From positions 1-61,484 of the forward strand of contig DBZL01000077.1 of NCBI GenBank assembly GCA_002311745.1: a DNA stretch of 61,484 nucleotides, in the 5' to 3' direction. Position numbers and translations under genes: made by a program. Of the stretch, positions 1-61,484 are shown one piece after another (position 1 is the first letter of the stretch; each line of letters starts with the position of its first letter). The notes beneath the pieces are model-generated. The model searched no databases, was not told the DNA's origin, and saw nothing but the letters and a program-made list of their open reading frames with translations. The DNA is from Phycisphaerales bacterium UBA1161. GTDB taxonomy: Bacteria; Planctomycetota; Phycisphaerae; Tepidisphaerales; Tepidisphaeraceae.

Positions 1-46
1 ATTCGTCATTCGTCATTCGAATTTCGTCATTCCCACTTCGTCATTA
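1..46. repeat. short degenerate tandem repeat (ATTCGTCATT units)
   Basis: The first 46 bases are built from imperfect copies of a 7-10 base unit containing TTCGTCATT, four or five times in a row. The array runs off the left edge, so its true length is unknown. It lies directly upstream of the YbjQ-type gene. Units are too short and irregular for a CRISPR. Confidence 0.6.
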
Positions 47-65
47 AGCCATTTCGGGTTATCGT
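37..65 (+). promoter_or_regulatory. possible sigma-70-type promoter of the ybjQ-like gene
   Basis: TTCGTC (37-42), a 17-base spacer and TATCGT (60-65) end 6 bases before the ATG at 72. If used, transcription would begin at or next to the start codon, giving a leaderless message. The -35 box lies inside the tandem repeat. Match is weak, so this is a candidate only. Confidence 0.3.
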
Positions 66-71
66 GAGGCC

Positions 72-452
72 ATGACAACCCCCACAATGCCCTACGGCGC
101 CCCTTCCCACATTCCCGTTACGACCACGTTTACCATCGAAGGCTACCGCATCGTCCAATACCTTGGCGTGGTGCGAGGGCTGATCGTCCGCGCCCCCACC
201 ATCGCCCAAGGCTTCCTTGGCGGGCTGAAGTCGATCATCGGCGGGCAGATCGGCTCGTACACCGAGATGTGCGAGCAGACCCGCCAGCAGGCGTTCGAGC
301 TGCTCGTGCAGCACGCCCAGATGCTCGGTGCCAACGCGGTGGTCGGTTTCCGCTACGACGCTTCCGAAGTCGGCGCCGGCCGCGGCGTGGCGGCCACGGA
401 AGTCCTCTGTTACGGCACCGCCGTCGTCGTGGCCCCGGAGCAGGCTCGCTAG
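72..452 (+). CDS. YbjQ/UPF0145 family protein
   Basis: A 126-residue protein of the YbjQ (UPF0145, DUF74) family, sometimes described as a heavy-metal-binding domain; its biochemical role is not established. The family hallmarks are visible: an early GLIVRAPT stretch, a GG(L)K-rich loop near residue 50, a helix ending TRQQAFELLVQHAQ, and the pattern LGANAVVGFRYD followed by a TEVLCYGTAVVV strand. Length is close to the usual 105-130. The start at 72 is preferred because it is the first ATG and lies 6 bases from a -10-like box. The stop is only 3 bases from the stop of the convergent beta-CASP gene. Confidence 0.85.
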   Translation: MTTPTMPYGAPSHIPVTTTFTIEGYRIVQYLGVVRGLIVRAPTIAQGFLGGLKSIIGGQIGSYTEMCEQTRQQAFELLVQHAQMLGANAVVGFRYDASEVGAGRGVAATEVLCYGTAVVVAPEQAR

Positions 453-455
453 GCG

Positions 456-1829
456 CTACAGTTCGGCGATGGATTGCATTTCGGGCAGAGATGCCGCGGC
501 AACGCCCGCGCCCAGAAGTCGCCGGGAAAACGGTTCGGCCTGATCGACTTCGCCGTGCACCACCCACGCCGTCGCGCGAGGATTCAGCGCCGGCTGCAAA
601 AACCGCATCAGCTCATCCCCATCCGCATGCGCGCTTAGCCCATGAATCGTGCGCACCTGGCAGCGCACGTCGTACCAGCGGTCGAAGATTCGCGCCCGTT
701 TCTCGCCGTTTTGCAGTCGCCGCCCCAGCGTATTGGGCGGAATGTACCCGACGAAAACGATCAGATCGTCCGGCCTATCCACGCTCTGTTTAATGTGGTG
801 CAAAATTCGCCCAAACTCGCACGTCGGGCTGGACGCGATGATCACGCACGGCCCGCCCTGGTCGTTGATCTGCTTGCTCTGCTCGGTCGTGGATGCGAAC
901 GTCACGCGGCTTGTGCCGAACAGATCATGCGTGCCGATGGCCGCCAGGGTTTGCTCGTCGTAATTCTCGCGGAACTGGCTGTGGATTTTGCTGATCTCCA
1001 CGCCCATCGGGCTATCCACGAAGATCGGGATCGGCGGAATCTGCCCGTCCTGCATGAACCGCTGGATGTACCAGAGCACCGTCTGCGTGCGCCCGACGGC
1101 AAAGCTGGGCACGAGCAGCCGACTGCGCCGCTGCACGCAAAATCGCACCGCATCCAGAAACTGCGGCCCCACCTCGCTCATCGGCGCATGCTGAGTGTTG
1201 CCATAGGTGCTTTCGGTGATGAGATAATCCACCGCGCCGGGGATTGCCTGGGGATCGCGCAGGATCGGCGTGTCGTACCGCCCCACATCCCCCGTGAACA
1301 GCAGCCGCTTGCTCTCCCACTCCACCAGCACATAGGCCGAGCCCAAAATGTGTCCCGCGTCGAAAAATGTGAAGCTCACGCCTTTACCCAGATCGGTTTT
1401 CTGCCCATACGGGATGCGCCGCATCAAACCCAGCACGCCCGGAATATCCTTGGGCGTATACAGCGGCTCGGGCGCCGCCTGCGGCGTCCCCTGACGTTGA
1501 AGGTACTGGACATCTTCCACCTGAATCGCCGCCGAATCGCCCAGCACGATTCTCGCCACTTCCGCCGTCGCCGGCGTGCAGTGGATCGCGCTCTTGAATC
1601 CGCCGCGCACAAGCACCGGCAGCTTCCCGCAATGGTCCAGATGCCCATGCGAAAGGATCAGGGCATCGGCTGTCGCCGCATTGGGCGCAAGCCAACGGTT
1701 GATCCGCTCGGCCTCCTGCCGCGGGCCTTGGTACATCCCCATGTCCAGAAAAACCCGCAGGCCGTTGATTTCGAGAAGGTGACACGACCCCGTCACCGTG
1801 CGATCCGCTCCGCAGAATTCAATGTGCAT
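456..1829 (-). CDS. MBL-fold/beta-CASP metallo-hydrolase (RNase-type)
   Basis: A 457-residue metallo-beta-lactamase fold protein with a beta-CASP insertion and C-terminal RMMBL region, the architecture of CPSF73-like ribonucleases such as the bacterial YsgA/TTHA0252 group. Visible zinc ligands are SHGHLDHCG (HxHxDH, near residue 60), the aspartate in FTGDVGRYD near 180, and a late HGLSAHAD plus WVVHGE. The middle segment carries beta-CASP features (LVPSFAVGRTQ and an IIASSPTCEFGR region). Known family members cleave RNA, often as endo- and 5'-exonucleases; substrate here is inferred. The ATG at 1829 follows a GGAG 5-9 bases upstream, and a promoter is proposed for it. Confidence 0.9.
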   Translation of the reverse strand: MHIEFCGADRTVTGSCHLLEINGLRVFLDMGMYQGPRQEAERINRWLAPNAATADALILSHGHLDHCGKLPVLVRGGFKSAIHCTPATAEVARIVLGDSAAIQVEDVQYLQRQGTPQAAPEPLYTPKDIPGVLGLMRRIPYGQKTDLGKGVSFTFFDAGHILGSAYVLVEWESKRLLFTGDVGRYDTPILRDPQAIPGAVDYLITESTYGNTQHAPMSEVGPQFLDAVRFCVQRRSRLLVPSFAVGRTQTVLWYIQRFMQDGQIPPIPIFVDSPMGVEISKIHSQFRENYDEQTLAAIGTHDLFGTSRVTFASTTEQSKQINDQGGPCVIIASSPTCEFGRILHHIKQSVDRPDDLIVFVGYIPPNTLGRRLQNGEKRARIFDRWYDVRCQVRTIHGLSAHADGDELMRFLQPALNPRATAWVVHGEVDQAEPFSRRLLGAGVAAASLPEMQSIAEL

Positions 1830-1849
1830 GATGGCTCCGTGAGAGAGGG

Positions 1850-1877
1850 AGTGTAACGACCCTCCGCTTTCCCGTAA
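1850..1877 (-). promoter_or_regulatory. candidate promoter of the beta-CASP gene
   Basis: Reading the minus strand, TTACGG, a 16-base spacer and TACACT lie about 20 bases before the ATG at 1829, leaving room for the GGAG ribosome site. It sits back to back with the DUF2809 gene's -10 box (TACAAT, 1897-1902) in a 70-80 base divergent region. Confidence 0.4.
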
Positions 1878-1909
1878 TCTGCCGCTATCATTTCCCTACA
1901 ATGCGGCGG

Positions 1910-2275
1910 ATGAGGATTCGACGACTGGCTCTTCTGGCGATCGTCGTCTTTCTCGGCTTTTTCTCGCGCCGCTGGCCGATTGGCCTGTTTGTTTGGGACA
2001 AGAGCCTCGGCGACATCGCTTACGCCGCCGCGGCGTATCTCCTGCTGCTGCTCCTACTGCCGCGCCGCAGCCCCGCGGTTCTCGCCCTCTTCGCGATGCT
2101 GTTTTGTCTCGCCATCGAGTGTTTCAAATTCACCGGCCTACCCCAACAGTGGGCCGCATCCCCCATCTCTCGCGTCGTCTTCGGCACCACGTTTTCCTGG
2201 CACAACCTGGCATGCTACGCCATCGCCATCGCGGCCATCCTTGCCATCGAACGATCACCCACTGCATCCCGATAA
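1910..2275 (+). CDS. DUF2809 family membrane protein
   Basis: A 121-residue integral membrane protein with about four transmembrane segments, matching the DUF2809 family; function unknown. Recognisable family features are GLFVWDKSLGD near the N terminus, a leucine-rich second helix, the AIECFKFTGLPQQW motif in the middle and TFSWHNLACYAIAI near the end. Two starts are possible, ATG at 1901 and ATG at 1910. TACAAT at 1897-1902 looks like a -10 box and overlaps the 1901 ATG, which favours 1910 (7 bases downstream, leaderless). Convergent with the phosphohexomutase across a hairpin repeat. Confidence 0.75.
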   Translation: MRIRRLALLAIVVFLGFFSRRWPIGLFVWDKSLGDIAYAAAAYLLLLLLLPRRSPAVLALFAMLFCLAIECFKFTGLPQQWAASPISRVVFGTTFSWHNLACYAIAIAAILAIERSPTASR

Positions 2276-2396
2276 ATGCAACCGCAGAGACGCTGAGACA
2301 CAGAGACAGCCACAGAGAAGAAATTGATTTTTTAAAAGAGAATTCCTGTTTTCTCCGCGGTTTTCTCCGCGTCTCTGCGTCTCTGCGGTTGCATTT
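2274..2396. repeat. long inverted repeat, probable bidirectional terminator
   Basis: Arms 2274-2299 and 2371-2396 pair in 25 of 26 positions around the motif GCAACCGCAGAGACGC. The roughly 70-base interior is AT-rich (a run of T and A near 2328-2345) and has further GAGAC/TCTCCGC repeats. The element fills almost the whole gap between two convergent genes. It resembles the GAGAC-rich repeats at 3821-3855 and 27858-27950. Confidence 0.75.
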
Positions 2397-2400
2397 TCTT

Positions 2401-3786
2401 TTAATGCCCCTGCAGCGGCTCGCCCAGAATTTTCTTTAGTTCCGCGAATTTCTCCTGCATCATCTGCGGCGTCTTGGCTTCCAGGTTCAGCCGCAATAGC
2501 GGCTCGGTGTTGCTCTTGCGGACGTTGAACCACCACTCGCCAAGCTCGACCGTGATGCCGTCCAAATAGTCGATCTGGGCTTTCTTGTACGCCTCGGCGA
2601 GCTGACGAATCTTGGCTTCCTTGTCCTCCACCTGAAAATTCAACTCGCCGCTTTGGCTGTAGCGGCGTAGCGGGGCGACGAGTTGGCTGATGGGCTTGTC
2701 CTGGGCGGACAGAACGGACAGGACGCGGGCGAAGGCGATGGCGCCGCTGTCGGCGCAGAAATTGTCGCGGAAATAGAAGTGGCCGGAGAGCTCGCCGCCG
2801 AAGACCGCCTTGGTTTCGGCCAGAGTTTTCTTGATGAACGCATGGCCGACGCGGTCGCGCTTGGGCACGCCGCCGCACTCCTTAATCACCTCCGGCACGA
2901 CGTGGCTGGAGCGCAGGTCGTACACGATGGCCGAGCCTTTGTTCTGCGGCATCTGCAAAAAATCGCGCGCCAAAATCGCCGTGATCATGTCGCAGCCGAT
3001 CACCTTCGCCTGCTCGTCCAGGAAGATGCATCGGTCGGCGTCGCCGTCGAAGCAGACCCCAAAATCGCACGGGTTATGTCCCATCTTTTCCTTGAGCATT
3101 TGCAGGTTCTGCTCGACCAGGGGATTGGGCTCGTGCGTGAAGCTGCCGGTGATCTCGAAGAGCAGCGGGACGATCTGCAAATTGGGCACGCCCTCGAAGA
3201 TGGCCGGGACCATTTTGCCGGCCATGCCGTTGCTGGCGTCGATGACGACTTTCATGGGCCGGCGGATGTCCAGGAACTGCAAAACGTGTTTCTTGTACGC
3301 GCTCCACAGGTCCTGCTCTTGCAGCGTTCCATGGAGACCGGTTTGGCCGGGGCGCAGAAGGGAAGCGATGCGTTTGATGTCGTCCAGCCCGCTGGCCGCC
3401 CCAATGGGCTTGGCCTTGGGCCCGGAGATTTTGAACCCATTGTACTGGACCGGATTGTGCGAGGCGGTGGTCTGCACCCCGCCGACGCATTGGAGGTAAT
3501 TGATCGCGAAATAGATCATGGACGTATCGACCATGCCGATGTCGATGACGTTCATGCCCGTGGAGCGGAGTCCGTCCATCATCGCCTTGGCCAATGCCGG
3601 CGAGCTGGGCCGCATATCGCGGCCCACGACCATCGTGTCTTCCAGCTTGACCTTATCCGCCGCGTTCTGCCGGCTGCGCTTCAAATACTGTCCCGTCGCA
3701 TGCCCGACTTTCCACGCGATCTCTTCGTTGAGCGGAATGGGGTAGGTAGCGCGGATGTCGTAGGCCTTGAAGATTTTGTCGATCAT
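2401..3786 (-). CDS. phosphomannomutase/phosphoglucomutase
   Basis: A 461-residue alpha-D-phosphohexomutase that interconverts hexose 1- and 6-phosphates for sugar-nucleotide and glycan synthesis. All four signature loops are present: the phosphoserine loop TTASHNPVQYNGFK, the metal-binding DGDADR, the sugar-specificity loop GGELSGHFYF and the phosphate-binding SNTEPLLRLN near the C terminus. GGELSGH with E and S fits glucose/mannose dual enzymes of the AlgC/ManB type. The open frame continues 155 codons upstream, but only from ATG at 3786 (MIDKIFKAYDIR) does the sequence look like the family, so that start was chosen. No strong Shine-Dalgarno site. It stands alone, with mtnA divergent. Confidence 0.92.
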   Translation of the reverse strand: MIDKIFKAYDIRATYPIPLNEEIAWKVGHATGQYLKRSRQNAADKVKLEDTMVVGRDMRPSSPALAKAMMDGLRSTGMNVIDIGMVDTSMIYFAINYLQCVGGVQTTASHNPVQYNGFKISGPKAKPIGAASGLDDIKRIASLLRPGQTGLHGTLQEQDLWSAYKKHVLQFLDIRRPMKVVIDASNGMAGKMVPAIFEGVPNLQIVPLLFEITGSFTHEPNPLVEQNLQMLKEKMGHNPCDFGVCFDGDADRCIFLDEQAKVIGCDMITAILARDFLQMPQNKGSAIVYDLRSSHVVPEVIKECGGVPKRDRVGHAFIKKTLAETKAVFGGELSGHFYFRDNFCADSGAIAFARVLSVLSAQDKPISQLVAPLRRYSQSGELNFQVEDKEAKIRQLAEAYKKAQIDYLDGITVELGEWWFNVRKSNTEPLLRLNLEAKTPQMMQEKFAELKKILGEPLQGH

Positions 3787-3820
3787 GGCCGGAAGTTTAG
3801 AGGGAAAAGTTGTTCGTGGA

Positions 3821-3855
3821 AAGAGACGAAGAGACCCAGAGACCCAGAGACTTAG
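3821..3855. repeat. GAGAC-type low-complexity repeat
   Basis: A short direct repeat built from GAGACGAAGAGACCCAGAGA-like units in the 228-base gap between the divergent phosphohexomutase and mtnA genes. It shares the unit with the terminator hairpin near 27.9 kb and with the sequence at the right end of the window. The rest of this gap shows no gene. Confidence 0.5.
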
Positions 3856-4014
3856 TGGGACGGTGTCTACGCCATTGCCGCGGCGCGTTTTTCGATTTTG
3901 GGATCGGGGTCCGGCCTTTTTTCGGTCCGGCGAATGCCGGTTGCATCTCACGGCTGTGCCCAATTTGACTGCGGCTTGCAGATTCACTATGGGTGGAAGC
4001 GGCAGGAGTCGGCG

Positions 4015-5109
4015 ATGCGTGTGGACGGCATCCCAATGCGAACCATCTGGCCTGAGGCGGGCACGGCCGTGGGGATCATCGACCAGACGCGGTTGCCGCA
4101 CGCGCTGGTGACACTTTCGCTGCGATCTCCCGAAGAGGTGGCCCAGGCCATCCGAACCATGCGGGTGCGCGGCGCTCCGTTGATTGGAGCGGCGGCGGCG
4201 TATGGAATGGCGCTGGCTGTGACGGCCGATCCGTCCGACGCATCGTTGCATCGGGCCGATCTACTCCTGACGGCGACACGGCCGACGGCGGTTAATCTCC
4301 GATGGGCCCTGGACCGGTGCCGAAAAGAACTGGCGCCGCTGAAGCTGGGCGATCGGGCCGAGTCGGCATGGCGGCTGGCGGGTCTGGTCTGCGATGAAGA
4401 CGTGGCCATGAACCAGGCGATCGGCAAGCATGGGATGGCGCTGCTGGAGGCGCTGCGGCATGGGGATCGTCCCATCCAAATCCTGACGCATTGCAACGCG
4501 GGATGGCTGGCAACGGTGGATGTCGGCACGGCGACGGCGCCGATTTACGCGGCGCATGATGCGGGAATCAACGTGCATGTCTGGGTCGATGAGACGCGGC
4601 CGCGCAACCAAGGGGCAAGTCTGACGGCGTGGGAACTGGGACGCCATGGCGTCCCACATACCGTCATCGTGGATAATGCCGGGGGACATCTCATGCAGCG
4701 CGGAAAGGTCGATCTCTGCATCGTCGGGTCCGACCGCACGGCCGCCAATGGGGATGTGGCCAATAAGATCGGGACGTATCTCAAGGCGCTGGCGGCAAAG
4801 GATAACGGTGTGCCGTTTTATGTGGCGCTTCCGTCGCCGTCGATCGACTGGAGCCTGAGCGATGGGGCCAAAATTCCCATCGAAGAGCGCGACGCGGCGG
4901 AAGTGACGTGGATTTCGGGCTTGGCCAGCGATGGGACGGTGGCGACGGTGCGGCTCACGCCGGAGTCTAGTCCGGCGGCCAATTGGGGATTCGATGTCAC
5001 TCCGGCGCGGCTGGTCACCGGGTTGATTACTGAGCGAGGCGTCTGCGCGGCGTCGCGCGAGGGACTGGCGGGACTCTTTCCCGAGAAACGGGGATCAGAA
5101 CATGCGTAG
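4015..5109 (+). CDS. mtnA: S-methyl-5-thioribose-1-phosphate isomerase
   Basis: A 364-residue aldose-ketose isomerase of the eIF2B-like family that converts 5-methylthioribose 1-phosphate to the ribulose form in methylthioadenosine salvage; some relatives act on 5-deoxyribose phosphate. Motifs include RVRGAPLIGAAAAYG near the N terminus, ILTHCNAG with the catalytic cysteine, DETRPRNQGA, and GSDRTAANGDVANKIGTY. The start is set at 4015 because AGGAG lies 6 bases upstream (4004-4008) and the family sequence begins there; the open frame extends further with no family match. The 3' end overlaps the start of the aldolase/dehydrogenase fusion by 8 bases, indicating translational coupling and a shared pathway. 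Confidence 0.93.
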   Translation: MRVDGIPMRTIWPEAGTAVGIIDQTRLPHALVTLSLRSPEEVAQAIRTMRVRGAPLIGAAAAYGMALAVTADPSDASLHRADLLLTATRPTAVNLRWALDRCRKELAPLKLGDRAESAWRLAGLVCDEDVAMNQAIGKHGMALLEALRHGDRPIQILTHCNAGWLATVDVGTATAPIYAAHDAGINVHVWVDETRPRNQGASLTAWELGRHGVPHTVIVDNAGGHLMQRGKVDLCIVGSDRTAANGDVANKIGTYLKALAAKDNGVPFYVALPSPSIDWSLSDGAKIPIEERDAAEVTWISGLASDGTVATVRLTPESSPAANWGFDVTPARLVTGLITERGVCAASREGLAGLFPEKRGSEHA

Positions 5110-7171
5110 CGGATGGGTCGATGCCGATGCGCAGCGGTGCGTGGATCATTACGGCGCGGCGGGCGTCAATCGGGATGTGGCACTTCGCGTTTACACGTCG
5201 CGATTGCTGGGCCGAGATCCGAAGCTGGTTCTGCATGGCGGGGGGAATACATCCGTTAAAACCAGGGGCCGCGATCTGCTGGGAGAGACGATCGAAGTGA
5301 TTCACGTCAAGGGAAGCGGCTGGGACATGGCGGAAATTGAGCCGGCGGGGTTGCCGGCGGTGCGGCTGGCGCCGCTGCGGAAAACGCGGGCCTTGGCCGC
5401 GCTGGGGGATGAGGAGATGGTCGCGATCCTGCGGTCAAACCTGGTCGATCCCGCAGCGCCGACGCCGTCGGTGGAGACGCTTCTGCACGCATTCCTTCCG
5501 CATAAGTTCATCGACCATACGCATTCCAGCGCGGTCCTGAGCATCGCCAATCAACCGGACAGTGAAGCCATCTGCCGGGAGGTGTACGGGGGACGGGCGG
5601 CGCTGGTTCCGTATGTGATGCCGGGCTTTGCCCTCTCCATCCGGGCCGCACAGGTTTATGAAGCGCAGCCTCAGGTGGAGGGATTGATCCTGCTGCATCA
5701 TGGCATCTTCACGTTTGGCCAGACGGCCCAGGAATCGTATGAGCGAATGATCGCGCTGGTGAGCCTGGCCGAAGAGCGGCGGCCGGCGGGAAAGACGCAG
5801 GTCTTTGTCGCCGCTGATTTGCCGCCGGCCAGCGCGCCGGTGGCGCAGATCGCGCCGATCGTGCGGGGAGCGTGCAGTATTGCCGATCCGGCGGTGCAGG
5901 GGGCCTATCGGCGAATGGTGCTGGATTTCCGAACCAGTCCCGTCATCCTGCAATACGTCAATGGACGCGAGCTTGGGCGATATAGCCAGTCGGGCGTGGT
6001 GACGCCCGATCACGCCCTCCGCACGAAGATTCGACCGCTCATCACCCCCCCTGTCCCCCCGACCCCCCTGCCGCTTTCGAAGTCCTTCGCCGAAGAACTG
6101 CGCGCCGCCGTCCAGCGCTATGTGGCGGAGTACCAGGCTTATTTTGCCCGGCACAATGCCCGACAGAAAACTCCCAAACGCCAACTCGATCCGATGCCTC
6201 GTGTCGTTCTGGTTCCGGGACTGGGATTGTTCGGGCTGGGGCATAACGCCAAGGATGCGCGCATCGCCGCGGATATTGCCGAATCGACGGTTCAGACGAT
6301 CACGGATGCCGAAGCGATCGGGCGGTTTCAATCCCTGCCGGAGAATGATCTCTTTGACGTGGAATATTGGTCGCTGGAACAGGCGAAACTGGGCAAGCTT
6401 GTTCTCAAGCCGCTGGCGGGACAGGTCGCGGTCATCACCGGCGGCGGCGGGACGATCGGGGCGGCGACGGGAAAACTTTTCACGGAGAACGGTGCGGAAG
6501 TCGCTCTGCTCGATCTGGACGAGGCGGCGGCGCAGTCTGCGGCCCGCCGGATCGGGCCGGCGGCCATGGCCGTCCAATGCGACGTGACCGATGCGGCGTC
6601 GGTGGCGGCGGCGTTCGAGGCGGTGACGGCGCGATTCGGCGGCGTGGATATCGCCATTTCCAACGCGGGGGCGGCCTGGCAGGGACGAATCGGTGAAGTC
6701 GATGAAGCGATCCTTCGTCGCAGCTTCGAGATCAATTTCTTCGCGCATCAGAAAATTGCGCAGGCGGCGGTGCGCATCATGCTCGCACAGGGGACCGGCG
6801 GGGCGCTGTTGTTCAACGTGTCCAAGCAGGCCGTCAATCCGGGCGCCGATTTTGGGCCCTACGGGCTACCCAAGGCCGCGACGCTTTTTCTGGTGCGGCA
6901 ATACGCCCTGGATTACGGCAGGGACGGGATTCGCGCCAATGCGGTCAACGCGGATCGAATTCGATCAGGCTTGCTGACGCCGGAGATGATTTCCGCGCGT
7001 TCCGCCGCCCGCGGCATGTCTGAAGCGGACTATATGTCCGCCAATCTGCTGAAGCGGGAGGTGACCGCGCAGGACGTGGCTCAGGCTTTTCTGCATCATG
7101 CGCTCGCGTTGAAGACGACGGCCGATGTGACCACCGTCGATGGCGGCAATATCGCGGCCGCCCTGCGATAG
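5102..7171 (+). CDS. class II aldolase / short-chain dehydrogenase fusion (RhaD-ADH type)
   Basis: A 689-residue two-domain enzyme. Residues about 1-390 are a class II (zinc) aldolase: HGGGNTSVK phosphate loop, HTHSS and LLHHG supplying zinc histidines. Residues about 425-680 are a short-chain dehydrogenase: ITGGGGTIGAATG nucleotide loop, SNAGAA, and YGLPK as the YxxxK catalytic pair. This fusion is usually annotated bifunctional rhamnulose-1-phosphate aldolase/(lact)aldehyde dehydrogenase. Here it overlaps mtnA by 8 bases, so the natural substrate may instead be methylthioribulose 1-phosphate or 5-deoxyribulose 1-phosphate, cleaved to DHAP plus an aldehyde that the second domain oxidises or reduces. 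That assignment is inference; the domains are seen directly. Confidence 0.88.
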   Translation: MRSGWVDADAQRCVDHYGAAGVNRDVALRVYTSRLLGRDPKLVLHGGGNTSVKTRGRDLLGETIEVIHVKGSGWDMAEIEPAGLPAVRLAPLRKTRALAALGDEEMVAILRSNLVDPAAPTPSVETLLHAFLPHKFIDHTHSSAVLSIANQPDSEAICREVYGGRAALVPYVMPGFALSIRAAQVYEAQPQVEGLILLHHGIFTFGQTAQESYERMIALVSLAEERRPAGKTQVFVAADLPPASAPVAQIAPIVRGACSIADPAVQGAYRRMVLDFRTSPVILQYVNGRELGRYSQSGVVTPDHALRTKIRPLITPPVPPTPLPLSKSFAEELRAAVQRYVAEYQAYFARHNARQKTPKRQLDPMPRVVLVPGLGLFGLGHNAKDARIAADIAESTVQTITDAEAIGRFQSLPENDLFDVEYWSLEQAKLGKLVLKPLAGQVAVITGGGGTIGAATGKLFTENGAEVALLDLDEAAAQSAARRIGPAAMAVQCDVTDAASVAAAFEAVTARFGGVDIAISNAGAAWQGRIGEVDEAILRRSFEINFFAHQKIAQAAVRIMLAQGTGGALLFNVSKQAVNPGADFGPYGLPKAATLFLVRQYALDYGRDGIRANAVNADRIRSGLLTPEMISARSAARGMSEADYMSANLLKREVTAQDVAQAFLHHALALKTTADVTTVDGGNIAAALR

Positions 7172-7443
7172 GGGGACAGACAAAGGGACAAACCTGGGCT
7201 TCCCCGCGAACGACGGCCATGCCCAAACTTTCGCGCGGCCAAGACTTCCTCCTCCCCCTGACTTCGGCGAGCTTAGTCGAGCCGTACGCAGGGGGAGGAA
7301 AAGAGGTGGGGGTTTCTATCGTTCCATTAGTCCACCGTCCACTGCTGAGGCAATCCGAAGCTGAGCTAACGCGAAGTCCCGGTGGGTCGGGGTCCCGGCA
7401 TGCGAGGGTTCTCGCGCGGCGCGGCCGGCCAAGATGAACCGCT
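7171..7443. other. convergent gap with dispersed repeat and hairpin
   Basis: No gene seen. The segment 7171-7216 (GACAGACAAAGGGACA then GGGCTTCCCCGCGAA) is echoed at 61428-61484, the right edge of the window. Farther in, CTCCTCCCCCTG (7249-7260) pairs with CAGGGGGAGGAA (7289-7300), 11 of 12 bases, forming a hairpin suited to ending transcription of both convergent neighbours. Confidence 0.5.
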
Positions 7444-8580
7444 TCACCCATTGTGTCGCGGCATGTTGAGCTCCCGGAAGGCGAGGTAGAGATCATAGGA
7501 GGCGAACTTGATGGACTGCTCGGCGCTGCTCGTGTTCCCAGCCGGATCCATGCCGATCTGGACCCCGCCCGAGCACTTGCCGCAGTAAGGAATTCCTATT
7601 TTCCACAGCGCGAGGTGAGGGACCGTGAGTTCCATACGACGCGTCGCAGGCAACCCGCAAACGCAGCAAAGCTGCGGGTCTGGCCAGACCCAGGCCGACG
7701 GGGACTTGAGCCCCTTCAGCGGAACGCAGAAAACAGGTACCCGGGAGGTGACCCCGGCCTTAACAGTGACTAGCTCCCGGCCGACCACTTGGTAGTACTT
7801 GTCGCACTTCACACAGCGAGGATAACCGGAAAGCACATTCAGAAAACTGAGCTTCTCTTTGCACACGGGGCAATTTGCGGTGCGCGCCGAGACGGCGAAG
7901 TAAGCGATCAGGAGTCCGCCCACAAGCGGGATACAGCCGACCCAGCTGCCCTCTTCAAACAGCCACCCCGCTCCCCAGGCGATGAGCACCAGCGAAAGCA
8001 AAGCGGCTCCAACGACCAATGGCCAAGGTTTGCCAAAGGTACTCCTTGGGGTGGTGTCCGCTCCGCCGGCTGCGGTCGCGACGGCGCCCGTAATGGAATT
8101 GGACTTCTTCGAAACCGGCGGTTGCTCGGCGCCGTTCTGCTGGAGCGAAACCACGCGAATCTCACCGCCGACCGGCACATCCGGCGATCCATACCAGAAA
8201 GCCTTCTGCGTGCGTGTCATGTCTTCATCCATCTTCAGCGGGGGGCCAGCATCGATGAATCGCTGGTAAGTCGGCGGCACCTGTGTCTCCGAAGATTGAT
8301 GACGAATGCTCATGATGATGTCCCTGAACACCCAAATATCGTTGTCATAGTGGCGAAAATAATCTCGACCAACGAGCATCCGCCGCACCGACTCGAGTGA
8401 TTCCGCTGCCGCCGTCAAATTTCCCGCCTTCGCTTGCGCCCCAGCGGTGTTGACGAGCACCGTTAATCTCTTCCCCTCCTCGCCGCCAATGCCATTCGCC
8501 AGGATTTCGCAATCGCTGCTCCAAGGATTGTCCTCGTTCATGTGATCCCCTTCGGCATCTTTCGCCTTTGTCTCCGCCAC
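7444..8580 (-). CDS. hypothetical membrane protein with zinc-ribbon motifs
   Basis: Not recognised as a known family. The 378-residue product has a soluble N-terminal half with a short TPR-like helix pair (residues 35-75), then a proline/serine linker, two adjacent transmembrane segments at about 195-235, and a C-terminal part with cysteine pairs: CPVCKEK...CVKCDKYYQ, CCVC and CGKCSGG, spaced as in zinc ribbons. A cytosolic or periplasmic metal-binding tail is likely. Two starts are plausible: GTG at 8580 preceded by GGGAG, or ATG at 8541 preceded by AAGGGG five bases away. It is isolated, with small membrane-protein genes upstream. Confidence 0.6.
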   Translation of the reverse strand: MAETKAKDAEGDHMNEDNPWSSDCEILANGIGGEEGKRLTVLVNTAGAQAKAGNLTAAAESLESVRRMLVGRDYFRHYDNDIWVFRDIIMSIRHQSSETQVPPTYQRFIDAGPPLKMDEDMTRTQKAFWYGSPDVPVGGEIRVVSLQQNGAEQPPVSKKSNSITGAVATAAGGADTTPRSTFGKPWPLVVGAALLSLVLIAWGAGWLFEEGSWVGCIPLVGGLLIAYFAVSARTANCPVCKEKLSFLNVLSGYPRCVKCDKYYQVVGRELVTVKAGVTSRVPVFCVPLKGLKSPSAWVWPDPQLCCVCGLPATRRMELTVPHLALWKIGIPYCGKCSGGVQIGMDPAGNTSSAEQSIKFASYDLYLAFRELNMPRHNG

Positions 8581-8730
8581 GCGCTCCCTTCCTCATTTGG
8601 ATGTGGTTCTACAAGCAATGCCCGCAATTGAAGCCATTATATATACTGATGAGGGGAACACCTGCTTACTTGACGCGTATCACAAAAGCACGGCTCTGCT
8701 CCTTCCGGCTCACCTGTTGAACCCGACCGC

Positions 8731-9045
8731 TCAGAGCCCCCCGTAGAACTTGCCGAACGCGCGAGCGAGCATTGCCGCCATGAGCAGCACGCCCAGGCCG
8801 AAAACGACGACGTGCCTCGTCTGGCGCAGCTCGAAGCGCCCGACGCGGCACACAAGAACGTAGCCGACGGCGAGGTTGAAGAGCCCCCAGAGCACGTTCA
8901 CCGTCGAAGACGAGAGCCCTTGCCCAGGCGGCGAAGCGAAGGGGCTCTGGAAGGGACGGCCCGAGATCCCGTTCACGAAGTGCGGGACGGCGTTCGCGAG
9001 GAATGCGCCCCCGAAGAAGTACGCCACGTAGTGGTACCAGCGCAT
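8731..9045 (-). CDS. small conserved membrane protein
   Basis: A 104-residue protein that begins MRWYHYVAYFFGGAFLANA and has three predicted transmembrane segments (about 5-22, 47-68, 76-98). The pattern of an N-terminal HFVNG motif followed by a glycine-rich loop and two helices recurs in many bacterial small membrane proteins of unknown function. Start ATG at 9045 is the only in-frame ATG near the conserved N terminus. It is divergent from the 96-residue membrane protein; their possible starts overlap if the latter used ATG 9044, which argues for the inner start of that gene. Role unknown. Confidence 0.65.
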   Translation of the reverse strand: MRWYHYVAYFFGGAFLANAVPHFVNGISGRPFQSPFASPPGQGLSSSTVNVLWGLFNLAVGYVLVCRVGRFELRQTRHVVVFGLGVLLMAAMLARAFGKFYGGL

Positions 9046-9091
9046 GATGTCCCCTTATCCGTTTGCCGTCCAAAATGGTTATACTCCGTCC

Positions 9092-9382
9092 ATGCCTTGC
9101 CTCATCCCCATTCTCGCGATCTTCTTTCCCCGTGTCGTGATGGCGGTCATTGCCATCTTCACCAACTGGTTTAGTCTCGCCTTCAACACGATTCTCTGGC
9201 CCGTCCTCGGCTTCCTCTTCATGCCATACACCACGCTGGCCTACATGGCGGCGATGCTGAAGAACCATCACACCGTCAACGGTGGATGGCTCGTCCTGGT
9301 CGTCGTTGCGGCCCTGGTCGATCTCGGCGGCCAAGGTGGTTCGGCGCGCCGAAGACGCAGGCGTAGACCCTTGGTTCCCTGA
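9092..9382 (+). CDS. small conserved membrane protein
   Basis: A 96-residue protein, MPCLIPILAIFFPRVVMAVI at the N terminus, with two or three transmembrane segments and an arginine-rich tail (SARRRRRRRPL). Similar short proteins with a conserved FPRV and WPVLGFLFMPYTTLAY are widespread and uncharacterised. An earlier ATG exists at 9044, but TATACT at 9080-9085 ends 6 bases before the ATG at 9092, which supports a leaderless start there and also separates the gene from the divergent neighbour. Function unknown. Confidence 0.65.
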   Translation: MPCLIPILAIFFPRVVMAVIAIFTNWFSLAFNTILWPVLGFLFMPYTTLAYMAAMLKNHHTVNGGWLVLVVVAALVDLGGQGGSARRRRRRRPLVP

Positions 9383-9951
9383 CGCCGTGTTGCTCAAATC
9401 CCAAAGTTCCCGGCCTCCCGGCGACACCATTCTTATCAAAACGTACCGTAAACTGTACCGTACCGATCGCAAAACATGCCGGCGGAATCCCCAATCCAAA
9501 ACCCCATCGGCGTCCATCTGATACCCATCCGTAGCGAAGTCTAAGGCCCAGACAAGGCCCCTCTTCCTGATTTTTCGGCCCCTCAAGCCGATTTAAGAAG
9601 GCCGATGCGCGGGCCAACCGTGCGACCCTTGAACTCTTGAACTCTTGAACCGATTAAACCGACGGAGCCCAAAACCAGGATCCCTATGGTGGTTACGGAG
9701 GTGAAGGTTTTGCACGCCCGCCAAGCCCCAAGCTCACTCCGCGGCGAGCCTTACGCGAAAAATCGCGGGGGACCAGCCCAATTCCAGTTCGTTCCGAGCG
9801 CCCGGCCATAACGTCGTTATTTCAATAAGCCCATTTTTCTCGCGGCAACTGGCGGGAGCATAGAGACTTATCGCAACTGCGGTAACTGCGCATGGCAAAA
9901 TGGAGAACTCTCGGCCGCGGTGTCCGAGCGTCCGTGACTCCGTGGTTATCT
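9383..9951. other. 569-base convergent gap without a recognised gene
   Basis: No credible coding region was found: open frames here lack family features and start signals. Visible content is a small tandem repeat of TTGAACTC near 9627-9652 and a 40-base copy of a dispersed repeat (9791-9830). No tRNA-like cloverleaf was recognised. Confidence 0.5.
9791..9830 (+). repeat. dispersed repeat, copy 1 (GTTCCGAGCGCCCGG...TCGTTATTTCAA)
   Basis: GTTCCGAGCGCCCGG followed by a gap and GTCGTTATTTCAATAAGC. The same string, with a few substitutions and a 4-5 base insertion, occurs at 34244-34287 in the same orientation, just beyond the insertion sequence. Both copies are non-coding. Confidence 0.6.
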
Positions 9952-10698
9952 CTAACGGCTGGCGGCCAGGCGATCGCTGGCTTCGGCGAGCAGTTGCGTC
10001 ACGGCGGCGCGGATTTCGGCCATCCGCAAATACCGGCCGGGGCATTGCGTGACCTTGGTCTCGCCGTGGCCCAGGACGTGCGAGGCGGGAATGTGATACG
10101 TCCGCATCAGATACACCACCAGGCGGATCACGGCGCGGCGCTGGGCTTCGGTGGGATGTGTCTTGTTGAAATTGCCGACCAGGCAAATGCCGATGCCGTT
10201 GGTGTTGTAGCGGTTGTCCAGGGCGTTGTCGTGCGCACCCCACTTTTGCTTGGTCCATCGCCCTCCGACTTCGATCTGTCCGTCGCCGCTTTGGGTGCCG
10301 TTGCCGATCACAAAATGGTAGCCAAGTTCATCGAAGCCGCGGTCGCGGTGCCATTTGTCGATGACGGCGGCCGAGCCGTAATCGCTGTCGCTGTGGTGGA
10401 TGATGATCCACATCCAGTGATTGGGCTTGGCCTGGGGGATCCAGGCGATTGGCACGCCACCAGCCGCTGCGGGAGCAGCGGGCGGCGCGGCTTGCGGGCG
10501 GGCTGACGGCGGCATGATGGCGTGGGGAATGATCGGCGGGCCGGACGCATGAACCCACGCGGTTGACGGCGATTCGATCTGCGGAGCGCCCAGCCGCAGG
10601 GGCGGCAATTGACCCTCAGGTGTATTGTTCTGACATCCAGCCAGCAAGGCGGCCAGGATTGCCGCCGCCGCGGCCGCCCAGAGATTTCGATGGGACAT
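9952..10698 (-). CDS. N-acetylmuramoyl-L-alanine amidase lipoprotein (Amidase_2)
   Basis: A 248-residue lipoprotein: N-terminal hydrophobic segment ending in the lipobox LLAGC (cysteine near residue 22), a proline/alanine-rich linker to about residue 85, then a type 2 amidase (PGRP) domain. Zinc ligands are suggested by IIHHSD, YHFVIGNG and the late HGE...CPGRY. Such enzymes cut the amide bond between N-acetylmuramic acid and the stem peptide, in peptidoglycan turnover or recycling. The gene follows a paralogue with only 3 bases between them, so the pair is an operon produced by tandem duplication. Lipid anchoring would hold it at a membrane facing the wall. Confidence 0.88.
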   Translation of the reverse strand: MSHRNLWAAAAAAILAALLAGCQNNTPEGQLPPLRLGAPQIESPSTAWVHASGPPIIPHAIMPPSARPQAAPPAAPAAAGGVPIAWIPQAKPNHWMWIIIHHSDSDYGSAAVIDKWHRDRGFDELGYHFVIGNGTQSGDGQIEVGGRWTKQKWGAHDNALDNRYNTNGIGICLVGNFNKTHPTEAQRRAVIRLVVYLMRTYHIPASHVLGHGETKVTQCPGRYLRMAEIRAAVTQLLAEASDRLAASR

Positions 10699-10701
10699 CG
10701 C

Positions 10702-11472
10702 TCAATCGCCTCGGTTCATGATGGCCATCCGCTTGGGGTCGCCGTCCAGCAGTGCCTCGGCCAAGCGGCGGACCTGGGCCACATCCATGTAGCGCCCGGG
10801 GCAATCCGTCGGCTTGGCATCGCCGTGACCCAGCACGCGGTCCGAGGGAATGTGGTAGCTCGCCATCAGGTACGCCACCAGTCGGGCCAGCGATTTCATC
10901 TGGGCCGGCGTCGGCTGGTCCACGTCGAAATTGCCGACCAGGCAGATGCCGATGCCATAATCGTTAAACCGGTTATCGGCAGTCTTGGTGTGCGCCCCCC
11001 ACTTTTGTTTGATCCAGCGGGGCCCGACTTCCACCTGCCCATCGCCGCTGTCCGTGCCGTTGCCGATGACAAAATGGTACCCCAGCTCGTCAAAGCCGCG
11101 CTCGCGGTGCCATTTGTCGATGATCCGGGCGTTGCCGTAGTTCGTGGCGGTGTGATGGATAACGATCCAGTGCCAAGCCCGCGGGGCGGCCTGGGCAACC
11201 CAATCATCCGGGACGGCCAAATCCCCGGCCTGCGAGGCGGCCTCCACCGGCGGGGGCGGATCGGCCGGCGATGGCGGGCCTGCCGGCGCCAGGGCCGACG
11301 GCTGGGGTGCGGCGGGCTTGGCGGCGGACGCCATCTCTGCGGCGATGGGCGGCGCCTGGGCCATCACCTGCGGACCATCAAAGGTCAATTCAGGCAGAGT
11401 CCCGGTTCGATTGATCTGCTGGCATCCCCACAGGGCCCCGAGGATCAGCAAAACGCCGGCGAATCGAGCCAT
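10702..11472 (-). CDS. N-acetylmuramoyl-L-alanine amidase lipoprotein, paralogue
   Basis: A 256-residue paralogue of the downstream amidase. Signal segment and lipobox (LGALWGC) are followed by a long alanine/proline linker and the same amidase core: WIVIHHTATNYG, FDELGYHFVIGNGTDSGDG, KQKWGAHTKTADNRFN, GHGDAKPTDCPGRY. The catalytic domains are roughly two-thirds identical by eye, while the linkers differ, which suggests an old duplication with conserved chemistry and diverged tethering. It is first in the two-gene operon. The ATG at 11472 begins a typical signal peptide (MARFAGVLLILGALWG). Confidence 0.88.
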   Translation of the reverse strand: MARFAGVLLILGALWGCQQINRTGTLPELTFDGPQVMAQAPPIAAEMASAAKPAAPQPSALAPAGPPSPADPPPPVEAASQAGDLAVPDDWVAQAAPRAWHWIVIHHTATNYGNARIIDKWHRERGFDELGYHFVIGNGTDSGDGQVEVGPRWIKQKWGAHTKTADNRFNDYGIGICLVGNFDVDQPTPAQMKSLARLVAYLMASYHIPSDRVLGHGDAKPTDCPGRYMDVAQVRRLAEALLDGDPKRMAIMNRGD

Positions 11473-11599
11473 CCCTGGCCTCCAAAAACGGCAGGCAGTC
11501 CCTCCCCAGCCGCATCCCTACGGCTGGGCGATACTTATGTAACCGCCCGCGAAGAGAAATTCCAGCGCCGCGGACGTCAAACCACAATTTATTGGGTTC

Positions 11600-11980
11600 C
11601 TACTGGATGTAAATCCATTTGGTGCCGTCTGGACTGAGGTACCAGCCGCGGCCGGAGGTCGTGTCGCTGCGGACGGCAATGACGGACTTGCTGTCGGGCA
11701 GGGTATCAACCTCCAGGTCGAAGTCCCCAGCTCCGATTTGGCTGTCATCCGCGATCCGGCCCCATTTTCCGGAATTCAGGACGGACACTGCGCCCGTGGT
11801 AACATCCATGCGGAACACCTGGAAAGTGCCCGTCATCGGGGCCACGCGGAAGAGGTACTTGTCCCTGGCCGGCAGATACATCCTCGCCGCCCGGGCCGAC
11901 GGACCTTGCCAACGCATGGCCGCCACCGCACACGCCGCGCCGATCAGCGCCGATCCGATCCACTGCATTGAACGATTCAT
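11600..11980 (-). CDS. hypothetical exported or membrane-anchored protein
   Basis: No family recognised. The 126-residue product has an N-terminal hydrophobic segment (residues 5-24) that could be a signal or anchor, and a beta-rich remainder with repeated short strands such as FRVAPMTGTFQVFRMD and GWYLSPDGTKWIYIQ, reminiscent of secreted beta-propeller blades or carbohydrate-associated fragments. The long open frame extends to 12232, but GGGAGGTG sits 5 bases before the ATG at 11980, one of the strongest ribosome sites in the window, so that start is confident. Confidence 0.65.
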   Translation of the reverse strand: MNRSMQWIGSALIGAACAVAAMRWQGPSARAARMYLPARDKYLFRVAPMTGTFQVFRMDVTTGAVSVLNSGKWGRIADDSQIGAGDFDLEVDTLPDSKSVIAVRSDTTSGRGWYLSPDGTKWIYIQ

Positions 11981-12082
11981 CGAACACCTCCCGTAAAGAA
12001 ATGCGGAATTTGTCCCCACCGCGTTGAAGCATAACAGGCACCCCGGCCAGCGGCTAACGGGCTTGGGCGCCGATGGCCGAGC

Positions 12083-12110
12083 TTGAAAACCCGGCGAGTT
12101 GGCGCATAAT
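12083..12110 (+). promoter_or_regulatory. sigma-70-type promoter giving a leaderless mRNA
   Basis: TTGAAA (12083-12088), 16-base spacer, CATAAT (12105-12110), then 7 bases to the ATG at 12118. With the usual -10 to start-site distance, transcription begins on the A of the start codon. No Shine-Dalgarno sequence is present. Confidence 0.55.
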
Positions 12111-12117
12111 CCGCGCG

Positions 12118-12795
12118 ATGAATCCTCCACGGGCGCGACGCGCCATGTTCCTTCTGCTGGCGATCGCGGCCGTAACGGTCTTGGGATGCGGCCGCCCCGG
12201 CCCCGAGCCCAAGGCTGAATCCGCCCCCCCACGCCCGGCGCCGCCCACCACCCGCGAACTGATGGAAGGCCCGCGCACGGACTTGGCCTTGAAGGTCGCT
12301 CCGCTCAACGTGCGCATCCCCGTGAGCTGGAAGCTGGAGGTTCTCGGCACGGTGGCGATGCTGGAAGGCCCGACGCCCAGCGGCGACCTGCAGATCACCG
12401 TCGCCCTGCTCCCGGGCATGAGCACCAAGCGGATCGACATGATGGTCACCGGCGCCAAAGCCGACAGCGTGCAGCATCCCCAGCACGTTCAGGTCAACGA
12501 TCTGCGCCAAGTCAATGGACTGACCGTGTTTGAAAAATTCGTCTTTGGCCATCCGCCCAGCCATGCCGCGACCGCGATCGCCGCGACCACCGCCGCGACC
12601 ACTGTCCCGAGCACCATCCCCGAGGCCGGACCCGTTTCGTGGACGCGACTGGTCTTTGTCTCCACCGAAGGCACGTATTTGCCGTGCAGCTTCGGAATCA
12701 CCGGCATAACGCCGCAGCAGTTCGCCCAGGACCGGGAGTTCATCCGATCGATTCTGGATACCGCCCGGCGTAACTCGGACCTCGATTCGCCGTAG
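12118..12795 (+). CDS. hypothetical lipoprotein
   Basis: A 225-residue protein with a lysine/arginine-rich start, a hydrophobic stretch and a lipobox ending LGCG (cysteine near residue 23), then a proline-rich linker and a globular domain of unknown function that contains LNVRIPVSWKLE and an FGITGI strand near the end. The body looks like the MOG1/PsbP-like type of small secreted domain, but this is a guess. The start at 12118 rather than an earlier ATG at 12073 is supported by a promoter whose -10 box ends 7 bases before it and by the signal peptide. It lies 9 bases upstream of gluQ. Confidence 0.65.
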   Translation: MNPPRARRAMFLLLAIAAVTVLGCGRPGPEPKAESAPPRPAPPTTRELMEGPRTDLALKVAPLNVRIPVSWKLEVLGTVAMLEGPTPSGDLQITVALLPGMSTKRIDMMVTGAKADSVQHPQHVQVNDLRQVNGLTVFEKFVFGHPPSHAATAIAATTAATTVPSTIPEAGPVSWTRLVFVSTEGTYLPCSFGITGITPQQFAQDREFIRSILDTARRNSDLDSP

Positions 12796-12804
12796 AATGG
12801 CACC

Positions 12805-13755
12805 ATGCCGACAACCCGCCTGGCTCCTTCCCCCACCGGCGCCCTGCACCTGGGAAACGCCCGAACCTTTCTGATCAACTGGCTACTGGCCCGGCAAAAC
12901 GGTTGGCGGATCATCCTGCGCATCGAGGACCTGGACGGCCCGCGGGTCAAACGCGGCGCCGACCAACTTCTGCTGCAGGATTTGCAATATCTCGGCCTGG
13001 ATTGGGATGCCGGTCCGATTTACCAGTCAACGCGACAGGCGCTGTACACGGCCGCCGTCGACCGCATTCTGAAGCAGCGCCTGGCTTATCCGTGCGTATG
13101 CAGCCGGCGCGAAGTGGAATTGGCGGCCAGCGCCCCGCACCCGGAGGATCACACCAGTATCTATCCCGGAACTTGCCGCGGAAAATTCGCGTCCCTGGAG
13201 CAGGCACGGGCACAGTCGGGGAAAAAGCCGGCGGTGCGCTTCGCGGCGCCGGATCGCCAGGTCGAATTCGAAGACGCCTTCTTGGGCTCCCAGCGCTTCA
13301 ACGTCGGTGCCGACCTGGGCGATTTCGTGATCGCCAAATCGGACGGCACCGCCGCGTATCAGCTCGCCGTGGTCGTGGACGATCTGGAGGGCGAGGTGGA
13401 CCAGGTGGTTCGCGGCGATGATCTGCTGGACTGTGCCCCCCGGCAAATCCTGCTGTACGAGGCCCTGGGCGCCGCTAGCCGCGTGCCGCATTACACCCAC
13501 GTTCCCCTGGTCGTCGGCCCGGATGGCAGACGCTTGGCCAAGCGTCACGGCGATACGCGCTTGGCCGCCTACCGCCAATACGGCGTGCCGCCGGACAGAG
13601 TCCTGGCCCTGCTGGCGCGGTGGTGCGGCATCGACGATGCGCCGCGCCTCGAACATCCGCGAGAGCTTCTGGATCGCTTCCGTCTTGATCGCATTGGCAA
13701 AAGCGCGATCGTTTTCACCGCCGGGGACGATCGGTTTCTTCGCGAGGCCGCATGA
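12805..13755 (+). CDS. gluQ: glutamyl-Q tRNA(Asp) synthetase
   Basis: A 316-residue truncated glutamyl-tRNA synthetase paralogue that attaches glutamate to the queuosine base of tRNA(Asp). It has the class I catalytic fold with an HLGN version of the HIGH motif (LAPSPTGALHLGNA), RIEDLDGPR, zinc-binding cysteines (YPCVCSRRE and YPGTC), VVDD and the KMSKS counterpart RLAKRHG, and lacks the anticodon-binding domain, as expected from its length. TAGAAT at 12793-12798 ends 6 bases before the ATG, again suggesting a leaderless start. The stop overlaps lpxK by 4 bases (ATGA). Confidence 0.93.
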   Translation: MPTTRLAPSPTGALHLGNARTFLINWLLARQNGWRIILRIEDLDGPRVKRGADQLLLQDLQYLGLDWDAGPIYQSTRQALYTAAVDRILKQRLAYPCVCSRREVELAASAPHPEDHTSIYPGTCRGKFASLEQARAQSGKKPAVRFAAPDRQVEFEDAFLGSQRFNVGADLGDFVIAKSDGTAAYQLAVVVDDLEGEVDQVVRGDDLLDCAPRQILLYEALGAASRVPHYTHVPLVVGPDGRRLAKRHGDTRLAAYRQYGVPPDRVLALLARWCGIDDAPRLEHPRELLDRFRLDRIGKSAIVFTAGDDRFLREAA

Positions 13756-14825
13756 TCCGACCCGGCGATCATCCCATGAACCGCGTGATGGACGGCTCGG
13801 ACCGCTCGGCCGTGGCGGCGGTGCTGCGCTGCGGCGCCGCGTGCGCTGAACCGTTCTACGCTCTGGCCGTGCGCCTGCGCAACGCCATGTTCGAATCGGG
13901 CGTCTTGGCCGCGCATCGGCTGGGGCGGGCGGTGGTGGGCGTCGGCAACCTGACCACGGGCGGCACCGGCAAAACGCCCATCGTCGCCTGGCTGGCGCAG
14001 CGCCTGGCCGCCGCGGCTATGCGCCCGGCCGTCCTTTTGCGAGGCTACAAATCCACGCCGGACGGCATCAGCGACGAAGCCGATGTTCTGCGCGGACTTC
14101 TGGGCCCGGACGTGCCGGTTCTGACCAATCCCGACCGCCTCGCCGCTGCCACCGTCGCTTTGCGCCAGGATCCGCGCATCACCGTGTTCATTCTGGATGA
14201 TGCGATGCAACATCGCCGCGCCGCCCGCGATTTCGAGCTGGTGCTGCTGCACGCCGGCCAGCCGTTCGGCTACGGGCATCTTCTGCCGCGCGGACTGCTC
14301 CGCGAGCCTATTGACAGTTTGAAACGGGCCGACGCCATCGTGATCACCCATGCCGACCAGGTCACTGAAGCCGATTTGACGCACATCGAGGGGATTGTCT
14401 GCCGCCACAACGCTTCCGCGCCGATCTTTCGCGCCAATCACGTGATCGATGCTTTCCGCGGCGCCGACGGCGAGCTGCATCCGCCGCAGTTTTTGCAAGG
14501 CAAGCCCCTGATGGCCTTTTGCGGGATCGCCTGTCCGCAGGATTTTCACGCCTCTTTGGGCAAGCTCGGCGGGCAAATCGCCGCCACCCAAGTCTTTGCC
14601 GATCATCACCACTACACCGGGGCTGATCTTGCCCAAATTCAGGCCCGCGCCGCAGCCGCCGGCGCGCAGATATTGGTCACCACCGAAAAGGACTGGGCAA
14701 AGGTCTCCAGATTGCCCGCGCCGGCACTGCCGATCAGTCGCGCCCAACTCTCCCTGCGATTTTGGCAAGACCATGAGCAGCGTTTGCTGGAATTGATCCG
14801 CAAATCGCTTTTGCGTGCGACATGA
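13752..14825 (+). CDS. lpxK: tetraacyldisaccharide 4'-kinase
   Basis: A 357-residue lipid A biosynthesis kinase that phosphorylates the 4' position of tetraacyldisaccharide 1-phosphate at the inner membrane. The Walker A loop GNLTTGGTGKTP is typical of LpxK, preceded by the hydrophobic N-terminal helix (PFYALAVRLRNAMFESG). Other family features are LLRGYKS, DDAMQHRR, LLPRGLLREP and the late DHHHYTGADL and TTEKDWAK. It implies an outer membrane with lipid A. It overlaps gluQ by 4 bases and the next gene by 4 bases. An inner ATG at codon 9 is an alternative start. Confidence 0.93.
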   Translation: MIRPGDHPMNRVMDGSDRSAVAAVLRCGAACAEPFYALAVRLRNAMFESGVLAAHRLGRAVVGVGNLTTGGTGKTPIVAWLAQRLAAAAMRPAVLLRGYKSTPDGISDEADVLRGLLGPDVPVLTNPDRLAAATVALRQDPRITVFILDDAMQHRRAARDFELVLLHAGQPFGYGHLLPRGLLREPIDSLKRADAIVITHADQVTEADLTHIEGIVCRHNASAPIFRANHVIDAFRGADGELHPPQFLQGKPLMAFCGIACPQDFHASLGKLGGQIAATQVFADHHHYTGADLAQIQARAAAAGAQILVTTEKDWAKVSRLPAPALPISRAQLSLRFWQDHEQRLLELIRKSLLRAT

Positions 14826-15379
14826 CCCCCTTCGTCTCCCGCGCCGGACAAAAGCTCGATCACGCCCTGACCGTCTTTGGCAGCGACGTGAAAGACAAAA
14901 TCTGCGCCGATCTGGGCTGCAGCACGGGTGGGTTTGTCGATTGCCTGCTGCAGCGCGGCGCAAAAAAGGTCTACGCCGTTGACACCGCTTACGGCGTGCT
15001 GGACTGGAAGCTGCGCAAGGACGGCCGCGTGATCGTCCTGGAGCGCACCAACGCGATGCACGCCCAGCTTCCCGAGCCGGTGCAGATCGTGACGATCGAC
15101 GTCGGCTGGACGCGTCAGCATAACATTCTGCCGTCGGCCCGGCGGATGCTGGCGGAAGACGGCGTGGTGGTGACGCTGATCAAGCCGCACTACGAGGCCG
15201 AGGCGCCGCAACTGCGCCGCGGCGTGCTGGCCCCGGAGGCGCTGGATGCGGTGCTTGCCTCCGTACGATCCGACGCCCAAAGCTGCGGATTTGCCTGGAT
15301 TTCCAGTGTCGTCAGCCCCATCAAAGGCCGCGGCGGAAACGTCGAAGTCTTGGCGCTGTTGCGGCCGGGCCAGCCATAA
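14822..15379 (+). CDS. TlyA/FtsJ-type rRNA methyltransferase lacking the S4 domain
   Basis: A 185-residue S-adenosylmethionine-dependent methyltransferase related to TlyA (2'-O-methyltransferase for 16S/23S rRNA) and haemolysin-like proteins. Visible are the start VSRAGQKLDHAL, the SAM loop DLGCSTGGFVDCLLQRGA, the YAVDTAYGVLDWKLR stretch and VTLIKPHYE, carrying the K of the K-D-K-E tetrad. Typical TlyA proteins are about 240-270 residues with an N-terminal S4 RNA-binding domain; here the S4 domain is absent and no fragment of it is found upstream, since lpxK occupies that DNA. Substrate is therefore uncertain. Confidence 0.85.
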   Translation: MTPFVSRAGQKLDHALTVFGSDVKDKICADLGCSTGGFVDCLLQRGAKKVYAVDTAYGVLDWKLRKDGRVIVLERTNAMHAQLPEPVQIVTIDVGWTRQHNILPSARRMLAEDGVVVTLIKPHYEAEAPQLRRGVLAPEALDAVLASVRSDAQSCGFAWISSVVSPIKGRGGNVEVLALLRPGQP

Positions 15380-15383
15380 ATTC

Positions 15384-15412
15384 TTGATGTCCCCAAGGGC
15401 CGGCCGTATAAA
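15384..15412 (+). promoter_or_regulatory. sigma-70-type promoter
   Basis: TTGATG (15384-15389), 17-base spacer, TATAAA (15407-15412). The predicted start near 15419 leaves a leader of about 19 bases carrying GAGGTGA just before the ATG at 15438. It is one of the best-matched promoters in the window and one of few with a clear Shine-Dalgarno leader. Confidence 0.6.
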
Positions 15413-15437
15413 ACCCCTGCACTTCTGCGAGGTGAAC

Positions 15438-18260
15438 ATGCGCTTCTGGGCCTGCTTTTTCACCGCGGCGTTTCTGGCAGCCGGCGCCCAGGCGGCCGAC
15501 GCACCATCCACCCGGCCCGCACTTTCCGCTACCGACATCTTTATCCTCCTTCGCCCCGAGGAGAAGGAAGCGAATTGGCACGTTCCGACACTGCTGGAAC
15601 GGGAGCTCGTCCGCCAGGCGATGCTCATGGCGGCGCGGGACCATCTGGGCCTGTACACGCGCGACGAGGTGTTGCGCGAAAGGGCGCCCGGCGACATCGG
15701 CGATCTTTCCGCCCGCACCGCGGCGCTCAACATCGCCGTCAACTCGAAGACGGAATCGCTGGATTTGCAGTTCACCACCAATGGTACGACGGTGACGGCG
15801 TCGGTTCCCCGCACTTTGGTTTGCGAATGGGTGGTCGATCTGCCGCCGCTGGTGGCCAGGGCCGAGGAGCTTTCGCGAACGAATTTTGTGGACTGGCTGA
15901 AAGTCACCGGATTTAACGCTGTCGCGGCGGCAAATGCCGCGGACGCGCCCGTGCCGGCGAAGGTCGAGAAGCTCCTGACGGAGATGTCGATCTTCAGCCA
16001 GTACAACGCGGTGCGACAGGTGCATGCGCTGGTCCGCCTGCACGGCCCATCGGCGGCGCTGCGCGGGGCCTTGGTGCGCGGCTACGCCAATCTCGGCCAG
16101 CTCACGCGTTTTCACTGGACGGCGTCGGCGGACGTCTTCACGGCCCGCTCGCTGCTGTATGCGCAGGCGATGGTCGCCGACAATCCCAAGTCCGCCTTCG
16201 CGTTGTGGCATCGGGCGTACGCGATGTCGATGGCGGGCCTGCACGCGGCGGCGATGAAGGACCTGGCTGCCGCCGCCGATGCGCCCCAGAAAACCGACCC
16301 GCCCGCCTGGCTGCCGCTGATCGAGGCGGTGTGTCATTACCAGACCGCGGCGCTTGCCGACGGCGCCGTCAAAGACCCCGCCAACGCTCCCCTGGCGTGG
16401 TATCTGACTTTTTTGACGGTGGAGAACTCCGGCAGCACGGCCGCCGTCATGACCTGCGGCAAAGCGGTCCTGGAAGTCAGTCCGTCTTGCGCGCGCATTG
16501 TCGATGCGATGGTCGAGCACGCGGGGGTGAGCTATGGACATTGGCTGACGGAGGGCGCGCTTTCCATGACGGTGCGGGATTTTCGCGCCTCGTTGCCGCG
16601 AATACAGGATTTGCCGGCCAACGTGGCCGACGCCTGGCAGGCGGCGCATAAGAATCCCGACTTGGCCGCCGACGTCGCCGACGTTTCCCAGGCGTTCGTT
16701 GACGCGCCCGATGCCGCCGAGCCCTCCTGGTCCGCGCTGGGCCGACTGCTCCAGGAAACGAATTTCATCCACGTATTTCGGCGAAGCTACTTCATGGCTC
16801 GCATGTGGTGCGTCGATCCATCCGAATTCGTCGGCCAAACCGCGCCGCTGGTCAAGGGACATCCGCTGGCTCCGCTGATCGAAGCCATCTCGGCCAGTTT
16901 CAACCGCAGTCCCTTGCCCGAGGGGATGGGCGAGCTGCAGATCCCCGACCCAACCCAGAGAATCACCCTGTCGATGCCGTTTTACGGCCTTCTGAGCAGA
17001 GCGAAGGAGGATTGGAAGGCATTTTATGCGTTCCAAAACGTCCATCTCGACGCGACCGCGTGGGATTACGAGCTGCGGATTTTATGCGACGATGCCAACG
17101 TGGCCGATCCGGACGTGTCCAAGTGGCGCTCGGGGGGTTTGCGGAAGATCAGCCCCGATTCGCCCGTCGGCGCCGCCGCGATCGTCCACTGGAAGCAATA
17201 CAAGCCGCCGGAATTGGACGAGTTGACAAAGAAGTTCCAGGGCCAACCGGCGTTCGATGCGGCGCTGGCCCGGCAATACCTGGCGGACAACAAGCCGGAC
17301 GACGCCATTGTGCTTTTGCAGAGCTACGTGAAAGTCGCGCCCGATCGCTGGGCCTTCGAGAAACTTGCCGAGCTGTACCTGAATCGCGACGACGAAGCCA
17401 ACTGGCTGGCGACGCTGCAAACAGCCCTGAATCAGGAGGATTACGGCTTGGACCAGGCCAGGATTAACGTGGAGATCGCCAATCACTTCATGGAACAGGG
17501 CCGATACGCCCAGGCCCAGCCCTACGCGGATGCCGCGGCCGAGTCCTGGGCCGAATGGGCGATGGCGTGTGCCGCCCGATGCCGCGCGGGATTGAAGCAA
17601 TGGGACGTGGCCGAAACCTGGTGGCGGAACATCAACGACCGTTACGGCCCGGGCTTCGGCTGGTACGAAATGTGCCTCGCCACGGGGCACGGTGATTTGG
17701 CCACGGCCCGACGCACCGCCTCGGCCCGCCTGCAAAATCATCCCGAAGAATTCCGCTACCTGGCGATATATGCCGGCGCCGAAGGCGATCCCGACGGCGA
17801 AATCGCCAACGTCAAGAAAATCTTCACCCACTACCAGGGCGGCGGCGACCCGTTTGCCGGGCTGTGGCTGGCGATGTTGTACGACCAGCAACACGATGCC
17901 GCCCGGCGCGACGCGACCCTGGCGTCGATCGTGCAGAACGGCCCCGCTTACGATGCCAAGCAGGCCGAGCACTGTCCGGAACATGTCGAGCTGGCCAAGC
18001 TGCTCCAGGCCGCCTATCTGCACGGCAACCAATTCGACATGGTCGCGTTCGAGAAGCTTTGCCAGAATTTATCGCCGCCGCGCCGCGCCGACGTCTACTT
18101 CTTTGCCGCCAAGTTCCTGGAATCGCACGATCAGCAGACCAAGGCCCTGGAAATGCTGCCTTATGTCACGCGGCACCTGGATTGGGACGCGACCGCCGGT
18201 TTGCTCGCCGCGATGGACTTGGTCGCCCATCACGTGGATCCGTATCCGCCCGCGCCGTAG
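15438..18260 (+). CDS. large secreted TPR-like protein
   Basis: A 940-residue exported protein. The first 20 residues form a signal peptide (MRFWACFFTAAFLAAGAQA, cleavage after AQA). The rest is mostly helical, with degenerate tetratricopeptide-type helical hairpins from about 240 onward and most clearly at 600-800 (for example DDAIVLLQSYVKVAPDRWAF and FMEQGRYAQAQPYADAA). No catalytic motif was seen, so a scaffold role in the periplasm is likely but unproven. The start at 15438 is fixed by the promoter, GAGGTGA and the signal peptide; the open frame reaches back into the methyltransferase gene, where it is only a shadow. Convergent with sucD, 22 bases apart. Confidence 0.75.
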   Translation: MRFWACFFTAAFLAAGAQAADAPSTRPALSATDIFILLRPEEKEANWHVPTLLERELVRQAMLMAARDHLGLYTRDEVLRERAPGDIGDLSARTAALNIAVNSKTESLDLQFTTNGTTVTASVPRTLVCEWVVDLPPLVARAEELSRTNFVDWLKVTGFNAVAAANAADAPVPAKVEKLLTEMSIFSQYNAVRQVHALVRLHGPSAALRGALVRGYANLGQLTRFHWTASADVFTARSLLYAQAMVADNPKSAFALWHRAYAMSMAGLHAAAMKDLAAAADAPQKTDPPAWLPLIEAVCHYQTAALADGAVKDPANAPLAWYLTFLTVENSGSTAAVMTCGKAVLEVSPSCARIVDAMVEHAGVSYGHWLTEGALSMTVRDFRASLPRIQDLPANVADAWQAAHKNPDLAADVADVSQAFVDAPDAAEPSWSALGRLLQETNFIHVFRRSYFMARMWCVDPSEFVGQTAPLVKGHPLAPLIEAISASFNRSPLPEGMGELQIPDPTQRITLSMPFYGLLSRAKEDWKAFYAFQNVHLDATAWDYELRILCDDANVADPDVSKWRSGGLRKISPDSPVGAAAIVHWKQYKPPELDELTKKFQGQPAFDAALARQYLADNKPDDAIVLLQSYVKVAPDRWAFEKLAELYLNRDDEANWLATLQTALNQEDYGLDQARINVEIANHFMEQGRYAQAQPYADAAAESWAEWAMACAARCRAGLKQWDVAETWWRNINDRYGPGFGWYEMCLATGHGDLATARRTASARLQNHPEEFRYLAIYAGAEGDPDGEIANVKKIFTHYQGGGDPFAGLWLAMLYDQQHDAARRDATLASIVQNGPAYDAKQAEHCPEHVELAKLLQAAYLHGNQFDMVAFEKLCQNLSPPRRADVYFFAAKFLESHDQQTKALEMLPYVTRHLDWDATAGLLAAMDLVAHHVDPYPPAP

Positions 18261-18282
18261 CCGCGACAATCGTATCGGTGAA

Positions 18283-19188
18283 TTATTCCCCGATGCCCAG
18301 GGCCTGGGCCATGGTTTGCCCGATGGCGGCGGGGCTGTCGGCGACGGTGATGCCGGCGGCCTTGAACGCCGCGATTTTCGATTGCGCCGTGCCCTCGCCG
18401 CCGCTGATGATCGCGCCGGCGTGGCCCATGCGGCGCCCCGGCGGGGCCGTGCGCCCGGCGACAAACGCCACCACGGGTTTGGTCAAGCTGCTCTTCACGA
18501 ACGCCGCCGCCGCTTCCTCGTCGCTGCCCCCGATCTCGCCGATCAGCACGATCCCATCGGTCTGCGCATCGGCGGCGAACATCTCCAGCAGCTCGATGAA
18601 ATTCACCCCTTTGACCGGATCGCCGCCGACGCCCACGCAGGTGGTCTGCCCGATCCCGCGCGTGCTGCACTGCCATACCGCCTCATAGGTCAGGGTGCCG
18701 CTGCGGCTGATGACCCCCACCTTCTTGCCGCTAGGGGCCGCCTCCGCCGGCGTGTGGATGTACCCCGGCATGATCCCGATCTTGCACTGGCCCGGCGTGA
18801 TGATCCCCGGGCAATTGGGCCCGATCAGCACGCTCTTGGGCTTGTCCTTCAGGTACGCCTTGACCGCCACCATATCCAGCACCGGGATTCCCTCGGTGAT
18901 GGCGACGATCACGCCAATGCCGGCCTCGGCCGCCTCCATGATGGCATCGGCCGCCAGCGCCGCCGGCACAAAAATCATCGTCGCATCGGCGCCGGTCGCG
19001 GCCACGGCCTGGCGAACGGTGTCGAAGACCGGCAGGGCGTTGGCGTCGCGGGTTCCCCCCTTGCCCGGCGTCACGCCGCCCACCATCTTCGTCCCATACT
19101 CCAGACACCCCTTGGTGTGAAACGCCCCCGCCGTCCCCGTGATCCCCTGGCAGATCACTTTGGTGTTCTTGCCGACCAGAATGCTCAT
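18283..19188 (-). CDS. sucD: succinyl-CoA ligase, alpha subunit
   Basis: A 301-residue alpha subunit of succinyl-CoA synthetase, which makes ATP or GTP from succinyl-CoA in the citric acid cycle. CoA-binding residues lie in [35 protein letters not shown] and the phosphohistidine region [14 protein letters not shown] are intact. Length is normal (about 290). The start is MSILVGKNT at 19188; upstream in-frame codons lack family similarity. The beta-subunit gene sucC, normally directly upstream, is not in this window. A TTGACG/TATACG pair 15 bases apart (19226 to 19200, minus strand) may be its promoter. Confidence 0.94.
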
Positions 19189-19244
19189 CGGGCCCCAAGC
19201 GTATAAACGCCGCGGCACAGCGTCAATTCAGGGCGGCGGCGATG

Positions 19245-19273
19245 TTGCCGAACCGCCTTCGTCCCCTTAGTCT
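19245..19273 (+). promoter_or_regulatory. candidate promoter of the phosphodiester glycosidase gene
   Basis: TTGCCG (19245-19250), 17-base spacer, TAGTCT (19268-19273), then 11 bases to ATG 19285. It lies back to back with the possible sucD promoter in the divergent region. Confidence 0.35.
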
Positions 19274-19284
19274 CTCGGCGCCTG

Positions 19285-20187
19285 ATGCAACGTCTATTTG
19301 GCGCTTTCATCCTCGTCATCGCCACGATCGCTTGCCCGCTGGTGGCGGCCGAGGCGACCACCCGGCCCAGCGGCCCCGTCACCTATCGCCACGAGGTCCG
19401 CCAAAATCCCCCCCTGCATTTGCACATCGTCACCGTCGATCTGACCGATCCGGCCGTGCGGATCAAGGTCTGTCGCGGCAGCGGGGATGCCAAACTGCCC
19501 CGCGGTTGGGAGACCTCCCTGGCCACCGTCTCCGACATGACTAAACGCGACGGCCTAAGCGTCGCGGTCAACGGCAACTTCTTCATGCCTAAGGATTCCC
19601 AATGGATCCTGGGCCGCCTGGTGCCCTACTTCGACGGCAACCTCGCCCGCGTCTGCGGCTGGGCGATGAACGACGGCGTGGCGTTCTCGGCAACCCCCGC
19701 CGACGTCGATTGGCCGGCCCTGGTGGTGTTTGGGCATCGCCGTGTGGCCATCGGCCAATTTGTTCGCCTTCCCCCCGGGGCGCAGCAGGCGGTCTCCGGA
19801 CAGTGGCAGATCGTCACCGACGGCCAGAACGTTGTCCCGCCCGGCAACGAGGATGATCGCGCTCCGCGTACCGCCGTCGGCCTGGACAAGGATGCAAAAA
19901 CCCTGATCCTGCTGGTCGTCGATGGACGCCGACCCCTTTACTCCGCCGGCATCACGCTGCATCAGCTTGGCCAGGAAATGCTCGGCCTTGGCGCCTACCA
20001 GGCGATCAATTTGGACGGCGGCGGCAGCTCCACCCTGGTCCTGCGCAACGCCGGCGGGCAACCGCAAGTCGTCAACTGGCCCAGCGACGGTCACGATTTT
20101 CCCATGGATGTCTCCATCGAGCGCTGCGTCGCCAACGCCCTGGGGATCGTCATCGACGCGCCATCCACACAACCGGCTCACCCATGA
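19285..20187 (+). CDS. secreted phosphodiester glycosidase family protein (NAGPA domain)
   Basis: A 300-residue exported protein with an N-terminal signal peptide (about residues 1-22) and a domain of the phosphodiester glycosidase family, related to the mammalian uncovering enzyme and to bacterial exopolysaccharide-associated proteins. Family features are AVNGNFFM near residue 95, RTAVGLDKD near 197, VVDGRRPLYSAGITLHQLG, and the strongly conserved AINLDGGGSSTLV near the C terminus. It probably hydrolyses a sugar-phosphate diester bond on a cell-surface or extracellular glycan. The stop overlaps the following glycosyltransferase by 4 bases, which links hydrolysis and synthesis of a surface polymer. 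Confidence 0.88.
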   Translation: MQRLFGAFILVIATIACPLVAAEATTRPSGPVTYRHEVRQNPPLHLHIVTVDLTDPAVRIKVCRGSGDAKLPRGWETSLATVSDMTKRDGLSVAVNGNFFMPKDSQWILGRLVPYFDGNLARVCGWAMNDGVAFSATPADVDWPALVVFGHRRVAIGQFVRLPPGAQQAVSGQWQIVTDGQNVVPPGNEDDRAPRTAVGLDKDAKTLILLVVDGRRPLYSAGITLHQLGQEMLGLGAYQAINLDGGGSSTLVLRNAGGQPQVVNWPSDGHDFPMDVSIERCVANALGIVIDAPSTQPAHP

Positions 20188-21344
20188 CACCTCCCCCGCA
20201 AACCCTCGCGACCGCAGACGCCACGGCAGCGCCCGTGGACGTTTCCATCATCGTGCCGACCATCAACGAGGCGGAGAACCTGCCCGAATTGCTGCGGCGC
20301 ATCGCCGCCGCCTTGCCCGCAACCAGCTACCAGGTCCTGATCGTCGATGACAATAGCCAGGATGCCACCGAGGCCGTCTGCGCCGAGCTCGCCAAGACCT
20401 ATCCGCTGGAACTGATCGAGCGCCGCCAGCCCAAAAATGGTCTCAGCGGCGCCGTGCTGCAGGGGATGTCCCTGGCCCGCGGCAACTTTTTGTGCGTGAT
20501 GGATGCCGACTTGCAACACCCGCCGGAAAAATTGCCCGAACTGCTGGAACCCCTGCGCAGCGGAGCGGCGGATTTCGTCATGGGCTCGCGCTACGTGCCC
20601 GGTGGAAGCACCCAATCCGAGTGGGGATTCTTCCGCAAGATCAATTCTCGCGTCGCCACGATCCTGGCCCGCCCGTTCGCCGGACGCGTCAGCGATCCCA
20701 TGGCCGGCTTTTTCGCCCTCTCACGCCAAACCTATGCCAACGCTCGCCAGCTCACTCCCTTGGGCTACAAAATCGGCCTCGAGCTGATGTGCAAATGCCG
20801 CGCCAAGACCGTCCGTGAAGTCCCCATCCACTTCGCCATGCGCTTCAAGGGCCAATCCAAATTGACCCTGCAGCAGCAGTTTCGATTTCTCGAGCACCTC
20901 AGCCGGCTGTACGATTTTCAATACCCCCGCCTCTCGCCGGTGAGCAAATTCCTGATCGCCACCGCGGTAAGCTGGCTGATCGGCTTCGCCGTCTTTGTGC
21001 TTCTGGGCGGCGCCACCCATCCCGTCCGCGCGCCGATCCTGGCCTACCCGGCCGCGATCCTGGCCACCGCGATCTTCCATGTCCGCTACGTGCGCACGCA
21101 GCGCGAATTCATCCTGCGCCGGCGGCCCTGGCTGGACTTTGCCGTCATCTCCGCCGCCGAATGGCTGGTCTGCGCCGCCGCCGCCTGGTGGACCGCCCGC
21201 CGCGTCTCCAACCCCGGCACGTTGGAAATCTTCCTGATCTGCTTCGGCCTGGCCACCATCGCGCGCTACATCCTGCGTAAGGAATTCCTGCAAGACATCC
21301 GCGGCCTGCGCAAAACTCTCCCGCGCGAAATCGAAGCGGTTTGA
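20184..21344 (+). CDS. GT2 polyprenyl-phosphate glycosyltransferase with C-terminal GtrA-like membrane domain
   Basis: A 386-residue protein. Residues about 20-250 are a dolichol-phosphate-mannose-synthase-like family 2 glycosyltransferase: VSIIVPTINEAENLPELL, VDDNSQDAT, MDADLQHPPE (DxD) and GSRYVPGG. Residues about 260-375 contain three or four transmembrane segments and resemble the GtrA-type domain that often accompanies such enzymes. It likely transfers a sugar from a nucleotide donor to a polyprenyl phosphate at the inner membrane. The start ATG overlaps the upstream stop (ATGA), indicating translational coupling with the phosphodiester glycosidase. Confidence 0.9.
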   Translation: MTPPPQTLATADATAAPVDVSIIVPTINEAENLPELLRRIAAALPATSYQVLIVDDNSQDATEAVCAELAKTYPLELIERRQPKNGLSGAVLQGMSLARGNFLCVMDADLQHPPEKLPELLEPLRSGAADFVMGSRYVPGGSTQSEWGFFRKINSRVATILARPFAGRVSDPMAGFFALSRQTYANARQLTPLGYKIGLELMCKCRAKTVREVPIHFAMRFKGQSKLTLQQQFRFLEHLSRLYDFQYPRLSPVSKFLIATAVSWLIGFAVFVLLGGATHPVRAPILAYPAAILATAIFHVRYVRTQREFILRRRPWLDFAVISAAEWLVCAAAAWWTARRVSNPGTLEIFLICFGLATIARYILRKEFLQDIRGLRKTLPREIEAV

Positions 21345-21360
21345 ACCCAAAGTTGATGGG

Positions 21361-21434
21361 CATTTTTAGCCGCGTCGCGTGCGACGCGCGCCGCGGCGAG
21401 CCAAAGCGCGTCGCACGCGACGCGGCTAAAAATG
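21361..21434. repeat. perfect 28-base inverted repeat, bidirectional terminator candidate
   Basis: Arms 21361-21388 and 21407-21434 are exact reverse complements, with an 18-base GC-rich loop. The stem starts CATTTTTAGCCGCGTCGCG and ends in AAAAATG, so each strand would make a GC-rich hairpin followed by a run of U. It sits between the convergent glycosyltransferase and Rieske genes. Confidence 0.8.
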
Positions 21435-21443
21435 ACTCGGCTG

Positions 21444-21770
21444 CTAAAATATAGGCAAATCCGCCTGCACGAGGATCGGCTGCCCGTCGCGCGCCAACAG
21501 GCGCGTCGGATACGTCCGCACCGTCACGTGCGGCATGTCGCGCAGCTGGCCGCGCTTCAATCCAAAACTCCACTGGTGCCGCGGACAAACGGCCCGTCCA
21601 TCCACAATCTGGCCGTCGGCCAAACTTCCGCCCGCGTGCGGACAGGTGTTGTCCAGCGCGTAGACCTGCGCCTCGTGCAGAAACACCGCTAACCGAAACC
21701 CGTCGATCTCGACGTACTTACCACGCCCTTCGCTCAGCTCGTCAAGTTGGCACAGGCTCGTCCAAGACAT
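21444..21770 (-). CDS. Rieske [2Fe-2S] ferredoxin-like protein
   Basis: A 108-residue soluble Rieske protein resembling the NirD/biphenyl-dioxygenase ferredoxin group. The two cluster-binding boxes are CPHAGG (near residue 43) and CPRHQW (near residue 62). It would carry electrons to an oxygenase or reductase partner, but none is adjacent, so the partner is unknown. Length is typical for stand-alone Rieske ferredoxins. It is on the same strand as the kinase/ESCRT-like operon upstream but separated from it by a hairpin repeat, so probably is not part of it. Confidence 0.88.
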   Translation of the reverse strand: MSWTSLCQLDELSEGRGKYVEIDGFRLAVFLHEAQVYALDNTCPHAGGSLADGQIVDGRAVCPRHQWSFGLKRGQLRDMPHVTVRTYPTRLLARDGQPILVQADLPIF

Positions 21771-21793
21771 GAAAGAAAATGCTGAATCAGTGG

Positions 21794-21873
21794 CTAGTTG
21801 CTAGTTGCTAGTTGCTGGAAAAAGCGTGGCTTGGTTGTCTTAACTAGCAACTCGCAACCAGCAACTAGCAACT
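21794..21873. repeat. TAGTTGC hairpin repeat, copy 1
   Basis: Three direct copies of CTAGTTG at 21794-21818 pair with CCAGCAACTAGCAACT at 21858-21873; a third antiparallel copy lies near 21842-21857. It follows the last gene of the ESCRT-like operon and may end its transcript. A related element is at 45546-45605. Confidence 0.65.
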
Positions 21874-21877
21874 CTCG

Positions 21878-22486
21878 CTAGTCCTTTTGCTTGCCCGATC
21901 CCAATTCCTTGGCGATCTCGGATTCCAGCTCATCCAGCTTTCCCAATTCGGCCTTTTCGCCGGCCAGTACGTCCGCGGCGATCATGCGGTCGATCTCTTC
22001 ATCGCTGACCGATTCCGGGCTGGCCGAGGCAGGGGCGCCTGCGGCGGCCGCCTCCTCCATCGAATCCAGGAACAGCTCCATGCGCTCCTCCATGCTTCCG
22101 GCCTGCACCACCGCTCGCTCCCACTGCGCCTGCGTCTTGGTCAAATCCATCTCCCCAAAGGTGCGGCTGATCTCCTTGGCCATCAGGGCCATCGACTCGG
22201 CAAACTGCTGGCTGGCCTGCGCTTGCTGCTGGATCAGCATCGCGTTTTTGATGGAGAGCAGTTGCCGCTCCAGCATTTTCTTCACCGCCGCGGTCTTCTT
22301 CAGCGCCCCGCGGATGAACTGGTACTGGCCTTCATCGCCGATCTTGCGGGCATTCTGGGCGTTCTTGATGAAGTCGTCGGCGAATTTCTCCTGCTGGTGG
22401 ATGGACCGTTCGATGGCGCGCAGGCCCGCCTTGATCTTCATCTCTCGCTCGATGCGCCGCTCGTCTTTGCTTTTGAACAGGCCCAT
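21878..22486 (-). CDS. ESCRT-III/Snf7-like helical protein
   Basis: A 202-residue highly charged helical protein that resembles the ESCRT-III (Snf7/CHMP) fold family. Seen directly: a short N-terminal segment MGLFKSKDERR, a long basic helical hairpin (residues 10-90), a conserved-looking FGEMDLTKTQAQWERAV at about 110-126 that parallels the MDL.K motif of CHMP proteins, an acidic region with a Pro/Ala/Ser hinge (140-165) and a final acidic helix LDELESEIAKEL. The basic core plus acidic autoinhibitory tail is the ESCRT-III pattern. Known relatives polymerise on and remodel membranes. Assignment to the superfamily is inference from sequence pattern. The start at 22486 is 4 bases after the preceding stop. 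Confidence 0.6.
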   Translation of the reverse strand: MGLFKSKDERRIEREMKIKAGLRAIERSIHQQEKFADDFIKNAQNARKIGDEGQYQFIRGALKKTAAVKKMLERQLLSIKNAMLIQQQAQASQQFAESMALMAKEISRTFGEMDLTKTQAQWERAVVQAGSMEERMELFLDSMEEAAAAGAPASASPESVSDEEIDRMIAADVLAGEKAELGKLDELESEIAKELGSGKQKD

Positions 22487-22490
22487 GTTC

Positions 22491-23111
22491 TCAACCCTGC
22501 TGGTCCGCGGCCGCGCCATCCTGCTTGCGACGAACCGCCTGGTCCGCCGCCGCAAATCCCTGGTCCGCTTTGACCGACCCCTTGTCCATCTCGTTCCAGA
22601 TGTTCATCAGTTCCTGCCCCGCCTGCGTCAGGCCCGTCGCCGCCAGCGCCTCCTTGTCGGACTCGTGCCCGATCTCCAGGAGCATGTCCAGCCGCTGCTG
22701 GTACACGTCCTGCGAAACCGCGTCATCCTGGATCCACTGGCTGATGTTGGCCACGTCCTTGTCCGTCAGATTCAGCCGGCCGGTCGATTTGCCGCGCTCG
22801 CGGTTTTCCTTGATCATGCGCAATCGGCTGACGGTCAGCAGTTCCTTGCTGCGCAGCGTCAACTCGCGCGCCGCCATCAATTCCTCTTGGGCCTTGAGCT
22901 CGAAATTCTGCGCCAGCGCCTTGCGCAATTCCGCCGATTTCTGGCCGGCGCCTTGCTTAAAAATCTTCTGTTTCTCGCCCAGAATCTGCTCGATCCGCGC
23001 GAACAGCCGATCCCGTTGCTTGCTCAGCAGGATTTCCTGCTTGCGCAGCTCCTGGCGGCTCAGCTTGCTGAGCGTTTTGGCCCGGCCGAAAATTTTGTCG
23101 ATCAGGGCCAT
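22491..23111 (-). CDS. helical coiled-coil protein, possible ESCRT-III-like partner
   Basis: A 206-residue, almost entirely helical protein. Residues 1-105 form a strongly basic helical hairpin (ELRKQEILLSKQRDRLFARI, then an EEL/AREL region) like the core of ESCRT-III and PspA subunits. Residues 115-170 are acidic (NLTDKDVANISQWIQDD) and the tail is Ala/Gln-rich. No enzymatic motif is present. It sits between the Snf7-like gene and the 488-residue fusion with 4-base gaps on both sides, so the three products are very likely made together and may co-assemble. Family membership is weaker than for its neighbours and rests mainly on architecture and context. Confidence 0.5.
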   Translation of the reverse strand: MALIDKIFGRAKTLSKLSRQELRKQEILLSKQRDRLFARIEQILGEKQKIFKQGAGQKSAELRKALAQNFELKAQEELMAARELTLRSKELLTVSRLRMIKENRERGKSTGRLNLTDKDVANISQWIQDDAVSQDVYQQRLDMLLEIGHESDKEALAATGLTQAGQELMNIWNEMDKGSVKADQGFAAADQAVRRKQDGAAADQQG

Positions 23112-23115
23112 GGGA

Positions 23116-24582
23116 TTATGACGGTTCGGCTTCGCCGCGCTGCGGCTTGGGCGTCGGCGGAGCCTGCGGCTCTTTTTGCGGCTGCGGCGTTTTGGGCGCC
23201 TGGGCCGCCACAGGCGACGGGGCCGATGCCGGCGGGGCCGCCTGGTTTTGCATCAATTCATCATACACCGCCTGCTCTTCGGCGCTGAGCGAAGCGCCGG
23301 CGACGCCGGTGCCGATCGTGTCGGCCAATTCGCTGTCGGCCTCGAGTTGTGCCAGCACATCCTCGGCCGCGGCCGCATCCGCCGCCATCTCCTCGCTGTC
23401 CGGCAACTTCGCCGCCTTCCCCTGCTGTTGCAATTCCAGCGTGTGCAGGTGCGTCCCCACGATGTTGATCTGCTGATTGAGCACCGACAAGAGCTGCTGG
23501 CGACGGGCGATGTCCTTGCGAAACTGCACGAGCTGGCTGGCAATCCGCCGGCGCGTCAGCTCGCCGGAAGCCTCGGCGAACTGCTTGCGCAGATTCGCCT
23601 CCTTGTTTTCCAGACGCGCCATCTCTTCATAGCCGCGGTCGCGCTGCTGGCCCAGGTCGGCGCGGCGCTCGCTGAGCAGCGCGATTTTCTTGTCGACGTT
23701 GCCCTTGCGGGCAAAGAGGGTTTTGAGTCGCTCGATAAATGGCATAGTGACGCTTCCGCGCGCCGACAGGTCGGGCGGCGCGGAGCCTTCTTGAAACAGG
23801 ACCACTCGTCCACCCAGCCGCTTGGCCACCAGGCCGGCGGTCTGGCTGGCGTAGGATTTTAACTCGGTTTCGACCAATTGCAGAGGCAGGCGGGTCGCCG
23901 CCGCCACTTTTTCCGCCGCCACGCCGTCGGATGCCAGGTCCAGCCGGCTGGCGTCGATGGCCGCGCGGATCCGCGCCCGCTTTTGTTCATCCATCTCCGG
24001 ATCGAACAGATCGCCGACGAACGGCGTTTGCGGCGGCCCGGCGGCGGTCCAGCCCCCCGCGTCATGGGGCCAGATGAGGATGACCGTCCGGTCGCTGCTG
24101 CGGCCGACGGCGTCCAGGGCGTCGGCGGCAAAGCCGCTGGTGGACATCAACACCACCGTGGAGGGCACGCCGCGCAGCGGCGGCGGGATTTCCCCCAGGG
24201 CCTTGCTCAGTTCCGCCGCCGTCAACGGCCCGGCCGCCTGGCCGCCGACCAGCGCCCGCCACGGCGATCGGCACGTGACCCACAGCCGCCCCACCGGCGC
24301 CTTGCCGCCCCACCATCTTTTTTTCGACAAACCCACATCCAGCGTTCGCCCCACCGGCATCTTCGCCTGCAGCTCCCGATCGGGGCGATTCATTTCGCTC
24401 ATCAGCCGCTTGAGGTCCACGCCGCGGTCGTTGCGGTTGACGTGGCGCAGAAGCAAGGCCGGCGGCCGCCGCCCCAGCGTCGTGTCGATGCGCAGACGCT
24501 CATCGCCGATCAATTGCTCGACGTGGCGCATGAACTGCTCTTCAAGACGCTGATGGACGCTGGGATCGGAACTAAGGCTCAT
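23116..24582 (-). CDS. unknown alpha/beta domain + winged-helix-like + Snf7-like coiled-coil fusion
   Basis: A 488-residue three-part protein. Residues about 1-200 are an alpha/beta region that includes VPSTVVLMSTSGFAA and DRTVILIWPHD strands; no family recognised. Residues about 205-268 look like a winged helix (ASRLDLASDGVAAEKVAAAT then a hydrophobic VVLFQEG strand). Residues 281-430 are a charged helical domain whose pattern (ELTRRRIASQLVQFRKDIAR, then LNQQINIVGTHLHTLE, then KLPDSEEMA) resembles ESCRT-III cores. A Pro/Ala-rich tail ends it. ESCRT-III-related proteins with a winged helix are known in archaea and eukaryotes (CdvB, CHMP7/ESCRT-II), so this fusion is notable. Its start lies inside the small upstream ORF. 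Confidence 0.55.
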   Translation of the reverse strand: MSLSSDPSVHQRLEEQFMRHVEQLIGDERLRIDTTLGRRPPALLLRHVNRNDRGVDLKRLMSEMNRPDRELQAKMPVGRTLDVGLSKKRWWGGKAPVGRLWVTCRSPWRALVGGQAAGPLTAAELSKALGEIPPPLRGVPSTVVLMSTSGFAADALDAVGRSSDRTVILIWPHDAGGWTAAGPPQTPFVGDLFDPEMDEQKRARIRAAIDASRLDLASDGVAAEKVAAATRLPLQLVETELKSYASQTAGLVAKRLGGRVVLFQEGSAPPDLSARGSVTMPFIERLKTLFARKGNVDKKIALLSERRADLGQQRDRGYEEMARLENKEANLRKQFAEASGELTRRRIASQLVQFRKDIARRQQLLSVLNQQINIVGTHLHTLELQQQGKAAKLPDSEEMAADAAAAEDVLAQLEADSELADTIGTGVAGASLSAEEQAVYDELMQNQAAPPASAPSPVAAQAPKTPQPQKEPQAPPTPKPQRGEAEPS

Positions 24583-24682
24583 GATTGGCTACGGATCCCC
24601 GCAGCTTCCAAAGCAACACCGCGCCGGCCAGCCCACACCAAATCCATCCAATGACAGAGAGAATAAGATAAATCTTGCTCAC
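24572..24682 (-). CDS. 36-residue single-pass membrane protein
   Basis: A small gene. It begins at GTG 24682, preceded by GGGAGG 4-5 bases away, and encodes a 36-residue peptide with one transmembrane helix (YLILSVIGWIWCGLAGAVLL) followed by a positive tail (KLRGS). Its stop overlaps the first codons of the 488-residue gene by 11 bases, the layout expected for translational coupling. The upstream zinc-ribbon gene stops 10 bases before it. A peptide of this kind could anchor or regulate the helical proteins at the membrane. Existence is supported by ribosome site, hydrophobicity and placement; function is unknown. Confidence 0.6.
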   Translation of the reverse strand: MSKIYLILSVIGWIWCGLAGAVLLWKLRGSVANHEP

Positions 24683-24692
24683 CCGCCTCCCA

Positions 24693-24974
24693 TCAGGCCG
24701 CGACGCGCCATCGTGACGACACGCGCAGGGGCGTACCACATCGGCGGCAGAAATTCGCCGCCGGCGGATTGGACGCCCCGCAGCGGAAGCGAGGGCAGCG
24801 GTTTGGCGGTCCCGACCCGCCGCCGCGCCCGATCAGCCCCAGCAGTCGCAAAATCCCGCGCAGCACCGCCCAGACCAGCCAGCCCAAGAACAGGACCCAG
24901 GCCACGATCAACAGGGCCACCAGAAACAGAACATGCAGCACAAAACTGGCGATCATGGCAAGCTCATCTCCCAA
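24693..24974 (-). CDS. small membrane protein with C-terminal zinc ribbon
   Basis: A 93-residue protein with one long or two short transmembrane segments (residues 7-48, very rich in Leu, Val, Trp) and a C-terminal zinc ribbon CPRFRCG...NFCRRCG (residues about 60-81). The same ribbon type ends the Ser/Thr kinase encoded just upstream, suggesting that the two ribbons interact or bind a common partner. It lies 31 bases after the kinase gene and 10 bases before the 36-residue membrane peptide, inside the operon. No family name is assigned. Confidence 0.65.
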   Translation of the reverse strand: MGDELAMIASFVLHVLFLVALLIVAWVLFLGWLVWAVLRGILRLLGLIGRGGGSGPPNRCPRFRCGASNPPAANFCRRCGTPLRVSSRWRVAA

Positions 24975-25005
24975 CCGCGCATCGGCGCCGCCGCTTCAGC
25001 GGCGA

Positions 25006-26091
25006 TCAAACACTCACCGCCGCAGGCGTCAGCGCTTCGCCGCAAAAAATGCAGTGGCGGTCGTACACGTCCGGATACGCTCCACAGCGCGGGCAGCGCC
25101 GCACCACCGGCACCAGTTGAACGCCGCAGTGCATGCAAAACTGATCCCGCGCATCCACCTGTTTTCGGCAGTGCGGGCAGGCGATGGACGCGGCGGCGGG
25201 CCGTTGCGGATACGGCACGTATCGCGGCGGCAGCGGCGGCGGACGCACCGGAAGCGTCGGCCCCGCAGCCGGCGAGGCCAGTGACAACGCCGACAAAAAT
25301 TCATCCGCCGAGGCAAATCGCTTGTCCAACCGCGCGTAGCTGCGGCGAAATACGTCGTCCAGCGCCGCCGGCACCGAGCGGTTCCGATCGCTGGGGACCT
25401 CCGTCCCCGCCGGGCGCTCGCCCGTCAGCAGCTCGTACAGCACCACGCCGCACGCGTACAGATCGGCCCTGGCATCGCCACCGTCGCCCTGCCGCTGTTC
25501 CGGGGCCATGTAGTCGAGGGTTCCGGCGATTTGCCGCCCCGTCGGGCTGGACAGCGAAGCCGAAAAGGCGATCGAATTTCCCGCGGCGCGTCCATCCGCC
25601 CGACCAAGCCCAAAATCCGTCAACTTCACCACGCCCTCAACGCCAAACCCCTCTTTCCACGCCCGCTCGTGCACCAAGACGTTTTCCGGCTTGATGTCGC
25701 GGTGGATGACGCCGTGCTCGTGGGCGAATTTCAGTCCGGTTAAGACCTGCTTGAGGATGGCCAGCGCATCGGCAATGGAGACGGAGCGGTTTGGGATCAG
25801 CGGCCGCAAGCTCGTGCCGGGAACGTATTCCATCGTCAGATACGGCACCGGGGCATACGGATCAAACCCAATGGCCCGCACAATGTTGGGATGGACTAAG
25901 CCATGCAGCGCCGCCCCTTCGCGTTGCAAATCGCGCAGATATTGCGGATCGGCCGGGAACTTGATGGCCACAAGCTGGTCGGTCCACACGTGATGGTGTG
26001 CCCGCCAAACCTCGCCGAACGCCCCACCCCCGATACGCTCTTGAAGGACGTATTCGCCAATCCTCTGCTCTGCCTGGACCATGCTTCCCAT
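25006..26091 (-). CDS. Hanks-type Ser/Thr protein kinase with double zinc ribbon
   Basis: A 361-residue soluble protein kinase. Catalytic features are complete: glycine loop IGGGAFGEVWRA, lysine in VAIKFP, HRDIKPEN catalytic loop, DFGLGRAD metal loop and the APEQRQGD segment. Residues about 255-290 are a Pro-rich linker and the last 70 residues carry two zinc ribbons (CPHC...CMHCG and CPRCG...CIFCG). No transmembrane segment, unlike PknB-type kinases. It is second in the operon (6 bases after the 130-residue membrane protein) and is the likely regulatory input for the ESCRT-like helical proteins. ATG 26091 and ATG 26082 are both possible starts. Confidence 0.92.
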   Translation of the reverse strand: MGSMVQAEQRIGEYVLQERIGGGAFGEVWRAHHHVWTDQLVAIKFPADPQYLRDLQREGAALHGLVHPNIVRAIGFDPYAPVPYLTMEYVPGTSLRPLIPNRSVSIADALAILKQVLTGLKFAHEHGVIHRDIKPENVLVHERAWKEGFGVEGVVKLTDFGLGRADGRAAGNSIAFSASLSSPTGRQIAGTLDYMAPEQRQGDGGDARADLYACGVVLYELLTGERPAGTEVPSDRNRSVPAALDDVFRRSYARLDKRFASADEFLSALSLASPAAGPTLPVRPPPLPPRYVPYPQRPAAASIACPHCRKQVDARDQFCMHCGVQLVPVVRRCPRCGAYPDVYDRHCIFCGEALTPAAVSV

Positions 26092-26097
26092 GCTCAG

Positions 26098-26490
26098 CTA
26101 CTCCAGTATTTCCGCGATCCAGTCGCAGATCAGCAGATTATAAACGCCGGCCACCAGGGTTCCCAAAGCCACAAACGTCCAGGCCGTGACCGTGGGCAGA
26201 TGCCAGTGGAACAGCCACGCCAAAAGTGCCGCTTCCGCCAGCGTGTACGCCCCGACCAGCACGGCGCCGGCCAAGTTGCTCTCCAGCCGGGCCACGCGCC
26301 CGATGATCGGCAGCGACGCCCAGGGCCACAGCAGCACCACCCCCACCCACAGCCCAATCCGCTCTGTACCGCTAAGCAGTGCCGCGCGCGTCGCGGGATC
26401 CATCTGCCACCACGAAATCGCCCCGGCAATGACCGCCAAGACGGTCAGCGCAGTCACGATCTTGCCCGTGACGCTCTTGAGCCATTCCAT
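26098..26490 (-). CDS. four-helix membrane protein, first gene of the kinase/ESCRT-like operon
   Basis: A 130-residue protein with four predicted transmembrane helices (about 10-28, 43-62, 70-95, 100-122) and a single short cytoplasmic start. No family recognised. It is the first gene of the minus-strand operon; on the minus strand TAGAAT (26505 to 26500) ends 9 bases before the ATG, so the operon's message would have almost no leader. The kinase gene follows after 6 bases. A membrane partner or sensor for the kinase is plausible (inference). Confidence 0.65.
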   Translation of the reverse strand: MEWLKSVTGKIVTALTVLAVIAGAISWWQMDPATRAALLSGTERIGLWVGVVLLWPWASLPIIGRVARLESNLAGAVLVGAYTLAEAALLAWLFHWHLPTVTAWTFVALGTLVAGVYNLLICDWIAEILE

Positions 26491-26562
26491 CGCGTCAAAA
26501 TTCTATCAGACTTTTGCCCGCAAGGAGTTACAAACCGGATGCATTTCCATAAGGTCACGGCG

Positions 26563-26591
26563 TTGACCGATCCCGCCGCTTGTTTGATGAT
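26563..26591 (+). promoter_or_regulatory. candidate promoter of the degenerate kinase gene
   Basis: TTGACC (26563-26568), 17-base spacer, GATGAT (26586-26591), then 8 bases to ATG 26600. It is in the 109-base divergent region shared with the ESCRT-like operon, so both transcription units may be co-regulated. Confidence 0.4.
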
Positions 26592-26599
26592 GTGTTCCC

Positions 26600-27346
26600 A
26601 TGAACCGCCTGATTCGCAAAGTGCGGCGATTCGATTTCCCGCCCGGGCGGATCATCGCCGGCAAATACGTCATCCAGCGCATGCTCGGAAGTGGCTGGGA
26701 GGGCGAGGTTTATGGCATTGTCGAGCGCAGCACCGGCATCCGCCGCGCCGCCAAATTCTATTATCCCCACCGCGATCCCACCGGCAAAGCCGCCATCGCC
26801 TACGCCCGCAAGCTCGACGCCCTGCGCCACTGTCCTATCCTCATGCAGTACCATCACCAGGAAATCGCCTACGTGCGCCGGCGAAAGGTCATCGTCGTCA
26901 TCAGCGAATTGATCGAAGGCCAAAAGCTCGGCGAATTCCTCCAGGAGCAGCACGGCCATCGCCTCAGCACCTTCGAGGCCATGCACGTGCTGTACATCCT
27001 GGCCAAAGGCATCGCGCCCATCCACGCCCGCGGCGAATACCACGGCGACATCCACGAGGACAACATCATGATCCGCCGCCAGGGCATCGGATTCGAGCTC
27101 AAGTTGCTGGACTTTTTCGACCTCGGCCGGCCCACCCGCGCCAAAATCCAAAAAGACGTGCTCAACCTCGTCCAGGTGTTCTACATTCTGGTCGGCGGAC
27201 GACCGCGCTACGCCGAGCAACCGCGAGTAGTCAAGGATATCGTGCGCGGGCTAAAGGATTCGCTGATCCTGGCCCGCTTCTGCACCGCCGGCGACATCCA
27301 GCGCCACCTGGAAACCCTCCAATGGAATGGATCCGGAGGGAAATGA
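26600..27346 (+). CDS. degenerate protein-kinase-like protein
   Basis: A 248-residue protein of the protein-kinase fold. The N lobe has GSGWEGEVYG as a glycine loop and the lysine in RRAAKFYY; the catalytic loop reads YHGDIHEDNI (HGD in place of HRD, with the usual D and N), while the metal loop is LLDFFD, so the glycine of DFG is replaced. APE and the lower C lobe are short. This could be an atypical active kinase of the RIO/lipopolysaccharide-kinase type or a pseudokinase. It is divergent from the operon that contains the canonical kinase and ESCRT-like proteins and is followed by a PilZ gene. Confidence 0.8.
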   Translation: MNRLIRKVRRFDFPPGRIIAGKYVIQRMLGSGWEGEVYGIVERSTGIRRAAKFYYPHRDPTGKAAIAYARKLDALRHCPILMQYHHQEIAYVRRRKVIVVISELIEGQKLGEFLQEQHGHRLSTFEAMHVLYILAKGIAPIHARGEYHGDIHEDNIMIRRQGIGFELKLLDFFDLGRPTRAKIQKDVLNLVQVFYILVGGRPRYAEQPRVVKDIVRGLKDSLILARFCTAGDIQRHLETLQWNGSGGK

Positions 27347-27427
27347 TGGATGCCTGGCCGGCGGTCCTGTATTTCTCCGCCGGGGGATTTGCATCTGCCG
27401 AGCAATTGGTTACTGTATTTGCATCCT

Positions 27428-27850
27428 ATGACCCGATCTACTGATCCGCTTCCCCCGGGCGGTGTGCGTCCGTCATCGCCGGTATCGTCTCGTCCTGCTT
27501 CTACGCCGCAGGCATCGCCTCCGGCACCGCAACCACCCCTTGCGCCGGCGCCGGCTTCTCAAGACCGCGACCGCAGACGCGAAAACCGCCGGCCCGTTCA
27601 GGGCAAGGCCGTTCTGACCATTCTGGACGGACCCAGCGCCAACGCCACTTTCGACATCCTCACTCGCGATCTATCCTTCAGCGGGATTTCGTTTCTGCTG
27701 CGTGAGTCGATGGCCGTGGGCCAGACCTGCAAGATCGAAATCACCGGCAACGGCGGCCCGCAGGTCACCCATTTTTGTGAGGTGGTGCGCACCCGCCCCA
27801 TGAGCAATGGGAAGTTTGAGATGGCTGTGAAGTTCCGCAAGAGTAAGTAA
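27428..27850 (+). CDS. PilZ domain protein
   Basis: A 140-residue protein: a Pro/Ser-rich N-terminal 45 residues, then a PilZ domain with the [10 protein letters not shown] arginine motif and DLSFSGISF, the two sites that bind cyclic di-GMP in known members. Later strands ([28 protein letters not shown]) complete the barrel. It probably reports cyclic di-GMP levels to an unknown partner. An earlier in-frame ATG (27350) overlaps the kinase-like gene's end region; the inner ATG 27428 is preferred because TTTGCA-17-TACTGT (27388-27416) ends 11 bases before it and the extra residues look non-coding. Confidence 0.85.
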
Positions 27851-27857
27851 AGCTAAT

Positions 27858-27950
27858 AGAGACGAAGAGACGAAGTGCGCGGCGCGCGTTTTTCACTTCG
27901 TCTCTTCGTCTCTTCGTCTCTCCGTCTCTTAGTCTCTTAGTCTCTTCTTC
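27858..27950. terminator. 20-base perfect hairpin plus GTCTCTTC tandem array
   Basis: Arms 27858-27877 and 27894-27913 are exact complements (AGAGACGAAGAGACGAAGTG) with a GC-rich loop followed by TTTTT. After it the unit TCGTCTCT/TAGTCTCT repeats about five more times to 27950, where the minus-strand ABC gene's stop codon lies. It serves the convergent PilZ and ABC ATPase genes. Confidence 0.75.
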
Positions 27951-28791
27951 TGGCCAACACTTCCTTCCACGCCGACGGATGCACCTGCAAATAATATCGC
28001 CCCGCTTCCGTGCGCACGCTCACCGGCACACCGTAGACGCGCGACAGAATCTGCTCCTGCAGCACCTGCGCCATCGTCCCCTGGGCCGCGGGCTTGCCGC
28101 GATTCAGCAGGAGCACCTGCTCGGTCGCCGGCGGCAGTTCCTCCACGTGATGCGTGATGAGCACCACCGCCGGCGGATCGGGCTGCCGCAGCAGCGCCGC
28201 CACCGTCGCCAGCACCTGCTCGCGCCCGCGCAGGTCCAACCCCGCGGTAGGCTCGTCGAGAATCAACAGTCGCGGCCCGCCGACCATCGCCCGGGCGATC
28301 AGGCTCCTGACCCGCTCGCCGCTGCTCAGCGAGTTGTACGGGTGATCCGCCACCTGCCCCAGGGCGACCAATTCCAGCAGGCGTCGGGATTCCCGCTTCA
28401 TCGCCGCCGTCGGCGGCTGATACAGGCCGATGCTGCCGAAATATCCGGTCAGCACCACGTCGCGGGCCGAGAGCGACGCATCGACGTCGTACGGCCCGGC
28501 CGGCTGCACCAGGCGCACCCGTCGCCGCAGCTCCGGCAGATTCGCCCGCCCAAACTCCTCGCCCAAGACGCCGCAGCGGCCGCGGGTCGGCCACCAGTGG
28601 CACGCCGCCACCCGCGCCAGCGTGCTCTTGCCGCTGCCGTTGGGTCCCAGCACCGCCGCCAGCGTGCCGGCGGCGACCTGCCAATCCACCTGCCGCAAAA
28701 TCCATCGCCCGTCGCGCAGGACGCCCACGCCGTGCATCTCAACGGCCAACGCGCGGTGTTGCCGTTTTGAATTTGTCGGGATACTGTTCAC
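27937..28791 (-). CDS. ABC transporter ATP-binding protein
   Basis: A 284-residue ABC ATPase with Walker A GPNGSGKST, Q-loop region LVQPAGPYD, signature SSGERVRS, Walker B LLILDEPTAG and the switch THHVEELP. The signature differs from LSGGQ but resembles the ModF/YlmA-like stand-alone ATPases. No permease is adjacent, so it may not be a transporter component. The open frame begins at a TTG (28827) overlapping the divergent peptidase gene; GTG 28791 is preferred because TTGCGG-16-TAGAGT on the minus strand ends 8 bases before it. Confidence 0.88.
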   Translation of the reverse strand: MNSIPTNSKRQHRALAVEMHGVGVLRDGRWILRQVDWQVAAGTLAAVLGPNGSGKSTLARVAACHWWPTRGRCGVLGEEFGRANLPELRRRVRLVQPAGPYDVDASLSARDVVLTGYFGSIGLYQPPTAAMKRESRRLLELVALGQVADHPYNSLSSGERVRSLIARAMVGGPRLLILDEPTAGLDLRGREQVLATVAALLRQPDPPAVVLITHHVEELPPATEQVLLLNRGKPAAQGTMAQVLQEQILSRVYGVPVSVRTEAGRYYLQVHPSAWKEVLARRRD

Positions 28792-28799
28792 GGCCGCTA

Positions 28800-28827
28800 A
28801 CTCTAAAGGACTTTGCAATGCCCGCAA
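28800..28827 (-). promoter_or_regulatory. candidate promoter of the ABC ATPase gene
   Basis: Reading the minus strand, TTGCGG (28827-28822), 16-base spacer and TAGAGT (28805-28800), then 8 bases to GTG 28791. The -35 box lies inside the first codons of the divergent peptidase gene. Confidence 0.4.
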
Positions 28828-30527
28828 CTGTCCCTCGCCGCCATTTTGTTCCGCAGCAGATCGACGTGTCGGACTTCGCGCCGCTGGAAACGCTCTACCG
28901 CACCCTGCTGTTCAGGCCGATCGATTCCATCGAGCAATTGGATCGCTGGCTGGAGGATTTTTCGGAGCTGACCTCGGTCGTGGATGAATACGCCAGCCGC
29001 CGCTACATCGACAAAAGCTGCCACACGGATGACGAGGCGATCAAGCGCCGCTACCTGCAGTTCGTCGAGCAGGTCGAGCCGCGCATCAAGCCCATGGTGT
29101 TTCAACTGCAAAAGAAGTATTTGCAGTCGCCGTACGTTGAGCAGTTGCCCCAGCGTTTTGCGATGCTTGCCCGCAACTGGCTGGCGGACGTGGAGCTGTT
29201 TCGCGACCAGAACGTCCCGATTGAAACCGAGATCACGCGGCGCGTCACCGCGTACGACCAGATCAACGGCCGGATGACGGTGCGATTCCGCGGCCAGGAC
29301 CTGACGATGCAGCAGATGGCCCGCTTCCAGGAGGAACCGGACCGGCTGACGCGGCGCGAGGCCTGGGAAGCCGCCGCCCGCCGCCGCTTGGTCGACCGCG
29401 ACGGCGTCGAATCCATCTTCGACGCCCTGTTGCCCCTGCGCCACCAGTTGGCCCAGAACGCCGCCCTGAGCGACTTCCGCGCCTACCAGTGGAAGGCCAA
29501 CAAACGCTTCGATTACACCCCCCAGGATTGCCTGCGCTTTGCCGACGCCATTGCCGAAACCTGCATGCCCGTGGTGCATCGCCTGGATCATCAGCGCATG
29601 CTCGACCTCGGCTTGGAAAAACTCCGCCCCTGGGACATCGCCGTCGATCTCAAGGGCCGCCCGCCCCTGCGACCCTTCGACGAAACCCAGATCGACGTTT
29701 TTTTGGACAGGACGCGCGAGATTTTCCAGAACCTCTCGCCCGACCTGGCGGCGGATTTCGACGCCCTGCGAGCCCGCGGCAACCTCGACCTCCAGAGCCG
29801 ACACGGCAAGCAGCCCGGCGGTTACCTCATGCCCCTGGAGGAATCCCGCCAGCCGTTCATCTTCATGAACGCCGCCGGACTGCAACGCGACGTCGAAACC
29901 CTCCTGCACGAGAGCGGCCACGCGTTCCACCACTTGGCCGTCAGCCGCGAAGACATCGTGTTTCTCCGCACCGCTCCCATGGAATTCTGCGAAGTCGCCA
30001 GCATGTCCATGGAATTGCTGGGCAGCGAGCACCTGGGCGTCTTTTACGATCCCCCGGAGGCCGCCCGCGCCCGCCGAAACCTCATCGAAGGCGTCATCCG
30101 CTTCCTGCCCTGGATGGCCACCATCGATTGCTTCCAACACTGGATCTACACCCACCCCAACCACGACCGCGCCCAGCGATGCCGGGTCTGGCTCGATCTC
30201 ATGGACCGCTTCGGCAGCAAGCTGGACTGGACCGGCTGGCAAACCGTGCGCGAGTCCTACTGGCAACGCCAAACCCACCTCTTCCGCTCGCCGTTTTACT
30301 ACATCGAATACGGCATCGCCCAACTGGGGGCCGTTCAGTTGTGGCTGGCTGCGCGCAAAAACCGCACCGCCGCCCTGCAACGCTACCGCGACGCCCTGGC
30401 CCTGGGCGGCACGCGCCCCTTGCCGGACCTCTTCGCCGCCGCAGGAATCGTCTTCGATTTCTCCGAAAAAACCCTCCGCCCCCTCATCAGCAGCCTGGAA
30501 GAAGAATTGAACCGCCTGCCGCGCTAG
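28818..30527 (+). CDS. M3 family oligoendopeptidase
   Basis: A 569-residue zinc metallopeptidase of the M3 (oligoendopeptidase F-like) family. The HExxH counterpart is LLHESGHAFHHL near residue 370, followed by the third ligand region APMEFCEVASMSMELLG. The preceding GGYLMPLEESRQPFIFMN and the final YYIEYGIAQLGAVQLW are typical of this family. Probably cytosolic, degrading short peptides. The start at 28818 is preferred over an upstream ATG because AAAGGA lies 7 bases before it (28805-28810) and the family sequence begins there. Confidence 0.92.
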   Translation: MPATVPRRHFVPQQIDVSDFAPLETLYRTLLFRPIDSIEQLDRWLEDFSELTSVVDEYASRRYIDKSCHTDDEAIKRRYLQFVEQVEPRIKPMVFQLQKKYLQSPYVEQLPQRFAMLARNWLADVELFRDQNVPIETEITRRVTAYDQINGRMTVRFRGQDLTMQQMARFQEEPDRLTRREAWEAAARRRLVDRDGVESIFDALLPLRHQLAQNAALSDFRAYQWKANKRFDYTPQDCLRFADAIAETCMPVVHRLDHQRMLDLGLEKLRPWDIAVDLKGRPPLRPFDETQIDVFLDRTREIFQNLSPDLAADFDALRARGNLDLQSRHGKQPGGYLMPLEESRQPFIFMNAAGLQRDVETLLHESGHAFHHLAVSREDIVFLRTAPMEFCEVASMSMELLGSEHLGVFYDPPEAARARRNLIEGVIRFLPWMATIDCFQHWIYTHPNHDRAQRCRVWLDLMDRFGSKLDWTGWQTVRESYWQRQTHLFRSPFYYIEYGIAQLGAVQLWLAARKNRTAALQRYRDALALGGTRPLPDLFAAAGIVFDFSEKTLRPLISSLEEELNRLPR

Positions 30528-30582
30528 CCGCCGGCGCCCCGCCCATATCGCACTGGGCTGCGACCTCCGGCAGCAGGCGCCC

Positions 30583-30726
30583 CTGCTTGATTTCGTGCGG
30601 ATTGGCGAAGCGATGCAGCTCCGCCAGGGCAAGCCGCCCGCCGCGCAGCGTCCCCAGCACCGCCCGGCCGCTTTCCGCCCCAAAATCAAACGCCAGGAAC
30701 TTGCTTTCCGCCACGATGTCCAGCAT
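30583..30726 (-). pseudogene. rhamnulokinase (rhaB) N-terminal remnant
   Basis: From ATG 30726 the minus strand encodes about 48 residues that match the start of rhamnulokinases (FLAFDFGAESGRAVLG, then LHRFANPHE), including the phosphate-binding DFGAESGR motif. The similarity then ends, the frame continues with unrelated sequence and terminates within the end of the M3 peptidase gene. A full rhamnulokinase is about 480 residues, so over 85% is gone. It looks like the residue of a deletion or rearrangement. Confidence 0.65.
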
Positions 30727-30755
30727 GTTAGCATTCGTCGCCGCGAACCACTGTC

Positions 30756-31430
30756 ATGCACCGCACGCGCATCAAGATTTGCGGAATCTGCCGACCGCAG
30801 GATGCCCTCGCCGCCGCCTCCGCCGGCGCCGATGCCATCGGCATGGTCTTTCATCCCGCGTCGCCGCGATGCATCGGCATCGACGATGCCCGGCAAATCC
30901 TGGCCGCGCTCCCGCCGTTTGTCGCGGCGATCGGTTTGTTCGTCGACGCGGATGCCCAGGCCATCACGCACATCACCGAGCAGCTTCGCCTCTGTGCCAT
31001 TCAGCTTCACGGATCAGAATCGCCCCAACTGGTCGCGCAGCTCAAACCCACGCCTGTCATCAAGGCCCTGCGCTTAGGCGACGATGCTGAGCAGACTCTT
31101 GCCCAATGGCGTGCGGCGATCACGGATATGCACTTGAGCAATCTTCGGGCGATTCTGCTGGAAACGCCGGCCGAGGTTCCCGGCGGCAGCGGCGTGCCCA
31201 ACGATTGGAATGTCCTGCACCGCCTGCAACAATCGGGAAGCTTCAATGGTTTGCCCGCTCTGATTGCTGCCGGCGGCCTGACTGCCCAGAGCGTCGGCGA
31301 GGTCGTCCGCCTGCTCCGGCCGTTTGCCGTCGATGTCAGCACTGGCGTCGAATCCGCCCGCCGGGAAAAATCCCCTCAAAAAATCCTGGACTTCATCCGC
31401 GCCGTTTGCGCCGCCGATGCTGGGGGTTAG
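30756..31430 (+). CDS. trpF: phosphoribosylanthranilate isomerase
   Basis: A 224-residue TIM-barrel isomerase that converts N-(5-phosphoribosyl)anthranilate to the ribulose form in tryptophan synthesis. The catalytic Cys is in KICGIC near the N terminus, followed by IGMVFHPASPR, AIGLFVDAD, IQLHGSE, the LIAAGGL phosphate strand and the catalytic Asp in AVDVSTGVES. It is alone here; other trp genes are not adjacent. The stop is 3 bases from the convergent tartrate dehydratase stop. Confidence 0.94.
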   Translation: MHRTRIKICGICRPQDALAAASAGADAIGMVFHPASPRCIGIDDARQILAALPPFVAAIGLFVDADAQAITHITEQLRLCAIQLHGSESPQLVAQLKPTPVIKALRLGDDAEQTLAQWRAAITDMHLSNLRAILLETPAEVPGGSGVPNDWNVLHRLQQSGSFNGLPALIAAGGLTAQSVGEVVRLLRPFAVDVSTGVESARREKSPQKILDFIRAVCAADAGG

Positions 31431-31433
31431 AGA

Positions 31434-32600
31434 TCACGACGCCAACGCCTTCATCTCGCGGTACAGATCGGCCTTGCCCTCAAAGCCGATGCCGACCAAC
31501 TCCGGTAACGTGATGAAACCGCTCTCGACGTTCACGCCGTCGGGGAATCCGCCGTAGGGTTGGAACAGGTCCGGATACGATTCGTTGCCCCCCAGGCCCA
31601 AGCCCGCGGCGATGTTCAGGGACATCTGGTGTCCGCCGTGCGGAATGCAACGCGACGGCGACCAGCCGTGCTCCCGCAGCATCGCCAGGGTCCGCAGATA
31701 TTCCACCAAGCCGTAGCTGAGGGCGCAATCGAATTGCAGCCAGTCGATCTCCGGCCGCATGCCGCCGTAGCGGATCAGGTTCCGCACGTCCTGCATGGAA
31801 AACAAATTCTCCCCCGTCGCCATGGGGCCGGGATAGTGCCTGGCCAACTCCGTCTGCAACACATAATCCAGCGGATCGCCGGCTTCTTCGTACCAAAACA
31901 GGTTGTAGCTCGACAGCGCGTCGCCATACTCGATGGCCGTCTGGAGATCGAATCGGCCGTTGGCATCCACCGCCAACCGTTGGTCCGGGCCCAGAACGCT
32001 CAGCACCGCCTCGATACGCCGCACGTCTTCCTCCAGCGGCGCCCCGCCGATTTTCATCTTCACCACGCTGTAGCCGCGGTCCGTGTACGATTTCATCTCG
32101 CGCTTCAGCGTTTCGGTGTCCTTGCCCGGGTAGTAATATCCGCCAGCGGCATAGACGAAGATGCGCTTGTTGACCTTCCCGTCGCCGTATCGCTCGGCCA
32201 GAAGCCGAAAAAGCGGCTTACCGGCGATCTTGGCCACCGCATCCCACAGGGCCATGTCGATGGTGCCGACCGCCACCGATCGCTCGCCGTGCCCGCCGGG
32301 CTTCTCGTTGCTCATCATGCATTTCCAGATCTTGTGCGGATCGAGATTCCCGCCGGCATCTTCCAGCAGGGCTTGGGGCTTGGCCTCCATAATCCGCGGC
32401 ACGAACCGTTCGCGGATCAAGCTGCCCTGCCCATAGCGCCCGTTGGAATTGAATCCGTAGCCGACGACGCGTTGGCCTTCGCGCATCACATCCGTCACCA
32501 CGGCCACCAGGCTCAGCGTCATCCTGGAAAAATCGATGTACGCGTTGCGGATGGCCGATTGAATGGGCTTGGTGACTTCACGAATCTCGATGATTTTCAC
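31434..32600 (-). CDS. D(-)-tartrate dehydratase-like enolase-superfamily enzyme
   Basis: A 388-residue enolase-superfamily dehydratase closely resembling characterised D(-)-tartrate dehydratases such as the Bradyrhizobium enzyme. Distinctive family strings are NAYIDFSRMT, GYGFNSNGRYGQG, MMSNEKPGGHGERSVAVG, VVKMKIGG (KxK catalytic lysines), VDANGRF, YEEAGDPLDY and CIPHGGHQMSLN (catalytic His). Reaction: D-tartrate to oxaloacetate. The start is GTG at 32600, with AGGAG 6 bases upstream. No transport or regulator gene for tartrate is adjacent. Close similarity to proteobacterial proteins plus proximity to an IS element would fit horizontal transfer (inference). Confidence 0.9.
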   Translation of the reverse strand: MKIIEIREVTKPIQSAIRNAYIDFSRMTLSLVAVVTDVMREGQRVVGYGFNSNGRYGQGSLIRERFVPRIMEAKPQALLEDAGGNLDPHKIWKCMMSNEKPGGHGERSVAVGTIDMALWDAVAKIAGKPLFRLLAERYGDGKVNKRIFVYAAGGYYYPGKDTETLKREMKSYTDRGYSVVKMKIGGAPLEEDVRRIEAVLSVLGPDQRLAVDANGRFDLQTAIEYGDALSSYNLFWYEEAGDPLDYVLQTELARHYPGPMATGENLFSMQDVRNLIRYGGMRPEIDWLQFDCALSYGLVEYLRTLAMLREHGWSPSRCIPHGGHQMSLNIAAGLGLGGNESYPDLFQPYGGFPDGVNVESGFITLPELVGIGFEGKADLYREMKALAS

Positions 32601-33174
32601 GCGAACTCCTGATCAGGGCCCGAAAACCTGATCTTACCCGCGATCAGTGGCTTGCGGTATTTAGCGGCGGTGCGTAGCCCCGCGGGTTCTCGCTCCCCCC
32701 TCGCCCCGGTATTCCTCGACTGGCCCTCCACTTTCTCCTTTCTCCCGCTCTCCTTTCTCGCGCAGCGCGGCACAGATAAATTCTATGGCAATCAGTGATG
32801 GCCCACGATCCGTTTTGTAATAGCCGCGGGCGGCAGCCCGCGGACCCCGTGCCAAAAAACACCCGTTGAACCGCCAAGCTCGGCCCGCAAGTCGAATCGC
32901 ATGCCCCGATCTGCGCCCTCCAATTCGGCATCCCCCGAAAAGGATTTGCAGCCACAGGCCGCCCCTCAACCGTCCTTCACAGCCCCGCTTGTCCGACCTC
33001 TGCATGACCTCAGCGCCGCTTCCCCCTCTCCCCGTCTGTGGTGAGCCCGTCGAACCGCGCCCCGGCATCCAGAACTGAAACGCGTCTCCTTTCCACTTTC
33101 TACCTTCTCGCGCAGCGTCGCCACGGATTAAATTGCGGATGATCACAGATAAATTTTCTGTTAATCGTGACGGC
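32601..33174. other. non-coding repeat cluster upstream of the IS element
   Basis: About 570 bases with no gene. It contains, on the minus strand, a long copy of a dispersed repeat (32735-32896), a second module at 33016-33068 that matches 39593-39645, and a third, diverged copy of the CTGCGCGAGAAAG-type module at about 33085-33170. It looks like an accretion site for short repeats. Confidence 0.65.
32735..32896 (-). repeat. dispersed repeat family R6, copy A
   Basis: About 162 bases, roughly 90% identical by eye to 39411-39573 but in the opposite orientation. The core is the near-palindrome CCGCGGGCGGCAGCCCGCGG (32824-32843). Flanking parts include a TTGGCACGGGGTC region on one side and a CTATTACAAAACGGATCG region on the other when read on the minus strand. 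Confidence 0.8.
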
Positions 33175-34208
33175 CCTGCTCTGTCTCTACCCCGTCGAAG
33201 TTCGGCGCTTGTTAGGTAGCGCGGTGTCCGTCGTGTTGATACAAGATGCAGGATGTTGACCTGCAAATCGCCACGGAAGGTGATGCGAGTCGCTTATGAG
33301 CTGGCCAAGCGTTGTTTGCGCGACCACTCCAGCAAGTTCAGCCACAAGGATTTCACGCAGCCGCAGTTGTTCGCCTGCTTGGTGGTGCGTGAGCATCAGA
33401 AGCAGACCTATCGCGGCATTGAGGCCGTGTTGCGCGACAGCCCGCACTGGTGCAGGCAGATCGGCATGAAACGCGTGCCCGACCACAACACGCTCTGCCG
33501 CGCGTTTCACGCGTTGCTGGGTGAATCACGCGTCGGCCGGCTGATGGATCGGCTGACGCGATGGATGCCGCTGGGCAAAGCCCTGGGCATCACCTGCGCC
33601 ATCGACTCGACGCTTTACGACACGCATCACCGCTCAAGACATTACGAACAGCGGTGCCGTCATTACCGCACGCGCGACAAGATCGCCGCCAATTCCAGGC
33701 GTTCCCGCTCGGCGCGACGCACGCCCAAGCTGAGTCTGAGCGTCGATACTCGTTGTCACATCATCCTGGCCGCCCATGCACGCACGGGGATGGGGTCCGA
33801 TGCTCGGGACTTTCTTCCGCTGCTGCGCCAGTCCGTACGTCGCCGTCCGCAGATCAAGACAGTGCTGGCCGATGCCGGTTATGATTCGCATGAGAATCAT
33901 GAAGTCGCGCGCCGTGAATTGAACGTTCGATCACTGATCAAGACCGGCGTCGGACGACCCAGTGCCAAGCCACTCGTTTCGTGGTACCGTCGCAGGATGC
34001 AAAAGAAGCTGAGCGGATCGCAGAAGGGCAAGCCGTACGGCCAGCGTTCGCAGGCCGAAACGGTGAACAGCATGATGAAGCGGAATTTAGGCGATCATCT
34101 GCGTGCGCGAACTCCCGAAGGCCGCCGCAAGGAACAGATGCTGCGGGTGTTGACGCACAACATCTCGATCCTTTTATCGCGCCTGGATGAGGATTGAGAC
34201 AGAGCAGG
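33175..34208 (+). mobile_element. IS element with 13-base terminal inverted repeats (IS5/IS4-like)
   Basis: The ends CCTGCTCTGTCTC (33175-33187) and its exact complement (34196-34208) enclose 1034 bases with a single transposase gene. No certain target-site duplication was seen next to the ends, so the precise insertion event may be old or target duplication short. The right inverted repeat overlaps the transposase stop region. Confidence 0.8.
33253..34197 (+). CDS. DDE transposase (IS5/IS4-type)
   Basis: A 314-residue transposase with the DDE RNase H-like fold: first Asp in CAIDSTLYD, second in VLADAGYDS, and the glutamate in RSQAETVNSMMKRNLG with a typical Y/R/E spacing. The N-terminal region has helices for end binding. 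No frameshift or stop was found, so it could be active. The gene fills most of the element, whose 13-base terminal inverted repeats lie 66 bases before and just around its stop codon. Confidence 0.9.
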   Translation: MLTCKSPRKVMRVAYELAKRCLRDHSSKFSHKDFTQPQLFACLVVREHQKQTYRGIEAVLRDSPHWCRQIGMKRVPDHNTLCRAFHALLGESRVGRLMDRLTRWMPLGKALGITCAIDSTLYDTHHRSRHYEQRCRHYRTRDKIAANSRRSRSARRTPKLSLSVDTRCHIILAAHARTGMGSDARDFLPLLRQSVRRRPQIKTVLADAGYDSHENHEVARRELNVRSLIKTGVGRPSAKPLVSWYRRRMQKKLSGSQKGKPYGQRSQAETVNSMMKRNLGDHLRARTPEGRRKEQMLRVLTHNISILLSRLDED

Positions 34209-34445
34209 TGCGAACCCGTTTCACCTCCCCCGTTTCACCTCCCGTTCCGAGCGCCCGGGCATGCATAATGTCGTTATTTCAACAAGCTTGGTTTTCCGCC
34301 GGCAAGCCCCTGCTGCGCAAGGCGATACGCTGCGATCATCAATGTGCCAAGATAATCTGGGGGGCTTTAAGCTGACCGCTTGCATGACACAATCAAATTG
34401 CTCTGCGATCTCGGCGTGCTCCGCGGTGCAAATGAATTTTCCGGG
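34209..34445. other. 237-base non-coding gap with dispersed repeat copy 2
   Basis: No gene recognised. Bases 34244-34287 repeat the 9791-9830 element (GTTCCGAGCGCCCGG, then GTCGTTATTTCAACAAGC). The preceding TTTCACCTCCCC is duplicated in tandem (34219-34241). Confidence 0.5.
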
Positions 34446-35138
34446 TTAAGAGCGGCTGCGCATCTCGATGGCGTATTGCAGCAACTCGTTGTTCGTCTTC
34501 AAATTCAGCTTCTGCTTGATGTGCTCCTTGTGAGCATCCACCGTCTTGGGGCTCAGAAAGAGAGTGTCGGCGATGGACTTGACGCCCAGGCCCTGGCCGA
34601 TGAGGCGGAAGACTTCCAGCTCGCGGTCCGTCAGGCGGTCCAGCGGCGAGCGCTCGGCACTGTCCTTGGCCCCGCGAAGTGAACGCAGGAGCTTGGCGGC
34701 CATCTTGTCGCTGAGCCAGGTGTCGCCGGCCAGCGTTTGGCGGATGGCGGCCATCACCTGCTCCTGCGGCTCCTGCTTCATCACGTAACCGCTGGCGCCC
34801 GCGCGCAGGGCCCGTTCGGCATAGAGGGACTCATCGTGCATGGAGACGATCAGGATGGGCAGACGCGGATACAGATCGTGGAGCTGCTTGCACAGTTCCA
34901 ATCCGTCGCCGCCGGCCAGAGTCAGGTCCAGGGCCACCAAGTCGGGGACGAGGGACGCGGCCAGTTCCAGGGCCTGCGGTGGGCTGTCGGCTTCGCCGCA
35001 GACCATCAGATCGTTCTGGTCGTTGATCAGACGCCCCAATCCCTCGCGAAGCACGGGATGGTCATCCACCAGGAGGACCTTTTTCTTGCCGACGGCGGAG
35101 TCTGCGGCGGATGGATCAGCGGATGTTTTGGCGACCAT
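34446..35138 (-). CDS. NarL/FixJ-family response regulator
   Basis: A 230-residue two-component regulator. The receiver domain (about residues 19-135) has VLLVDDHP acidic pocket, the phospho-acceptor Asp in ALDLTLAGG, the Ser in VSMHDE and Lys in GYVMKQEP. The C-terminal LuxR-type helix-turn-helix is LTDRELEVFRLIGQGL followed by SPKTVDAHKEHIKQKL. It follows the histidine kinase gene by 21 bases and is its likely partner. DNA targets unknown. Confidence 0.93.
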   Translation of the reverse strand: MVAKTSADPSAADSAVGKKKVLLVDDHPVLREGLGRLINDQNDLMVCGEADSPPQALELAASLVPDLVALDLTLAGGDGLELCKQLHDLYPRLPILIVSMHDESLYAERALRAGASGYVMKQEPQEQVMAAIRQTLAGDTWLSDKMAAKLLRSLRGAKDSAERSPLDRLTDRELEVFRLIGQGLGVKSIADTLFLSPKTVDAHKEHIKQKLNLKTNNELLQYAIEMRSRS

Positions 35139-35159
35139 GCACAGGCCCTTCCCGCCAGT

Positions 35160-36575
35160 CTAGTCCGGACTGGCGAAAGAAACCACGATTCGGGTTCCGG
35201 CGGTGGGGCCGGGTCCGATGTCCAGCGAGCCGCCGATCAGCGCGGCCCTGTATTGCATGATATGCAGCCCCAAGCCCTTTGACTGCCCCGCAGTGGAAAC
35301 CGGCGGGGTGAATCCACTGCCGTCATCGTCGATCTGGAGAGTCACCTGTTTGCCGCTGCGGGACAGCGTGATGGTGATGTTGCGCGCCCTGCCGTGCTTG
35401 ATGGCGTTGTGCACGGCCTCCTGGGCGATGCGGTAGAGGTGAATGGCCGCCGTGTTGTCGCGCAAAAGCACGGGATCGTCGAAGTGGGCGCGGCAGCGGA
35501 TTCTAAACACCTCCTGCACACTGGCGGCCAATTCATTAAGGGCGAACATGAGGCCGCTGGATTTGAGTTCGACCGGGTGCAGCCCGCGGGCCAGGCCGCG
35601 GGCCTGGCCGATGGCCTGGGCCACCAGGTCGGCGATCTTGCGGGCGTCGACGCTCTCTTCCAGGGCCTTGGCGGCCAGGCGGTTTTCCAACGACTTGCTC
35701 AAGAACCCAATGCCGGCCAGTTGCTGGCCCAGGCCGTCGTGCAGGTCCTGCCCGATGCGGCGGCGTTCACGGTCGCTGATTTCCAGGAGTTGGCGTTCCA
35801 GGCGTTTTTGGTCGCTGAGGTCGCGGATGATGCCGGTGAACAGCCGCCGCGGCGGAGGGCTGGCCATTCCCGCGCCCGGGCGGTCGGCTAGGCGCACTTC
35901 GCTGACGGCCAAGTACATGGGGAAGAGCGAGCCGTCGCGGCGCCGGCCGGAGACTTCGCGGCCGATGCCGATGATCTTGGCCTGCCCGGTGGTCAGGTAA
36001 TTGGCCAGGTAAGTATCGTGCTGGGTGCGATAAGGCTCGGGCATGAGGATGTTGACGTTTTGCCCGATGACTTCGGAACTGGAGTATCCGAAGAGGCGCT
36101 GAGCGGCGGGGTTGAAGGACTCGATGATGCCGCGCTGGTTGATGGTGACGATGCCATCCACGGTGGTGCTGAGAATCGCCGCGTAGCGGGAGTCGATATC
36201 GTTCAGGGCGGCTGCATCCCCCGCGGCGTGAACCAGGGCCACGGCGCTGATGGACTGCCCGGGTGAAGCGGGCAGGGGGTGGGCACAGTCGTAGACGCGG
36301 CGAGTCTGGCCGGCGGCGGTGACGATTCGCAGCTCGCAGGAGTGTTCTTTTCCGGCCCGCAGAGCGTCGGGGCGGTCGGCCATCAGCGGGCGGTCGTCGG
36401 GATGGATGATGCTGTCCCAGCCCCGACCGGCCCAGTCCTGGAAGGTGTATCCCGTGAAGCGGGCAAAGGAGTCCGAACACCAGTCGCAACCGATGACCCC
36501 GTCGCTGCCCAGGCGCAGGCCATAGGCGTAGTGAAAAGCTTGCTTGCCCGGGGGCGGCTCGGCGCTGCGGGACAT
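35160..36575 (-). CDS. PAS-domain sensor histidine kinase (NarX/HisKA_3 type)
   Basis: A 471-residue soluble sensor kinase with two PAS domains (about 15-115 and 125-250; the second has FGYSSSEVIGQNVNILMP, resembling FixL-type PAS), then a HisKA_3 dimerisation helix with the phospho-histidine in IGQDLHDGLGQQL, and an HATPase domain with NAIKHG and DDDGSGF, KGLGL. No transmembrane segment, so the signal is cytosolic, possibly a gas or redox cue. The start MSRSAEPP at 36575 is chosen because TACAAT on the minus strand (36588-36583) ends 7 bases before it; longer starts run into a non-coding region. Confidence 0.92.
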   Translation of the reverse strand: MSRSAEPPPGKQAFHYAYGLRLGSDGVIGCDWCSDSFARFTGYTFQDWAGRGWDSIIHPDDRPLMADRPDALRAGKEHSCELRIVTAAGQTRRVYDCAHPLPASPGQSISAVALVHAAGDAAALNDIDSRYAAILSTTVDGIVTINQRGIIESFNPAAQRLFGYSSSEVIGQNVNILMPEPYRTQHDTYLANYLTTGQAKIIGIGREVSGRRRDGSLFPMYLAVSEVRLADRPGAGMASPPPRRLFTGIIRDLSDQKRLERQLLEISDRERRRIGQDLHDGLGQQLAGIGFLSKSLENRLAAKALEESVDARKIADLVAQAIGQARGLARGLHPVELKSSGLMFALNELAASVQEVFRIRCRAHFDDPVLLRDNTAAIHLYRIAQEAVHNAIKHGRARNITITLSRSGKQVTLQIDDDGSGFTPPVSTAGQSKGLGLHIMQYRAALIGGSLDIGPGPTAGTRIVVSFASPD

Positions 36576-36749
36576 CGGTGTGATTGTAAGCTCCGTCGCC
36601 ACAAGGAACGAGTGGGATAGTCGGGGAAAGCCCCTAGAGCAAAAAACGTGACTTAACCGATGGGCGGGGTCCAATCAGCGGTCGATAATTCGCGCCGTAG
36701 GCTTCAGAATCCGCGCGGGGTGTGCGCCCTGCCCTGGTTTGGGAATAGG

Positions 36750-38558
36750 ATGACCGCTTTTGCCGCAAAAGCTTCGGCCAAGACAGGGATCGCCCGTTTT
36801 GCGTCACAGGAGATGTCCCCGCTGGTGCGGGAGTGGATCGAGCAGTGCGCCGCTCTGTGCCAGCCGCAGGAGATCCACGTTTGCGACGGCAGCGCGGCCC
36901 AGCGCAAGCAGCTTCTGGACCGCGCCGTCGCCGAGGGGGTGTTGATCCCGCTCAGCCAGGAAAAACTTCCCGGCTGTTACCTGCACCGCAGCCATCCCAA
37001 CGACGCGGCATGCACGGAGGAGTCGACGTTCATTGGCATGCCCAGCGAGCAGATGGCCGGCCCCAGCAACCGCTGGATGGAAGCGACAGCGGCGAAGGAG
37101 AAACTCACCGAGCTGTTCCAGGGCTGCATGAAGGGGCGGACGATGTACGTCGTGCCGTTCGTGATGGGCCCGATCGGCTGCCCGCTGGCCAAGGTGGGCA
37201 TCCAACTGACCGACTCGCTGTACGTCGCGGTGAGCATGGGGATCCTGACGCGAATGGGCAGCGTCGCGTGGAAGCCATTGGGCGACGGCGAGCCATTCAC
37301 GCGGTGTCTGCACAGTCTCGGCGATGGCGAGGGGCAGCGCCGCTGCGTCTGCCATTGGCCGCTGGACAACACCATCTGGTCGTTCGGATCGGGCTACGGG
37401 GGCAATGCCCTGTTGAGCAAGGAAGCTCTGGGGTTGCGCATCGCCAGCTTCCTGGGAAGCCAGGAAGGCTGGTTGGCCGAGCACATGCTGATCGCAGGGG
37501 TGACGATTTTGGGTCACAAGGACTACGTGGCGGCGGCGTTTCCGTCCACGTGCGGGAAAACGAACTTTGCCATGCTGGTTCCACCCGAGCGATACCGAAA
37601 AGCCGGGTGGAAGGTTACCACTGTCGGGGACGACATCGCTTGGATGTGGGTGGACGAGGAGACGGGGAAGCTTCGAGCCATCAATCCGGAGTCGGGGTAT
37701 TTCGGTGTTCTGCCGGGGACCAACTGGCAGAGCAACCCCAACGCCATGGAGACGATGTCGCGCAATTCAATTTACACCAACGTCGCGTTATTGCCCGACG
37801 GCGACGTGTGGTGGGAGGGGAAAACCGCCGAGCCGCCCAAAGAGGCGATCGACTGGATGGGCAAGGCGTGGACGCCGGGTTGCGGGCGTCCTGCGGCGCA
37901 TCCCAATGGCCGGTTTACCGCCCCCATGGCGAATAACCCGGTCTTGGACCCTGCCGCGGACGATCCCAAGGGCGTTGCGATTTCCGCGATCATCTTCGGC
38001 GGCCGGCGGAGCAAAACGGTGCCTCTGGTCTATCAGGCGTTCAACTGGATGCACGGGGTGTACATCGGGGCGACGCTGGGGAGCGAGACGGCGGCTGCGT
38101 CCGCCCAGGACGCGGGCGTGGTGCACCGCGATCCGATGGCCATGCTGCCGTTCGTCGGCTACAACATCGGCGAATACCTCATCCACTGGTTCCGCATGCG
38201 CAAGAAGTTGCGCGATTGCCCGCGCATCTTTCACGTCAATTGGTTCCGCACCAACGAGCAGGGCAAATTCATCTGGCCGGGCTTCGCCGAGAACATCCGG
38301 ATATTGCGCTGGATTCTGGACCGTTGCCACGGCCGGGCCTACGGCGTGGAGACGCCGCTGGGGTGGATGCCGCGCGTCGAGGACATCGACTTGGGCGGCC
38401 TGGACCTGCTGCGCGAAGAACTGGTGGCGGTGCAGCACGTGGACTTGGAGGCATTCAAGAGCGAGATCGTCGGGCAGGAGGAGTTGTTCCTCAAACTGGC
38501 GGAAGATTTGCCCAAGGAGATGATTTTTCAGCGTGAACTTCTGATCAGCCGGCTGTGA
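36750..38558 (+). CDS. pckG: phosphoenolpyruvate carboxykinase (GTP)
   Basis: A 602-residue GTP-dependent PEPCK, which interconverts oxaloacetate and PEP at the gluconeogenesis branch point. Motifs include VCDGS near the N terminus, the kinase-1a loop AAFPSTCGKTNFAML with its reactive cysteine, GDDIAWMWVD, and the guanine-binding region NWFRTNEQGKFIWPGFAEN. Length matches the GTP family (about 600). The start ATG 36750 is chosen by family length; the open frame extends 30 codons upstream. GATAAT at 36684-36689 could be a distant -10 box. A HypB-like GTPase follows 22 bases downstream. Confidence 0.95.
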   Translation: MTAFAAKASAKTGIARFASQEMSPLVREWIEQCAALCQPQEIHVCDGSAAQRKQLLDRAVAEGVLIPLSQEKLPGCYLHRSHPNDAACTEESTFIGMPSEQMAGPSNRWMEATAAKEKLTELFQGCMKGRTMYVVPFVMGPIGCPLAKVGIQLTDSLYVAVSMGILTRMGSVAWKPLGDGEPFTRCLHSLGDGEGQRRCVCHWPLDNTIWSFGSGYGGNALLSKEALGLRIASFLGSQEGWLAEHMLIAGVTILGHKDYVAAAFPSTCGKTNFAMLVPPERYRKAGWKVTTVGDDIAWMWVDEETGKLRAINPESGYFGVLPGTNWQSNPNAMETMSRNSIYTNVALLPDGDVWWEGKTAEPPKEAIDWMGKAWTPGCGRPAAHPNGRFTAPMANNPVLDPAADDPKGVAISAIIFGGRRSKTVPLVYQAFNWMHGVYIGATLGSETAAASAQDAGVVHRDPMAMLPFVGYNIGEYLIHWFRMRKKLRDCPRIFHVNWFRTNEQGKFIWPGFAENIRILRWILDRCHGRAYGVETPLGWMPRVEDIDLGGLDLLREELVAVQHVDLEAFKSEIVGQEELFLKLAEDLPKEMIFQRELLISRL

Positions 38559-38580
38559 AATGCTCCCCAAGGAGCGGACG

Positions 38581-39270
38581 ATGAGTGCAGCGCCATTATC
38601 CTCGCGGTTTGAGTTGAATTCGCAGATGGCGGCGGCGAACCGGGCCGCGTTTGCCCTGGACGGGGTGACGGTGGTGAGCTTGGTGGGGTCGTCGGGATCG
38701 GGCAAGACCTCGATCATCGAGGCCGCCGTCCAGCACCTGGAGGGGCGCATGCGCCTGGCGACGGTGGTCGGTAATCCCGCCGCCAGCCGCGACGCCGAGC
38801 GCTTGGCCCGCCTGGGCGTCTGCGCCGTGCCGGTGCAGACCGACAACCTGGCCGCCAACGACGTGCACAACGTTCTGGCCGATTTGAACCTGGCCCGCAT
38901 GGACATGGTCTTCATCGAAACCGCGGGCATCTCACCTCTGGAGCTCGACCTGGGCCAGGACCTGCGCGTGGCGGTGTTCGGCGCCTCCGGCGGCGACGAC
39001 AAGGCCGCCGAATACGCCAACCTCATCGCCGAGTCCGACCTAGTCGTGCTTTCCAAGATCGATCTGCTTCCCCACGTGACGTTCGACATGAACGTGTTCC
39101 GCGCCGACGTGGCCAAGGCCAATCCCGCCGCTGAACTGATCACGCTGTCGGCGCGAAGCGGCGCCGGCGTCGAGGCCCTGCTGGACAGCTTGGCGCGGCA
39201 CTGGGCACCGGACAAGCAATTTGGCGCCCCGCGCCGGGCGGCGGATCAGCTCGAGTGGTTTTTCGGTTAA
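38581..39270 (+). CDS. HypB-like nickel-incorporation GTPase
   Basis: A 229-residue G3E-type GTPase of the HypB group, which inserts nickel into [NiFe] hydrogenase or urease. The P-loop is VGSSGSGKTS; Mg/switch residues are in FIETAGISP and GGDDKAAEYA; the base-recognition motif is SKIDLLPH. The N-terminal histidine-rich or cysteine motif of many HypBs is absent. The start ATG 38581 follows AAGGAG 6 bases away. No hypA, hydrogenase or urease gene is in the window; it lies 22 bases after pckG, which suggests co-transcription with a metal-dependent enzyme of central metabolism. Confidence 0.85.
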   Translation: MSAAPLSSRFELNSQMAAANRAAFALDGVTVVSLVGSSGSGKTSIIEAAVQHLEGRMRLATVVGNPAASRDAERLARLGVCAVPVQTDNLAANDVHNVLADLNLARMDMVFIETAGISPLELDLGQDLRVAVFGASGGDDKAAEYANLIAESDLVVLSKIDLLPHVTFDMNVFRADVAKANPAAELITLSARSGAGVEALLDSLARHWAPDKQFGAPRRAADQLEWFFG

Positions 39271-39410
39271 GATGGCGGCGCGATGACATCGCGCGGCGGC
39301 CGCAAATCCGTCCTTCAAGTTCCTCCCGTTTCTTCACCCCCGGTCGCCGATGCATACATGAGGGCATTCCTTTTATAGGAGAAAAGTTGCGTGTACCTTT
39401 TTCTGGGCCT

Positions 39411-39573
39411 TCGACTTGAGGGCCGAGCTTGGCGGTTCAAGGGGTGGTTTTTGGCACGGGGTCCGCGGGCTGCCGCCCGCGGCTATTACAAAACGGATCG
39501 TGGGCCATCACTGATTGACAGAGAATTCATCTGTGTGCCACGCTGCGCGAGAGCGTAGAGCGGGAGAAAGGAG
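39411..39573 (+). repeat. dispersed repeat family R6, copy B
   Basis: About 163 bases matching copy A in inverted orientation; the near-palindrome is at 39463-39482. Downstream, 39593-39645 matches the module at 33016-33068. The remainder of the 411-base gap (39271-39681) holds no gene; a GCGCGATG-A-CATCGCGC palindrome lies near 39280. Confidence 0.8.
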
Positions 39574-39646
39574 TAAGTAGAGCGAACGATCAATGCCGGG
39601 GAGCGGTTCGACAGGCTTACCACAGGCGGAAGAGGGAGAAGCGGCG

Positions 39647-39675
39647 TTGAATCGTTTCCGGCGCATGGGTATGGT
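39647..39675 (+). promoter_or_regulatory. sigma-70-type promoter giving a leaderless mRNA
   Basis: TTGAAT (39647-39652), 17-base spacer, TATGGT (39670-39675), 6 bases to ATG 39682. This is the clearest full promoter at a leaderless distance in the window. Confidence 0.55.
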
Positions 39676-39681
39676 GAGGCT

Positions 39682-40380
39682 ATGCCCGGTCTGCCGCCAC
39701 CAATGCCGGCGATGCCGATGCCGCCGCCCATGCGACCCAGGTCCGCACGCGGACGCGGGAAAAGAATCAAGCTCCTGGCCGCCCTGATCGTACTTGGGGT
39801 GGGCGTATGGGCGCTCGTCGCCTACGCTCCACGCATCAAGGACCGATTTGTCGCGCGCCGCTTCCGCGTGGTCGATCCCAACCTTGTCTTCGCCAGCGGG
39901 CAGATCAACCGGCATCTGATCGGCTCCGTCCTGAGCGATTACAAAATCAAGTGCATCGTCTCTCTGGAAACGCTTGAGCCGGACGATCCGGACGTAGCCG
40001 CGGAATTGCAGGCGGGCCGCGACCTGGACATCCAGCGGTTCGACGATCCGCTGCTGGGCGACGGAACCGGGGACATCCACCACTATGCCGATGCCATCGA
40101 GCAGATCGTCGCCGCGGAGAAGTTGGACCAGCCCGTGCTCATCCATTGCTCCAGCGGCACCGAACGCACCAACGGCGCCGTCTTCTATTACCGCGTGCTG
40201 GTTCAGAAAGGCAACCCCGACGACGCAGCGGCCGAGATGTTCCGCAACGGCCACGATCCCAAGCACAATCCTCAATTAATCCCCTACCTCAACGCCCACA
40301 TGGCGGAACTGGCCAAGCTGCTCGTCCAGGCCCAGATCATTATGACCCTGCCCGATCCCATGCCGCAAATTCACCGGTAG
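39682..40380 (+). CDS. membrane-anchored tyrosine/dual-specificity phosphatase-like protein
   Basis: A 232-residue protein with a Met/Pro-rich cytosolic start, a basic stretch (SARGRGKRIK) and one transmembrane segment at about residues 28-48, followed by a phosphatase domain. The catalytic loop is LIHCSSGTERTNGA, a CX5R signature (Cys and Arg present), preceded by an FDDPLLGDG loop that could hold the general acid Asp. The domain probably faces the periplasm or paryphoplasm. Substrate unknown. Its last 10 bases overlap those of the convergent transglutaminase-like gene. Confidence 0.75.
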   Translation: MPGLPPPMPAMPMPPPMRPRSARGRGKRIKLLAALIVLGVGVWALVAYAPRIKDRFVARRFRVVDPNLVFASGQINRHLIGSVLSDYKIKCIVSLETLEPDDPDVAAELQAGRDLDIQRFDDPLLGDGTGDIHHYADAIEQIVAAEKLDQPVLIHCSSGTERTNGAVFYYRVLVQKGNPDDAAAEMFRNGHDPKHNPQLIPYLNAHMAELAKLLVQAQIIMTLPDPMPQIHR

Positions 40381-41225
40381 GTCACGGCAGCGGCGGGCGT
40401 CGCGGGGGGCGGGGATTCTTCGGCCAGCGCCTCGGTGATTACGGAAAACTTGACTAGGCGCGATGGGCCGAACGACGTGGTCAGGGCCACGTCCGCGGCG
40501 TCGCGCCCGCGGGCCATGACGATCCGGCCGATCCGCGGCAGGTTGTGCCGGCCGTCAAACGCGTACCACTGGCCGCCCAAAAATACCTCCGTCCAGGCGC
40601 TGAAATCCATCGGCAGCGGGCAGGGCGGGACGCCGATGTCGCCCAAGTAACCGGTCGCATAACGAGCGGGGATGTTCAAGCAGCGCAGAAACGTGATCAG
40701 CAGGTGCGAAAAGTCGCGGCACACGCCCCGCCGCTCGTAGTACACGTCGTACGCCGTCTTGGTCGGGCGGGCAAAGTCGTAGCCGAAGGTCACGTTGTGG
40801 TGCACCCAATCGCATACGGCCTGCACGCGCGGCCAGCCCGGCGCCGTCTTGCCGAACAGCTCCCAGGCGATCTCGGCCAGACGATCCGTCTCGCAATACC
40901 GGCTGGCCATCAGAAACCGCAACACCTCCGGTGCAAGGTCCTGAACTTCCGACTGCGCCGCCGAGGGATCGACCGGATCGGGCAGCCCTGAGTCGCGGAC
41001 GACCGCATTGTGCCAGAGCCGAAGCTGTCCCGCGGGAGCAAGCACCCGCCCGCATTGATTGCCGAAGCCATCGATGAATGTCGTGATCGCAACCGCCGGA
41101 TCAGAATTAATCCGCTGCGGCTCCAGCAAGCTGCCCGCCCGCGACGGATGCGTGTACAGCATCAGCAGCGTCGCCGCCGGCGCCGGAAAGTCGAACGTCA
41201 AATCAAAACCGATGCGAATGAGCAC
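40371..41225 (-). CDS. transglutaminase-like protein
   Basis: A 284-residue protein of the transglutaminase-like cysteine protease superfamily. The catalytic triad is visible in RRGVCRDFSHL (Cys), SAWTEVFLGGQW (His is replaced or shifted; W/E conserved) and the FDGRHN aspartate/His region. The N-terminal 150 residues form a beta-rich domain often seen upstream of the core in bacterial proteins. The start is inferred as GTG 41225; the longer open frame upstream has non-coding composition. The role is likely peptide or protein cross-link cleavage but is not established. Confidence 0.82.
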   Translation of the reverse strand: MLIRIGFDLTFDFPAPAATLLMLYTHPSRAGSLLEPQRINSDPAVAITTFIDGFGNQCGRVLAPAGQLRLWHNAVVRDSGLPDPVDPSAAQSEVQDLAPEVLRFLMASRYCETDRLAEIAWELFGKTAPGWPRVQAVCDWVHHNVTFGYDFARPTKTAYDVYYERRGVCRDFSHLLITFLRCLNIPARYATGYLGDIGVPPCPLPMDFSAWTEVFLGGQWYAFDGRHNLPRIGRIVMARGRDAADVALTTSFGPSRLVKFSVITEALAEESPPPATPAAAVTYR

Positions 41226-41343
41226 GGCGTCCCTTTCCCCATACGCAGAACCACGGTTGGGGGTTGGTATCAAAAAGCATACCGCGCTGCGCAAGAAAGT
41301 GGAGCAGTAGATCAGTTGAGCAGCAGAGAAGGCGGGAGAATCG

Positions 41344-42507
41344 TCAGAGGATTTGCTGCAGAAGCTCGGCGAGCACTTTTCGCGAATCGAAGTGATCTTC
41401 GGCCAGTCGTCGGGCGGCCGCGGCGTGACGGGGGTAATCGGCCGCGATGGCGTTGAGGGCGTCGGCCGCCTCACCGGCCGTCGCGAATGAGAACAGTCCC
41501 TGGCCCGTCGGCAGCCAGCGGTCGAAGCCGCTGGCTTGTGCCACCACCGGCTTGCCACTGGCCAAATAGGCGCTGCTCCGATCGCTGAACCACCCGCTGG
41601 GAAGGGCCGCATAAATCTCCTTGGCCACGCTGAACTCCCCGGCACTGTCGCGGATGAACTGCGCGAATGACTCGCAACTGAGCGTCGCCTGCTCGGGATT
41701 CACCAGCTTCCAACCGTGGGCGGTGAATTGCCGCGCCGTTTCCTGGGGCACCGACAGCATCCCCATCGTCATCTCCCACGGCACGCGCGACGGCAAGTCC
41801 AGCATCTTCATCCATTCCACGCTCTTGCTGCTCAGGTAGCGCTTGCCGCCGAATTCCACGTGCCGGTCGGATGTGTGCTCCCACTTGCCGATGGTGGTGA
41901 ACGCTCGGTTATCCGTGTGCTCCACCGGCCAGTGCCCCAGGGCAATGGGCTGATTGGTGGCGATCCAGTTGAAGCCATGCGTCGGTACCGCGCACTCGGC
42001 TGTGCCTATCAATCGCCCAAACGTCGCGGTCGCGTCGAACTGCTTGTAATAATTCAGGAAATCCGCGTCGTGACGCATGCGCAATTGGGTGAAGACCGGA
42101 TCGGTGTCGATGACGGCCATGCGACCCGGCCGGGGAAGATTGTCGCGTATCGGCGTCACCCCGCTGACGCACAGGAGCAAATCCGCCCGGCGCATCAACT
42201 CCGCCAACTCCGCCGCGCTTAGCCCATAATGCTTGTCCTGGAACTCCGAATAATAGCAATACCGCAGCGGCAGGCCGTAACGCGCGAAGGTCCGCTCCAA
42301 ATACGCCCGCCCATACGCCGAATCTGCCGAGCTCTGCCACGTCGTCGGGTTGTACGGGTACGAATACGACCCGCTGTCCTCCAGGAACCACACTTCGTGG
42401 CCAAGCTCGTGTAATCCCAGCAGGTAGTTGAGGTGATGCCAGGTCATTCCGCCCAGCGGATAAGCGACGATATAGCCGCCGACGATGATGGTTAGGGGCT
42501 TGGCCAT
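41344..42507 (-). CDS. glycosyltransferase-like protein (GT-B type)
   Basis: A 387-residue protein with features of a retaining GT-B glycosyltransferase: an N-terminal VGGYIVAYPLGGMTWHH region, GLHELGHEVWFLED, and in the C-terminal half SVAKEIYAALPSGWFSDRSSAYLASGKPVVAQASGF, the donor-binding region (broken here for length: positions about 300-340). It is paralogous to the upstream gene, sharing the same layout and motifs, and both lie 4 bases apart. They may add similar or successive sugars in the pathway served by the ABC exporter and GH-GT2 fusion upstream. Confidence 0.78.
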   Translation of the reverse strand: MAKPLTIIVGGYIVAYPLGGMTWHHLNYLLGLHELGHEVWFLEDSGSYSYPYNPTTWQSSADSAYGRAYLERTFARYGLPLRYCYYSEFQDKHYGLSAAELAELMRRADLLLCVSGVTPIRDNLPRPGRMAVIDTDPVFTQLRMRHDADFLNYYKQFDATATFGRLIGTAECAVPTHGFNWIATNQPIALGHWPVEHTDNRAFTTIGKWEHTSDRHVEFGGKRYLSSKSVEWMKMLDLPSRVPWEMTMGMLSVPQETARQFTAHGWKLVNPEQATLSCESFAQFIRDSAGEFSVAKEIYAALPSGWFSDRSSAYLASGKPVVAQASGFDRWLPTGQGLFSFATAGEAADALNAIAADYPRHAAAARRLAEDHFDSRKVLAELLQQIL

Positions 42508-42511
42508 GACA

Positions 42512-43702
42512 TCAAATGGCTTCGATCATCTTGACGAGGACCCGATCCGGGGCCAAATATTCGCGGGCGATCTCATACGCCGCCGCCCGATGCGCCGCGG
42601 CATTGGCGGCGACTTCCGCCAATCCATCCAGTATCTGCTGCAACGTTTCAAACGCGATCACTCCCCGGCCGCTGGGGATGAACTTGCTCCAGCCGGTTTC
42701 TTGCACCACCGCCGGGCGGCCGGCGGCCAGGTAACAGGCGGTGCGGCAACTGAACCATCCGCTGCGCGTGGCCACGTAGATCTGCTTGGCCACGGACCAT
42801 TCCCCGGCGCTGCGGCCGATCAGCTCCTGATACGCCTGGGGCGTGAGCGTGCTGGCCTGTGCATCCAAAATTCGCCACCCCTGACGCTGCAGGCGGCCCA
42901 GCGGCGCCTTGGTCCCGCCCACCGCCAGCGCCAACTGAAGATTCGTCCGCTGCGGAAGATGGCTGAATCGCTCAAACTCGTGCAACTTCGTCCGGTATTC
43001 CACGCCCTCGTGAATCACCCGCCCCTGGAAATAATCCCACGTCATGATGGTGGTCATCGGCGCATCCGCCGGCAGCGCCGTCGCCCGAACCTTCGACCAG
43101 GCCGGCAGCGACACCACGCAGCGCGTCGTCCGCCAATCAAACGGCCCGCGCGGAATCGTGCAGTCCTGGCCGTACAAATTTTCCGCGTAGGTGAAGTGCC
43201 GGTCGTGCTCGGCCACCGCCGCACACCAGCGCTGCACGTTCTGCGACCAGGCGAACTTGTGCTGCAACATCATCTGGTTGTAACCGGGGTCCGTGTCCAG
43301 AAAGACCTTGACGCACCGCGGGCCAAGCTCCTGCGGAATGAAGCACGCCCCGCTGACGTTGAGGAAAATATCCGCCGTGCGCGCCACCTCGGCGAACTGG
43401 GCGGCGCTCAAACCAAAATGCTTCTCGTGCAAAAAGACGTAATGCCACTTCTGGGCCAACTGCGGCGCGTACGCGTCAAAAAAATCGCGCAGAAATTTGA
43501 GCGTATAATCGGGCTGGTCCACGGGCGAGCGCTGCAGGGGATCGTACGGCCAGACCCAGGTGTCCTCGTGGTAGTAAACGTCGTGACCCAACTCGTGAAG
43601 GCCCAGCAGGTAATGGAAATAATCCCAGGCCACGCCCCCCAGGGGGAACTGCCCCACCATGCCGCCGACAATGATGCGAAGTTTGTTTTTTGCCCGGACC
43701 AT
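42512..43702 (-). CDS. glycosyltransferase-like protein, paralogue
   Basis: A 396-residue paralogue of the downstream gene. Shared signatures are VGGMVGQFPLGGVAWDY, HELGHDVYYHEDTW, KHFGLSAAQ, IFLNVSGAC, DTDPGYNQM, and SVAKQIYVATRSGWF with CYLAAGRPAVVQ in the C-terminal half. The pattern of a Rossmann-like GT-B fold with an acidic donor-site segment is clear even though no family number can be fixed by eye. It lies 22 bases downstream of the ABC exporter, so the four genes from 48275 to 41344 form an operon. Confidence 0.78.
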   Translation of the reverse strand: MVRAKNKLRIIVGGMVGQFPLGGVAWDYFHYLLGLHELGHDVYYHEDTWVWPYDPLQRSPVDQPDYTLKFLRDFFDAYAPQLAQKWHYVFLHEKHFGLSAAQFAEVARTADIFLNVSGACFIPQELGPRCVKVFLDTDPGYNQMMLQHKFAWSQNVQRWCAAVAEHDRHFTYAENLYGQDCTIPRGPFDWRTTRCVVSLPAWSKVRATALPADAPMTTIMTWDYFQGRVIHEGVEYRTKLHEFERFSHLPQRTNLQLALAVGGTKAPLGRLQRQGWRILDAQASTLTPQAYQELIGRSAGEWSVAKQIYVATRSGWFSCRTACYLAAGRPAVVQETGWSKFIPSGRGVIAFETLQQILDGLAEVAANAAAHRAAAYEIAREYLAPDRVLVKMIEAI

Positions 43703-43724
43703 TCCGCCTTTTGGGCCGCGCCGA

Positions 43725-45539
43725 TCACGTCGCGGCCGTCGGCTCCTCCAGCTTCAACTGGTGCCGGGCCATCGAATAATAAACCCCGCGACGGGCCAAG
43801 AGTTCCTCGTGCGTTCCGCGCTCCACGATGCGACCCTCGTCCATCACGAGAATCTGATCGCAGCCGGCGACCGTGCTGATGCGATGGCTGACCAGGATAA
43901 TCGTCCGATGCCGCTTCAGGTTCGCCAGCGTCTGGGTAATCAGCGCTTCGTGTTGCGGATCGAGGGCGCTGGTCGGCTCATCCAGCACGATCAGCGGCGC
44001 CTCGGTCAACAGGGCGCGGGCGATGCTGATCCGTTGCCGCTGACCGCCGGAAAGATTTGCCCCGTTTTCGCTGATGGGCGTTTCGTACCCCTCGGGGAGT
44101 TTTTCGATGAAGCCATCGGCCCCGGCCAGCTCGGCCGCCCGGCGAATCTGCGCTCGCGAGGCGTGCGGCCGGCCATAGCCGATGTTCTCCGCCACCGTCG
44201 CCGGCAAGATCACGCTGTCCTGCAACACCAGGGCCACGTGCGCTCGCAGATCCTTGACCTTCACCTTGCGGATGTCCGTGCCGTCCAGCAGAAGCTGACC
44301 CTGGGTCGGATCATAAAACCGCGGCAGCAGGCTCAGCAGCGTGGTCTTGCCCACGCCGCTGGAGCCGACGAACGCCACCATCTGCCCCGGTCGAATTTCC
44401 AGATCGATGTCGCGCAACACCGGCTCGCCGGCACGGTATTCGAAGCTCACGTTCCGCAGGGCCAGGATGCGCGGCTGGCGCGGGAGGTGGATGGCATCCG
44501 GCGCATCCCCGATCACCGGATCGCGGTCCAGGACCTCGAAGACGCGCTGCACCCCCGCCACGCCCCCCTGGATGCTGGCGCCGCTGCCGCTGATCGCCTG
44601 CAATGGACCGTAGACCTGGTTGACGTAGGCGAGAAAGACGATCAGGTCGTACGCCGCCAGTCCCGCCGTCCCCTGATACACCAGCCACCCGCCGTAGCCG
44701 AAGATCACCGCGTACCCCAGCCCGAAGATCGATCCCACCAGCAGCCAATACCACGAATCCTGCCACGCCTGCCGCAGGTACGCGCGCACGCTGCTTTGCG
44801 CCGTCATGTGGAAGCGGGCAAATTCATCCGCTTCACGGCCAAACGCCTGCACGAGGCCAATCGACGCGATCGACCGCTGGATGACCGTGGTCAATTCGCT
44901 GTCCACTTCCTTGGCCTCCAGCCACCGTTTTTTCAGCGGAGCGGCAAACAGCTTGGTCGTCCACAACAGCAGCGGCGCCACGGCCAGGGTCAACACCGTC
45001 AGTTGCCAATTCATCTGCAGCATCAGCCAGGTCATGCAGATCAGCGTGATGCCGCTGACCACGACGCCGTTGATCAGCACCGTCAAAATCGTCTGGAATC
45101 CACCGGTGTCATAGCTGAGGCGGTAGATGGCGTCTCCCTGCGGCTGCGATTTGTGATACCCCAGGCTCAACTGTTGGAGCTTGCGGAACAGATCGCAGCG
45201 CACGCGCATCAGCCCGTTGTAGCCGATATACGCGTTGATCAGCCGCTGGGCCATCGCCAGCGCTTCCTGCAAAACCCGCAGAATGACCGCCAGGGCCGCC
45301 AGAGTCATGATCTGGCCCACAATGTGTTCCTGTCCCATCCCCATGGCCGCAACCAGCTTGTGAAAGAGGCGGTACACCAGCATCTGGCTGGGCTTGTGGA
45401 TGAACAGCGACAGGAAAATCGCCAGGAGAAATGGCTGCAGGAGGGTGGCCAGGGTTGCCAGGCCGATCAATACCAGCGAGATGATGATCAAAGGCAGATC
45501 ATCGCGGAAATAGCTCAACGCCCGGCGGTAAAAATGCAT
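43725..45539 (-). CDS. ABC exporter (fused permease and ATPase, MsbA-type)
   Basis: A 604-residue half-transporter: six transmembrane helices (about 20-310) and an ATPase domain with Walker A VGSSGVGKTT, signature LSGGQRQRIS, Walker B LIVLDEPTSALD and the H-switch LVSHRIST. Homodimeric exporters of this type flip lipids, lipid-linked glycans or peptides. The open frame extends to 45614, but the extra 25 codons are a hairpin repeat translated by chance, so the start MHFYRRAL at 45539 was chosen. The neighbours (glycosyltransferases, GH-GT2 fusion) point to export of a glycan intermediate. Confidence 0.92.
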   Translation of the reverse strand: MHFYRRALSYFRDDLPLIIISLVLIGLATLATLLQPFLLAIFLSLFIHKPSQMLVYRLFHKLVAAMGMGQEHIVGQIMTLAALAVILRVLQEALAMAQRLINAYIGYNGLMRVRCDLFRKLQQLSLGYHKSQPQGDAIYRLSYDTGGFQTILTVLINGVVVSGITLICMTWLMLQMNWQLTVLTLAVAPLLLWTTKLFAAPLKKRWLEAKEVDSELTTVIQRSIASIGLVQAFGREADEFARFHMTAQSSVRAYLRQAWQDSWYWLLVGSIFGLGYAVIFGYGGWLVYQGTAGLAAYDLIVFLAYVNQVYGPLQAISGSGASIQGGVAGVQRVFEVLDRDPVIGDAPDAIHLPRQPRILALRNVSFEYRAGEPVLRDIDLEIRPGQMVAFVGSSGVGKTTLLSLLPRFYDPTQGQLLLDGTDIRKVKVKDLRAHVALVLQDSVILPATVAENIGYGRPHASRAQIRRAAELAGADGFIEKLPEGYETPISENGANLSGGQRQRISIARALLTEAPLIVLDEPTSALDPQHEALITQTLANLKRHRTIILVSHRISTVAGCDQILVMDEGRIVERGTHEELLARRGVYYSMARHQLKLEEPTAAT

Positions 45540-45545
45540 ACGGAA

Positions 45546-45605
45546 GTTGCTAGTTGCTGGTTGCTGGTTGCTAGTTGATATACCAGCAACTAGCAACCAG
45601 CAACT
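45546..45605. repeat. TAGTTGC hairpin repeat, copy 2
   Basis: GTTGCTAGTTGCTGGTTGC (from 45546) with further copies on the left arm and ACCAGCAACTAGCAACCAGC on the right, separated by GATAT. It occupies the gap between the GH-GT2 fusion gene and the ABC exporter in the same operon and matches the element at 21794-21873. Confidence 0.65.
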
Positions 45606-45614
45606 CATGCCCAT

Positions 45615-48275
45615 TTATGCGACGGACAGCTCGCCGTCGTCCTCGTCGATCGGCTCTTCGTGCGGCGGCGGTTGAGCCGGCGCCGATTTGGGCGAACCCG
45701 GCTGTGGCTCGGCGGGAACGGGCATGTAGCCCGCCTTCTCCGCGGCGGCGTCGATCAGCCCCAACACCGGCGCGGTCACACGCCGGCGATTCACCACGTA
45801 CATCGTCCAACCCGCCAGCGGGATCAGCAGCGCCGGACGGCTAAACGGCCACAGGTGCAGCAAGAGCAGCCCCGCCAAGATCATCGCCCCCACCATCAGC
45901 ACCTGTCCGAAGCGGCTGTACAGCAGCTCGACGCGCACGCGCGTCAGCATGCCCGTGCCGTGATGATGTTCCGTGGCCGTGGTCAGACGCACTTTGACGT
46001 ATCGGCTGCCGTAAATTTCCATGTCCCACTCGTGCCAGCCGCTGTCGATGCGCATGCGCCAGCCCGCCGCGCGCACCTCCCGATGGATCTGCTCCAGTAG
46101 GGTCAGGCGATCCTTGGTGTCGCTCCAGTAGCGCAGCGTTCGGCAGTCCTGGGGATCCACGGGCAGGTCCTGGTGCCGCTGGTATCCGCGCGCCTCGTGC
46201 TTGAGGACCTTGGCCCGCAGGCGCACGCTGTAGCGCGCCCATCCGCGGGAGATCGGCTGACGGAAGTGCAGATAGGCGATGAGCAGCCGCGAAAGGGGAT
46301 GACGATGCCGCGGCACCGGCGACTGCCAGGCCGCCACGCACGCCAGGACCATCGGGGTCAGGAACATGCCCGCCGCCACCGCCAGCAACGGCGTAAACGC
46401 CAGCCCCAGGACCAGCACGAAACCCGCCAGCAGGTGCCACTCGATGCTCATCATCATCGCCGCCCCCAGCGATGCCGGCCGCCGGTAGATCGTCTGGAAC
46501 ATCCCCGTGCCGAAGATGCCGTGGTAAATCACATCCGCACCGATACGCACGCCAATCTGATCGCTTCCGTAAATCCTCCCGCGCCAGTGGCTGGCGCCCA
46601 GGGTGTTGAAGCGGTCGGGATGCTTGTATTTCAGCAGGGCCTCGGCCTCGCCGTATCCGCGCTGCTGGCGGAGATAGGCGCGGATGGTGTTGCGGCGATA
46701 GTGCCACACCTGGGCCGCGGGCGAAAACCCGATGGACTGACCCTGGTTCTGGATGCGCCAGATCAAATCGACGTCATCGCCGGCCTTGCGGAACTGCGAA
46801 TCGAAGCCGTAGACCTGTTTCAACACGGAGCGGTAGAACGCCATGTTGCAGCCGGGGACGTGCTCGGCGGTGCGGTCGTCGATCATGACGTGCGTCGGCC
46901 CGCCGGGAGAAAGCCCGACGCAATCGGCCACCCACGATCCCTCGTCCGGGATCAGGTTGGGGCCGCCCATCCCGGCATGCCCGCTGCGCACCAGCGATAG
47001 CGCCAGGTAATACAGCCAATCCTCATCCGCCTCGCAGTCGCTGTCCGTGTAGACCACCACGTCCCCGCGCGCCGCCTCCATCCCCACGTTGCGCGCGTGG
47101 CTCAGCCCCTTGTTGTCCTGGCGGATGTTCCGCACCCACGGGAAATCCATCAGAATTTCCTGCGTGTTGTCCGTCGAGCCGTCGTCCACGAAGATCACTT
47201 CGTAGCTCGGATAGCGCAGCTTCTGCATCGACCGCAGGCAGGTGGCGACCATGTTGGCGCCGTTGTACGAGCAGATCACCACGCTGCACATGGGCAGGGC
47301 GATCTGGGCCGTCTGCGGCACCTTGGCCAAAAGCCCACGCAACGCCGCGAACGCCGCCTTGGGGCGGCGGTCCGCCGTCGTCAGCCCAAAGGCCCACTCC
47401 GCAATCGCATACCCGTGCGTGTACCATTCATCCGTGAAGCTGAAGATGAACGTGCCGACCAGCCCCTCCTCGAACACCGCGTGAACGTGCGAGCACAGGA
47501 TTTCCGCCTGCTTTTCCTGCGAACATTCGTTGCGCGTGTCGATGCCGTACTCCCCCAGCATCAACGGCTTGTCCCCCGCGATGTTCTGCAGCCGCGCCAG
47601 GTAATTCCGCAGCACCGCCTCATCGTGCAGGTAGACGTTGAAGCAGACAAAATCGACGTTCCGCGGCTGCACGTACTCCGTCGTCGGGAAATTCGCGAAG
47701 GTGAACAGGCAATCCGGCGCTTCCGCGCGCGCGATGTCCACCAGCTCCTCGATGAAATCCTCGATCTTCGGCCGCCCCACGTAGCGCACGATGTCCGGCG
47801 GGATTTCGTTGGCGACGCTGATGGCAAGGATCGCCGGATGATTCCCGCACGCCCGCGCCGCCTGCCGCACCGCCTCCTGCGCCTGCCGCGTGATCTGGGC
47901 ATCCCCCACGAAGGTCAGGTTCTTGGCCCAGGCCACGTCCAGAAAAATCTTCAGGCCCATCTCCTGGGCCAAGTCCAAAAACCACGCCGGCGGAACGTGA
48001 TACACCCGGACCGAATTGGCCCCCAACTCCAGCATCTGGGCAAAATCGAGCCGCACCTGCTGCGGCTCGGGCAGGGCCTCCCCATTGGCATTGGGCTTGA
48101 ACGGGCCGTACGTCACCCCCTTGACGTAAAACTTCTCACTGCCCAGGCGGAAGAACTTTCCATCTCGGCGAACGCGATTGGTCACCGTCTGCACGCGTCG
48201 GTGACGGCCGGCCAAAAACGGCCGCACCGCTGCCGACGCCCCAGGCGTCACCGGTGTTCGGGTAACGACGCTCAT
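45615..48275 (-). CDS. glycoside hydrolase-like / GT2 glycosyltransferase fusion
   Basis: An 886-residue protein. Residues about 40-320 are a clan A TIM barrel of glycoside hydrolase type, with ANE (Glu157) and GEYG (Glu242) in acid/base and nucleophile positions. Residues about 329-560 are a family 2 glycosyltransferase: SVVICSYNGANM, VDDGSTDN, TDSDCEADEDW and GGPNL; a C-terminal QQRGYGEAEA motif resembles processive synthases. Two membrane regions follow (about 640-695 and 820-850). It may make and trim the same glycan. Start ATG 48275 is preferred; ATG 48326 would add 17 residues. Gene order indicates it is the first gene of the glycan/export operon. Confidence 0.85.
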   Translation of the reverse strand: MSVVTRTPVTPGASAAVRPFLAGRHRRVQTVTNRVRRDGKFFRLGSEKFYVKGVTYGPFKPNANGEALPEPQQVRLDFAQMLELGANSVRVYHVPPAWFLDLAQEMGLKIFLDVAWAKNLTFVGDAQITRQAQEAVRQAARACGNHPAILAISVANEIPPDIVRYVGRPKIEDFIEELVDIARAEAPDCLFTFANFPTTEYVQPRNVDFVCFNVYLHDEAVLRNYLARLQNIAGDKPLMLGEYGIDTRNECSQEKQAEILCSHVHAVFEEGLVGTFIFSFTDEWYTHGYAIAEWAFGLTTADRRPKAAFAALRGLLAKVPQTAQIALPMCSVVICSYNGANMVATCLRSMQKLRYPSYEVIFVDDGSTDNTQEILMDFPWVRNIRQDNKGLSHARNVGMEAARGDVVVYTDSDCEADEDWLYYLALSLVRSGHAGMGGPNLIPDEGSWVADCVGLSPGGPTHVMIDDRTAEHVPGCNMAFYRSVLKQVYGFDSQFRKAGDDVDLIWRIQNQGQSIGFSPAAQVWHYRRNTIRAYLRQQRGYGEAEALLKYKHPDRFNTLGASHWRGRIYGSDQIGVRIGADVIYHGIFGTGMFQTIYRRPASLGAAMMMSIEWHLLAGFVLVLGLAFTPLLAVAAGMFLTPMVLACVAAWQSPVPRHRHPLSRLLIAYLHFRQPISRGWARYSVRLRAKVLKHEARGYQRHQDLPVDPQDCRTLRYWSDTKDRLTLLEQIHREVRAAGWRMRIDSGWHEWDMEIYGSRYVKVRLTTATEHHHGTGMLTRVRVELLYSRFGQVLMVGAMILAGLLLLHLWPFSRPALLIPLAGWTMYVVNRRRVTAPVLGLIDAAAEKAGYMPVPAEPQPGSPKSAPAQPPPHEEPIDEDDGELSVA

Positions 48276-48512
48276 AAGGGGTTCCCAGGCCGGACCGATA
48301 ACCTCCCACGCGGCCGACCCATCCATTATCCTGAATTCGGCCCACGGACCGCTATTCTAGATGACATCGGCGCCGCCGACCATGTAATTCCGTGCCGTCC
48401 GTGGCTCTTTGGTAATAGACAACCATGATAACGGCGGGTTAGGGAAACGTTACCTTCGCCAGTCCACAGAATCGTCCGATAATGACCTGCATCCGTTCCG
48501 ATTGTAGCGCTC

Positions 48513-49679
48513 ATGCAAGACAGCAGGATTTTGACGGCCGGCAGTTTGAGCTGCGACGTCGCCGTCGTCGGCAGCGGTCCGGGAGGCGCGTGCGCCGCCC
48601 GGGCCTTGGCGGCGAGCGGGCTGCACGTCGTCATCCTCGAAAAAGCGGCCGCACTGCCACGCTACAAAACCTGCGGCGGCGGCGTCCTGGGCCGAGCCGT
48701 CAAACTCCTGGGCATTTCCGACCCGCCGATTCCCCACAGAGCCTGCCGTAGAGCCGAGTTCTTCCTTTCCGATGAACTGCATTTTTGCGTCACCCGCGAG
48801 CAGCCCATCGTCCTGATGACCATGCGCGACAGCTTCGATCAATGGCTGACGCAAAAGGCACTCGACGCCGGCGCGCAACTGCGGATCAACTGCGCCGTTC
48901 AAGACGTGGCATTGCAGCGCGACTGCGTGCGCCTGAGCACCAGCCAAGGCGAGGTGTTGGCGCGTTTTGTGATCGCCGCGGATGGCGCCAGCGGCCCCAT
49001 CGCCAAAAAAGCCGGCTGGCCCGACCGTCGCCGCCTCGTGCCGGCACTGGAATGCGAGGTCGCCGTTTCTCCGGCAGATTTCGACCGATTCAGCGACGCC
49101 GCCCGCTTCGATTTTCATCCCATCCCCCACGGCTACGCCTGGGTCTTCCCCAAAGAATCCCATTTATCCATCGGCGTGCTGACCCATCGTCCCAGCGGCG
49201 TGAACCTGAACGACTGCTTGGCCCGATACCTCGAATACTTGCGCATCGCGCCGCAATCCGTCCAACGTCACGGTTACGTGATTCCGCTTTTGCCCCGCGC
49301 CAGCTATTTCGCCCGCCGGCGCGTTCTGTTGGTCGGCGACGCCGCCGGCTTGGCCGATCCGGTCACGGCCGAAGGCATCACGCACGCCATTCACAGCGGC
49401 CAGCTCGCCGCCGCCGCGATCATCGGCGCCTTTGGGCACGAGCAACAGGTCTGCGCCGCCTACAACAAATCACTAAGCCGAGCCGTGATTTCCGAGCTTC
49501 GCTGGGCCCGCCCCTGGGCCCACTTGCTTTACAACCTGCCGCGCCTGCGGGATGCCCTGTTCCGCCGCCGCGGCCAGGCGCTGGCCGAGAACATGACGGA
49601 TGTCGTCACCGGCCAAGCCGGCTATCGCGCCTTGTCCATCAATCCACTGAACTATCTGAGGTTGTTGCATCGCGGGTGA
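48513..49679 (+). CDS. geranylgeranyl reductase family FAD-dependent oxidoreductase
   Basis: A 388-residue flavoprotein. The dinucleotide-binding GSGPGGACAARALA, the family motif YKTCGGGVL and the second FAD motif GDAAGLADPVTAEGI are characteristic of geranylgeranyl reductases, which hydrogenate prenyl chains of membrane lipids, quinones or chlorophylls. The substrate here could be a menaquinone tail or an isoprenoid lipid. TTCGCC-17-GATAAT at about 48448-48481 is a possible promoter with a short leader; GATTGT lies closer to the ATG. The sigma-fusion gene begins 45 bases downstream. Confidence 0.9.
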   Translation: MQDSRILTAGSLSCDVAVVGSGPGGACAARALAASGLHVVILEKAAALPRYKTCGGGVLGRAVKLLGISDPPIPHRACRRAEFFLSDELHFCVTREQPIVLMTMRDSFDQWLTQKALDAGAQLRINCAVQDVALQRDCVRLSTSQGEVLARFVIAADGASGPIAKKAGWPDRRRLVPALECEVAVSPADFDRFSDAARFDFHPIPHGYAWVFPKESHLSIGVLTHRPSGVNLNDCLARYLEYLRIAPQSVQRHGYVIPLLPRASYFARRRVLLVGDAAGLADPVTAEGITHAIHSGQLAAAAIIGAFGHEQQVCAAYNKSLSRAVISELRWARPWAHLLYNLPRLRDALFRRRGQALAENMTDVVTGQAGYRALSINPLNYLRLLHRG

Positions 49680-49684
49680 ATTTC

Positions 49685-49714
49685 TTGGCGTGTTTCGCCG
49701 CAGGCGTCCATACT
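49685..49714 (+). promoter_or_regulatory. promoter of sigma fusion 1
   Basis: TTGGCG (49685-49690), 18-base spacer, CATACT (49709-49714), 9 bases to ATG 49724. The same layout (TTGACC, 18, CATACT, 9) precedes the paralogue, with further matches around the -10 box (GGCGNCCATACTG). Confidence 0.5.
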
Positions 49715-49723
49715 GATATTGAA

Positions 49724-51544
49724 ATGGTCGTGGCTGACCGGGAGCTGTTGGAGGATTTCGCTCGCCGAAGGTCTGACTCGGCGTTTGCGGAGATCGTGTC
49801 GCGATACGCCAACCTGGTCAACGCGGCGGCGTTGCGGCAGGTGCGCGATCCGCACCTGGCGCAGGACGTGACGCAGGCGACGTTCATCGTGCTGTCGCGG
49901 CGGGCGGGGTCGGTGCCGGCGGAACGCCTGCCGGGCTGGCTGATCCTCACGGCGCGATTCTGCGCCAAAGACGCCCTCAAGAAACAAGTCCGCCGGATCC
50001 AATACGAGCAGGAGGCGGCAAGCATGAGACCGATTGTCACAGAACCCACCGATGCGTCGCAGACGGAAATTGCCGGCGTTCTCGATGAAGCGTTGTCCCA
50101 TCTGCGCTTCCGCGAAGCCACGGCCGTGGCCATGCGCTATCTGCAAAACCGACCCATGGCGTCGGTGGCCGAGGCGCTGGGCGTTTCCGTCGACGCCGCC
50201 CAGAAAACCGTCTCGCGCTCTCTGCTGAAATTGCGAAAGATTTTGCTGCGCCGCGGCGTGGTGGTCAGCGCGGCGGGGCTATCGGCGGCACTGCTACACG
50301 AGTCGGCGCAGACGGCCCCGGCGGCCTTGGCAGTGTCGACGGCGGGAGCATCGGTCCAAAGTCTTTCCATTGCCAAAGGAGCGATCAACATGATGCTGTG
50401 GGCGAAACTCCAGGTGGCGGCGGCGGTTACTGCGGGTGTGCTTCTGACGGGCGGAGGAGGCGCGGTCGTGCTGACCAGCGCGTTGGCGGGCGGGAGGCCG
50501 GTGGCGTCTTCGGCCGCGCCGGTGGCCCCGGCGGCCCCCGCCGCCCCGGCCGCCGCTGCGCAAACCCAACCCGATGCCGATTCCCTCATCCGCGAGGGCT
50601 GGGACCTTTGCAATCGCGGCCGACTCGACCCGGCCGCCGCCAAATTCGAGCAGGCCATCCAGCTCGCTCCGCAGTCGGCTGAGGCCTGGAACGGACTGGG
50701 CTGGACCCTCGCCTACCGCACGCCGGTACTGGCCGAGGAGACGTTCAACTATGCCGTCGCCCTCGATTCCAATCATGTGGAAGCGGGCGCGCTTAACGGA
50801 CTGGGAGGAGCCTATTTCTGGCTTAACGAATACAACAACGCCGAGCAGGCCTGGCTGGCGGCGGTGCCGCGAAGCTCCGGGGCAGAATTTGGTCTGGCCA
50901 AATTGTACCTGCTCAAGGGGGACTGGGATGACGCTGCCAAATACGCCAAGATGGTTTTGGACTCCAATGACAAATTCCAAGATTCGGCACAGCAGCAGCA
51001 ATTAACGAATCAGCTTCGCGCGATCCTGAAGGCCGCCCAGGACCATAAGCTTCCCGATCATTTGCGAAACCAGATCATGCCACCCGCCACTTCGTCGGAA
51101 ATTACCAAGGGGGGGCTGGGCCGCAGCAAAATGGAACAGATCGGCCAATCGTTCAAAGCCGTCCTGGACAAGTACCCCAACGACACCGATGCGCTCAACG
51201 GCATGGCGTGGGTGGAGTACCGCACGGACAATCTCGATGCAGCCCAAAGGGACTTCCAGACCGTGCTGAACAACAACCCCCATCATCACAGGGCGATGGA
51301 CGGCATGGCTCGGACGTTGCACGACAAAGGCGAGATCGACGCGGCGATTGCGCTCTGGCAGCAGGCGCTCCAGGAACATCCCGGGGATGACGACGTGGTT
51401 CGCGGCTTGGCCGATGCCTACATGGAAAGAGGCGATTCCGCAAAGGCCATCCCATTATTGCAGTGGCTGCTCAAGTCCAATCCGAACGACCAAGACGCTA
51501 AAGCCAAGCTGCAGGAAGCCGGCCATGATGCGGCCGCAAAATAG
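49724..51544 (+). CDS. ECF sigma factor fused to a membrane anchor and TPR domain
   Basis: A 606-residue fusion. Sigma region 2 is at about residues 8-90 (YANLVNAAALRQVRDPH, DVTQATFIVLSRR), region 4 at about 120-175 (LQNRPMASVAEALGVS helix-turn-helix). A linker leads to a single transmembrane helix at about 226-250, followed by an Ala/Pro linker and TPR repeats (290-600) on the far side. Such C-terminally extended ECF sigmas are typical of planctomycetes; the tail may hold the sigma at the membrane until it is released. An internal AAAGGAG and in-frame ATG (residue 223) may yield the membrane/TPR part alone. Longer upstream open frame is only a shadow. Confidence 0.9.
   Translation: MVVADRELLEDFARRRSDSAFAEIVSRYANLVNAAALRQVRDPHLAQDVTQATFIVLSRRAGSVPAERLPGWLILTARFCAKDALKKQVRRIQYEQEAASMRPIVTEPTDASQTEIAGVLDEALSHLRFREATAVAMRYLQNRPMASVAEALGVSVDAAQKTVSRSLLKLRKILLRRGVVVSAAGLSAALLHESAQTAPAALAVSTAGASVQSLSIAKGAINMMLWAKLQVAAAVTAGVLLTGGGGAVVLTSALAGGRPVASSAAPVAPAAPAAPAAAAQTQPDADSLIREGWDLCNRGRLDPAAAKFEQAIQLAPQSAEAWNGLGWTLAYRTPVLAEETFNYAVALDSNHVEAGALNGLGGAYFWLNEYNNAEQAWLAAVPRSSGAEFGLAKLYLLKGDWDDAAKYAKMVLDSNDKFQDSAQQQQLTNQLRAILKAAQDHKLPDHLRNQIMPPATSSEITKGGLGRSKMEQIGQSFKAVLDKYPNDTDALNGMAWVEYRTDNLDAAQRDFQTVLNNNPHHHRAMDGMARTLHDKGEIDAAIALWQQALQEHPGDDDVVRGLADAYMERGDSAKAIPLLQWLLKSNPNDQDAKAKLQEAGHDAAAK
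50375..50392 (+). promoter_or_regulatory. internal Shine-Dalgarno and start codon in sigma fusion 1
   Basis: AAAGGAG (50375-50381) with 8 bases to in-frame ATG 50390 (residue 223), just before the transmembrane helix. The same arrangement is conserved in the paralogue. Translation from here would make a membrane protein without the sigma domain. Confidence 0.5.
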
Positions 51545-51583
51545 CCCCCGGGAAGTACCATTTTGGGCACCGCCGGTGGATTT

Positions 51584-51613
51584 TTGACCTGTCTGGCTCG
51601 GGGCGGCCATACT
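51584..51613 (+). promoter_or_regulatory. promoter of sigma fusion 2
   Basis: TTGACC (51584-51589), 18-base spacer, CATACT (51608-51613), 9 bases to ATG 51623. It mirrors the promoter of sigma fusion 1. Confidence 0.55.
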
Positions 51614-51622
51614 GGTCCTGGA

Positions 51623-53350
51623 ATGGCCCCACCCGATTCCCAATTGCTGGACGACTTCGTCCATCGCAAGTCGGATGAAGCGTTCAGGGAGATCGTGCGG
51701 CGTTACGTGGACCTGGTCCACGCGGCGGCGATGCGGCAGGTGCGCGACCCGCACGTGGCCGACGACGTCACGCAAGCGACGTTCATCGTGCTGGCGCGGC
51801 GGGCCGCGGCTGTGCCGGCGGGGCATCTGGCCGGCTGGCTCCTTAAAACCGCCCGGTTTTGCGCCAAGGATGCTCTCAAGAAGCAAACCCGCCGCAGCCA
51901 TTACGAGCACGAGGCGGCAATCATGAAGTCAACCGTGTCACAAGCTCCCGATGCCTCCGAAGCGGAAATCGCGGCCTCTCTGGACGATGCCATGGCGCGC
52001 CTGCGCAGCAAGGAAAGCACGGCGGTGGCGATGCACTATCTTCAGAACCGGCCTCTGGCGGACGTGGCCGCGGCCCTGGGCGTCTCCGCCGAGGCGGCGC
52101 GAAAGATCGTTTCGCGGTCCCTGGTGAAGCTGAGAGGGATTTTGCAGCGCCGCGGCGTGGTTGTTTCGTCGACGGCGGTTTTGTCCGCCGCCCTTTTGCA
52201 TCAATCGGCGCAGACGGCCCCGGCGGCCTTGGCGATATCGGCAGCGGGGGCATCGGTCCAAAGTCTTTCCATCGCCAAAGGAGCGATCCACATGTTGCTC
52301 TGGACAAAGATCAAAGCGGCCGCGGTGGTGACGGCGGCGGTGGCCCTGTCCGGCGGCACCGGCGCGGTGGTGTTGAATTACACGCTGGCCGCCCCGCCGG
52401 CCCAGCAATCTCCCACGCCCCAGCCCGCGCCGCCAATCGCCGAGGCATCCGTGCCGGCCAGCCAACCCGCCGAGTTCAACAGCCCCTTCCTGCATCTGGT
52501 CGGCTGCCGCATTCAGCAGACGGTGGAGCTGAAACTGACTGCGGCCGCGACCCAGCCATCGGCGGTGACGTTGTACGAGCAGCAGTATTCGCAGGTGCAG
52601 TGGACCATCGAGCCAGACCTGGCCGCCAAGGCCGCCGGATACACCGTTTCGGTTGCTCCTTCGGACGATCCCGAAGGCGCACAAATCACCCGCGCCGACA
52701 AGGACAGCCGCGGGCAGTTGCTTTTGGATCAACTGAAGGATCCGGGCGAGTACGACGTAAAAGTCTCCGCCGTTGGCCCCGATTCCAAACCCATCGCCGA
52801 AGCCGCCGCGCAGGTGAGCGTCGAGCCGTTGCCCTCGACGCTGATCATGATCAACGACATCCGGGACGATGACACGATTCGGTTTCTCTTCGTCGGCCAA
52901 TTCCTCAACGAAAGCAATCGCGAATTCCGCGACAACCAGTTCCAGAAATCCAATTTCGTGCACTTGGAGAAGATGAGCGACGATCAGGGCAGGCCCCTTC
53001 GCTTCACCGTGTCGCGACAGGGACGTATGTTCCAATATCGTTACACGTTGAACGATCCCGTCGATCCGGGCCAGCCGGTCTTATACTCCTACGCCGGCAC
53101 CATGACCGATCTGGTGAGAAACCTCGGCGGCGCGATGCGCATGTATTCCATGAGCCGCTCGCCCGGCAACAATGCGCCCACGCGGCGGATCGAGCTGTAT
53201 CTCCTGCCCGCCGGCGCCAAGCTGGTGGCGGTAACGCCGGCGAATCTGCCGACCAAGATCGTCGACGGACGCGTGCAGATTTACATGGAGGTCATCATTC
53301 CGCCCGGCGGCTCCAACGCCGTCTCCATCCGCTATCGCATGCCGCAGTAA
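51623..53350 (+). CDS. ECF sigma factor fused to a membrane anchor and unknown extracytoplasmic domain
   Basis: A 575-residue paralogue of the preceding gene with the same sigma region 2 and 4 layout (RQVRDPHVADDVTQATFIVL; LQNRPLADVAAALGVS) and the same linker and transmembrane helix (about 229-252). Instead of TPRs the tail (about 270-575) is a beta-rich domain with no recognised family, containing QYSQVQWTIEPDLAAKAAGY and a late RIELYLLPAGAKLVAV. The two genes therefore keep the sigma module and exchange the sensor. Start ATG 51623 rather than 51563 fits the promoter and homology to the other gene. It has its own internal AAAGGAG-ATG. Confidence 0.9.
   Translation: MAPPDSQLLDDFVHRKSDEAFREIVRRYVDLVHAAAMRQVRDPHVADDVTQATFIVLARRAAAVPAGHLAGWLLKTARFCAKDALKKQTRRSHYEHEAAIMKSTVSQAPDASEAEIAASLDDAMARLRSKESTAVAMHYLQNRPLADVAAALGVSAEAARKIVSRSLVKLRGILQRRGVVVSSTAVLSAALLHQSAQTAPAALAISAAGASVQSLSIAKGAIHMLLWTKIKAAAVVTAAVALSGGTGAVVLNYTLAAPPAQQSPTPQPAPPIAEASVPASQPAEFNSPFLHLVGCRIQQTVELKLTAAATQPSAVTLYEQQYSQVQWTIEPDLAAKAAGYTVSVAPSDDPEGAQITRADKDSRGQLLLDQLKDPGEYDVKVSAVGPDSKPIAEAAAQVSVEPLPSTLIMINDIRDDDTIRFLFVGQFLNESNREFRDNQFQKSNFVHLEKMSDDQGRPLRFTVSRQGRMFQYRYTLNDPVDPGQPVLYSYAGTMTDLVRNLGGAMRMYSMSRSPGNNAPTRRIELYLLPAGAKLVAVTPANLPTKIVDGRVQIYMEVIIPPGGSNAVSIRYRMPQ
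52277..52294 (+). promoter_or_regulatory. internal Shine-Dalgarno and start codon in sigma fusion 2
   Basis: AAAGGAG (52277-52283) and in-frame ATG 52292 with 8 bases between, as in sigma fusion 1. The surrounding 44 bases are identical in about 42 positions, more than the sigma-coding parts. Confidence 0.5.
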
Positions 53351-53387
53351 TGGAGAAAAATAACCCGGGCGTTAAGATCGGCCGGCG

Positions 53388-55349
53388 ATGAGCACGCTGC
53401 AGCAGATGCTTCAGACGGCGCAGCAGCACCATCAGGCGGGCCGCTTGCCCCAGGCGGAAGCGATCTATCGCCAGATTCTCGCCCGCCAGGGCCAGCATCC
53501 CGATGCCCTGCACCTCCTGGGCGTGCTGGCCCTGCAGACGGGGCAGCTCGATACCGCCCAGGAACTGATCGGCCGAGCCATCTCTCTTCAGCCCAGCCGC
53601 CCCGATTTTCACTGCAACCTGGGTCTGGCCCTGGCCGCCGCCGGCAAGACCGACCAAGCCATGGCCGCCTATCAACGGGCCCTTTCGCTGCGGCCGGATT
53701 ATCCCGAAGCCCACAACAATCTCGGCGTGGCCCTGACAAGCCTGCGGCGATTTAACGAGGCGATCGACGCCTATCGTCAAGCCCTGGCCCTTCGGCCCAG
53801 TTACCCCGAGGCCCTGAACAACCTCGGCTCCGCCCTGCGGGAACAAGGCCGCGACGACCAAGCCATCGACGCCTTCCGCCAAGCCCTGGCGGTCCAGGCC
53901 GATTTTGCCCAAGCCCGCGGCAACCTTGGCAACGCCCTGTGCCAAGCCAACCGCCCCGATGAGGCCGTCGACGTTCTTCAGAAAGGCCTGGAGCGGTCCC
54001 CGCAGGACCCGGAAATCCTCTACAGCCTCGGCAACGCCCTGTGCGCCGCCAAGCGGCTCGAGCAGGCCATCGACGTGTACCGCCGCCTGCTGGTCGCGCA
54101 GCCGCAGCGCGTCGAAGCCCAGAACAATCTGGCCAACACGCTCCTCGCCCTCGGCCGCGTCGATGAAGCCGTCGCCGCCTTCCAAGACGCGCTTGCCCTG
54201 CGGCCAGATGCACCAACCATCATGTACAACTTGGCCAATGCCCTGGGTCGCGCCGGCCGGCACGAGCAGGCCATCGAGATGTTGCGCAAGACGCTGGCGC
54301 TGCATCCGGATAGCGCCCGCGTCCACAACAACCTGGGCCGCGAGCTTCAGGACCTGGGCCAAGTGGATGATGCGATCGCCGCCTTCAGCCGTGCCATCGC
54401 CCTGCAAGGCGATTTCGCCTTGGCGCATTGCAACCGCGGTATGGCCCTGCTGCTCAAAGGCGACTATCGCCAGGGCTGGGCGGAATACGAGTGGAGATGG
54501 AAAGTCAATTCCTTCGACCTTCCGGCGCGGGCGTTTCCGCAGCAGTTGTGGGACGGCGGCGACCTGCGCGGCCGGCGCATCCTCCTGTACGCCGAGCAGG
54601 GCTTCGGCGACGCCATCCAGTTCGTCCGCTACGCGCCCCTCATCGCCCAGCGCGGCGCCCACCTGACCCTCTTCTGCCAGCCACCCCTGCGCCGACTCTT
54701 CCAATCCGTCCGCGGCGTCCAGGACGTCGTCGCCGGCAACCGCGACGTCGAAGTCCACGTGCATTACCCCCTGCTGAGCCTGCCACGCCTGCTGGACACA
54801 ACGCTGGAATCCATCCCCGCGAACGTCCCCTATCTCCACGCCGATCCGCAGCTCGCCGCGCAGTGGCGCTCGCGGCTGCCGACGGACGCTCGCCTCAAAG
54901 TGGGACTGGTCTGGCACGGCCGGTCGTTGCCCGAGCCCGGCCGCTCCATCCCGCCGGACCTGCTATCGCCCCTGGCCCGCATCCCCAACGTCTCTTTTTT
55001 CAGCCTGCAAACAGGCGACGCCCCCGCCCCACCGGCCGATCTGCACATGAGCGATTGGTCCCGGCAAATCACCGACTTCGCCGACACCGCCGCCCTCATG
55101 GAAAATCTCGATTTGGTGATCACCATCGACACCGCCGCCGCCCACCTGGCCGGCGCCATGGGAAAGCCTGCCTGGGTGCTCCTGAAGTTCGCCCCCGATT
55201 GGCGCTGGCTGTTGGAGCGGACCGATTCACCCTGGTATCCGACCATGCGATTGTTCAGGCAACCCAAAGCCGGCGATTGGGAAAACGTCATTGAGCGCAC
55301 CGCCAACGCACTGGCACAATTGGCGGCTGGCTCCGCGAACCCGGCATGA
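53388..55349 (+). CDS. TPR protein with C-terminal glycosyltransferase-like domain
   Basis: A 653-residue protein. Residues about 1-370 are ten or more consecutive TPR units with the W/L-G-Y-A-F-A-P pattern (for example PDYPEAHNNLGVAL and ALRPSYPEALNNLG). The C-terminal 260 residues resemble the family 9/41-type fold attached to TPRs in many bacteria, with RRILLYAEQGFGDAIQFVRY, KVGLVWHGRS and TIDTAAAHLAGAMGKPAWV. It probably glycosylates proteins or lipids. TAAGAT (53373-53378) ends 9 bases before the ATG. It overlaps the next gene by 4 bases, linking glycosylation and acylation. Confidence 0.85.
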   Translation: MSTLQQMLQTAQQHHQAGRLPQAEAIYRQILARQGQHPDALHLLGVLALQTGQLDTAQELIGRAISLQPSRPDFHCNLGLALAAAGKTDQAMAAYQRALSLRPDYPEAHNNLGVALTSLRRFNEAIDAYRQALALRPSYPEALNNLGSALREQGRDDQAIDAFRQALAVQADFAQARGNLGNALCQANRPDEAVDVLQKGLERSPQDPEILYSLGNALCAAKRLEQAIDVYRRLLVAQPQRVEAQNNLANTLLALGRVDEAVAAFQDALALRPDAPTIMYNLANALGRAGRHEQAIEMLRKTLALHPDSARVHNNLGRELQDLGQVDDAIAAFSRAIALQGDFALAHCNRGMALLLKGDYRQGWAEYEWRWKVNSFDLPARAFPQQLWDGGDLRGRRILLYAEQGFGDAIQFVRYAPLIAQRGAHLTLFCQPPLRRLFQSVRGVQDVVAGNRDVEVHVHYPLLSLPRLLDTTLESIPANVPYLHADPQLAAQWRSRLPTDARLKVGLVWHGRSLPEPGRSIPPDLLSPLARIPNVSFFSLQTGDAPAPPADLHMSDWSRQITDFADTAALMENLDLVITIDTAAAHLAGAMGKPAWVLLKFAPDWRWLLERTDSPWYPTMRLFRQPKAGDWENVIERTANALAQLAAGSANPA

Positions 55350-56512
55350 TGGAAACTCTCTTGCAGGGCACTCGCAAACTGCGACAATTCTTCGAAGACA
55401 TGAACCTCCGGAACCCCGCCCGTGGCACAAGGCTGCCGGGACTCGACGGCCTTCGGGCTGTTTCGATCGTCCTGGTCGTCATCTGCCACCTCGCTCAATC
55501 TCCGCAATTCCCCAAGATCGGTTGGCTGGGTCAACTTGCCATGGAGGGACAATTTGGCGTGCAAATTTTTTTCGTCATCAGCGGATTCCTCATCACTTGG
55601 CTTTTCATCGACGAGGAACAGAAGCGCGGACGGATCAGCCTGACAAAGTTCTTTATGCGCCGGGCGGTGCGAATCTTCCCTCCGGCTTTGGCGTATCTTC
55701 TGGTGCTGCGATTTCTCGCGGCGGCGGGCGTTTTGCAATGCGGCTGGCGCGACGTGGCTTACGGCGCCTTGTTCATTCGAAACGTGCTTCCTGGTCCGGT
55801 CGCGACCAATCATTTCTGGGCGCTGGCCATTGAACAGCAGTTCTATCTCATGTGGCCACTGCTGGTCGTCCTTTTGGCAATGAGAGGCCGCATCGCATTG
55901 ATCGTCGCCGCAATCATTTTTGTTCCCCTCTGGAGATATGCGCACGTTGCCAACCTCATGGGCTTCCATGAGGTCAGCATTTGGAGATTCGACGTCATGT
56001 GCGATTCGCTGCTGGCCGGGTGCCTTCTGGGGCTGCTCCGGCAGAATCCCGGCACTTCAGCGCTTATGCGCGGACCATACCTCCAAAGTCGGTGGGCGGT
56101 CGTACTGGCGATCCTGGTGGGGGTCGCGGCGATCGCCCAACCATTCCATGCCTCGTCGCTGAGCCGCGCCGCGCTTCCCGCCGTAAAAGCTCTGGGGGTC
56201 GCCGTCGTTATCAACTTCGCCGTGCACGGACACGACAGTTGGATGGATCGATTCCTCAATCTCGCTCCGATGGCCTGGATGGGCCGCCTGTCTTATAGCC
56301 TTTATATCTGGCAGCAAATCTTTTGCTGCGATTATTACCCCTGGCATCATTACAACGCGATTCCACTAAATCTCATTTTGACTCTGGCATGCGCCTCGGC
56401 AAGCTATTACATTTTGGAACAGCCATTGGCGCGCGTGCGGGGGCGCTTGGAGCGCGGTACGCACACCGCAACCGCTGTCGCCCCAATACGCCAACGCGCT
56501 GCGTCCCTTTAA
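55346..56512 (+). CDS. acyltransferase 3 family membrane protein
   Basis: A 388-residue integral membrane acyltransferase of the OafA/YrhL family with about ten transmembrane helices. Family features are GLDGLRAVSIVLVVICH with its conserved His, FFVISGFLITWL, FFMRRAVRIFPP and HFWALAIEQQFY with the conserved E/Q. Such enzymes transfer acetyl or other acyl groups to surface sugars. Its start overlaps the preceding TPR-glycosyltransferase by 4 bases (ATGA), so the two probably modify the same glycan. The oxidoreductase that follows starts 14 bases later. Confidence 0.9.
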   Translation: MMETLLQGTRKLRQFFEDMNLRNPARGTRLPGLDGLRAVSIVLVVICHLAQSPQFPKIGWLGQLAMEGQFGVQIFFVISGFLITWLFIDEEQKRGRISLTKFFMRRAVRIFPPALAYLLVLRFLAAAGVLQCGWRDVAYGALFIRNVLPGPVATNHFWALAIEQQFYLMWPLLVVLLAMRGRIALIVAAIIFVPLWRYAHVANLMGFHEVSIWRFDVMCDSLLAGCLLGLLRQNPGTSALMRGPYLQSRWAVVLAILVGVAAIAQPFHASSLSRAALPAVKALGVAVVINFAVHGHDSWMDRFLNLAPMAWMGRLSYSLYIWQQIFCCDYYPWHHYNAIPLNLILTLACASASYYILEQPLARVRGRLERGTHTATAVAPIRQRAASL

Positions 56513-56526
56513 CTTCACCCCGTCAC

Positions 56527-57600
56527 ATGGTTCCCACTCCATTCATCATCATCGGCAGCGGATGGCGATCGGAATTCTATCTCCGCATCGCCCGCGAAAT
56601 CCCCGATCGCTTTGCCGCGGCGGCCATGCTCATCCGCGACCCGGCCAAGGCCCAGCGCTATGAAACCGCCTTCGCCGTCCGCACCCACCGCAACCTGGAC
56701 GATCTTCTGCGATCCACGCGCCCGCTCTTCGCCGTCGTCTGCGTCGCCAAAAATGCAACGGCGTCGGTCTTGGCTGAACTGGCTGTTCGCAAAATCCCCA
56801 TCCTCTGCGAAACGCCCCCCGCTCCCGACTTGGCCGGGTTGGATCAAGTCAACCAACTCACCGCGGCCGGCGCCCGCATTCAAGTCGCCGAACAGTACGT
56901 CTTCCAGCCCATGCACGCCGCCCGCCTGGCGGTGGCTCGCTCCGGACTTTTGGGCGCCGTCTCCCAAGCCCAGGTGTCCTTCAGCCAAAGCTACCACGGC
57001 ATCAGCCTCATCCGCCGTTACCTGGGCGTCGGCTTCGATTCGGTCAAGATCACCGCGAAAAAATTCACTTCTCCCATCTTCCAAGGCCCCAGCCGCGCCG
57101 GCCCGCCGGCGGAAGAAAAAATCATCCCCTGCCCGCAGACCCTCGCTTGGCTGGACTGGGGCGACCGTCTGGGGGTTTTCGATTTCGCCCACGATCAGCA
57201 CCGCTCCTATGTGCGCTCCGACCGCGTTCTGATCCGTGGCGAGCGCGGCGAGATCAACCAAACCCGCGTCCGCCATCTGCTCGACTTCCGCACGCCGATG
57301 GAGTTCGAATTGCATCGCGTTGATGCCGGCCAAGACGGCAATCTCGAAGGCCACCATCACAAAGGCGTCGTCGGCGCCGCCCAATGGTGGTACGAAAATC
57401 CGTTTCTGCCCGCGCGCCTGTTCGACGACGAGATCGCCGTCGCCACCTGCCTGGAAAAGATGTCCGTTTACGCCGCCGGCGGCGCGGATTTTTACTCCCT
57501 CGCCGAAGCGTCCCACGACATGTACCTGGGCCTCATGATGGACCAGGCCGCGGAGGAGGAGAAAACGATTGAGGTGCAACCTCGGCCTTGGGCGAAGTAG
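56527..57600 (+). CDS. Gfo/Idh/MocA family oxidoreductase
   Basis: A 357-residue NAD(P)-dependent oxidoreductase of the Gfo/Idh/MocA family. The N-terminal Rossmann fold has IIIGSGWRSEFY and the AVVCVAKNATASV / ILCETPPAPDL segments (the catalytic Lys is not in the common EKP form here: ETP). The C-terminal part has the beta-sheet dimer fold (VAEQYVFQPMHAARLA). Likely acts on a sugar or sugar nucleotide. The start ATG 56527 is chosen because the upstream extension is a shadow of the acyltransferase gene. The missing lysine may indicate a changed reaction. Confidence 0.82.
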   Translation: MVPTPFIIIGSGWRSEFYLRIAREIPDRFAAAAMLIRDPAKAQRYETAFAVRTHRNLDDLLRSTRPLFAVVCVAKNATASVLAELAVRKIPILCETPPAPDLAGLDQVNQLTAAGARIQVAEQYVFQPMHAARLAVARSGLLGAVSQAQVSFSQSYHGISLIRRYLGVGFDSVKITAKKFTSPIFQGPSRAGPPAEEKIIPCPQTLAWLDWGDRLGVFDFAHDQHRSYVRSDRVLIRGERGEINQTRVRHLLDFRTPMEFELHRVDAGQDGNLEGHHHKGVVGAAQWWYENPFLPARLFDDEIAVATCLEKMSVYAAGGADFYSLAEASHDMYLGLMMDQAAEEEKTIEVQPRPWAK

Positions 57601-57608
57601 GAGGTTAT

Positions 57609-57645
57609 GCGGCGCGGTCCACGGGCTGCCGCCCGTGGCTATTAT
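57609..57645 (+). repeat. dispersed repeat family R6, copy C (core only)
   Basis: The core CCACGGGCTGCCGCCCGTGG (57619-57638) with CTATTA following matches copies A and B but has two paired substitutions that keep the stem. It fills the gap between the convergent oxidoreductase and LysE genes. Confidence 0.75.
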
Positions 57646-57671
57646 CGATCGCCTGCATCGTCAATTCTGGG

Positions 57672-58304
57672 TCAAAAAGCCCGAGCGGCGCGAATCAACG
57701 CCACGGCGGCGAAGATTAACAGGACCAATCCGCCACTTAGATCGGCGATGCGCAGCCAACGCGGGGTTTTCCATTGGCCGAGCAGCGCTACGAAACTCGT
57801 GAAGGCGCAGACCCAGCCGAATGTGCCGCAAAAAACGCCAGCGCACACCAGCGGAAGATCGTGGCGCGGATTGGCGGCAAACTGTCCGACCACCCCCGGC
57901 ACGGCCACGAACCAGAACAGCAGCGTCATCGGGCTGAGACACGTCATCAATAGCCCGGTGAGATAATGCGTGTGCGGGCGGCGCGTCGGCGGAGCGGCAT
58001 CGTCCACCGTCCGCGGCGGATGCAACGCGCCGCGCAGGCTCATCATCCCCAGATAAATCAATAGCAATCCCCCGGCGAATCCCATGCCGCGCAAAATCCA
58101 TTTTTCGTTCAGAAGCCAGCGAAAACCCAGGCTCGACAAGATCGCGTAGGTGATGTCCACCGTGGCGGCGCCGCAGCCCATCGCCCAGCCGGCGATGAAA
58201 CCGCCGCGCAGCGTCCGCCGCGCGATTTCCAGATTGATCGGTCCAATGGGAACCGCGATGCCCAGTCCGAGCGCGATGCCTTTGCCCAAAACGCCGAGAA
58301 TCAT
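57672..58304 (-). CDS. LysE/RhtB-family exporter
   Basis: A 210-residue membrane protein with six predicted helices and the LysE-family N-terminal motif (ALGLGIAVPIGPINLEI). The family exports amino acids such as lysine, threonine or homoserine. CLSPMTLLFWF in the middle and GWVCAFTSFVALLG near the end are typical. The ATG overlaps the stop of the upstream TPR-methyltransferase by 4 bases, so the two are co-translated. Specific substrate unknown. Confidence 0.88.
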   Translation of the reverse strand: MILGVLGKGIALGLGIAVPIGPINLEIARRTLRGGFIAGWAMGCGAATVDITYAILSSLGFRWLLNEKWILRGMGFAGGLLLIYLGMMSLRGALHPPRTVDDAAPPTRRPHTHYLTGLLMTCLSPMTLLFWFVAVPGVVGQFAANPRHDLPLVCAGVFCGTFGWVCAFTSFVALLGQWKTPRWLRIADLSGGLVLLIFAAVALIRAARAF

Positions 58305-59728
58305 GGTGTCTTTTTGCCCGCCGCGGTTGGTGCGCCGCCGCGCGATAGGACCACGATCCAGCCGGGGACTTCGCCCTGGGCCTCTTTGCGAAGAACGACT
58401 TTGGACGCGGAGATTTCATACAAGCCGCTGCGGGCGGCCAGCTCGCGGATGTAAGAGATCGAGTGGGCAAAACGCTCTTGCGGATGCAAAAAATATCCCG
58501 TGCCGTCGTGGTGCTCGATGGAAAAAACAAACAGCCCGCCCGGGGCGAGCGACCCAGCGACGGCGGAGAAAACGTCGCTTAAGTCGCCAAGGTAAATCAG
58601 CACGTCGCCGGCGACGATCAAGTCGTAGTTTCCCGGCCGCTGGCGCATGGCCCAGACGATGTCGCCGGTGATCAACTCGTCGTAGATGCAGCCATCGGCG
58701 GCCGCCTTGATCATGGCCGGGGCCAAGTCCACGCCGACCAATCGCCAGGCCATCAGGCGGAACTGCCGGCCGCACAGGCCCATGCCGCAGCCTAAATCCA
58801 AAACGTCCATATCGCGATTCTGCGTCGCCGCCGCAACGGCCTTCGAGAGCAGCTTCGGCACGCGATAATCCAATTGCTCGAGTTGGCGCTGGTCGAACGT
58901 CTGGACATAGCCGTCGAAGAGACTGCAAATGTAACTGGCCGGGGCGGCCGCCATGCCGCCCTCGCCCGAGACGGCCGCCAATTTGAACCGCCACGCCGGT
59001 GAATCGGGCTTGAGCCGCAGGGCCTCGCGGAACGCCGCTGCCGCCTCCTCGTACCGCCCGAGCTGCGCCAGGGTCTCACCCAGAGCGCCGTGGGCCTTGG
59101 CATTGGTGGGATTGAGCTGGGCAACCCGGCGGAATCGCTCCAGCGCTAGCTCGTTTTCGCCTTGAAGCAACAGGATCTTGCCCATGCTCCAATTGGCTAT
59201 CGGGTAACCGGGGCGCAGCGCATCGGCCTGGGCGAAGGCCGCGATCGCCTCGTCCAGCTTCGCCTGATCCCACAGAACGTTGCCCAGGAGGTTGTGCGCT
59301 TCGGGCCGATCCGGTTGGAGTTCGATGGCCCTGCGAAACACCCGTTCCGCCTGCTCGTGCTTCCGCTGCTCGTGAAGAACCTGGCCAAGATGCAAGTGAC
59401 TGGCCGCCAAGTCGGGATTTAGCTCGATCGCCTTGGCGTACGCCTTGGCCGCCTCGGCAAGTTTTCCCTGGCTGCGCAGAACATCGCCCAGGTTGAAATG
59501 GGCCTCGGCCTTGGCCGGGTCAATGGCGATGCACTGCTGGATGAGCCGCAAAGCCTCATCGAGCTGTCCCTGCTGCCGAGCCGCGACCCCCAGAAGACGC
59601 AGGGCCTCGGCATTCTGCGGCTCTTGCGCCAGCACCTTTCGATAAATCCTGGCCGCTTCGGCCACCTGCCCCGCCTGGTGCCGCCGCATCGCCAATCCCA
59701 TCGCCTGCTGCGTATCGAGACCCGACAT
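58301..59728 (-). CDS. TPR protein with C-terminal SAM methyltransferase domain
   Basis: A 475-residue protein. Residues about 1-240 are seven TPR units (AEAARIYRKVLAQEPQNAEA and similar); residues about 270-460 are a class I methyltransferase (VLDLGCGMGLCGRQ SAM loop, LVGVDLAPAMI, VAGDVLIYLGDL, LAPGGLFVFSIE). Known similar bacterial proteins pair TPRs with a methyltransferase, target unknown. ATG 59728 is preferred over 59797: on the minus strand TATATT (59741-59736) ends 7 bases before it. It overlaps the LysE gene by 4 bases. Confidence 0.85.
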   Translation of the reverse strand: MSGLDTQQAMGLAMRRHQAGQVAEAARIYRKVLAQEPQNAEALRLLGVAARQQGQLDEALRLIQQCIAIDPAKAEAHFNLGDVLRSQGKLAEAAKAYAKAIELNPDLAASHLHLGQVLHEQRKHEQAERVFRRAIELQPDRPEAHNLLGNVLWDQAKLDEAIAAFAQADALRPGYPIANWSMGKILLLQGENELALERFRRVAQLNPTNAKAHGALGETLAQLGRYEEAAAAFREALRLKPDSPAWRFKLAAVSGEGGMAAAPASYICSLFDGYVQTFDQRQLEQLDYRVPKLLSKAVAAATQNRDMDVLDLGCGMGLCGRQFRLMAWRLVGVDLAPAMIKAAADGCIYDELITGDIVWAMRQRPGNYDLIVAGDVLIYLGDLSDVFSAVAGSLAPGGLFVFSIEHHDGTGYFLHPQERFAHSISYIRELAARSGLYEISASKVVLRKEAQGEVPGWIVVLSRGGAPTAAGKKTP

Positions 59729-59789
59729 AGGCCACAATATACACGGCCGCATGGGGTTATGCTGTTCCCGCCTCGACTTTGGATTTGAG

Positions 59790-61052
59790 TTAGGCAATCA
59801 CTGCCTGCGCGGCCGTCCGATATGGCTCCGAGACGTGCAATCGCCGGAACATGAGCTGCTTGCCCAGGACCTCGGCCAGGGGGGAAATCTTGGCAAAGTT
59901 GGTCAGCTTGCCCTGAGCGTCCTGGACTAGAATCTCGTCCGCGGATGGGCGGCCGTCGTAAATCTCGTACGGCGTGTCGGCCGGCTCGTCGTAAAACATT
60001 TCATACTCCGGCTCGCCGCCGGCGGCTTTGATCGCGGCGCCGGCTCTTTCCACCACCTGCAAGACACGGGCTGGATCGTCGATCGCCGATAGGTCGATGG
60101 TTTTGAACAGCCGCCGGTACAAAAGGCCGCGGGAGAGTTTGGCCAGGGTCGCATCGTCGCCGCTGGACCATTGCTTGAGGCATTGCAGCACGGATACGTC
60201 GTCGAGCTGCAAAAATTCTTCAATCGTCAGATGCTGGCCGAGCAGGGCCTTGTAGGCTGGATCGTCCCGGCCAGGCCAGGCCAGGCGCTGCTGCACGGCC
60301 AGGCGATGGGCGCGCTGCACGGCGAGCCGAAGCATTCCCTCGGCGGCACGCACCACCTTGTGAAAATACACGTTGCGGTACATGTGGTAGCGGGATTGCA
60401 AGTACGCCTCGACCGCGCTGACGCCCTTCCACGTCACCGCCAGGCGGTCGCCGGCGATGGTCAGGGCGTGCAGGAGCCATTGAAGATCGAAATCCCCGTA
60501 GCGGCTGCCGGTGTGCAGGTTGTCACGCAGAAGATAATCGAAGCGATCGGCGTCGAGCTGGCTGGAGATCACGTCGCTCAAGAACCTGCGTTTGGCGCGG
60601 CGGCGCAGAAGGTCCGCGACTTGTTGCGGAAGCTGCCGGTCGTATTCCGCCAGGATGCGATGCACCTGGCTGTCCTGTTCCACCACCGCCAGGGTGATCG
60701 TTTCGTGCCCCACGCCGCTGAGATGTTCGAAGACGTGGCTCAGCGGCCCATGGCCGACGTCGTGCAGCAGGGCCGCGGCCAGGCAAACCGTCGCCTCCTG
60801 CTCGTCGATGGCGAAGGTTCGCCCAAGCTGCTGGAGCATTCGCCGGGCCGTCTGCATGACCCCCAGGCTATGGCTGTAGCGGCAATGGTCCGCCCCCGGG
60901 TAGGCCAGCGAGGCCATGCCAAGCTGGCGGATGCGCCGCAGGCGCTGAAATTCCTCGGCGTTGATGAGCTTAAACAGCAGCGCGTCCGCCGGCTTTTGCA
61001 GCTCGAAGGCGATCACATCATGCACCGGATCACGGATGATTTTTTCTGCCAT
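59790..61052 (-). CDS. HD-domain phosphohydrolase (SAMHD1/YwfO-like)
   Basis: A 420-residue HD-superfamily hydrolase of the dNTP-triphosphohydrolase-like type. The metal site is visible as CRYSHSLGV, LLHDVGHGPLSHVFEH and the D of DADRFDYLLRDN. The N-terminal MAEKIIRDPVHDVIAF and LRRIRQLG motifs are conserved in this subgroup. Members hydrolyse dNTPs or act on nucleotide signals. It is separated from the TPR-methyltransferase by about 60 bases and from the cupredoxin by a divergent gap of about 30 bases. Confidence 0.9.
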   Translation of the reverse strand: MAEKIIRDPVHDVIAFELQKPADALLFKLINAEEFQRLRRIRQLGMASLAYPGADHCRYSHSLGVMQTARRMLQQLGRTFAIDEQEATVCLAAALLHDVGHGPLSHVFEHLSGVGHETITLAVVEQDSQVHRILAEYDRQLPQQVADLLRRRAKRRFLSDVISSQLDADRFDYLLRDNLHTGSRYGDFDLQWLLHALTIAGDRLAVTWKGVSAVEAYLQSRYHMYRNVYFHKVVRAAEGMLRLAVQRAHRLAVQQRLAWPGRDDPAYKALLGQHLTIEEFLQLDDVSVLQCLKQWSSGDDATLAKLSRGLLYRRLFKTIDLSAIDDPARVLQVVERAGAAIKAAGGEPEYEMFYDEPADTPYEIYDGRPSADEILVQDAQGKLTNFAKISPLAEVLGKQLMFRRLHVSEPYRTAAQAVIA

Positions 61053-61082
61053 GGGTGCCGGTAGTGTAAAATGTCCGCGGCC

Positions 61083-61427
61083 ATGAAGCGAACCCTAGCC
61101 CTTCTGGGCATCGCGGCGTTGTCGATGGCCCTGCTGTGCCTGTCCTTGCACGGGGCAACGGGCAACGCTCCCGCGGGCGCCGCCGTTTCCATCCACAACG
61201 GATTCAGTCCCGACGCCGTCGCCATCACCCTGGGCCAAAGCGTCACCTGGACCAATGATGACGATCGCGACCACGACGTCACCGCGGACGATGGTTCGTT
61301 CAAGTCAGGCCATCTTAAGCCGGGAGAGACTTTTACTTACACGTTCAACAAGGTGGGACAACACCCGTACGGATGCACGCTGCACCCGCGCGAGCGGGGA
61401 GTCGTGAACGTGACGGTACAGAGATAG
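61083..61427 (+). CDS. cupredoxin-like secreted protein lacking the axial methionine
   Basis: A 114-residue exported protein: signal peptide of about 27 residues, then a small blue-copper-type beta barrel (plastocyanin/azurin-like). The Cu ligand histidine is in RDHDVTADD and the Cys/His pair in YGCTLHPRERG; the methionine normally 3-5 residues after the second His is arginine/glycine here (HPRERG), so the axial ligand is missing. It may bind copper with altered geometry or be an electron-transfer-inactive copy. ATG 61083 (TAAAAT 10 bases before) or ATG 61071 could start it. Confidence 0.82.
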   Translation: MKRTLALLGIAALSMALLCLSLHGATGNAPAGAAVSIHNGFSPDAVAITLGQSVTWTNDDDRDHDVTADDGSFKSGHLKPGETFTYTFNKVGQHPYGCTLHPRERGVVNVTVQR

Positions 61428-61484
61428 GAAAAACAGACAAGGAGACAGGGAGACAAGGAGAATGGGCTTCCCCACGAATGGTGG
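61428..61484 (+). repeat. dispersed repeat, partner of 7171-7216 (truncated by window edge)
   Basis: ACAGACAAGGAGACAGGGAG followed by GGGCTTCCCCACGAATGG resembles the GACAGACAAAGGGACA...GGGCTTCCCCGCGAACG segment after the aldolase fusion gene. It starts directly after the cupredoxin stop codon and is cut by the end of the window. Confidence 0.55.

Follow-up and report, generated by a model that had tools for sequence, protein, structure and literature searches.

CHMP7 consists of winged helices fused to ESCRT-III, and planctomycetes are known for unusual membranes. Passages of two papers state that bacteria lack Vps4 or vps4-containing ESCRT systems (PMC10936438; PMC7615534). Archaeal Cdv/ESCRT loci, some with Ser/Thr kinases, are covered in a portion of Makarova et al. 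2024 (PMC10936438). Our literature search found no report of an ESCRT-III/Vps4-type system in planctomycetes. Cultured members of the window's order exist: PMC11266412 names three Tepidisphaerales isolates. The locus described here lies in a window of 61,484 nucleotides (the whole stretch of DNA that was analysed) from a planctomycete. Its conserved gene set, with an ESCRT-III/Snf7-like protein (E1), resembles the membrane-cutting ESCRT-III machinery known from archaea and eukaryotes, and it goes together with a Vps4-like disassembly ATPase, a pairing published as absent from bacteria.

A seven-gene operon on the minus strand

Seven same-strand genes, read from the sequence, form a tight operon that runs from 26490 to 21878 on the minus strand (Table 1). 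Intergenic gaps, in the order E7 to E1, are 6, 49, 10, -11, 4 and 4 nt. The original prediction spoke of eight genes, but we count only seven, as does its own list. A Rieske gene (21444-21770) lies 107 nt downstream of E1; counting it would make eight.

Table 1. Genes of the operon, in order of transcription
Gene	Position	Strand	Product
E7	26098-26490	-	130 aa; short hydrophobic protein
E6	25006-26091	-	361 aa; Ser/Thr protein kinase with C-terminal double zinc ribbon
E5	24693-24956	-	87 aa from ATG, 93 aa from TTG start; hydrophobic N-terminus and zinc ribbon
E4	24572-24682	-	36-aa peptide, GTG start
E3	23116-24582	-	488 aa; alpha/beta domain, winged helix and helical hairpin (predicted)
E2	22491-23111	-	206 aa; helical protein related to E3 hairpin; Snf7 match not seen
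E1	21878-22486	-	202 aa; ESCRT-III/Snf7-like protein

The kinase with two zinc ribbons was correctly anticipated: E6 has HRDIKPEN and DFG motifs, a Pkinase match (E 1.5e-40) and, spanning residues 305-351, a double zinc ribbon. The zinc ribbon of E5 matches PF13240 at 28.5 bits against a cut-off of 25 in a scan of the TTG-start version, and E5 is kept upstream of E1 in the class. The E4 profile finds just four loci, the window among them, and outside the class E7 has five relatives, with lengths of 284-308 aa. From gene order alone, kinase control of membrane remodelling is plausible.

A basic half followed by an acidic half had been noticed in the three helical products, and all three have it: the charges are +9/-14 in E1, +13/-8 in E2 and +8/-11 in the hairpin and tail of E3. 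The N-terminal half is basic and the C-terminal half acidic in 62/62 E1 alignment rows and in 36/36 E2 rows. The motif FGEMDLTKTQAQWERAV, also pointed out before, is present in E1. The E3 winged helix and the Vps4-like ATPase, which is encoded outside the window, are absent from the original prediction.

Relationship of the helical proteins to ESCRT-III

Membership of the E1 family in the ESCRT-III/Snf7-like proteins is well supported. Pfam Snf7 matches 29 of 34 family members at E<=1, and the next-ranking family matches four; the window's own E1 scores 7.3 bits, below the Pfam cut-off. Reversed sequences of 10 of the 34 members, used as a control, yielded 0/10 Snf7 matches. Across the phylum, Snf7 (PF03357) exceeds its curated cut-off in 4/294 genomes, always on the E1 gene. 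At E<=0.01 it matches in 42/294 genomes, and 34 of its 43 matches are on the E1 gene, including all four above the cut-off. Profile searches of the PDB with the E1 family returned SNF7, CHMP3 or CHMP2A in nine of 10 matches and, in a further search, ESCRT-III in four of four; PspA/Vipp1 chains are not among these 10 and 4 matches at E<=10. PspA_IM30 was not matched by the window's E1 at E<=5 in a Pfam scan, nor is it among the 25 of 49 families listed for the 34 E1 members.

The original prediction looked to structure comparison for an ESCRT-III hairpin with further helices, and the predicted E1 fold has this layout: a long alpha1-alpha2 hairpin, then alpha3-alpha5 (helices 7-49, 52-111, 115-128, 132-148 and 162-201; pLDDT 73). 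With this model, all of the first 23 Foldseek rows belong to the ESCRT-III superfamily (best E 2.1e-3). Ranks 1-8 are eukaryotic and Asgard ESCRT-III, and PspA/Vipp1 appear from rank 9.

At the E1 C-terminus, an EIDRMI-like block occurs in 66/77 sequences (shuffled mean 0.54), and the pattern L..[RKE]L..L[KR] in 27/77 (shuffled mean 0.09). Patterns like MIM1, a MIT-interacting motif, are found in E1 tails in a relaxed form (5/77) and a broader form (27/77), with 0/77 for the strict form; the tail of the window's own E1 has no MIM1-like pattern. Alignment A1 of E1 holds 33 of 40 fetched relatives plus the window, leaving out near-duplicates (L054, L057, L064, L065), a truncated sequence (L069) and two with an internal stop (L073, L075). 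Alignment A5 combines the window with 57 E1 proteins (from 80 at named loci) and 4 database proteins (from 120).

E3 is predicted to contain an alpha/beta domain (7-192), a winged helix (198-264), a hairpin (296-386) and two helices (396-424 and 434-448). Foldseek rows of its model include CdvB2, CdvB, Vipp1 and Asgard ESCRT-IIIB, mixed with unrelated proteins, and upon structural realignment BAR domains are level with CdvB2. These models suggest that the E3 hairpin may be ESCRT-III-like. With hhalign, E2 and the E3 hairpin prove to be related (93%). E1 shows no detectable kinship with these two (0.2% and 0.3%). Snf7 is absent among the 25 of 26 families listed for 36 E2 members. Alignment A6 covers 38 of 44 E3 proteins, and A7 covers the window together with 35 of the 69 matches to the E2 profile. 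The original prediction that all three products resemble ESCRT-III thus stands for the E1 family, on profiles, fold and the reversed control; for the E3 hairpin it is suggested by Foldseek, and an ESCRT-III assignment of E2 and E3 is not supported at the level of sequence.

The associated ATPase and the distribution of the genes

An AAA ATPase with an MIT-like N-terminus adjoins E1 in many other lineages. In the window genome (G000) its gene is on a different contig (C33, 14088-15197) and encodes one AAA cassette; its Walker motifs (GPPGTGKT and FIDE) are intact and their positions are invariant columns in alignment A4. ATPases were sorted into an upstream type and a downstream type, the latter including that of the window genome. 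With an N-terminal profile of the upstream type, the 8 best of 15 PDB matches are MIT chains of VPS4A/B (SKD1), and Pfam MIT is matched by 1/19 members. The downstream-type N-terminus is related to it; its own PDB profile matches are mostly TPR and designed proteins, with one chitin synthase fragment.

Vps4_C is found at E<=1 in 29/30 downstream-type ATPases, some over the cut-off, and the window genome's ATPase scores 12.9 bits, below it. For FtsH of the same genome, Vps4_C is absent among the 25 of 26 families listed. This feature may not be exclusive to Vps4, because p97 also aligns to the region. The best PDB scores of the ATPase are to p97/Cdc48, and in the C-terminal part katanin is level with single p97 domains. 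Downstream-type alignments hold 25 of 34 sequences (A2), 30 of 34 (A4) and 24 of A4's 30 (A8); the upstream-type alignment A3 holds 19 of the 23 sorted so, among which L122 was missorted.

A database search at E<=0.01 gives 2561 relatives of E1. The original prediction depended on conservation of the operon elsewhere, and gene order is kept in named genomes; given this and the number of relatives, the E1 cluster is beyond chance. Among loci grouped by identity, the most distant (38-46%) have an AAA gene near E1 in 20/20 sufficiently flanked cases, and in the middle group such a gene is downstream of E1 in 24/30 loci. L106 (64%) and L107 (63%) were assigned to the middle group and to the window's group, respectively, since the families of the class draw that their genomes match are not the same. 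Loci L176-L178 show the ESCRT-III plus MIT-AAA pair in a compact form.

The two genes tend to co-occur in the class: among 198 genomes, 49 have both E1 and the ATPase, 4 have E1 only, 2 the ATPase only and 143 neither. These figures count 51 genomes with an ATPase match above 500 bits and drop 5 of 56 at <=349 bits; with the weaker matches kept, the corresponding numbers are 49, 4, 7 and 138. In the phylum (294 genomes), 32 have both, 22 E1 only, 4 the ATPase only and 236 neither. In the window's genome, which is 79.5% complete, a search for PspA was negative.

Interpretation and comparison with known systems

These observations are best explained by a probable bacterial ESCRT-III/MIT-AAA membrane-remodelling system. 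We infer that E1 would be the polymer-forming ESCRT-III subunit, whose basic two-helix core would bind acidic inner-membrane lipid and polymerise and whose acidic C-terminal arm may keep it autoinhibited. E2 and E3, the latter joining a winged helix to a helical hairpin, could be nucleating or co-polymer partners, and the upstream zinc-ribbon kinase and small membrane proteins probably set the time or place at which assembly starts. The Vps4-like MIT-AAA ATPase would grip the C-terminal helix of E1 and extract subunits, so that the inner membrane is remodelled or cut.

PspA/Vipp1 share the superfamily, according to part of PMC8281802, and enter the E1 Foldseek list at rank 9, so that the operon could be a lineage-specific form of this stress system already known in bacteria. 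We regard this as improbable, given that ranks 1-8 are eukaryotic and Asgard ESCRT-III, that the PDB profile matches at E<=10 and, among the families listed, the Pfam matches connect E1 to neither protein, and that the associated ATPase is of the MIT-AAA type. Long charged helices could also produce a spurious likeness in an unrelated coiled-coil scaffold. The helical composition, the weak score of the window's E1 by itself and the VIA rows, where unrelated coiled coils begin at rank 11, are consistent with such a scaffold, but the reversed sequences, the unbiased PDB profile search, which returns ESCRT-III almost alone, and the E2 family, as helical and charged yet without Snf7 among the families listed, make it very improbable. 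If the genes had entered these assemblies as contaminants or had been acquired from archaea very recently, this would agree with the description of ESCRT with Vps4 in a portion of PMC10936438 as archaeal and eukaryotic only. Such an origin is extremely unlikely, however: many MAGs carry E1, as do a 3.8-Mb chromosome record (CP070718.1, L118) and a single contig of 7.19 Mb from the window's family (G330), and its relatives show graded divergence (31-87% identity) with local gene order kept.

The same machinery might instead serve cell division, with an ESCRT ring in place of the missing FtsZ ring. Archaeal Cdv sets a precedent in some archaea, as a passage of PMC7615534 describes, and of 294 phylum genomes none has FtsZ over its cut-off, while 10 match it more weakly; nor was it found in the window's genome (79.5% complete). 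On the other hand, 145/198 class genomes have no E1 match, and therefore a general divisome of these bacteria, which nearly lack FtsZ, cannot be what the operon encodes. We consider this role rather unlikely. We think envelope remodelling or repair a likelier role than cell division in general, since E1 is missing from most relatives in the class and FtsZ from nearly all of the phylum.

We give an even chance to the broader proposal that a complete ESCRT-III/MIT-AAA machine for membrane scission, native to bacteria, exists in Planctomycetota, with compact relatives in other phyla. If bacteria conserve an operon of ESCRT-III, a winged-helix partner and a kinase that is inherited together with an MIT-AAA ATPase, the stated bacterial absence would no longer hold. 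If the broader proposal is right, ATPase-driven ESCRT would not be an archaeal-eukaryotic invention, and would either predate the split or reflect early inter-domain transfer; bacteria would also have a route to internal-membrane remodelling. Planctomycetes, in whose sampled genomes FtsZ is near-absent, would gain a testable candidate for membrane remodelling.

E1 resembles eukaryotic ESCRT-III (SNF7/CHMP4, CHMP3, CHMP2A) in its helix layout, charge asymmetry, Snf7 profile match and acidic C-terminal arm with a conserved block, and the associated ATPase resembles VPS4 in its MIT-like N-terminus, one AAA cassette and Vps4_C match. Unlike the eukaryotic system, the host is bacterial, E1 is accompanied by two helical partners without sequence kinship to it, the planctomycete operon includes a zinc-ribbon kinase and small membrane proteins, and the ATPase gene is unlinked in the window's family. 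E3, like CHMP7, couples a winged helix with a helical hairpin, but it has an extra N-terminal alpha/beta domain. With archaeal Cdv/ESCRT, as portrayed in a portion of PMC10936438, the system shares ESCRT-III and a Vps4-type ATPase, winged-helix proteins and Ser/Thr kinase genes; in the planctomycete class, by contrast, the winged helix is fused to the helical hairpin in E3. The likeness to bacterial PspA/Vipp1 lies in the superfamily-level fold and a proposed membrane role, whereas E1 sequence profiles are unconnected to theirs and the planctomycete system is a multi-gene operon with an MIT-AAA ATPase.

E1 and the ESCRT-III family

Judged by sequence, E1, the Snf7-like protein of the window operon, is an ESCRT-III-family protein, a membership carried by its family and not by the window copy alone. 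The weak point is the window's own E1, which reaches 7.3 bits against the Pfam Snf7 profile. At E<=0.01, a database search yielded 2561 relatives. Among the 120 listed, identity to E1 is 81-87%, the window's own aside, and the few with organism names belong to Tepidisphaeraceae. In a single-sequence scan (E<=1), Snf7 was matched by 29 of 34 diverse E1 members and the next family by 4. E1 occurs in 54 of 294 Planctomycetota genomes (the phylum draw). The Snf7 profile gave 43 matches in 42 of these 294 genomes, 34 on the E1 gene and 9 elsewhere, and all four matches above the curated cut-off lie on the E1 gene.

When an E1 profile was compared with the whole PDB, SNF7, CHMP3 and CHMP2A accounted for 9 of the 10 matches (best E 8.9e-4), and for all four matches of a second profile (best E 0.03). 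Neither set includes PspA or Vipp1. None of 10 reversed E1 sequences matched Snf7. These results support the original prediction that E1 resembles CHMP/Snf7. The same proposal is not borne out by sequence for its helical partner E2, whose similarly charged and helical family served as a control: Snf7 is absent among the 25 of 26 families listed.

The E1 tail carries recurrent motifs. Of 77 distinct family members, 66 have an EIDRMI-like block (shuffled mean 0.54) and 27 have L..[RKE]L..L[KR] (shuffled mean 0.09). A relaxed form of the MIM1 consensus matches 5/77 members and the strict form 0/77. The tail of the window's E1 matches no MIM1-type pattern, the broader pattern being judged by eye.

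The operon and its conservation

The window operon is tightly packed on the minus strand, as originally described, although it comprises seven genes (E7 to E1) rather than eight, with intergenic gaps of 6, 49, 10, -11, 4 and 4 nt. The claimed kinase with zinc ribbons is also evident: the kinase E6 matches Pkinase at E 1.5e-40, contains HRDIKPEN and DFG and has a double zinc ribbon, and the short protein E5 has a zinc ribbon. E2 is likewise helical, as are, by prediction, E1 and the C-terminal part of E3; in each, a basic half is followed by an acidic half.

Coordinates of the operon, adjoining genes and related loci
Feature	Location	Strand	Remarks
Operon, E7 to E1	window 26490-21878	-	
Rieske [2Fe-2S] protein gene	window 21444-21770	-	PF00355 67.3 bits; just downstream of operon, same strand
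Second kinase-like gene	window 26600-27346	+	divergent, adjoins operon
ATPase, window genome	G000:C33:14088-15197		downstream type
c5	L110 11899-13692		
c5 distant relative, window genome	G000:C25:4654-6057		22% identity, E 1.5e-15
ESCRT-III-like gene + AAA gene	L176 up to 2652 and 2649-3785		
ESCRT-III-like gene + AAA gene	L177 3855-4520 and 4517-5650		
ESCRT-III-like gene + AAA gene	L178 4625-5299 and 5296-6519		

Two loci, L096 and L102, have a minus-strand kinase-profile match at the position equivalent to the second kinase-like gene. By eye, inverted-repeat runs (GTTGCTAGTTGC.../GCAACTAGCAAC) lie 3′ of E1 at ~21790-21875, and a GC-rich inverted repeat lies farther downstream at ~21360-21432. 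These repeats are possibly terminator or REP-like.

Named GTDB genomes contained 107 loci encoding an E1 relative, of which 80 were kept. Planctomycetota and its subgroups appear in their titles, along with one Candidatus Kuenenia and two entries that say no more than "bacterium". By identity to E1, 11 loci form the window's group (63% or more), 38 a middle group (51-64%; 24 titled Phycisphaerae or Phycisphaerales) and 31 a distant group (38-46%). Neighbour counts consider only loci with enough flank.

Conservation of the operon in other planctomycetes, originally put forward as a check, is clear in the first two groups. The window's group has E2 in 9/9 loci, E3 in 7/7, the kinase in 6/7, the short hydrophobic protein E7 in 5/6 and E5 in 5/7. 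In the middle group, E2 (33/34), E3 (30/31) and the kinase (30/31) lie upstream of E1, accompanied by the E7 family (27/29) and E5 (28/31), while an AAA ATPase and the ~600-aa protein c5 each lie downstream in 24/30. The distant group has an AAA gene on either side of E1 in 20/20 loci and E3-type genes upstream in 23/23, with E2 in 8/26 and an upstream kinase in 1/23; a same-strand kinase lies downstream in 6/31, without the flank filter (L143, L146, L151, L153, L155, L169). Thus, the upstream kinase is mainly a trait of the window's and middle groups. The ATPase pairing is broader, yet it is absent beside E1 in the window's group (0/6 downstream). The gene after the ATPase, c5, encodes ~600-630 aa with weak beta-propeller matches below cut-off.

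A putative MIT-AAA ATPase partner

The ATPases (~360-410 aa) consist of a helical-looking stretch at the N-terminus, a single AAA cassette (GPPGTGKT, FIDE or FLDE) and a C-terminal region. They fall into two types, upstream and downstream. For the upstream-type N-terminal profile, VPS4A/B MIT chains are the 8 best of 15 PDB matches (E 0.002 to 0.053), although Pfam MIT is matched by only 1 of the 19 sequences scanned singly. The downstream-type N-terminal profile is less clear, its matches being TPR and designed proteins together with a chitin synthase fragment, but it aligns to the upstream-type profile. Vps4_C is matched by 29/30 downstream-type ATPases, whose AAA core scores best with p97/Cdc48 and whose C-terminal part places katanin level with single p97 domains. 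We call the ATPase Vps4-like by architecture and partnership, and no more than a possible Vps4 ortholog.

Among 198 genomes of the class, E1 occurs in 53 (20/26 in the window's family) and the ATPase, counted as matches over 500 bits, in 51. Both are present in 49, E1 only in 4, the ATPase only in 2 and neither in 143 (Fisher p 4e-39, which ignores shared ancestry). Five further genomes have a weaker ATPase match without E1, and including them gives 49/4/7/138. The two genes lie <=6 kb apart on one contig in 26 of the 49 genomes with both, but in 0/16 in the window's family, where plain linkage therefore does not explain the association. Across the phylum draw, 36 genomes have the ATPase and 32 of them also have E1; here too, p-values ignore shared ancestry. 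Twenty-two E1-positive genomes lack a downstream-type match at E<=1e-90, the upstream type being present in some.

Three further genomes, L176, L177 and L178, contain a compact second version, in which an ESCRT-III-like gene unlike E1 directly precedes an MIT-like AAA gene with a few-base overlap. Two of these ESCRT-III-like proteins score 23.0 and 26.6 bits against Snf7 (cut-off 27.3), and the three AAA partners 18.6 to 24.9 bits against Vps4_C (cut-off 21.3). For one such ATPase, the few organisms named among the 120 relatives listed, mostly MAGs, are from Phycisphaerae, Sedimentisphaerales, Hydrogenedentes, Verrucomicrobiota, Thermodesulfobacteriota and Dongiaceae, suggesting that the compact module may extend beyond planctomycetes.

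Possible mechanism and known systems

By analogy with ESCRT-III, polymers of E1 would form on the inner membrane, with E3 and E2 as nucleating or co-assembling partners; the ATPase would pull subunits out through its pore, and the kinase would gate the process. The analysis itself shows only the family to which E1 belongs, the order of the genes, their co-occurrence and the predicted folds. The system could instead serve general cell division. This is unlikely, because 145/198 class genomes have no E1 match, while FtsZ is above cut-off in 0/294 phylum genomes (weaker matches in 10).

Among titles and abstract openings on ESCRT or Vps4 with planctomycetes, and on bacterial ESCRT, from a library with few subscription papers, none describes such a system; an earlier description may exist. 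A 2023 review (PMC7615534) states that bacteria lack a clear Vps4 homologue. Makarova et al. 2024 (PMC10936438) describe ESCRT with Vps4 as confined to archaea and eukaryotes. According to the same paper, some archaeal ESCRT loci contain Ser/Thr kinases, and the window operon, with E6, resembles them in this respect.
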